Virus record (IMG/VR): IMGVR_UViG_3300002835_000640
Coordinates: 1-33,353 of that record
Strand: one strand, 5' to 3'
Length of the DNA: 33,353 nucleotides
DNA from: a virus
Position numbers and translations under genes: made by a program. The notes below the pieces were generated by a model, which was not told where the DNA came from, ran no database searches, and worked only from the letters and a program-made list of their open reading frames with translations. Positions 1-33,353 of this stretch are shown in pieces. Position 1 is the first letter of the stretch. Each line of letters opens with the position of its first letter.

Positions 1-116
1 GGTTAGACGTCCCATTGAGAAAATCCGCGATGTCGTGACATCGGCAATGCGTCACCGTTTAGCGCCAGTCGTGACGCTTTTGAAATTGACATGGCGCACT
101 TTTTGAAAGTGCGACA
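1..116. promoter_or_regulatory. Palindrome-rich region upstream of terminase genes (candidate cos/operator region)
   Basis: No gene is seen. Three perfect inverted repeats are packed here: GATGTC/GACATC at 29-34 and 37-42 with a 2-nt gap; GCGTCAC/GTGACGC at 49-55 and 71-77; and CGCACTTT/AAAGTGCG at 95-102 and 106-113 with a 3-nt gap, ending 3 nt before the first ATG. A TTGACA hexamer lies at 86-91. In lambda-like phages the cos cleavage and terminase-binding sites sit just upstream of the small terminase gene, so this may be cos; it may equally be a late promoter with operators. The GTGACGC half-site also occurs around the attachment site. Structure is seen; function is inferred. Confidence 0.5.
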
Positions 117-824
117 ATGAACGGAAGCAAGGACAGGGCATTCGCAGCGGTGATCAAGGCTTACGCCACGACCACCGGCGTCTCATTGCGCACGGCGCAG
201 AGGCACGCAACCTCTCAGCACCCTGACTGGAAGAAGTTCGCCCAGGTGACCATGGTGGCGGCGGTCTCGCGAAAGTCGGATGAGCCGCTGTCGAGCAACG
301 AGGCCACGGTGCTGGCGTATGCTTCGCCGCTGGCACCGCCGCCGCCGCCGCCTTCGATCGGGCTGGATCAGTCGACGCTCGCGGAACCGGAACGCATGAA
401 AAACGCAGCCTGGCTGATGTGGGCGGAACATTTCGCCATGTGGCGCGAGTGCCTGGGCGGCACGGAAAAAGGAACAGGCCGCGTCATCCCCCGCGATGTG
501 GCCATGGCCGGTGCCCAGGCGGGGCTGCTGATGAAGCTCCGGGCTGACTTTGAAAAAGCGCAGGCCAAGCACACGCAGTGGGAAGTCGACCAGCGGCGGC
601 TCATCCCGGCCAATGAGTTCCACGCCTACCGCAGCGGCTTTCTGATCCCGCTCCGAAACATGCTTTCCAACATGCCAGCCGAGCAGGCCATCCTCGTCAA
701 CCCGGCCAACCAGCAGCAGGCCATCAAAGGTGGCACCGAGTATCTGCTGAACCGCCTCATGCCTCAGATCCAGCAGTGCATCGACGCGCTCGACCAGCTC
801 ACCCCGCACCTGAACGCGGCATGA
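117..824 (+). CDS. Terminase small subunit (Nu1-like)
   Basis: 235 residues. Small terminase subunits recognise phage DNA at cos/pac and recruit the large subunit. The N-terminus (about residues 15-40, TTTGVSLRTAQRHA) reads as a helix-turn-helix. A proline run (about 74-80) separates it from a helical C-terminal half containing the RRLIPANEF and LSNMPAEQA segments, which resemble the central part of Nu1-type proteins. The stop overlaps the start of the large terminase gene (ATGA). No Shine-Dalgarno sequence precedes the ATG; a palindrome ends 3 nt upstream. Assignment rests on the HTH, the motifs and the position directly before a clear gpA-type terminase. Confidence 0.8.
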   Translation: MNGSKDRAFAAVIKAYATTTGVSLRTAQRHATSQHPDWKKFAQVTMVAAVSRKSDEPLSSNEATVLAYASPLAPPPPPPSIGLDQSTLAEPERMKNAAWLMWAEHFAMWRECLGGTEKGTGRVIPRDVAMAGAQAGLLMKLRADFEKAQAKHTQWEVDQRRLIPANEFHAYRSGFLIPLRNMLSNMPAEQAILVNPANQQQAIKGGTEYLLNRLMPQIQQCIDALDQLTPHLNAA

Positions 825-2638
825 GTTCCCGAATCGCATCCTACCTGCGGGAAGACTTCGCCTTCTCCACGCCCCCAAAAGTCACCGAGTGGTGTGAACA
901 AAATCTGGTCCTGCCTGCAAAGATGGCACCGGCGAGCAGTGGCCCATTCTCCATCCGCCGCCGCCCCATGATGCGCTCGATCCTCGAATGCGGCCACCCG
1001 CAGTCGGGCGTCCGCTCACTCACCGTCACCGGCGGCTCGCAAACGCTCAAGACCACCTCGATGATCCTCGTCATTGCCTACCGCATCGCGCACTCACCGA
1101 TGCCCACGCTCATCCTCGGCAATGCCGAAGACTGGCTGCGCGTCGAGATCTCCGACAAACGCCTCGGCGCACTGATTGAGGAAAACAACGCTCTCCGCAT
1201 CCACAAGCCCTTCGACCGCACCCGCTTCCGCGCCCTCTACATGGAAATGAGCGGCGCACCCATCGTCTTCGAGGGCATTAACTCGGACACCTCCACATCC
1301 GGCTCGACGCAGGGCATCGTCTACATCTGCGAGGGTGCCAAAGTGAAACACCACGACTCCGAGCAAGCGCCCGAGGCCCACCCCATCAAACTGGCCTTCG
1401 AGCGCACGAAAGAGTTCCGAGGATTGGAGCTCCAGATGATGGATTTCACGCCGAACACCCCCAACCACATCGCGTGGAAGATCTACGAGCGCGGCACCCA
1501 GACCCACTTCCACGTGCCGTGCCCTCACTGCGGCCACTACTTTCCCTTCGAGTTCGAGGTGAAAAAAAACGCGGACGCCGATGCCGACGAAGACATGGAA
1601 AGCATCTTGGAGGCCGAGCAGGATCGCGCCGTCTCCGACACCTACCGCTCGCTCATCTGGTCGCCCGATGCCCGCCGAGCGGATGGCTCGTGGAACATCG
1701 ATCGCGTCAGAGAATCAGCCCGCTACGTCTGCCCAAAAAACGGATGCCTCATCACCGACGACGACAAGCCAGGCATGATCGACCGCTACGAAGAAGTGCA
1801 TCACAACGCCAACGCTGCGCTCTCCGATCGCTCCTTTCGCATCCCCAGCTTCTACGCCCCAAAAGTTTCCTTTGGAGACATGGCCAAGGAGTTCCTCGAA
1901 AAAGGAGACCTCATCACCACCGGCCTGCAAAATTTCTACAACTCATGGCTCGGCCTCCCCTGGTCCGTCATGGCCTATAACATCACCGAGCGTCACATCG
2001 CCCGCCTCACCGGCACCCATGCACGGCGAGTCATCCCTTCGCAGCCTGCGTTCACCGTGCTCACCGCTGACCCCGGCGAAAAAGCCACGCACTGGGCCGT
2101 CATCGCCGTCATGCCAAATGGCGACCTCTTGTATATCGACTGGGGCTCGGTGACCTCGGAGCGCGATCTCATCGCTCCCGATTTCCTGAAAGCTCGCGGC
2201 TACTATCTGGCAGGCACCAGCAGCGTCATCTATCCCTCGGTCGGTTACTCCGACAGCAGCTGGAACACCGAGGAGGTCTATGACGTGTGCGATGCCTCCG
2301 GCGGCTTCCTCTGGCCCGTCAAAGGAGATCCGCGAGCCACCGGCACATGGAACGAGACCCGCGCTGCGTCACGAAACAAAGACGTCAAACTCTACACGTA
2401 TTCTGACACGCAGCTCAAAGACGAGTTCTACGGCAGGCGCATCCAAAAAGGCAAAGGCCCCAAAATCATCATCCCCACCGATGCCGACATGGAGCTGAAG
2501 ACCGGACTGATGGGCCAGATGAAAGACCGTCAGACCAACCTCTGGAAACGCGTGCAGAATGACCACCTAGGCGACTGCGGAAAATACGCCCTGCTCGCCT
2601 CTCAGATCGCCCGAAAAGCCAAGTTCATCGACTTCTGA
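821..2638 (+). CDS. Terminase large subunit (lambda gpA family)
   Basis: 605 residues from the ATG at 821, chosen because it overlaps the previous stop as ATGA; the frame is open upstream but lies inside the small-subunit gene. This is the ATPase/endonuclease that cuts concatemeric DNA and drives packaging at the portal. Visible features: a Walker A-like GGSQTLKTT near residues 71-79, a hydrophobic strand ending in acidic residues (IVYICEG, about 166-172) as candidate Walker B, CPHC (234-237) and CPKNGC cysteine pairs typical of the gpA zinc-binding insertion, and a C-terminal nuclease-like segment beginning LTADPGEKATHWAV. Length matches the gpA family (about 600-650). Confident. Confidence 0.93.
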   Translation: MSSRIASYLREDFAFSTPPKVTEWCEQNLVLPAKMAPASSGPFSIRRRPMMRSILECGHPQSGVRSLTVTGGSQTLKTTSMILVIAYRIAHSPMPTLILGNAEDWLRVEISDKRLGALIEENNALRIHKPFDRTRFRALYMEMSGAPIVFEGINSDTSTSGSTQGIVYICEGAKVKHHDSEQAPEAHPIKLAFERTKEFRGLELQMMDFTPNTPNHIAWKIYERGTQTHFHVPCPHCGHYFPFEFEVKKNADADADEDMESILEAEQDRAVSDTYRSLIWSPDARRADGSWNIDRVRESARYVCPKNGCLITDDDKPGMIDRYEEVHHNANAALSDRSFRIPSFYAPKVSFGDMAKEFLEKGDLITTGLQNFYNSWLGLPWSVMAYNITERHIARLTGTHARRVIPSQPAFTVLTADPGEKATHWAVIAVMPNGDLLYIDWGSVTSERDLIAPDFLKARGYYLAGTSSVIYPSVGYSDSSWNTEEVYDVCDASGGFLWPVKGDPRATGTWNETRAASRNKDVKLYTYSDTQLKDEFYGRRIQKGKGPKIIIPTDADMELKTGLMGQMKDRQTNLWKRVQNDHLGDCGKYALLASQIARKAKFIDF

Positions 2639-2689
2639 ACGCTTCAAGCGCAGGCACCGCCGACTAATTACAATCCACCCACACTTACC

Positions 2690-3022
2690 ATGCCACGTTC
2701 ACCGAAGTTAAAGACACCCAAAGGTCAAACATATCAGACGGTTGCCCCTGCCGCGCATGGTTCGCGTTCGCGCTGGAAGCATGTTGAAATTGCCAATCGC
2801 TTTCTGCCTAATTCCTCCATTGAGGATAGGGCAATGCGGCGGATTGATAACCTGCGAATTGGTAAAGATCGGAAACGGCTACTTGCTCTTTTGGCTGCGT
2901 ATGAATTGCCGCAGCCTTGCAACGCTTGCGGGGGCGCGGGCGGTAAGAGGTCGCGAAACAGCGGTAACATTTCTCACAAGTGCGCCGCGTGCGATGGCTT
3001 TGGAGTTGAAGCGAACAAATAG
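2690..3022 (+). CDS. Small zinc-ribbon-like protein, probable cargo gene
   Basis: 110 residues, function not recognised. The C-terminal third has two CxxC pairs followed by glycines (CNACGGAGG and CAACDGFG), the pattern of a DnaJ-type cysteine-rich half-repeat, so a bound zinc is likely. The N-terminal two-thirds is basic. Codon use is less C-biased and more AT-containing than in the flanking terminase and portal genes. The gene is separated from its neighbours by gaps of about 50-70 nt instead of overlaps, and is followed at once by an 11-bp hairpin. Together these suggest an inserted accessory gene between terminase and head-assembly genes. No Shine-Dalgarno sequence is visible before the ATG. 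Confidence 0.65.
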   Translation: MPRSPKLKTPKGQTYQTVAPAAHGSRSRWKHVEIANRFLPNSSIEDRAMRRIDNLRIGKDRKRLLALLAAYELPQPCNACGGAGGKRSRNSGNISHKCAACDGFGVEANK

Positions 3023-3024
3023 CT

Positions 3025-3058
3025 CAGCAGCAGACGGCTTTGCGGCTGTCTGCTGCTG
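3025..3058 (+). terminator. Strong hairpin after the zinc-ribbon gene
   Basis: An 11-bp perfect stem, CAGCAGCAGAC (3025-3035) with GTCTGCTGCTG (3048-3058), and a 12-nt loop start 2 nt after the stop codon. There is no T-run, so it is not a classical intrinsic terminator; it may slow transcription, protect a processed end, or be a boundary mark of the inserted gene. Confidence 0.5.
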
Positions 3059-3076
3059 CGGAAGTTCACCGCAGCA

Positions 3077-3095
3077 TTGACACCCGGGCACGACC
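3077..3095 (+). promoter_or_regulatory. TTGACAC element, 12 nt before start codon (copy 1)
   Basis: TTGACAC at 3077-3083, then exactly 12 nt to the ATG at 3096. The preceding GCAGCA is shared with the copy at 14897. No Shine-Dalgarno sequence lies between the element and the ATG. Confidence 0.6.
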
Positions 3096-3440
3096 ATGCC
3101 CGTCTCCGTTTCAGACCTGCGCCAGGAGTGGCTATTCCTGGCCCGCAACCTCTACCCCGCCACCGACTACGCGGCCCAGAAGACCTACCTCTGGAAAGAA
3201 TACACCGCGCTTACCGCCGCAGGCGATGCCGAGGGCACTGCCGCCTCGAAGGACGGAGCCAATGGAGCCTTCCAATGGAGGGGAGCCACGCCCGAGGAAA
3301 AACGGCTCGCCTTGCGTGGAGCCATCGAGCACCTCGAAGGACTCATCGCCGGTGAAGTCGCCAGCCAATACGCCAAGCCCTTCGGCTTCAAATTTGTGGG
3401 CACCCCACACGAAACCTTCGAGACCTCTGAATACCTATGA
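3096..3440 (+). CDS. Putative head-tail connector protein (gpW position)
   Basis: 114 residues, mostly helical by composition. It lies between the large terminase and portal genes and its stop overlaps the portal ATG (ATGA). In lambda this slot holds W, a 68-residue head-completion protein that joins portal and tail. This product is longer, with a Gly/Ala/Asp-rich middle (about 42-58) that could be a loop. No diagnostic motif was recognised, so the assignment is by position only. The start is fixed by the TTGACAC element 12 nt upstream. Confidence 0.5.
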   Translation: MPVSVSDLRQEWLFLARNLYPATDYAAQKTYLWKEYTALTAAGDAEGTAASKDGANGAFQWRGATPEEKRLALRGAIEHLEGLIAGEVASQYAKPFGFKFVGTPHETFETSEYL

Positions 3441-5026
3441 GCCGCAAAAAGGCCACCGCACCGACCGGAAAAGCTCCGGTCTTTTCCCCGACCAACGCAC
3501 TGGGCCCCACCACTGGCACCGTCCGCGTCGCTCCGCAGCGCATGTGGAGCAACAAATCGCTGGAGGGCATGGCGAAAAACCGCAACCGCGTGGAGGTCTC
3601 ACGCTTCCTCCAGGACGAGATTCCGGTCGTGAAATACGCGGTGCAAACCTTGCCCAAAGAAGCCATCGGCAAAGGCATCGGGCTCAAATCCATCTCCACG
3701 AATCCCGAGTTCAAAGCCGCTGCCACCGCGTTCTTCGGCAAGTGGGCCAGCTCCACCGCTTGCGATCTTCGCAAAGAAAGCACCTTCTACCAGCTCCAGC
3801 CCCGCTGGCTCAGTGCCATTCTCGGCGACGGTTCCTGCTTCGTGCAAAAAGTAAAAGGCGACGAAATGACCCGCACCTGGTCACTGGCCGACAAATCCAA
3901 ACGCCGCGTTCAATTTCAGACCTTCACCCGAGACCAGGCGTGCTCGCCCGCCAGTGCCATCGACAAGGAAGACCGCTGGAACGATGGGCTCCTTTACAAC
4001 AACTTTGGCCAGCTGGCGAAGGTCCGCATCTGCCTCGATGGCGATCCCTATTCACGCGATTCCCGCTTCGTGGATCTCGATGCCAATTTCATCAGCCACC
4101 TGAAGGACAATTTGCGCTTCAATCAGCAGCACGGCACGCCCGCCATTTTCACCAGTGGCAATGACCTGCTCGATGCCCTCGACCTCAAAGCCGTGCGGAA
4201 ACACTCGGCCAAGATTCGCGCCTCCCTGCTCGGCGTCACCACCACCACCGGCGGTGAGGTGCCTAATGCCATGAAGCAGGTCATGAAAAACACCCAGTCG
4301 GGAGTGCCGGCAGTGGACACCGGAAAACGCTTTGTCGAGATCCACGACGGCGCGGTCATGATTCCCCTGGGCATGAATGAAGACATCAAGTTCTTCACCA
4401 GCGGCGAGGCCGTGAATTTCGCCCAGCTCCTGGAGCATCTCACGCAGCCCTTCATCTATAACTTCGGCCTGCCGCCGGAGTGGATCTTCTCCATGGGCAG
4501 TCTCGGCGGTGCCAGTGCGCGTGCCATCCTCGACAAAGTGCGCCGCGCCTACGAAAACATGCGCGGCCTCATTTACCCGCACCTCCAATGGTGCTGGGAG
4601 TTCGTCATCGCCGATGCCATGCTGCCCGGTGGACCCTTGGAGAAATTCGCCACCGTCGATGACTGGAACGAGATCGACTTCGTGTGCGATCCCGACCCAA
4701 GCGTCGATCTCGGTCGCGATCACAAAGCGGACATGGACCGCTGGGACAGCCACCTGATCACGGCGGAAGATTACATCGAGCAACGCAGCGCCATGTCCGG
4801 CGTCTCCGTGCGTCACGCCAGCATCGATGAAAAACTCGACAATGTGCGCTACGCCATCTCCCAGGCGACCGGCAGACCCATCATTGAGGTCATGATCCCC
4901 GAGTCCATCGCCATCATCATCGGCCTCGGGCCAAAGGTCACGCAGGCCGCCAGTGGTCTCGTGGGCAGTTTATCGGCAGAGGCCATCGCGGACGAGCTAA
5001 GTGCCAATGACGACCCGGAAGATTGA
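3437..5026 (+). CDS. Portal protein (lambda gpB family)
   Basis: 529 residues, close to the lambda portal length. Portals form the ring at one capsid vertex through which DNA enters and to which the tail attaches. Supporting features are the position between terminase and ClpP-type protease genes, an N-terminal region reading SRFLQDEIPVVKYAVQTLPKEAIGKGIGL, the central NFAQLLEHLTQPFIYNFGLP segment, and the ASARAILDKVRRAY stretch that resembles the membrane-distal helices of lambda-type portals. The ATG at 3437 overlaps the previous stop. The stop TGA (5024-5026) lies inside the TTGACAC element of the next gene. Confidence 0.88.
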   Translation: MSRKKATAPTGKAPVFSPTNALGPTTGTVRVAPQRMWSNKSLEGMAKNRNRVEVSRFLQDEIPVVKYAVQTLPKEAIGKGIGLKSISTNPEFKAAATAFFGKWASSTACDLRKESTFYQLQPRWLSAILGDGSCFVQKVKGDEMTRTWSLADKSKRRVQFQTFTRDQACSPASAIDKEDRWNDGLLYNNFGQLAKVRICLDGDPYSRDSRFVDLDANFISHLKDNLRFNQQHGTPAIFTSGNDLLDALDLKAVRKHSAKIRASLLGVTTTTGGEVPNAMKQVMKNTQSGVPAVDTGKRFVEIHDGAVMIPLGMNEDIKFFTSGEAVNFAQLLEHLTQPFIYNFGLPPEWIFSMGSLGGASARAILDKVRRAYENMRGLIYPHLQWCWEFVIADAMLPGGPLEKFATVDDWNEIDFVCDPDPSVDLGRDHKADMDRWDSHLITAEDYIEQRSAMSGVSVRHASIDEKLDNVRYAISQATGRPIIEVMIPESIAIIIGLGPKVTQAASGLVGSLSAEAIADELSANDDPED

Positions 5027-5041
5027 CACCCGCCGCGCATC
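5023..5041 (+). promoter_or_regulatory. TTGACAC element, 12 nt before start codon (copy 2)
   Basis: TTGACAC at 5023-5029, then exactly 12 nt to the ATG at 5042. The TGA within the element is the portal stop codon, so termination of one gene and the signal for the next coincide. Confidence 0.6.
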
Positions 5042-6124
5042 ATGCGCTCCTGGTTTCAAATTCGCAATGCTGGCTCCGACTCCCTCACGATCGACATCAC
5101 CGATGAGATCGGCTACTTTGGTGTGTCGGCCAAAGACTTCGCTGCCCAGCTGAAAGCAGCAGGCACCCCCAAGTCCATCGTCCTCAATCTCGACACCCCA
5201 GGGGGCGACTGCAATGACGGCTTCACCATCTACGACGCGCTCAAAAACTCCGGCGCATCGATCACCGTGAACATCACCGGGATGGCGGCCTCCATGGGCA
5301 GCGTCATCATGCTGGCCGGAGAGAAAATCCGCATCGCCGAAAATGGCCGCGTCATGATCCACCGCGTCACCGGCGGGGCCGTGGGCAACGCGGACGAAAT
5401 GGACGCCGCTGCCAAGGTCATCCAGCAATTCGAAAACCGGATCGTGGCTCTCTACACCGAGCGCACCGGCAAAGACGAAGCTGAGATCCGCGACCTCATG
5501 AAAGCTCAGATGGGCACCTGGTTCTTTGGCGAAGAAGCCATCGACGCAGGCTTTGCGGATGAGCTGATCAAAGGCACCCAGGCACGCGCCTTCAAAGCCG
5601 AGTGGGCCGCAAAATTCACCATGCTCCCCGCCGCATTATTTGACACGCGCCAAGACGAAACGCCCACCGCGTCCATCTCCACTCAAATCACAATGACCAA
5701 AGCCATCATCGCCCTCGCTGCACACGCTGGCATCGCTCTCTCGGGCGATGAAACGGAAGACCAAATCTGCGCTGCCATCGCCGCTCACAAGCCCGAAGCC
5801 GCCAAGTTTGAAATGAACCTCGAAGACGCGGAGACCAAGAAGATCTTCGACACCGCAGTCGGTTCCGGCATTGCCGCCGCGCTGCCCGCCGCCGTCGCTG
5901 CTGCCACCCAGCCGCTGGAAGAAAAGATCGCCGCGCTCTCCGCCCTGGTCACGCACGGTGCCGCTGGTTCCGCGCAGGGTGCTGCTGCCACCTCCGGTGC
6001 AGGCACCGCCGCCAAAGGCTCCGCGCTCGACCAGTTCAACGCCATCGAAGATCCCGCTGAGCGTCAAGCCTTCTACAACAAGAATCTGGTGGCCATCAAG
6101 GCCGCAATGAAAAACGCAGCCTAA
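5042..6124 (+). CDS. Head maturation protease (ClpP/S49-like) with C-terminal scaffold-like domain
   Basis: 360 residues. Residues 1 to about 180 form a ClpP-fold serine protease: GMAASMGS places the nucleophile at Ser84, RVMIH places His107, and GFADEL places Asp173. This protease processes scaffold and capsid proteins during prohead maturation. Residues from about 200 on are Ala-rich and helical (EEKIAALSALV), like a scaffold. An in-frame ATG at codon 218 (5693) could give the scaffold separately, as lambda C and Nu3 do. It sits between portal and major capsid genes. A TTGACAC copy at 5640 lies inside the gene, 46 nt before the internal ATG. Confidence 0.9.
   Translation: MRSWFQIRNAGSDSLTIDITDEIGYFGVSAKDFAAQLKAAGTPKSIVLNLDTPGGDCNDGFTIYDALKNSGASITVNITGMAASMGSVIMLAGEKIRIAENGRVMIHRVTGGAVGNADEMDAAAKVIQQFENRIVALYTERTGKDEAEIRDLMKAQMGTWFFGEEAIDAGFADELIKGTQARAFKAEWAAKFTMLPAALFDTRQDETPTASISTQITMTKAIIALAAHAGIALSGDETEDQICAAIAAHKPEAAKFEMNLEDAETKKIFDTAVGSGIAAALPAAVAAATQPLEEKIAALSALVTHGAAGSAQGAAATSGAGTAAKGSALDQFNAIEDPAERQAFYNKNLVAIKAAMKNAA
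5693..6124 (+). CDS. Possible internal-start scaffold protein nested in protease gene
   Basis: 143 residues in the same frame as the protease, starting MTKAIIALAAHAG and ending at the same stop. The segment is Ala/Glu-rich and predominantly helical, with a probable coiled coil (TQPLEEKIAALSALV) and a glycine/alanine-rich tail, like scaffold proteins. The nested arrangement copies lambda C/Nu3. No Shine-Dalgarno sequence is visible before the internal ATG, so separate expression is an inference. Confidence 0.4.
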   Translation: MTKAIIALAAHAGIALSGDETEDQICAAIAAHKPEAAKFEMNLEDAETKKIFDTAVGSGIAAALPAAVAAATQPLEEKIAALSALVTHGAAGSAQGAAATSGAGTAAKGSALDQFNAIEDPAERQAFYNKNLVAIKAAMKNAA

Positions 6125-6162
6125 CCCTCCACCTCTGACCCCACCCTTCACTCCAAAAATAT

Positions 6163-7059
6163 ATGGCCACCCTCTTCAATGACCGTCTGTTCGCCACGCA
6201 AGCCTTCCAGCAAGTCGTGGACATGCTCGCCCCCTTGAACGCTTTCTCCACTGACCTCAGCTCCCTCGCGGGCCGTCAGGGTGAGAGCATCACCGTGCCG
6301 CTCTTCGGCTCGGCCACCGCCACCACCTACACGCAGGCAGCTGACGTCATGGAAGGCACCGGCGGCACCATCACCGCCATCACCGTCACGCTGAACGCTC
6401 GCAAGATCGTTCCCGTGGACGTCACCACCCAGCAGCTGGCAGATTCCGCCAACGCTGGCAACTACGACGCCTACGCGCAGCAGATGAGCGCCGCGCTGAG
6501 CACCCTGATCTTCCAGGACATCCTCAGCATGTTCACGGTCGCCGCTTTCGGTGCCCCCACCACCACCGCCTCCGCCAACTTCAAGCTCGACGCCGTGCTC
6601 GCCGCTCGCGTCGCCTTGAACAACAAGAAGTGCCCTCGCGCCAATCGCACCTTGCTGCTCGATGACAGCGTCGAGGCAGGTTTGTTCAGCGACACGAATT
6701 TGGTGCTGGCACTCAATCGCGGTGGCAATCAAGCCATCAACGAGGGCGACATCGGACGCGTGCTCGGGTTCGACATCATGACCCCCACCGCCTTCCCGCT
6801 CAATGGCATCTCCCTCATCGGGATCGCCGTGGGTAAGGGTGCCGCCGCTGTGGCCTTCCGTGGCCTTCAAAACTTGCTCCCCGAGCAGGAATACGAAGCC
6901 TTCGAAGTGCTGACCGATTCCGCCACCGGAATCAGTGCGCTCTACACGCGCCACTGGAATCGCGCCGCTGGCAAGTATTTCATGAACATGCAGGCCCTCT
7001 ACGGGTATGCCCGCGCACTGACTCTTCAAGGTCACTGCATCACCACGGCCACGACCTAG
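6163..7059 (+). CDS. Major capsid protein (HK97-fold type)
   Basis: 298 residues. It follows the protease/scaffold gene and precedes head-tail genes, the standard slot of the shell protein. The opening (ATLFNDRLFATQAFQQVVD), followed by the GESITVPLF strand and VPVDVTTQQLADSANAGNYDAYAQQ, reads like capsid proteins that carry a short N-arm and then an E-loop/P-domain. The end (GYARALTLQ) is a buried beta strand. Length suits a shell protein without a long cleaved delta domain. No Shine-Dalgarno sequence is seen before the ATG (CCAAAAATAT). Two hairpins, one a good terminator, follow directly. Confidence 0.8.
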   Translation: MATLFNDRLFATQAFQQVVDMLAPLNAFSTDLSSLAGRQGESITVPLFGSATATTYTQAADVMEGTGGTITAITVTLNARKIVPVDVTTQQLADSANAGNYDAYAQQMSAALSTLIFQDILSMFTVAAFGAPTTTASANFKLDAVLAARVALNNKKCPRANRTLLLDDSVEAGLFSDTNLVLALNRGGNQAINEGDIGRVLGFDIMTPTAFPLNGISLIGIAVGKGAAAVAFRGLQNLLPEQEYEAFEVLTDSATGISALYTRHWNRAAGKYFMNMQALYGYARALTLQGHCITTATT

Positions 7060-7084
7060 TCTTCGCCCTCGCTTCGCCACCCCT

Positions 7085-7107
7085 CCCTCGTGTTTGTGCC
7101 ACGAGGG
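7085..7107 (+). terminator. Hairpin downstream of major capsid gene
   Basis: Perfect 8-bp stem CCCTCGTG (7085-7092) with CACGAGGG (7100-7107) and a 7-nt loop, 26 nt after the capsid stop. There is no long T-run after it. It may stabilise the capsid mRNA 3' end or act with the terminator at 7144. Confidence 0.55.
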
Positions 7108-7143
7108 CGGGTTTGTTTCACCCAGTTCAAAACTTCGGTTTTA

Positions 7144-7179
7144 CCCGACGCTGCCCGCACTTGGCACGTCGGGTTTTTT
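7144..7179 (+). terminator. Intrinsic terminator between capsid and glycosyltransferase genes
   Basis: Stem CCCGACG (7144-7150) with CGTCGGG (7167-7173), extended inward by TGCC/GGCA across a single bulged C, a 7-nt loop, and a run of six T (7174-7179). It lies 8 nt before the next start codon. Confidence 0.8.
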
Positions 7180-7186
7180 ATTCCCC

Positions 7187-14141: not shown

Positions 14142-14648
14142 ATGCCGAAACCCAAAACACCCGCCGTCTACCTTGACCCCGGCGAAGAATCCACCCCCAC
14201 CGCCGCCGCCCCTGCCGTCGAGCAGATCACCTTCCAGGAGGGCATCTTCCACCTCCAAGGCACCCCGCTCAGCCCCTTCGCCGTCGACCGTGAGTCCGCC
14301 TGGCACCTTCACCGCGCTCAGCTTTCGGCACCTCCTGTGCAGCAGCTGGGCACGCTGGGTGAGTGGGGACAGGACGCCATCCGCATTCTGTGGTTTTGCG
14401 CTCACGAACCCGCAGACTGGATCAGCGCCCCGATGGGCCAGCGGGTCGATGGCCAGTGGGTCCGTTACACGCCCGAGCAGCGAGCCGCCAGATTGGAGAT
14501 CAAGATGACCGAGTGGTCCCAGGGTGCCCTCGCCGGGTCAGCCTTGCCCGAGGTCGTGAATCTCGCCTTGGCCATCCTCGCCAGTGCCAGCAAAAACCGC
14601 GCCGTGCCCATCGCCAGCGGCAAAGGAGGAACCCCCTCGGGAAACTAG
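14142..14648 (+). CDS. Tail assembly chaperone (lambda gpG-like)
   Basis: 168 residues. It lies immediately before a short overlapping ORF and the tape measure gene, the invariant position of tail assembly chaperones, which bind the tape measure during tail assembly. It ends at a canonical -1 slippery heptamer GGGAAAC (14639-14645) read as G GGA AAC just before the stop TAG. The Pro/Ala-rich start is followed by WHLHRAQLSAPPVQQLGTLGEWGQDAIRILWFCAHEPADW and a predominantly helical end. Sequence motifs are weak; the frameshift site and gene order make the case. Confidence 0.8.
   Translation: MPKPKTPAVYLDPGEESTPTAAAPAVEQITFQEGIFHLQGTPLSPFAVDRESAWHLHRAQLSAPPVQQLGTLGEWGQDAIRILWFCAHEPADWISAPMGQRVDGQWVRYTPEQRAARLEIKMTEWSQGALAGSALPEVVNLALAILASASKNRAVPIASGKGGTPSGN
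14639..14645 (+). other. Programmed -1 ribosomal frameshift site GGGAAAC
   Basis: X XXY YYZ heptamer in the correct phase (tcG GGA AAC tag), directly followed by the zero-frame stop. Slipping back one base enters the open frame ending at 14884. Lambda G/GT uses GGGAAAG at the same place. Confidence 0.85.
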
Positions 14649-14884
14649 CCCTGCCCGCGCTGAGTGCTCAATACGTGAGCCTCATCGCGCGGGCCTGCCC
14701 GGGTCTTTTCACGGAGGACTTCATCCGTTTCCACCTGCCTCAAGAACGAGGCTGGGCCTACATCCACGCCTGGCAGGTCGAGGCAGGCCAGCGCGTGCAA
14801 TGGCGCGACGACCGCAACCCTGGCGTGCAGTGGTGGCAGGACATCAAGAAGAAGCTCAGCAGCCTCCGCACCGAGGAACGCTGA
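14645..14884 (+). CDS. Tail assembly chaperone frameshift extension (gpT-like part of gpGT)
   Basis: About 79 residues in the -1 frame, reached from the upstream chaperone by frameshifting at GGGAAAC; no own start codon is needed. The peptide begins after the slip with LALPALSAQYVSLIARACPGLFTEDF and ends QDIKKKLSSLRTEER. It contains a Trp-rich helical segment (GWAYIHAWQVEAGQRVQWRDD). The fusion would be about 247 residues, made in small amounts as in lambda, where the T part contacts the tail tube protein while the G part binds the tape measure. Confidence 0.8.
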   Translation, partial: LALPALSAQYVSLIARACPGLFTEDFIRFHLPQERGWAYIHAWQVEAGQRVQWRDDRNPGVQWWQDIKKKLSSLRTEER

Positions 14885-14896
14885 CGCCTCGCAGCA

Positions 14897-14917
14897 TTGA
14901 CACGCGAGCCACCCTGA
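14897..14917 (+). promoter_or_regulatory. TTGACAC element, 14 nt before start codon (copy 5)
   Basis: TTGACAC at 14897-14903, preceded by GCAGCA as in copy 1, followed by 14 nt and the ATG at 14918. The only copy whose spacing is not 12 nt. Confidence 0.55.
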
Positions 14918-16225
14918 ATGGCAAAAGTTAAACTCGGACTCGACGACAGTGAGCTGAGGTCTGGGCTCAAAGGCGCAGCCCAACAGCTCAGCACCTTTCA
15001 GCGTCAGACCGTCGCTTCATTTCAAGGCGTCAGTGCTGCATTTGCGGCCTTTGGGGGAGGCGCAGCCATCACGGGTCTGATCACCCGAGGCATCGAGTTC
15101 AACAAAAACATGGCCGACTCCGAGGTCGCCATCGGCAACGTCCTGCGGCAGTTTCAAGGGCTCAACCAGGAAGCCGCCAAGGCGGAAGCGGCCAAGGCGA
15201 TGCAGCAGATCGTCGATCTGGAGCCCTTAGTGGCCGGATCACTCGGCGACCTCACCGGCGGTTTCATGGCGACCATTGCAAGTGCGCAAGCCATGGGCAT
15301 TTCCGTTGAGGATAACATCACCCTGGTCGGGCTTTTTGCCAATGCGCTGGCCAACGCCAAGATCCCAGCGGAGCAGCTGGCGCAGGAAATGCGCTCCATC
15401 CTGACGGGCAACATTGGCGCAGACTCGACACTGGCCAAGGTGCTCAACATCACCAATGAAGATGTAAAAAACGCCAAAGAAGCGGGTGAGTTGGTCGATT
15501 TCCTTAAAAACAAAATCGGTCTGCTGGGCCAAGCGGGAGATTCGGCTGAAGTGACGTTTTCCAGTCTCAACAGCGCCATCGATAAAGCACTCGGTGCCGC
15601 CACCAAGGCCCTGTTTGAGCAGTCGGTCACAGGTGCCAAGACACTCACCGAGGTGATCAGTGAAAATCAGCAAGCCTTTGCCGCTCTCGGCTCCAGCATA
15701 GGTAGCGTATTGGGCGGTGCCGTGTCCGTCATCGGGGGAGTCGATAAAGCCATCCGAGACCTCACGGACAACACGCTCAATCTTACCAGCACGCTCATGA
15801 GCATCGGGGGAGCCGTCACGGGTTTGGGTGGCATCTCAAGCATGTTTAAAAAACCTGCCACCACCGCCGAAGCAACCTCCGAAGCGCCCGCCACGCCCCC
15901 GCCGCAGCGTGCCTCCACGCTGCCAGGTCTCGCTGCTGCCGGTGTGAACCCCGACGACCTGCTCACCTCGTCCCTGCCCGGCCTCGCCGCCGCCACCGCA
16001 CCGGTTGGACAGTCGCAGATCGAACTGCGAGAGAAGCAGGAAATGAGCAACCTCATAGCCCGGCTCGCCTCGCCCGATGGCGAGGTCACCACCCCCCAGG
16101 TGGCCGCAACCAACCAGCAATCCGGTGCCGCCAGTGCCAACGCCAACCGCTCCCGCTACGACGCCGCCACCCTCAAGGCCCTGGAGGAAAACAACAAGAT
16201 CCTCGCCACCCTCGCCGCCTACTAA
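14918..16225 (+). CDS. Tape measure protein
   Basis: 435 residues. Tape measure proteins fill the tail tube and set its length. Position after the frameshifted chaperones is diagnostic. The N-terminal part is Gln/Ala-rich and helical (QQLSTFQRQTVASFQGV), followed by hydrophobic glycine-rich segments (AAFAAFGGGAAITGLITRGI; SSIGSVLGGAVSVIGGV; STLMSIGGAVTGLGGISSM) as expected for a protein that can enter membranes, and a low-complexity Ala/Pro/Thr C-terminal third. It is short for the family; at about 0.15 nm per residue the tail would be roughly 65 nm (inference). Confidence 0.85.
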   Translation: MAKVKLGLDDSELRSGLKGAAQQLSTFQRQTVASFQGVSAAFAAFGGGAAITGLITRGIEFNKNMADSEVAIGNVLRQFQGLNQEAAKAEAAKAMQQIVDLEPLVAGSLGDLTGGFMATIASAQAMGISVEDNITLVGLFANALANAKIPAEQLAQEMRSILTGNIGADSTLAKVLNITNEDVKNAKEAGELVDFLKNKIGLLGQAGDSAEVTFSSLNSAIDKALGAATKALFEQSVTGAKTLTEVISENQQAFAALGSSIGSVLGGAVSVIGGVDKAIRDLTDNTLNLTSTLMSIGGAVTGLGGISSMFKKPATTAEATSEAPATPPPQRASTLPGLAAAGVNPDDLLTSSLPGLAAATAPVGQSQIELREKQEMSNLIARLASPDGEVTTPQVAATNQQSGAASANANRSRYDAATLKALEENNKILATLAAY

Positions 16226-16231
16226 ACAGCC

Positions 16232-17047
16232 ATGCCCGCCCCGACTGCCATTCACTACTTCGGAGACACCAGTTTAGAGATCGGTGAGGAGCCGCGCATC
16301 GTGCGCCGACTGGATGGTTTTGATGAGGGCCAGTTCACCTTCCACGGCGGAGGCCAAAACTCACTTGAGCCCGGTGACCTGGTGCCTGGTTATTCAAACC
16401 TCTTCGTGGCGGAAAACACCACCACCAATCACTCCGGCGACTACGAGCACCAGATCCGCGCCATGGGCCTCAGCAGCGGAACCAGCCGACGCATCAGCCG
16501 CGTGGCCACCGACACGGAAGACGGATTCGATACCGGCACCGAAACGTGGATCGTGCGCAAAGGCGCTAACCTCGGGCTCGGCAGATCTCACATGGATCAC
16601 CCGCAGCTCTATGCGGTCTCGCGGGCCGAGCGAAATTCCCCCATCGATCAGTTCGTCATCATCGAGTTGGGATTCTTGGGCATCAAGACCGGAGCCAAGC
16701 CGGATCGCTACAAGACCACCACCTCCTCACGCGAGCTGAGCTTCTCCGCCAAGACCGTCAACGGAAAAGCGGGGAAATGGAATGTGTTGCGCGGCGATCC
16801 CGTGATGGTCCGCAGCTACCTGAGCCTGCAAAGTCCCAACCACAACCGCGTGGCGCGTTTTGGCCCCACCCCGGCTTTTTTCCCAAACGTCTCTTCGCTC
16901 AGCGCCACCTTGAACGATGAGGATGAGCCGGTCTACCAATGGCCGGATGGCGTGGTGCTGGCCTCCCTCGACACCGACCAGGTGCCCGGCAAGAATGTCT
17001 GGTTTGTGACCGAAACCTACGTGCAGCGCGATCGCATCACCGTATGA
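16232..17047 (+). CDS. Putative distal tail / tail-tip protein
   Basis: 271 residues directly after the tape measure gene, where distal tail or tail-tip proteins are encoded. Rich in beta-forming and Asn/Asp/Gly residues, with segments such as EGQFTFHGGGQ, DQFVIIELGFLGIKTG and KNVWFVTETYVQRDRITV. No known domain recognised. C-ending codon use is typical of the virion genes. The stop overlaps the next ATG (ATGA). Confidence 0.5.
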   Translation: MPAPTAIHYFGDTSLEIGEEPRIVRRLDGFDEGQFTFHGGGQNSLEPGDLVPGYSNLFVAENTTTNHSGDYEHQIRAMGLSSGTSRRISRVATDTEDGFDTGTETWIVRKGANLGLGRSHMDHPQLYAVSRAERNSPIDQFVIIELGFLGIKTGAKPDRYKTTTSSRELSFSAKTVNGKAGKWNVLRGDPVMVRSYLSLQSPNHNRVARFGPTPAFFPNVSSLSATLNDEDEPVYQWPDGVVLASLDTDQVPGKNVWFVTETYVQRDRITV

Positions 17048-17589
17048 GCCTCGAAGGAGACCTCCTGATGCCCCCGCGTGGCCCGCTCAAATGGCGCTGG
17101 CTCACGGAGATGCTCACCAAGCTCAGCAAGGCCGCAGGCATCCTCTCCCCCGATGGCAGCGTCCAGATCAACCCCACCACCGGCGGCGTCACGCTCTACA
17201 CGCCACCGACCGCCACCACGGGCCGCATCGACATTCGGCCCGTGGGAAGCGATCGTTACCGTGTCCCGGCCTTGACGTTTTTTGATGGCATTGATTTTTC
17301 GGAAATAGGAGAGCAAGAGGTCACCCTCCGCGAAAATGAAATCCTCTGCCTGCGTTATGCTTACACCTTGGCGCTTTTTCAAAACCCCGATGCGGAGCCC
17401 GTGACTTTGGTTTCCATCAGCGTCTCGGATCTTGAATACGCGACCACGGCTAAGCCGACCAATGAGACGCCCGTCGCGGGCTTGATCTACATTCCCCTCG
17501 CCATGAGGCAGGACGGATTTGTGATTTTCGCAAAACAAACCACCATCAGTTTGGACAATTACGTCACACTGAAATTCTCCATGGGATGA
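17044..17589 (+). CDS. Tail-tip protein 1 of a three-gene group
   Basis: 181 residues from the ATG at 17044 (overlapping the previous stop), or 173 from a second in-frame ATG at 17068 that has a good Shine-Dalgarno sequence AAGGAG (17054-17059) 8 nt upstream; either may be used. N-terminal helix (LTEMLTKLSKAAGIL) followed by beta-rich sequence ending GLIYIPLAMRQDGFVIFAKQ. The next two genes share this layout (helix, then GI/NV and charged loop, then beta), suggesting diverged paralogues in the tail tip or baseplate. Overlaps the next gene. Confidence 0.5.
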   Translation: MSLEGDLLMPPRGPLKWRWLTEMLTKLSKAAGILSPDGSVQINPTTGGVTLYTPPTATTGRIDIRPVGSDRYRVPALTFFDGIDFSEIGEQEVTLRENEILCLRYAYTLALFQNPDAEPVTLVSISVSDLEYATTAKPTNETPVAGLIYIPLAMRQDGFVIFAKQTTISLDNYVTLKFSMG

Positions 17590-18077
17590 AATCACCGGTT
17601 GCATGGATTCCTTCTGTTTTAGCGGCTCGGCGTCTGCGTGAGCTGGCCCGCTCGCTCAATGTTTTTTCGGAGGGAAAACCTCTGGTTCAAACCCTCACCG
17701 GGACACGGCTGATCACGGCATCCACCCTGCCCATCAACAACTTTCCGCTCAAATTCGACAAGCAAACTCGCACGCTCACGCTGCCTGGTCTTTATTTGGA
17801 CTTTGTGAGGTGGCAATACATTCCTCCCCAGAAGGTATCCGGCGCACCCGCCGCCAATCAAAGCGGTTACCTGCGCATCGTCGTGGGGGCCACCTATGAT
17901 TTGGCAGACTTCTGGGCCACCATCAACATCGGCACACCGACTCTGGAATGGGTGCTGGACGAAAACGTCACAGCTCCGCCGCCGGATTTTTATTATATCA
18001 ACATCGTGCGCCTCGACGAAAACGCAGAACCCGTGCCTTTTCAATTATCCAGCCCCTTGATCAAGCGTTGGATTTGA
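17586..18077 (+). CDS. Tail-tip protein 2 of a three-gene group
   Basis: 163 residues. Begins MKSPVAWIPS, close to the next gene's MKSPTAFVKS; N-terminal helix (LAARRLRELARSLNVF), then beta-rich sequence with many aromatic residues (LPGLYLDFVRWQYIPPQK, PPPDFYYINIVRLDENAEPVPFQL). Unrecognised. The ATGA overlap with the previous gene suggests co-translation and perhaps fixed stoichiometry in the tail tip. Confidence 0.5.
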   Translation: MKSPVAWIPSVLAARRLRELARSLNVFSEGKPLVQTLTGTRLITASTLPINNFPLKFDKQTRTLTLPGLYLDFVRWQYIPPQKVSGAPAANQSGYLRIVVGATYDLADFWATINIGTPTLEWVLDENVTAPPPDFYYINIVRLDENAEPVPFQLSSPLIKRWI

Positions 18078-18086
18078 TCTTACCGT

Positions 18087-18671
18087 ATGAAATCACCCAC
18101 CGCTTTTGTGAAAAGCATCACCTTTGAGAAAGTCCTCGCGGCTTTTGAAAAAGCCACCGGCATCACAGTCCAAAACGGCGACTCGGCTAAGTTACCGAAG
18201 GGCGAGCGGTCCTTGTTTTTGGCCTTTCAATCCGGCCAGCACGCCCCCTTCCAAGTCACCGCCAGTTCACCGGGTCTCATCAAACTTGAGCGGGGCTTTG
18301 TCACCTACGCGGGCACCACCTACTATTACCCCGCCGCCGTTTACTCAGGCGCCGCTCCCGGGGGTGTGTTTCTGAAGATCGAAACCGATTACGCCCCTTT
18401 TCTTTTCGAAGATGTTTTCGGCAACGACTTCTGGTATCAACCACCTGTCCCCGCTAGGCCGGAGTTGGTCTGGAGAGAGCAAGGCACCGTGGGTGCTTAT
18501 TGTGAAATCTCAGAGGATGATGACGGCGCACCCATCGTCGCGTCTGCACAGACCCTTTACATCCCGATCGCAGCTCACGACGCGGGCCAGGGCATCAACT
18601 ACATCAGCCACAATATCTTCATCGCGCACGGGGAAAGGGGAGACATCGATTACCGCGAAGGCTGGGGCTAA
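18087..18671 (+). CDS. Tail-tip protein 3 of a three-gene group
   Basis: 194 residues. Starts MKSPTAFVKSITFEKVLAAFEKATGI, the same opening plan as its upstream neighbour; the rest is beta-rich and aromatic (FVTYAGTTYYYPAAVYSG, LFEDVFGNDFWYQPP). Ends with an Asp/Gly-rich stretch. Not recognised by family. A gap of 9 nt separates it from the previous stop, with no Shine-Dalgarno sequence. Likely part of the host-contacting tail tip. Confidence 0.5.
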   Translation: MKSPTAFVKSITFEKVLAAFEKATGITVQNGDSAKLPKGERSLFLAFQSGQHAPFQVTASSPGLIKLERGFVTYAGTTYYYPAAVYSGAAPGGVFLKIETDYAPFLFEDVFGNDFWYQPPVPARPELVWREQGTVGAYCEISEDDDGAPIVASAQTLYIPIAAHDAGQGINYISHNIFIAHGERGDIDYREGWG

Positions 18672-18674
18672 GGT

Positions 18675-18693
18675 TTGACACGCGACCGCCAGC
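18675..18693 (+). promoter_or_regulatory. TTGACAC element, 12 nt before start codon (copy 6)
   Basis: TTGACAC at 18675-18681, then exactly 12 nt to the ATG at 18694. The previous stop TAA ends 3 nt before the element. Confidence 0.6.
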
Positions 18694-19329
18694 ATGGCAG
18701 TCAGCACGCTCAACTCGGATCTCCACGTCGTCGGCAATCTCACCCTTAGCGGGGATCTCCCCATCTACCCCCGCTCCCGGCTGGAGCAGGAGGGCAGCAT
18801 GGTCCAGCAGCTCCCCATCACCGAGTGGAGCGTCTGGGACGCCTTCGCCACCCGCCTCGCCGTCACGGCCCTCAGTGCCGACGACCTCTCCCTGGTGGGG
18901 GGCACTTTCGGCAGCGATGCGCCCTACATCTCCACGCTTGATGTGAAAGGAGTCGGCTGCACGAAAAAAGCCCGCATCCTCTTCCAGCTCCCGTGCGAAT
19001 ACGTCACGGGCGCATCCATCTTCATTCGCGCCTTCGCAGGCATGAAGACCACCGTCAGCGACGGAGCCTGCACCATCGACTTCAGCGCCTACAAAACGGG
19101 CATCACCACGAGTGGCACCCTGGTGGATGCGGGGGATCTCGTGACCACCGCCGCGCAGAGTATCAAGTTCCTCAGCTGGGAGAACTACGACTTCGCGATC
19201 AACCCCGCCGGACTCGTCGCCGGAGATTGGCTCGACATCATGCTCACGATCGCCATGACGGACGCCGCCACACCGACTGCCACCATCGCAGGCTGCCGTC
19301 CCTCCATCGCTCTCACCATCAAAGGTTAG
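18694..19329 (+). CDS. Putative minor tail / fibre-associated protein
   Basis: 211 residues, beta-rich. Opens NSDLHVVGNLTLSGDLPIYPRSRLEQEG, a pattern seen near the attachment ends of tail fibre proteins, then jelly-roll-like strands (KARILFQLPCEYVTGASIFIRAFAGMKTTVSDGACTIDFSAYK) and ends ATIAGCRPSIALTIKG. Unrecognised at family level. Position between tail-tip and fibre genes and the strand pattern support a virion adsorption role. Confidence 0.5.
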   Translation: MAVSTLNSDLHVVGNLTLSGDLPIYPRSRLEQEGSMVQQLPITEWSVWDAFATRLAVTALSADDLSLVGGTFGSDAPYISTLDVKGVGCTKKARILFQLPCEYVTGASIFIRAFAGMKTTVSDGACTIDFSAYKTGITTSGTLVDAGDLVTTAAQSIKFLSWENYDFAINPAGLVAGDWLDIMLTIAMTDAATPTATIAGCRPSIALTIKG

Positions 19330-19342
19330 TTCCTGCACAACC

Positions 19343-19900
19343 ATGACACCCGCCAAGCGAACGATCTACATCGACACCGCCTCTGGCGCGGTCTCCTCCA
19401 GCATCGGCGGGCAAGCCGTGGTCGATCCCCAGTTCATCTTGAGGACCGGGGCCAATCTCGAGATCGCCTTCGTGACCAACGGGGCCGTGGTCGAGCTGCA
19501 AGCCAACAGCACCGGACGTTTCGTGATCAAGGAGCTGGGCGAGGGCGACGGTGCCGCGCTCTTCCTCGACACCGCCTGGGACAAGACCGGCACCGGCACC
19601 AGCACCCGCTACACCTTCACCGGAGAGATGGATGGCACCGCCCTCCGCACCTCCCTCGCCAACGGCCTCAGCAAGCAATACGGCGCATCGGTGCTCTTCA
19701 AAGAACCCGCTGACACCTACGACTCCGCCTCGTTGCCCTTCTTGGTCACCGTCAACCAAAACTACCACCGCAGCGACGACGCCGCCCCTCTGGTCTCTGC
19801 CGATGTCACGCTGGTCCTGAACACCGACGGCAACGCATTTGAAGCGTTCGTGAGCGGAGTTTCCAAAGGCTTTCTCCACATTATCAACGTTGCCCCATGA
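19343..19900 (+). CDS. Putative tail fibre accessory protein
   Basis: 185 residues, beta-rich with many Thr/Gly/Ala (RTIYIDTASGAVSSSIGGQAVVDPQFILRTGANLEIAFVTNGAVVELQANS). Alternating short strands and turns suggest a shaft or receptor-facing domain. Its stop overlaps the fibre gene (ATGATGA). No Shine-Dalgarno sequence. Function by context only. Confidence 0.5.
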   Translation: MTPAKRTIYIDTASGAVSSSIGGQAVVDPQFILRTGANLEIAFVTNGAVVELQANSTGRFVIKELGEGDGAALFLDTAWDKTGTGTSTRYTFTGEMDGTALRTSLANGLSKQYGASVLFKEPADTYDSASLPFLVTVNQNYHRSDDAAPLVSADVTLVLNTDGNAFEAFVSGVSKGFLHIINVAP

Positions 19901-21909
19901 TGAAACTGATCCTCGCCCTTTTCGCCCTCCCCATCGTCGCCCTTGGCCAAGGCGCGACCAACGATTATATATTCAGCCAAAAGCCTGCCAGCGGACCTCT
20001 CGTGTCTCGCGCCGTGACACCTACCGTGGGCCGACTGCTCGGCTGGCCAACCTCCATCAACACACCCGCCGCGATCACCCTCGGCACCGGACTCTCGCTC
20101 AGTGGCAGCACCCTCAATGCCACGGCCAGCAGCGCATGGGCTGACCTCACGGGCACCCCGACGACACTGACTGGCTACGGCATCACCGACGCTCTAGCCG
20201 CCACCACCGCAGCAAGCACCTACCAACCTCTTGACGCGGACCTTACTTCCATCGCCGCATTAACAACCACTAACGCAGGGCGGACTGTTTTGACCGCATC
20301 AGGTTCGACGGGAACAGGCAACATAGTTTATGCGGCCAGTCCAACTTTTGTGACAAAACTAACCACACCCGACATTCTAGCGTCTGCATTAACAGGGAAT
20401 CTGTTAATCTCAAATCAAAGCGGCACCACGGCAATGACAATTTCGGGATCAGGATCGACCACAAACGTCGCCTTTTCTTCGGCAACTGCATCAACGATTG
20501 CCCATTTTTCGGCAGGAAAAATTTTAGCTAGCCTACCCCTCGACACCTATCCCAGCCTCACCGAACTGAGTTACGTCAAAGGCGTGACCAGCGCGATTCA
20601 GACGCAATTAACCGCGACGACCAACGCATCCAACATCACCAGCGGCGCACTCGCACTGGCAAGGATCGAGCAAGCTGGAGCGACCAGCGGCCAAGCCATC
20701 GCATGGAACGGCACGGCGTGGGCACCCGCCACCATCTCCTCCGGCGCCACCCTCGCCGCCAACACCTACACGGGCCTCCAGCAGTTCAGCGGCACCACCC
20801 ACGCAGGCATCCGCCTCAACAACCTCACCACCGCCGAGCGCGATGCCCTCACGGGAGCCGCAGGCATGGCGATCTGGAACACGACGGATGGCCGACTTCA
20901 GCTTCACAACGGCTCCGCATGGACCTCCGGCATGGTGAGGCTTTCCGGCGACACCATGACGGGTGCGCTAACCATCACGCAAGGCACCGCCAACACAGGG
21001 ATTCTCACCTCCACGGGTTACTCCCTCACAGGCAGCAATGCCACGCCGATGATTGACTTAGCCGGAACGTGGAACACCAGCGGCACACCGACAGGCATCA
21101 AAATCAACATCACCAACACGGCCTCCAATTCCGCCTCTTCACTCATCGATTTGCAGAGCGGCGGCACGAGTCGTTTTCGCGTCTTAGCTACAGGTGGCAC
21201 CGTGTTAGGAGGTGGCCAAGCGACTCCTTTGACGATCATCAGCAGCACGGCGACCAATACGTGGACCGCGACGGGAGATGGTTCATTGCTTCAAAGTCAC
21301 AGCATTGTTTTGCCTGCGACGGGTTACGTCAGATTTGGATTTGTGGGGGCAAATGATCCAATCATTACGGGCGCATCTTCTTCGATAACGATCAATCAGA
21401 TTACAACTTTCCAACTCGGAGCCAATACTGCCACTAATGGAGCAACAGCGATCGGCCAAACAATTAAAGGCCCGAACGCCACAGGCACCACATCGACAGG
21501 AGGCAGTCTCACGATTGAAGGCGGCACCGGCACCAGCTCAGGCGGCGCGGTGATCATCCGCACCGCAGCCACCACAACCCAAACGGAACGGGCACGATTT
21601 AGCTCCGCAGGCGTGACCATCGGCGCATCCGGCACCGCCATTGCATCCGTGATTTCCGCCACGGGCACGCTCGATTTTCCAAGCACCAACGCACACAGTG
21701 CATCTGCCCTGACCATCACCGTTACGGGCGCAGCTGTCGGTGATGTCGTTGCGCTGGGAATCCCGACTGAAGCAATCGGCACCAACGGCGTGTTTTTTGG
21801 TTACGTCTCCGCCGCAGATACCGTGACCGTTCGCTTTTGCAACACCGACAGTGGTCCCGCAGTGGACCCTGCATCCGGCACCTTCCGCGCCACCGTCATC
21901 AAGCACTAA
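19897..21909 (+). CDS. Tail fibre protein with Sec-type N-terminus
   Basis: 670 residues. The body carries phage-fibre repeats (TLTGYGITDAL, STYQPLDADLTSIAAL, RTVLTASGSTGTGNIVYAASPTF) followed by long Gly/Ser/Thr/Ala-rich beta sequence and a compact C-terminal domain (ALTITVTGAAVGDVVALGIP). This is typical of receptor-binding fibres. The N-terminus MMKLILALFALPIVALGQG looks like a signal peptide with a possible cleavage after ALG, which is unexpected for a cytoplasmically assembled virion protein. A second ATG lies one codon later (19900). The stretch 20230-20520 is more AT-rich than the rest. Confidence 0.8.
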   Translation: MMKLILALFALPIVALGQGATNDYIFSQKPASGPLVSRAVTPTVGRLLGWPTSINTPAAITLGTGLSLSGSTLNATASSAWADLTGTPTTLTGYGITDALAATTAASTYQPLDADLTSIAALTTTNAGRTVLTASGSTGTGNIVYAASPTFVTKLTTPDILASALTGNLLISNQSGTTAMTISGSGSTTNVAFSSATASTIAHFSAGKILASLPLDTYPSLTELSYVKGVTSAIQTQLTATTNASNITSGALALARIEQAGATSGQAIAWNGTAWAPATISSGATLAANTYTGLQQFSGTTHAGIRLNNLTTAERDALTGAAGMAIWNTTDGRLQLHNGSAWTSGMVRLSGDTMTGALTITQGTANTGILTSTGYSLTGSNATPMIDLAGTWNTSGTPTGIKINITNTASNSASSLIDLQSGGTSRFRVLATGGTVLGGGQATPLTIISSTATNTWTATGDGSLLQSHSIVLPATGYVRFGFVGANDPIITGASSSITINQITTFQLGANTATNGATAIGQTIKGPNATGTTSTGGSLTIEGGTGTSSGGAVIIRTAATTTQTERARFSSAGVTIGASGTAIASVISATGTLDFPSTNAHSASALTITVTGAAVGDVVALGIPTEAIGTNGVFFGYVSAADTVTVRFCNTDSGPAVDPASGTFRATVIKH

Positions 21910-21912
21910 AAT

Positions 21913-22176
21913 ATGACCCTAGAATTCAACCTTACCGACGAAGAAACCGATGCGCTGGCAATCAAAACCGCAGCGTTCAATGCGTCTCTGCAAGTCTCTT
22001 TTACGCCGACGCAATACCTGATCGAAGAAGTCATCGGCAGCGCAGTCAAACAGATGGTCAGCGAAGCCTACAACGCCGCCGTCCAGCGTCTCGGAGTCAC
22101 TGCATCGGGGCTACCCTACGCGGCCCGAAAAGCTCTCATCGCACAGGTCGAAGCCGCCGTGAATCCGCAACCATGA
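21913..22176 (+). CDS. Small protein downstream of tail fibre
   Basis: 87 residues, helical (DEETDALAIKTAAFNASLQ; LIEEVIGSAVKQMVSEAYNAAVQRL; AARKALIAQVEAAV). Unrecognised. Genes directly after a fibre gene are often fibre-assembly chaperones, and a small helical protein would fit, but there is no sequence proof. Overlaps the next gene (ATGA). Confidence 0.5.
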   Translation: MTLEFNLTDEETDALAIKTAAFNASLQVSFTPTQYLIEEVIGSAVKQMVSEAYNAAVQRLGVTASGLPYAARKALIAQVEAAVNPQP

Positions 22177-22340
22177 AACGCAAGAACAAACGCATCTTGC
22201 TGCTGCTCGCCCTCGTGGCCACGCTGACCTTCATGCTCTCGTCATGCAGCCTGATCATCGGTCTGCGCCAAACCTCGCCTAACGGTTGGACACCCACAGC
22301 AGTCGAGCGGTGGTGGATGGAGCAACAATCCAAACACTAA
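22173..22340 (+). CDS. Small lipoprotein (possible outer-membrane spanin, Rz1-like)
   Basis: 55 residues. Basic start (MKRKNKR), hydrophobic helix (ILLLLALVATLTFML) and a lipobox-like LSSC placing the acylated cysteine at residue 25, so the mature lipoprotein is about 31 residues. Rz1-type o-spanins are short lipoproteins found in lysis cassettes, and this gene is three genes upstream of the predicted holin and endolysin region. Unlike lambda Rz1 it is not nested in an i-spanin gene and is not especially proline-rich, so another lysogeny or envelope role is possible. ATGA overlap with the previous gene. Confidence 0.65.
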   Translation: MKRKNKRILLLLALVATLTFMLSSCSLIIGLRQTSPNGWTPTAVERWWMEQQSKH

Positions 22341-22344
22341 CACC

Positions 22345-22647
22345 ATGAGCAAGACCCTCGACTCAATCCTCGCAACTCCGCCCCTGACCAAACTGCCAGG
22401 GGTGCCTCGACACTCTCCCGGTGCTCAAGAAGCAATCGATCAGGTCGCCGCCCTCGCCGCGCAGCAGGCCGCCGATCTACCCGCTTCAGCCTCGCCCTTT
22501 GAGGCCCTGCCCGAGCCCCATTCCGGCATTGCCTTTTCCTTCACGCTCAACCCCCGCGACCGCACCTTCGACTTTTGCTCGCCTCACGCCCTGCGCACCG
22601 AGATCCGCGAGATGGAAGGGCAGATCAAAGGCACCATCCACTTTTAA
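22345..22647 (+). CDS. Unknown small protein of lysis region
   Basis: 100 residues, not recognised. N-terminal half is Pro/Ala-rich (LATPPLTKLPGVPRHSPGAQEAIDQVAALAAQQAADLP); C-terminal half is amphipathic with FSFTLNPRDRTFDFC and a helix TEIREMEGQIKGTIHF. No signal peptide or membrane segment. Between a lipoprotein and a membrane peptide gene. Confidence 0.5.
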   Translation: MSKTLDSILATPPLTKLPGVPRHSPGAQEAIDQVAALAAQQAADLPASASPFEALPEPHSGIAFSFTLNPRDRTFDFCSPHALRTEIREMEGQIKGTIHF

Positions 22648-22649
22648 CG

Positions 22650-22742
22650 ATGCACCCCTTGCAGCACTTCGCACTGGTTTTCGCCCTCGGGCTGCTCATC
22701 GCGCTGTCGCTGCGGATCATTGCTAGAGTCCCCAAACCATGA
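22650..22742 (+). CDS. 30-residue single-pass membrane peptide
   Basis: Sequence MHPLQHFALVFALGLLIALS, then [10 protein letters not shown]: one hydrophobic helix (about residues 6-24) with a basic C-terminus. It begins 2 nt after the previous stop and its own stop overlaps the next start (ATGA), exactly like the surrounding real genes, which is the reason for calling such a short ORF. Possible holin, antiholin or spanin partner; role unproven. Confidence 0.5.
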   Translation: MHPLQHFALVFALGLLIALSLRIIARVPKP

Positions 22743-23227
22743 GCACCGATGACCATGAAAAACGAATCCACCGTTTGGAAACCCAACTCTGGGGCACCGA
22801 CGACAACCCCGACCGAGGTATCGTCGCAAGAGTCATGATGACCGAATCCATTGCTTTGGAACTCAAAGGCTACGCGCAAAAAATCGTGTGGTTACTCATG
22901 GCCGCTCTCCTGCTCGCCATCGTCAATCTCGTGCTCAATAAACACACCGCTCCCGCCCCCAACCAAAGCACCAGCGTCATCACCTCGGACGCCGCCCAGG
23001 CCATCGGCTCGCTGCCCACCACCTCTCGGCGCGACTACCTCCTCGTTTCCGAAGTCGCCACCCGCGAAGGCAAAGCTGAGCGCACCATCATTGAGTGGAT
23101 CGAGGCCGGACGCATCCAGCCCGCCCCCACCAAAAACGGCAAGGAATGGCGGATCTCCGCCGAATACCGCATCCCTCCGCAACTTGCCGCATCCAGCGGC
23201 AACCCCGAAGCCGCCGCCCAGCCATGA
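22739..23227 (+). CDS. Membrane protein fused to excisionase-like helix-turn-helix domain
   Basis: 162 residues. Residues 1-45 are charged and helical ([14 protein letters not shown]), 48-67 form one hydrophobic helix ([20 protein letters not shown]); this half resembles XhlA-type lysis-associated membrane proteins. After a Pro/Ser/Thr linker, residues about 100-143 ([42 protein letters not shown]) match the MerR/excisionase HTH_17 pattern: helix, turn, recognition helix, then a wing ending in a Trp-Arg-Ile strand. A DNA-binding domain on a lysis-region membrane protein is unusual. Overlaps neighbours at both ends (ATGA). Confidence 0.75.
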
Positions 23228-23544
23228 TCTTCCGCCGCACCCCCACACGCCGCGCCCAGATCCCCGGCACCACCCTCGACTACCCCCGCGCCCGCCTCAG
23301 CCTCTTTGACAAGGTCTCCTTTTTGTTAGCTCTGAAAACCCTCGCCCACGAAATTAAAATGAAAAAAAGCTCCTGGAAAACCACCCTCGGCGGCATTCTC
23401 GCCTTCGCCGGACCCGTTGCCAAAAACGCACTGCCCGAACAATGGCAATGGATCGGGGATGCGCTGCTCTCAGTGGGTGCCCTGATCGTCGGACTGGCCG
23501 CCCGCGACAACAACGTAACGAGCGCCGAAGCCGGAGCCAAATGA
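23224..23544 (+). CDS. Holin-like small membrane protein, possible dual start
   Basis: 106 residues from the ATG at 23224 (ATGA overlap) or 61 from an in-frame ATG at 23359. The short form ([20 protein letters not shown], then [20 protein letters not shown] and NVTSAEAGA) matches a common class of small phage membrane proteins encoded next to endolysins, with two hydrophobic segments and a conserved ARDNNVTS end. The extra 45 N-terminal residues are basic and not hydrophobic. Two starts in one frame recall holin/antiholin pairs, but which start is used is undecided. Directly precedes the endolysin. Confidence 0.65.
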
Positions 23545-23966
23545 GCCTCGCCCTTTACAATCACGCGCTCAAAGACCTCGGCCTCGCCGAGACCCCAGGC
23601 ACCCGCAGCACCCCGCGCATCAGAGCCGCCATCAAAGCCTCCGCGACGTGGCTCAACGACGACGACTCCCAAACGCCCTGGTGCGGCTGCATTCGCGGCC
23701 TCTGGGGCCTCGAAACCGCCACCGGCACGCCCCCCTCGCATTTCCGCGCCGCCAGCTGGGCCAAGTGGGGCAAATCCGTTCCGCTTGATCCCACCCAATG
23801 GCAACGCGGCGACACCATTGTCATGGGCCGCAGCGGAGGCAACCACGTCGCCCTTTTTTCGCACCTCGGCAAAAACAACCGCGTCTACTGCCTCGGCGGC
23901 AACCAAAGCAACGCCGTCACCATCGCTTCTTTTTCTGTGTCCGGTATCTGGGCCGTAAGACGCTAA
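23541..23966 (+). CDS. Endolysin, NlpC/P60-like (TIGR02594-type) peptidase
   Basis: 141 residues from the ATG at 23541, overlapping the previous stop. It should cleave peptidoglycan peptides to release progeny. The TPWCGC motif places the catalytic cysteine at residue 48, GNHVALF places the histidine at 102, and [14 protein letters not shown] matches the conserved GGNQ..V motif of this family. It lacks a signal peptide and cell-wall-binding domain, so it depends on a holin for export. Last gene of the left arm; C-rich coding strand stops here. Confidence 0.87.
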
Positions 23967-23968
23967 AA

Positions 23969-23988
23969 CGTGACGCAGGGCGTGACGC
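23969..23988 (+). repeat. Paired CGTGACGC repeats, left of attachment core
   Basis: CGTGACGC at 23969-23976 and 23981-23988, starts 12 bp apart. Mirrored by the pair at 24113-24132. Candidate arm-type integrase or excisionase binding sites. Confidence 0.6.
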
Positions 23989-24017
23989 GCCTGCCTTTAC
24001 TGGGCAAAAGTCATCAG

Positions 24018-24040
24018 TTCGAACCCTGTATCGCGCACCA
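24018..24040 (+). other. Phage attachment site core (3' end of a tRNA gene)
   Basis: The sequence from TTCGAAC to the CCA end reads as a tRNA T-loop, 3' T-stem strand (CCTGT), 3' acceptor strand (ATCGCGC), discriminator A and CCA. The 5' side of the T-stem (ATCAG) cannot pair properly with CCTGT and no tRNA 5' half exists upstream, so it is a partial copy as carried in attP to restore the host tRNA on integration. It lies between the endolysin and the integrase with phage genes on both sides. Host tRNA identity is not determined. Confidence 0.78.
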
Positions 24041-24112
24041 TCTTGGATTGACTCTCCCCACGTAAGAGTGGGTGATTGAGGGACACGGGCGGACGGGTTG
24101 AGACAGAAAGGG

Positions 24113-24132
24113 CGTGACGTGGGACGTGACGC
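24113..24132 (+). repeat. Paired CGTGACGY repeats, right of attachment core
   Basis: CGTGACGT at 24113-24120 and CGTGACGC at 24125-24132, starts 12 bp apart, same orientation and spacing as the left pair; 16 bp before the integrase start codon, so binding here could also regulate int. Confidence 0.6.
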
Positions 24133-24147
24133 GGTTAGCGTGGGGGG

Positions 24148-25299
24148 ATGAAGGTGCGAGAACGAATTTATAAAGGGGGACGTGTGGCTTGGCAGCTGGA
24201 TCTGGGAGTGGTGGATGGGAAACGGGTGCAGCGGGCCTATGAGACGAAAGAGGCGGCGATGACGGCGATGCGGGATGCGCGGGCGGCAAGGCGCAAACAT
24301 GGAGACCAGGCGGTGATGCTTTCGGCGGCGGAGGTGGCGGAGGTGGTTCGATTGCGGGAGGAGCTGGATCGATGCGGGGCGACGCTGGGGGAGGCGGTCC
24401 GGTTTTTTTTGGCGACTTCGGGTCGGGTGAAGTTGCAAGCGGATGCGGTGCTGATGCCGGAGTTGGTGCGGCGGTTTATTGCATCGCGGAAAACGGAAGG
24501 GTGCGGGAGGCTTTACACGAATCAACTGAATGTATCGCTGGGGTCGCTGGGGCGCATGTATTCGATGCTGCCTGCGTCACAACTGACGCGTGACGCGGTG
24601 GAGCGATGGTTGGCCGGCAATGGGTGGGCTCCGAAGACGCGCAACAATTACCTGGGGGATGCGCGGGCTCTGTGTGCCTGGTCGGTGGAGCAGGGGTGGA
24701 TGTTGGTGAATCCGTGTCTGAAGATTGTGAAGGCGCGGGAGGTGCGGGAGGAGATCGAGACGCTGACGCTGGCTCAGTGTGGGCGGCTGCTGGCGGCGGC
24801 GGTGCAGGATCGGGAAGTTTGCGGGTATGTGGTGCTGAGTTTGTTTTGTGGGATCAGGCGGGCGGAGGTGGGGCGCATGAGCTGGGACGCGGTGGATCTG
24901 GAGCATGGGACGGTGATCGTGGCTGAGAAGCACGCGAAGGCGACGCGGGCGCGGAGTCGCCGGGTGGTGGATCTGCATGGGAATGCGATCGCTTGGCTGC
25001 GGGCTTGCTATGGGGCCTCTTTGCCGACCGGGAAGATCTGCCAGGGGCGGTTTGGCGATGTGTGGCTGGCGTTTCGGAAGCCGGTGATCGGCGTGGACGA
25101 GTGGCCGCATAATGCGATGCGGCACACGTTCGCCTCGATGCACTATGCGATGTGGGAGAATGAGGCGAAGCTCCAGGTGCAGATGGGGCACGAGTCAGCG
25201 GCGATGCTGCATCGGAATTATCGGGCGATTAAGACGCGCACGGAGGCTGCGGCTTTTTGGGATCTGCGACCGGAACCAGCGAAAGGGACACCGAAATGA
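24148..25299 (+). CDS. int: Tyrosine recombinase / integrase
   Basis: 383 residues. N-terminal arm-binding-like region, a SAM-like core-binding domain (about 95-195) and a C-terminal catalytic domain. Active-site residues: Arg237 (CGIRRAEV), a lysine in the AEKHAKATRAR hairpin (about 261-264), Arg325 (NAMRHTFAS), His348 (QMGHES) and nucleophile Tyr358 (HRNYRA). The usual His of HxxR is Asn322 here, with a histidine one position earlier. It integrates phage DNA at the tRNA-derived site just upstream. G-rich codon use (GCG, GTG, CTG) contrasts sharply with the gene before it. Stop overlaps a 26-residue ORF. Confidence 0.95.
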   Translation: MKVRERIYKGGRVAWQLDLGVVDGKRVQRAYETKEAAMTAMRDARAARRKHGDQAVMLSAAEVAEVVRLREELDRCGATLGEAVRFFLATSGRVKLQADAVLMPELVRRFIASRKTEGCGRLYTNQLNVSLGSLGRMYSMLPASQLTRDAVERWLAGNGWAPKTRNNYLGDARALCAWSVEQGWMLVNPCLKIVKAREVREEIETLTLAQCGRLLAAAVQDREVCGYVVLSLFCGIRRAEVGRMSWDAVDLEHGTVIVAEKHAKATRARSRRVVDLHGNAIAWLRACYGASLPTGKICQGRFGDVWLAFRKPVIGVDEWPHNAMRHTFASMHYAMWENEAKLQVQMGHESAAMLHRNYRAIKTRTEAAAFWDLRPEPAKGTPK

Positions 25300-25376
25300 T
25301 GGAAGGATTGCAAATGATCGGCTGCGTGCTGCTGGGTCTGCTGCTCATGCAATGGGTGAGAAGCTCGCGGCCTTAA
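25296..25376 (+). CDS. 26-residue membrane peptide after integrase
   Basis: MMEGLQMIGCVLLGLLLMQW followed by VRSSRP: a single hydrophobic helix with a positive C-terminus. The ATG overlaps the integrase stop (ATGA), as for other real genes in this phage. No match known. Could be a small membrane-acting lysogeny peptide, or a non-functional ORF. Confidence 0.35.
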   Translation: MMEGLQMIGCVLLGLLLMQWVRSSRP

Positions 25377-25387
25377 AACGCACGGCC

Positions 25388-25735
25388 TCACTTGTGCCGG
25401 AAGGCAGCGACCTCGCTTTGGATCTCGTAGACGACGAGCGAGAAGTTGGTGCCGTGTTTGGCTTTGGCTTTGGTGATGATCTGGATGATCACACTGGACG
25501 GCACACCGTGCGCTCCGAGGGCTTGGTAGTGAGAGAGCACATCGTAGGCGTTGAATTGGGAGTCCATCTCATAGACCTGCAAGCTGAGGTCCGTGGGATG
25601 TTTGGCCACTGCATTTTCTTTGACGGCGGCGATGACGGCTGGCGGCATCGGGAGCGATGGCTGCAACGCGTTTGCAGGCGAGGCCAAGAGAGTAAGGATT
25701 CCGAAGCTGAAACAAAGAAGAGAGGAAGCGTTCAT
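25388..25735 (-). CDS. Secreted small protein with internal duplication
   Basis: 115 residues from the ATG at 25735; an upstream TTG start is possible but would bury the signal peptide. Signal peptide NASSLLCFSFGILTLLASPANA with likely cleavage after residue 23 (ANA). The mature part has two copies of a roughly 31-residue unit: residues 34-64 (VIAAVKENAVAKHPTDLSLQ...) and 82-112 (VIIQIITKAKAKHGTNFSLV...), each with AKH-x-T-x-x-SL-x-VYE. Leftward, downstream of the ribbon-helix-helix gene, so probably expressed in lysogeny; a lysogenic-conversion or exclusion role is inferred. Family unknown. Confidence 0.65.
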   Translation of the reverse strand: MNASSLLCFSFGILTLLASPANALQPSLPMPPAVIAAVKENAVAKHPTDLSLQVYEMDSQFNAYDVLSHYQALGAHGVPSSVIIQIITKAKAKHGTNFSLVVYEIQSEVAAFRHK

Positions 25736-25788
25736 GCGTGGAGTTAACAGGGCAGGCAGGTCGAGGTCAATGATCAAATCACGGGTGC

Positions 25789-26118
25789 CTAGGTGAGGGG
25801 CTCCAGGATGTGGGCCTTGCGCATGACGAGGTAGGTGGGCAAGGGCGCGGCTGCATTGCGAACATCGATGCTGCCTTTGCGCTTGCCACCGAAGGAACCT
25901 TTTTCAGAGAGAAGGGCGATGTCGTTCTTTTGGTGGGCGCGATCCACGATGGCTGCGGCGATGTCGTAGTCGCATCGCTTCAGATCTTCGAGGCCGATGC
26001 GCATCGCGAGCTTCATGACGTCCTGTTTGCTGAGATGGACCAGGGCAGCCACCTTTTCAATTTTTTCGGCGAGGTCGTTTGGGATCGCAATGGGGGTGGG
26101 TTTGGAAGAGGCGCTCAT
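25789..26118 (-). CDS. Ribbon-helix-helix regulator, leftward (candidate lysogeny repressor)
   Basis: 109 residues from the ATG at 26118 (a TTG one codon earlier is in frame). Residues about 8-47 (PTPIAIPNDLAEKIEKVAAL, VHLSKQDVMKLAMRIGLEDL) form a ribbon-helix-helix domain: a short strand then two helices. It shares about 20 of 40 residues with the divergent rightward gene at 26195, including LSKQDVM. The C-terminal 60 residues, absent from the paralogue, include a basic GSFGGKRKGS segment and may serve in oligomerisation. Divergent orientation and an operator-like palindrome between the genes suggest a switch repressor like Mnt of P22. Confidence 0.75.
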   Translation of the reverse strand: MSASSKPTPIAIPNDLAEKIEKVAALVHLSKQDVMKLAMRIGLEDLKRCDYDIAAAIVDRAHQKNDIALLSEKGSFGGKRKGSIDVRNAAAPLPTYLVMRKAHILEPLT

Positions 26119-26121
26119 CAA

Positions 26122-26194
26122 CTAAAATGCACCTGATATAAATTTCTTCAAGTTTGTTGTTGCAATGATATAAGATTCTTATATCATCCCAATC
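26122..26194. promoter_or_regulatory. Divergent promoter/operator region of the lysogeny switch
   Basis: AT-rich gap between the two ribbon-helix-helix genes. A perfect palindrome ATGATATAAG (26165-26174) with CTTATATCAT (26178-26187), 3-nt spacer, ends 7 nt before the rightward ATG. A third TGATATAA half-site lies at 26134-26141. On the leftward strand TTGCAA (26160-26165) and TTTATA (26137-26142) are 17 bp apart and could be a sigma-70-type promoter overlapped by that half-site. The palindrome probably covers the rightward promoter. Binding by the ribbon-helix-helix proteins is inferred. Confidence 0.7.
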
Positions 26195-26377
26195 ATGAGC
26201 GACAAGAAAAAGCCAAACACGAAGAGACCGGTGCCCATCTCCATGCCTGCTGAATTGGAGGCCCGCATCGAGACCACCTCAACCCTCGTCAAGCTGAGCA
26301 AGCAAGACGTCATGCGCCTGAGCATGGAGCGCGGCATCGACGTGCTCATCGCTCAGCTCACTGGCACTGCCGCCTAA
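26195..26377 (+). CDS. Ribbon-helix-helix regulator, rightward (Arc/Cro-like)
   Basis: 60 residues, almost entirely the DNA-binding domain: basic start (SDKKKPNTKR), strand PVPISMP, helix AELEARIETTSTLVKL, turn, helix SKQDVMRLSMERGIDVLIAQL. Size and layout match Arc/Mnt-type dimeric repressors. Paralogous to the divergent leftward gene. First gene of the rightward direction, so by analogy it would act as the antagonist (Arc or Cro role) of the longer repressor. Codon use is C-ending, unlike the early genes after it. No Shine-Dalgarno sequence before the ATG. Confidence 0.78.
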   Translation: MSDKKKPNTKRPVPISMPAELEARIETTSTLVKLSKQDVMRLSMERGIDVLIAQLTGTAA

Positions 26378-26411
26378 CCCTTTCCCGAAAACAACCAAAC
26401 CAAGTAATCCG

Positions 26412-26786
26412 ATGATGACGATGAATACAACGACCAGAAGAGCAACAGGGACCACACGTGCAGCCGTTGGGTTGTGTGGCGATCAAACAGTGGGGGCTGC
26501 GAGAGATGAGGCGATGACGGCGGTGCCGTCGTCGCCTTCGTTATTGGATGGCTTTCACGGGGCTGGGGATGCGCGGCGGCTGGAATCCTACAGCAAGAGC
26601 ATCACGACGCCTGCGGAGCTGAGGAGCGGTCGCGTGATGGTGCAATGCACCCGTGATACACGCGGGATGCTGAAGCGTGCTGGCTGGCAGCACACGGAGC
26701 TGATGAACACCTACGAGGTCAGGGTGATCATTGACCGATTCAACCGGCTCCAGCTGGCCCCAACGAAGGGAGGGAGCGAGTCATGA
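26412..26786 (+). CDS. Unknown early protein
   Basis: 124 residues; several candidate starts (ATG at 26412, 26415 and 26421). The first 60 residues are low-complexity Thr/Ala/Arg-rich; the second half (TTPAELRSGRVMVQCTRDTRGMLKRAGWQHTELMNTYEVRVIIDRF) looks folded. Not recognised. It opens the early operon, overlapping the next gene by ATGA. Confidence 0.55.
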   Translation: MMTMNTTTRRATGTTRAAVGLCGDQTVGAARDEAMTAVPSSPSLLDGFHGAGDARRLESYSKSITTPAELRSGRVMVQCTRDTRGMLKRAGWQHTELMNTYEVRVIIDRFNRLQLAPTKGGSES

Positions 26787-26986
26787 TCTCTTTTAAGGTC
26801 GAGAGTGATTTTTTCCGCGCTCAGCTGATGAGCGCGTCGCTGGTGGCGAGCCCGGATCTGGCTCTGCGCTATGAGGCGGAAGTCGAGGTGGAGAGGCTGC
26901 GGGAGATCCGGATGCGGATGCGGGCGCAGGGGCTGAGCGGCCTGAAGGACGAACTACAAACAAGGAAAGGAGACGCGAGACCATGA
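26783..26986 (+). CDS. Small early protein
   Basis: 67 residues, helical and charged (LALRYEAEVEVERLREIRMRMRAQGLSGLKDELQ). A purine-rich Shine-Dalgarno-like GGGAGGGAG precedes the ATG. Unknown function. Overlaps both neighbours by ATGA, so it is translated as part of the early operon. Confidence 0.6.
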   Translation: MISFKVESDFFRAQLMSASLVASPDLALRYEAEVEVERLREIRMRMRAQGLSGLKDELQTRKGDARP

Positions 26987-27168
26987 GCTGGAGAGCGAAG
27001 GTTTATGATATGTTGACGGGTCGCTTTTTGGCGGCGGTGACGGTGGCGGCGGAGTCGATGGCGCAGGCGGAGCGGGTGGCGATCAGTCGCGCCTGCTTGG
27101 CGCTGCGGGGAGATCCGGCGCGGATGGATGTGCGGCATCTGCACCAGGTGACGGGAGGTGCGCGATGA
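26983..27168 (+). CDS. Small early protein
   Basis: 61 residues. SWRAKVYDMLTGRFLAAVTVAAESMAQAERVAISRACLALRGD suggests a beta hairpin and a helix, similar in outline to the next gene. Clear Shine-Dalgarno AAAGGAGA before the ATG. Unknown function. Confidence 0.6.
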   Translation: MSWRAKVYDMLTGRFLAAVTVAAESMAQAERVAISRACLALRGDPARMDVRHLHQVTGGAR

Positions 27169-27350
27169 GATTTAAAATTGCGATCACGGCGCTGCCGGAA
27201 AGAATGCAGTCTTTTGAGGCCGAGGCGACGTCCTCGATGGAGGCTCGGCGCGAGGTGCTGGGGCGTGAGATGGTGGCGACTGCGCTGGCCCGAAAGGGTG
27301 AGGCTGGGCTGATCATCAGTGTGCTCAAGAAGAAGGAGGTGGGCCTGTGA
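27165..27350 (+). CDS. Small early protein
   Basis: 61 residues: strand MRFKIAITALP, then helix SSMEARREVLGREMVATALARKGEAG and strand LIISVLKKK. Its overall plan (strand, helix with EARREV / QAERVA) is similar to the preceding 61-residue gene, so the two may be diverged duplicates. GGGAGG Shine-Dalgarno. Unknown function. Confidence 0.6.
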   Translation: MRFKIAITALPERMQSFEAEATSSMEARREVLGREMVATALARKGEAGLIISVLKKKEVGL

Positions 27351-27550
27351 GTGAGGACTTTCTGCTGACTTGGGATGATCTGGCGACGCGCTGGCGGATC
27401 GAGGGTCCGACGCCTGGGGCGCGGATGAAGACGGTGCGCAGACGGGCGCGGGATCTGGGGGTGAAGCCCTTCACGCCACCGCGCACACGGCCTGCGCTGA
27501 TCCGCCCTGCGGACGTGCTGAGAGCGGAAGAGAGGGGGGCGCGGAAATGA
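27347..27550 (+). CDS. Excisionase-like helix-turn-helix protein (candidate Xis)
   Basis: 67 residues, GTG start with strong Shine-Dalgarno (AAGGAGG, 27334-27340). DFLLTWDDLATRWRIEG, MKTVRRRARDLGVKPFTPPR, then ALIRPADVLRAEERGARK gives helix-turn-helix plus wing plus final helix, the layout of AlpA/excisionase-type recombination directionality factors. It is small and basic and encoded 2 kb from the integrase in the early operon. It could be the factor that drives excision from the attachment site, or a transcriptional regulator. Overlaps the sigma factor gene by ATGA. Confidence 0.6.
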   Translation: MSEDFLLTWDDLATRWRIEGPTPGARMKTVRRRARDLGVKPFTPPRTRPALIRPADVLRAEERGARK

Positions 27551-28173
27551 GTGAGGAGATGGCAACGGTGGATGTGTTGGTGGCGTCGTGTGCGGGCATC
27601 TTGGTGTCTTTGGCGCGGCGATACTGGCGGGCGGAGTCGGGCATCACGCTGGATGAAATGATGCACGAGGCGCGGGTGTCGGTCTGGAGATCGGCGGTGC
27701 GGTGGCAGACGTTTGAGGAGCGCACGGGCAAGTTTTCGAGCTATGCGTTCAATCGCATCCGGCATGATCTGTATCAATTCTGCTGCGATATGTCGCAGAC
27801 GATTCGCGTGCCACGTCAGGCGACGCACGAGCGGAGACGCGAGATGCTGGTGCCCACGGTGAGTCTCGATGAGGTGCTGCGCGATGGGGACTCGACGCGC
27901 TACGATTTTATCCAGGCGACTGAGGAGCCGGGTGTGTATAGCGAGGATGAGGTGGAGTGGGTGCGCCATGTGATGGCGACGCTGCCGGAGCGGGAGCGGT
28001 GGGTGCTGAGGGAGCGTTTTCTCAATGAGCGCACGCATCAGAGTCTGGCCACGGAGCTGGGCATCACGCGTGAGGGCGTGAGGCAGCGCGAGCTGGTGGC
28101 CCTGCGGAAGATACGTAAACGGTTGGAGGCTCAGCGCAGCCTGGCTGCCACAGGAATGGGGGTGGCAGCATGA
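27547..28173 (+). CDS. Phage-encoded sigma-70 family RNA polymerase sigma factor
   Basis: 208 residues. Region 2: residues about 15-80 (ILVSLARRYWRAE, LDEMMHEARVSVWRSAVRW, GKFSSYAFNRIRHDLYQF); region 3 start: IRVPRQATHERR (86-97); region 4: about 144-192 (TLPERERWVLRERFLNERTH, QSLATELGITREGVRQRELV, ALRKIRKRL), very close to the RpoD-type 4.2 helix-turn-helix that reads a TTGACA-like -35. Region 1.1 is absent. It would redirect host RNA polymerase, probably to late phage promoters. Placed early, between small genes with ATGA overlaps. Confidence 0.9.
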   Translation: MSEEMATVDVLVASCAGILVSLARRYWRAESGITLDEMMHEARVSVWRSAVRWQTFEERTGKFSSYAFNRIRHDLYQFCCDMSQTIRVPRQATHERRREMLVPTVSLDEVLRDGDSTRYDFIQATEEPGVYSEDEVEWVRHVMATLPERERWVLRERFLNERTHQSLATELGITREGVRQRELVALRKIRKRLEAQRSLAATGMGVAA

Positions 28174-28367
28174 GCGCGAGCCCTTATGGACGCAATGATG
28201 TGCATGTGCACGGTGGGATGCCTTCGGGTCGTGTGACGAATCCGAAGCGGATCGCGGAGATCGAGCGCGATGCGGCGGAGCTGGTGCGGCTCCAGCAGGA
28301 GGCACGGGCGAGACTGCTTGGTCCTGAGTATTCATTGCAACCACCGACAAAGGAGGAGACACGATGA
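28170..28367 (+). CDS. Small early protein
   Basis: 65 residues. Disordered start (SASPYGRNDVHVHGGMPSG), then an amphipathic helix (PKRIAEIERDAAELVRLQQEARARLLG), likely a coiled coil. Unknown. ATGA overlap with the sigma gene suggests coupled translation; an anti-sigma or sigma-partner role is possible but unsupported. Confidence 0.55.
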   Translation: MSASPYGRNDVHVHGGMPSGRVTNPKRIAEIERDAAELVRLQQEARARLLGPEYSLQPPTKEETR

Positions 28368-28606
28368 TCGCTGACTTGGAAGGACTGGAGAATCGACAGG
28401 CGCCCGCGCATGAGTGGTGGGTTTTTTCCACGGCGCTGAAGGAGGTATGGCTGATGCTTTTCTGTGAGAAGACAGGGCAGACGGGCTCGGTGCGTGATCC
28501 GTCGACGGAGGAGTGGGCCGATGCTTTCACGGCTCCGAGTAAGCCTTACCGCTGGCACCAGGATGCCCGCGTGCACATTGACCCTGAACTGGAGGAGAGA
28601 CCATGA
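28364..28606 (+). CDS. Small early protein
   Basis: 80 residues, with HEWWVFSTALKEVWLMLFCEKTGQTGSVRDPSTEEWADAF: Trp-rich and acidic. Strong Shine-Dalgarno AAGGAGGAG (28350-28358). Not recognised. Overlaps neighbours by ATGA. Confidence 0.6.
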   Translation: MIADLEGLENRQAPAHEWWVFSTALKEVWLMLFCEKTGQTGSVRDPSTEEWADAFTAPSKPYRWHQDARVHIDPELEERP

Positions 28607-29097
28607 TTCGAATTTTGATTGAGGATGAGTGGGGTGTGGTGGTGGAGGCTCTGGTGAATGTGGAGGCACGGCGTGTCGAGAGTCTGGTGGTCGAGACAGA
28701 GAGAGGCCTGAATGAGGCTTTTATCGCGGAGGCTTTGGTGGCGCTGGAGTTGGAAATGGTTATCGCGGGGAGAGTGAACGCGACGAAGGCGGAACCTCCC
28801 GAATGGACCGAGTGGCTCACGAAAGAGCAGATGGCGCGGGCCATGGGACTTCTGCCGTGCAAGGCGGAGTGGGATCATGAGTGCTCGACGTGTAAGGAGT
28901 CGACGATCGACTGGATGCGGGGATCTGGCCAGGTGCTGGAGGGTTTTTGCAATGCGTGCCTGCCTGCGGCTTTTGATTTGCATGTGATCGCCCAGGCGGA
29001 GGCGGATCGGCTGGTTGAGGCGGATGACGGGCTGAAGCCCGAACTACGAGCAGGGACAAGACCGGATGCGCCGTCGTGCGAGGGAGGGTGCGAGTAA
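28603..29097 (+). CDS. Early protein with two CxxC motifs
   Basis: 164 residues. The N-terminal half is beta/alpha (IRILIEDEWGVVVEALVNVEARRVESLVVE); the C-terminal half holds CSTC and CNAC pairs about 25 residues apart, a possible zinc-binding knuckle. Function unknown. GGAGGAGA Shine-Dalgarno. Stop TAA shares one base with the next ATG. Confidence 0.6.
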   Translation: MIRILIEDEWGVVVEALVNVEARRVESLVVETERGLNEAFIAEALVALELEMVIAGRVNATKAEPPEWTEWLTKEQMARAMGLLPCKAEWDHECSTCKESTIDWMRGSGQVLEGFCNACLPAAFDLHVIAQAEADRLVEADDGLKPELRAGTRPDAPSCEGGCE

Positions 29098-29372
29098 TGA
29101 GCATCGTTTCATTGATCGCGGAGGCCGACGCTTGCAGGGCGGATCTGATCGAGATTTCTCGGGAGATGCTGGACATTTCGAGCCGGTTGAGATCTTTGGC
29201 AACGGGGCAGGATTTGCCGGAGGAGGACGCGATCGATGATCTGAAGATCAAGGCGACGCTGGTGAAGATGTCCGACAGCCTGGGGCAGATGCGGAGGCTG
29301 CGACTGGCGACGCGGCTCAACCGCAATGCGGGCCTGAAGGCTCGGGTGGAAATGGAGGCAGCGCGGGCATGA
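29097..29372 (+). CDS. Small helical early protein
   Basis: 91 residues from the ATG at 29097; its first A is the last base of the previous stop. Entirely helical heptad-like sequence (LIEISREMLDISSRLRSLATGQD, LKIKATLVKMSDSLGQMRRLRLATRL), likely a coiled-coil dimer. GAGGGAGGG precedes the start. Unknown function. Confidence 0.6.
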   Translation: MSIVSLIAEADACRADLIEISREMLDISSRLRSLATGQDLPEEDAIDDLKIKATLVKMSDSLGQMRRLRLATRLNRNAGLKARVEMEAARA

Positions 29373-30172
29373 GCTGGCACGACATGGAGGCCGCAGCTGA
29401 GCACGAGGCGCTTCGCCTTTGGCTGGCGGAGGAGCAGGAGACGGTGGACACCGAGGCGGTGTCTGCCGCTGGCTTTCTTTTGCGCGTGCTGGGCAATGCG
29501 GTGACGGGTCGGCCAGCGGTGGAGGAGATGGGGTATCGGGTCTGGATCATGGCGAGCCGATATGCTCCGGCGATTTGCCCGAAGAGTGGTCGGGCCGATC
29601 TCCTGCAGATGCGGCGGATCGCGACGCTTTGCAATGGGGCGCTGAGCCTAGGCGAGATGGACACGGAGCGGGCGCTGGCGGTGTTTGAGTTTGTCTTGGG
29701 CCGCTGCCACGCGGCTCGGTGCATGGGCAAGCGGGCGTGCATCCTGGCCTATGGGATCTGCACGACGCCGGAGGTGCGTGCGGCACTGCCGAGCATGGAG
29801 AGCATCGGCGAGCTGTGGGGCCTGAGAGCGCGGAACAAACGGAGCGCGGTCTCGGCTGCGGCGGCGAAGATGCTGAGCGAGACGCAGGAGAAGACGCGGC
29901 GGCGCGGGCTGCATCTGCAAGAGGTGGAGATGTGGTATAGCAAGCGAGCGCAGACGCGGGAGAAATACAGGCAGGCGCAGATGGGGAATCAGAATCGGTC
30001 GGCTCCCCAGGCGGAGGACGAGGTGGATGAGCAGATCCAAGCGGAGGCCAGTGAGATGAGGCAGGGCATTCCGGTGCGGGCGGAGTATGCGGGTCTCCGG
30101 GCTGAGGTGCTGCGGGCGAAAATGAATGCGCTGCATGAGCAGGCGGAGGCGCGGCGGCTGGCTGCGCTGTGA
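29369..30172 (+). CDS. Unknown early protein, possible DNA-associated
   Basis: 267 residues. Helical N-terminal half with hydrophobic pattern; middle SIGELWGLRARNKRSAVSAAAAKMLSETQEKTRRRG could be a basic DNA-contacting region; C-terminal third is a long charged helix (EQIQAEASEMRQGIPVRAEYAGLRAEVLRAKMNALHEQAEARR). Position upstream of ParB-like and primase genes would fit a replication or recombination accessory role, but no domain was recognised. Last of the tightly overlapped run; a 42-nt gap follows. Confidence 0.55.
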   Translation: MSWHDMEAAAEHEALRLWLAEEQETVDTEAVSAAGFLLRVLGNAVTGRPAVEEMGYRVWIMASRYAPAICPKSGRADLLQMRRIATLCNGALSLGEMDTERALAVFEFVLGRCHAARCMGKRACILAYGICTTPEVRAALPSMESIGELWGLRARNKRSAVSAAAAKMLSETQEKTRRRGLHLQEVEMWYSKRAQTREKYRQAQMGNQNRSAPQAEDEVDEQIQAEASEMRQGIPVRAEYAGLRAEVLRAKMNALHEQAEARRLAAL

Positions 30173-30214
30173 GGAATTTTCAAGGCAACGAATCAAAACC
30201 AAACGACGAAAACG

Positions 30215-31606
30215 ATGAGCACAAAAAAAGCAAAGACGATGATGATGGAGCAGCCGGTGATGAGATCACGGGCCAGACTTTTGGAATGGGACAAGAACCC
30301 GAGGCAGGGACACTATGAGGGCATTCAGGCGCTGCGGGAAAGCCTCCTGGCGGTGGGCCAGCAGGATGCGATCCACGTGTGGGCACGGCCTGATGCGGAC
30401 TATATTTTGAAGGGGCATCGTCGGAATCAGGCGATGTGTGAGTTGGTGGAGGAGGGGTATGAGCAGTGGAAGCAGTGCCTGCAAGTGGTGCATGAATTTG
30501 AGACCGAGGAGCAAGCCTTCCTTTACCTGCTGCAAGATCACGGGCACACGGTCGCCCTCGACGCAGCGGAAAAAGTGGTGGCGACGCAGACGGCGCTGAG
30601 CATGGGCATCAGCAGTGACCAGGTGGCGGCTGCGATGGGTGTGACGGTGGAACGAGTGCAGCTGTGGTTTGCGTTTGGGAATCTGCCGGCGGCGGCGCGT
30701 CGGGCCATGGGCGACGGGGAGCTGAGCAGTAACACGGCGGAGATCTTGATCAAGGTCTCGAAGGACAAGATGGCGGAGGCGGTGAGTGCGGTGCTGCGGG
30801 ATGAGGCGACGGGGACGGCGATGAGCCATGGCCAGGCGAAGGCTTTTCTCGAGTCCAAATACCTGCTGCCTGCCAAGTGGGAGATAGAGTGGCGTGAGTT
30901 GGAGCCGCGACTGAAGAAGAAGCTGACGGTGATGGACGGGCACCAGTATGTCGAGTGGGAGAGCCGCTCGGACTTTGTGCTGGGTGAGAGCGGCCACCCG
31001 GATGGGCAGTATGAGTTTGCGGACGCCTTCATGAAGAGCGGCAAGCAGTGGGGAGCGCGGGCGAAGGAGCTGGGCGTGCCGGTGTTTGTGGTGCCTGCGC
31101 CACGCAACAAGGATGGGTATGTGTTGCTGGTGTCCTCAAAGATGATCGCGGCGGCGGAGAGTGTGGTGCCGGAACTGCCGAGGAATGGAGAAGAGCAAGA
31201 TCAAGATGAAGAGCAAGAGCGGGAGACGGAGGCAGAGGAGGAGGATGATCGGCCTGCCTGGACAAAGCCGATCCCGCTTCGCAAAATAAACGAGGCGGCG
31301 GTGAAGCGATTGATGGGTCAGATCGCGGAGGCGCTTGCAGCGAATCCGGCCAAGGGCATGACCTGCGGCGTGGCAGAGCTGGCTTTGCCTTATCTGGCGA
31401 CGGATGCTGCATCGACGCTGGTGATGCGTGCCTGGATGGGCGAGATGGCTCCGTGGGAGCTGCTGATCCACGTAAAGGAAGACAGCAAGCAACGCGGGCA
31501 GATCCGGTGGGCTCTGCTGCTGCTATGGTGCGTGATCTCTGAGTCGGTGGAAGATCCCGAGGCGGTGCTGGTGAAACTGGCTGAGGAAATGGGGGTGCAG
31601 CTGTGA
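30215..31606 (+). CDS. ParB-like nuclease-domain protein
   Basis: 463 residues. Residues about 18-80 show the ParB/Sulfiredoxin N-terminal fold: KNPRQG, IQALRESLLAVGQQDAIHVWA, YILKGHRR, where GHRR replaces the usual GERR. Residues about 130-160 (GISSDQVAAAMGVTVERVQLWFAFGNLP) form a helix-turn-helix like the central ParB domain. A Glu/Asp-rich linker (about 325-350) leads to a C-terminal domain without known match. No ParA-type ATPase is in the window. Could be partition, DNA binding or modification linked to replication; expressed before the primase. No Shine-Dalgarno sequence. Confidence 0.78.
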   Translation: MSTKKAKTMMMEQPVMRSRARLLEWDKNPRQGHYEGIQALRESLLAVGQQDAIHVWARPDADYILKGHRRNQAMCELVEEGYEQWKQCLQVVHEFETEEQAFLYLLQDHGHTVALDAAEKVVATQTALSMGISSDQVAAAMGVTVERVQLWFAFGNLPAAARRAMGDGELSSNTAEILIKVSKDKMAEAVSAVLRDEATGTAMSHGQAKAFLESKYLLPAKWEIEWRELEPRLKKKLTVMDGHQYVEWESRSDFVLGESGHPDGQYEFADAFMKSGKQWGARAKELGVPVFVVPAPRNKDGYVLLVSSKMIAAAESVVPELPRNGEEQDQDEEQERETEAEEEDDRPAWTKPIPLRKINEAAVKRLMGQIAEALAANPAKGMTCGVAELALPYLATDAASTLVMRAWMGEMAPWELLIHVKEDSKQRGQIRWALLLLWCVISESVEDPEAVLVKLAEEMGVQL

Positions 31607-31854
31607 GCAACGCCGACCCCAATGAGGAGTGGATCAAGGGCTATGCTAAGGGCCACCAGGAAGGCTATGAGGCCGGACTGGCAGCGGCCCAACCGCTGGC
31701 CACGGATCTGCTCGCGCTGCGGGTGCCGTGCTCGGCATCGCTGATGGGGGCGGTGCTCAAGGCATTCAGTCGGCAGCACCCGAAAGGGACGATGCGGCAG
31801 ATGGGCCAGTGGGTGCGTTTCGCTGCGGACGAGGGGGCTGGGAAACAGGGATAA
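31603..31854 (+). CDS. Small early protein before primase
   Basis: 83 residues, GTG start overlapping the previous stop (GTGA). Starts DPNEEWIKGYAKGHQEGYEAGL, a charged helix, followed by PLATDLLALRVPCSASLMGAVLKAFSRQHPKGTMRQMGQWV. Unknown function; perhaps a small replication accessory. Confidence 0.55.
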   Translation: MSNADPNEEWIKGYAKGHQEGYEAGLAAAQPLATDLLALRVPCSASLMGAVLKAFSRQHPKGTMRQMGQWVRFAADEGAGKQG

Positions 31855-31859
31855 CTGCG

Positions 31860-33089
31860 ATGAACAGCACTGCCTCAGAACGGATCGACATTGGCGATCT
31901 GAAGGACCGCACGCGCCTGGCTTTGCCTTTTGTGGAGGTGGCGATGCGCGATGGGCTGACGCTCAAAAAGATGGGGCGTGCGTTCCTCTGCCAGTGTCCG
32001 TTTCACACCGAGAAGTCGGGGAGCTTCACGATCGGCGGGAAGTCGCCGGATTTTGCGCACTGCTTCGGCTGCGGCTGGAGCGGTGACATTTTCAAGTTTT
32101 GGTCGGATCGTCATGGCTGCGACTTTGTGCTGTCGGTGACGCAATTGGCGAGCCTGGCGGGTCTGGTGCCGCGCATGGAGGCGGTGCAGTGGCACAAGCC
32201 CGCGGTGAAGGTGCCGGAGGTGGGAAAACGGCTTGAGGGGGAGGATGCGCCGGTGAAGCCGTCACTGCCGTCGATGCGGCTGCTGCGCGGTTATGAGATC
32301 GAGCAACTGGCGACGGTGCGCGGGCTGAGTGTGGCGGCGGTGCAGGAGGCCGCGAACCGGAGATGGATCGGTGCCTGCGCATGGCCGCAATTTGAGAAGC
32401 ACGGCCAGTGGTGGTGCCCGAAGGAGACGCACGCGAGCTGGTGCATCACGGACTCGACGCGGAACACGGCTGAGTTTCGCAGGCTGGATGGGAAGAAGTA
32501 TGTCCGGCGCGATGGCGGCGAGATCAAAGCGTGGAGCACGCGTGGGAAGAACTGGCCCATCGGTGCGGCGGAGATGGGCGACAAGGCGTGGGTGCTGATG
32601 GTGGAAGGTGGGCCGGATGTGCTGGCTGCGTTTCACTTTCTGCACGGCTACAAGATGCTGCGCCATGTGGCGGTGGTGGGGATGCTGGGGGCGAGCAATG
32701 CGATCCGCGAGGAGGCTCTGGAGTTTTTTGAAGGCAAGCGGGTGAGGATCATGGTGGATGCCGACACCCCGAAGGACGATGAGAATCCGCTGAAGCGCAA
32801 ACTGCCAGGGATGGAGGCGGCGGGCCGGTGGCAAACGCAACTGACGGCCTATGGGGCGACGGTGGAGACTTTTAATGTGGGGCCGATCTACAACGGGGCG
32901 GATGTGACGGCCTGGGGCAAGGGGCTGATCCGTGCGGACGAGATCCGCATCGAGCACCCGGGCTTCGTGCGGGCGGATGGCGAGCCGGTGAAGGACGTGA
33001 ACGATCTCGCGCTGTGCAATGCCGAGGTGATCGACTCGGACAATGTGAGGGATGCTTTTTGTGAATGGAAGGAAGGATTTGGAGGATGA
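31860..33089 (+). CDS. DNA primase (CHC2 zinc finger + TOPRIM)
   Basis: 409 residues from the ATG at 31860; an upstream in-frame extension lies inside the previous gene and is rejected. Zinc motif: C46-x2-H49 (CPFH) and C68-x2-C71 (CFGC), the CHC2 pattern that reads single-stranded template. TOPRIM: EGGPD (249-253) and VDAD (299-302) acidic metal-binding motifs. Makes RNA primers for phage replication. No helicase domain is attached, unlike T7 gp4. Its stop overlaps the next start (ATGA). Confidence 0.9.
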   Translation: MNSTASERIDIGDLKDRTRLALPFVEVAMRDGLTLKKMGRAFLCQCPFHTEKSGSFTIGGKSPDFAHCFGCGWSGDIFKFWSDRHGCDFVLSVTQLASLAGLVPRMEAVQWHKPAVKVPEVGKRLEGEDAPVKPSLPSMRLLRGYEIEQLATVRGLSVAAVQEAANRRWIGACAWPQFEKHGQWWCPKETHASWCITDSTRNTAEFRRLDGKKYVRRDGGEIKAWSTRGKNWPIGAAEMGDKAWVLMVEGGPDVLAAFHFLHGYKMLRHVAVVGMLGASNAIREEALEFFEGKRVRIMVDADTPKDDENPLKRKLPGMEAAGRWQTQLTAYGATVETFNVGPIYNGADVTAWGKGLIRADEIRIEHPGFVRADGEPVKDVNDLALCNAEVIDSDNVRDAFCEWKEGFGG

Positions 33090-33353
33090 TTATGAAAAGG
33101 AAACTCACTGATGAACAGAAGAAGGCGCGTGCTGAATACCGACGGCGATATGCAGAAGCAAACGCCGAAAAAATTAGGGATAGGAAGCGCCTTTATAAGG
33201 CAGCCAACCGCGAAAAGATTTTGGAGAAGTCGAGACAATACCGAGAAGCAAATAAAGAGAAAATTGCTGCTAGTTACCGGCAATGCCGAGAAGCCAACAA
33301 AGAAAAGTTTCTGAAATATCAGAAACAATATCGTGTAGAAAATCGCCAAAAGG
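33086..33353 (+). CDS. 15-residue-repeat basic protein, truncated by window end (HNH endonuclease-associated repeat)
   Basis: Open from the ATG at 33086 (second ATG at 33092) to the window edge, 89 codons, no stop reached. From about residue 20 it is built of 15-residue units on the pattern Y-x-x-A-N-x-E-K-I: YAEANAEKIRDRKRL, YKAANREKILEKSRQ, YREANKEKIAASYRQ, CREANKEKFLKYQKQ and a partial fifth. Such lysine/glutamate repeats are commonly found N-terminal to HNH endonuclease domains in phages; that domain would lie beyond the window. More AT-rich than the primase gene. GGAGG precedes the start. Confidence 0.7.
   Translation, partial: MIMKRKLTDEQKKARAEYRRRYAEANAEKIRDRKRLYKAANREKILEKSRQYREANKEKIAASYRQCREANKEKFLKYQKQYRVENRQK

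Follow-up and report, generated by a model that had tools for sequence, protein, structure and literature searches.

A TTGACA element at a fixed distance from start codons and pyrimidine-purine steps, a probable late promoter in a lineage of phages most likely infecting Verrucomicrobia

Promoters of T7-like single-subunit RNA polymerases have their element within ~20 bp upstream of the start, and in leaderless promoters of the sigma-70 type the -10 box spans about -12 to -7. In leaderless promoters of this type, for example those of mycobacteria, the transcription start site coincides with ATG or GTG (PMC4633059). The late promoters of the giant phages AR9 (AACA-N6-T[A/G]) and phiKZ (TATG) consist of one short word at a fixed distance from the start-site purine and are read by phage-encoded multisubunit RNA polymerases, with leaders of 26-491 nt in AR9 (PMC5312081). 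The Start-Associated Sequences (SAS) of Cluster K mycobacteriophages, the function of which is not known, are short phage repeats of one orientation that lie at a fixed short distance from start codons, are conserved across subclusters and are nearly absent from the host; they have the sequence GGGATAGGAGCCC with a Shine-Dalgarno core, stand 3-7 bp from the start and precede non-structural genes (PMC3203893).

The element that we describe here, TTGACA, resembles each of these systems in part. Like the SAS, it is a conserved phage repeat of one orientation near start codons. It differs from them in sequence, in its distance of 13 nt, in its association with structural and late genes, and in that the fixed distance, which we call the ruler, holds in places where there is no start codon; also, the AGGAG-type complementarity to the 3' end of 16S rRNA that marks Shine-Dalgarno sequences and SAS near the start is absent from the starts of groups A and C (groups of relatives described below). 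With the AR9 and phiKZ promoters it shares the short word, the late genes and the fixed distance to a purine, here the presumed start, as expected of promoters for phage RNA polymerases. Yet a multisubunit RNA polymerase gene was not found in the related records (which are possibly incomplete), and many of the predicted mRNAs would be leaderless. In contrast to T7-like promoters, the conserved base pairs number only 6-7, and a T7-type RNA polymerase gene (PF00940) was not found in 25 records, possibly incomplete, in a search for which T7 served as positive control. A phage RNA polymerase was rejected as the reader of the element, no gene having been detected in these records. As in leaderless sigma-70-type promoters, the predicted start coincides at many genes with ATG or GTG; however, the -12 to -7 region is GC-rich and no -10 box was found there. 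The initial annotation knew of no described element of this kind, and our searches of the open-access literature also found none.

The window, that is, the whole stretch of DNA analysed, is a virus record of 33,353 bp. It codes for a lambda-like head module (GpA terminase, lambda-type portal, ClpP-like protease and major head protein), an integrase adjoining tRNA 3'-end sequence, and a sigma-like protein. A phage collection searched with the window DNA contained no similar DNA. Searches with the protease, portal and terminase gathered ~60 related contigs, in which terminase identity ranged from 99% down to ~25%. A search of genome contigs gave one match, an uncultured Verrucomicrobiales bacterium; a related terminase occurs in 8 of 286 genomes of its class, and copies of TTGACA-N13-RTG surround most of these terminase genes. 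Prophages in Verrucomicrobiae genomes, such as those in records G060, G066, G181 and G186, carry the element as well. The hosts are therefore most likely Verrucomicrobia.

We scored every hexamer at offsets -40 to -6 upstream of open frames. TTGACA at -19 ranked first among all combinations of hexamer and offset in group A, to which the window belongs (36 seen, 1.5 expected), and was again at the top in the mixed group C (14 vs 0.7); in group B, a distant clade, the top combination was TTGACA at -20 (12 vs 0.5). The RTG start codon accordingly lies 13 nt after the hexamer, or 14 nt (N14) in that one clade. The initial annotation had defined the element as the heptamer TTGACAC; the hexamer proved to be its core, and the seventh-base C survives as a preference. 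Among single-mismatch variants at -19, TTGACT alone was enriched (4 vs 0.4, as compared with 50 vs 2.4 for TTGACA itself). The heptamer is present in nearly all of the related contigs, almost exclusively on the coding strand, and hexamer and spacing recur among these relatives, with retention of the element at homologous genes whose products are just 37% identical (L015). In the full records of the window's group, nearly every sense TTGACA stands at the ruler. The genes concerned were said to lack Shine-Dalgarno sequences, and the starts in groups A and C are indeed without SD-like words. In the distant clade (L054-L074), where the ruler is one base longer, the spacer often ends in GAGGGC abutting the ATG; this word, too near to serve as a Shine-Dalgarno sequence, may form an additional part of the element in this clade. 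A hairpin with GTGTC near the ATG was noticed by eye in L014 alone; it is absent from the window and was rejected as a feature of the element.

Chromosomes of 14 Verrucomicrobiae genomes, with counts summed by hand, contain TTTGACA-N13-ATG 118 times, where 115 are predicted from the N14-N22 spacings. The element is phage-specific and Verrucomicrobiae chromosomes do not use it, an excess at N13 being absent. A pattern scan of the whole of IMG/VR returned 16 matches for N12 and 9 for N9, and the element is therefore mostly confined to the lineage of the window. The antisense word TGTCAA is strongly avoided in group A (4 seen vs 47 expected from a third-order Markov model), where it ranks second for depletion among 3928 hexamers; a codon-shuffle control restricted to the window gave 0 vs 2.9, which by itself is not significant. 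TTGACA is depleted to varying degree in some host chromosomes, which weakens the argument from antisense depletion, and this argument is not decisive alone.

All eight copies of TTGACAC listed previously for the window (Table 1) were confirmed, all on the + strand and none on the - strand, and two further copies of the hexamer bring the total to ten, all in the late half. The heptamer count exceeds chance only modestly (a mean of 3.1 in shuffled sequence, with 8 or more copies in 4 of 100 shuffles) and by itself is weak evidence, unlike the spacing; significance comes from the relatives. The reported distance of 12 nt between heptamer and RTG holds at five genes (3096, 5042, 9521, 11489 and 18694), with 14 nt at 14918 and 0 in the reversed control. 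This 14-nt exception is explained because the ruler lands on a T|G step two bases before the ATG. Individual copies are also conserved by position. The copy ahead of the first late gene has a counterpart at the same place in relatives, that at 3077 can be followed to the 37%-identical homologue in L015, and that at 11470 has homologous sites in L012 and L014. The copy within the protease gene is possibly an internal promoter for a scaffold-like C-terminal product. In L015 and G012, the Thr of LFDT at this copy is replaced by Ser through AGC, so that TTTGACA is retained at the DNA level; we discounted codon bias at this site as strong evidence, the first list of sequences having been picked by presence of the motif. 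The suggestion that the element heads blocks of late genes is supported by our analysis.

Table 1. Copies of the element and associated features in the window, with predicted transcription starts (+1)
Feature	Position	Strand	Context and prediction
TTGACA	86..91	+	Precedes 117-824, the first late gene, at the position of a small terminase gene; 12-nt leader from predicted +1 105 (T|G)
Element	3077..3083	+	Predicted +1 = A of ATG 3096 (114-aa gene preceding portal gene)
Element	5023..5029	+	Overlaps portal stop codon; predicted +1 = A of ATG 5042 (ClpP-like head protease)
Copy within protease gene	5640..5646	+	Encodes LFDT; 46 nt upstream of in-frame ATG 5693; YR step absent (A|A)
Copy overlapping stop codon of gene 8863-9426	9423..9429	+	Precedes terminator; predicted +1 9442, short non-coding transcript
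Putative short late RNA	9442..9497	+	Intrinsic terminator at end: stem ~9457-9494, T-run 9490-9497 (fold)
Element	9502..9508	+	Immediately 3' of terminator; predicted +1 = G of GTG 9521 (129-aa gene)
Element	11470..11476	+	Predicted +1 = A of ATG 11489 (128-aa gene, position of major tail protein)
Element	14897..14903	+	Predicted +1 = G 14916, 2-nt leader, ATG 14918 (ccaccct|GAATGG); 435-aa gene, position of tape measure protein
Element	18675..18681	+	Predicted +1 = A of ATG 18694 (211-aa gene)
TTGACA	23306..23311	+	Before lysis region; predicted +1 23325, ~34 nt ahead of ATG 23359 (short hydrophobic, holin-like product)
Sigma-factor-like gene	27547..28173	+	Sigma70_r4 3e-14, r2 1e-5

The usual mark of a transcription start is a pyrimidine-purine (YR) step. 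At 66 non-redundant sites in groups A and C that have no RTG at N13, a class that includes some sites within coding sequence, we observed YR at positions 13|14 after TTGACA in 41 (62%), where other positions average 24% (binomial p = 5.6e-11); nucleotide 13 was a pyrimidine in 85% of these sites and nucleotide 14 a purine in 73%. The element is thus not tied to the start codon in the manner of Shine-Dalgarno sequences or SAS. In group B, the YR peak shifts to 14|15 together with the N14 spacing of start codons. Many sites of group C, when examined by eye, read R-N-T-ATG, which corresponds to a 3-nt leader with the ruler unchanged. In the window, the step is found at 13|14 in 9 of the 10 copies; of the 5 that have no start codon at this distance, 4 retain it. 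Since YR is kept where the start codon is absent, the ruler most likely measures the start of transcription and not the start codon, and we infer that the late genes are expressed from such YR steps.

Sequences upstream of the element point in the same direction. A terminator-like hairpin with a T-run lies directly upstream of 24 of 159 element sites, as compared with 61 of 2881 control starts (odds ratio 8, p = 2e-12), and at several sites the T-run merges into TTGACA itself, with the ATG 13 nt further on in G009 and L039 and 14 nt in L075. Barring read-through, RNA must therefore begin within those few bases. Ten records (the window at 9442-9497, G002, G005, G006, G007, L040, G009, G012, G013 and G024) share a layout in which the element is followed by a structured non-coding stretch of 55-100 nt, an intrinsic terminator and, usually, TTGAC[A/T]-N13-start codon. 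The putative short RNA lies between glycosyltransferase genes and the next head-tail gene; in several of the records its 5' hairpin opens at the predicted +1 or a few nucleotides away, and several copies contain a GTTTGGTTGCTC-like linker. A search of Rfam with the short RNA gave nothing above threshold. In the window, two glycosyltransferase-like genes (7187-9426) separate that of the major head protein from the head-tail genes, and homologues of the two (BLAST clusters) are present in 10-13 of 19 full records, distant groups included.

In the aggregate, we think it probable from these sequence comparisons that TTGACA-N12-Y-R(+1) is a phage-specific late promoter, which would often yield leaderless mRNAs. 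A phage factor would alter the transcription machinery of the infected cell, which would then recognise the hexamer, positioned at -19 to -14, in double-stranded DNA; RNA would begin 14 nt beyond it, at the purine. An mRNA would be leaderless if its ATG or GTG opens with this purine; where the start codon lies further on, there would be a leader of 2 to ~45 nt; and where the element precedes a terminator, a short non-coding RNA would be made. The initial annotation was correct in regarding the element as real, at a fixed distance and distinct from a conventional -35 box. Its suggestion of a translation-initiation or reinitiation signal is less well supported in view of the YR ruler at sites without start codons, the upstream terminators and the apparent terminated non-coding RNA. 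A transcription start had been dismissed there since only the standard -35 geometry was considered, and the evidence favours a start at or near the start codon.

In the version of the promoter model that assigns the promoters of the window's phage to the sigma-like gene product alone, that protein offers genuine sigma regions 2 and 4, and its region 4 helix ITREGVRQRELVALRKIRK retains the Arg-Glu and Arg-Gln positions through which sigma-70 contacts TTGACA. We regard this version as unlikely, given that a detectable sigma gene is missing from most element-bearing relatives (the family scored above cut-off in just 3 of 25 related records, the window and two others) and that standard sigma2-sigma4 geometry does not put +1 13 nt after a -35 box. 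The same count led us to reject a phage sigma factor as universal reader. A shared small regulator was sought among BLAST clusters and not found: those common to all 19 full records were all from the structural half (terminase, portal and one tail-region protein). A small and rapidly evolving protein, acting through modification of the host RNA polymerase, may be the recognition factor. More tentatively, we can imagine that a small phage factor redirects host RNA polymerase to the -35 consensus hexamer, placed at -19 and used without a -10 box, and that leaderless late mRNAs are started in this way throughout this lineage of Verrucomicrobia phages; we know of no earlier description of such an architecture.

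The main rival to the promoter model is RNA processing, in which an endonuclease would cut a long late transcript 13 nt after UUGACA, between Y and R, to leave leaderless or short-leader mRNAs. The 5' ends would be the same as those from a promoter, and the ruler and YR step fit equally. However, the intrinsic terminators upstream of several copies would halt the precursor, and a signal at the RNA level is not expected to give antisense depletion; we consider this reading improbable. Less likely again, and in our view of low probability, is a translation-initiation element, in which the mRNA of SD-less genes would recruit a ribosome or RNA-binding protein through UUGACA, 13 nt ahead of the start codon. 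To our knowledge, the anti-SD tail has no complement of UUGACA, which counts against such an element. The exact RTG spacing at many unrelated genes and the late genes without Shine-Dalgarno sequences are in keeping with it, as is the occurrence of SD-scarce species among Verrucomicrobia (PMC10783764). Against it, the distance to the YR step is unchanged even without a start codon, start codons 2-45 nt further on are tolerated, and copies stand ahead of terminated non-coding stretches; a non-coding RNA needs no translation signal, and the ten-record layout therefore counts against this reading. Reinitiation through stop-codon overlap was rejected: the TGA of the heptamer serves as the upstream stop at some sites only and falls out of frame in the N14 clade, and at 9502 the genes are separated by a terminator.

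A conventional sigma-70 promoter is very improbable. TTGACA is the textbook -35 consensus, and the immunity regions of G005 and G007 have separate classical promoter-like sites with an AT-rich -10, yet -10-like hexamers at spacers 15-19 show no excess (10 of 159 sites, as against 15 and 10 at control spacings), transcription would start inside genes with the fixed RTG distance left unexplained, and the hexamer is near-invariant, unlike usual -35 boxes. The leaderless class has a GC-rich spacer in which neither a -10 box nor a melting element was found. With no -10 at the standard distance, TTGACA is therefore not acting as an ordinary -35 box. The classical-looking sites, at ~24572 in G005 and ~25584 in G007, combine TTGACA with an AT-rich -10 and repeated acccattgg operators, and probably mark the repressor (immunity) region; ordinary promoters seem to coexist with the TTGACA-N13 element.

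Late transcription of phages is known from few hosts, and our literature search found nothing for Verrucomicrobia. A near-invariant 6-bp signal with a start-site ruler predicts dozens of 5' ends base by base, as well as a small RNA and structural mRNAs without leaders. Should the factor prove to be a small protein by which host RNA polymerase is repositioned, this would be a new route of promoter specification and a compact tool for leaderless expression.

Other features of the window were observed in passing. At ~24 kb (24000-24148), GC skew changes sign, yet the genes remain on the + strand; the same segment, upstream of the integrase gene, contains a tRNA 3'-end-like sequence, GTTCGAACCCTGTATCGCGCACCA, that is likely attP. 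Three adjacent small genes at 12737-13310 begin almost identically, with repeats of 42-88 nt at their 5' ends, as would follow from duplication, and tandem repeats with a spacing of 14 nt (AACCAAGAACCGAG type) occupy 14089-14137, immediately upstream of the gene at 14142.
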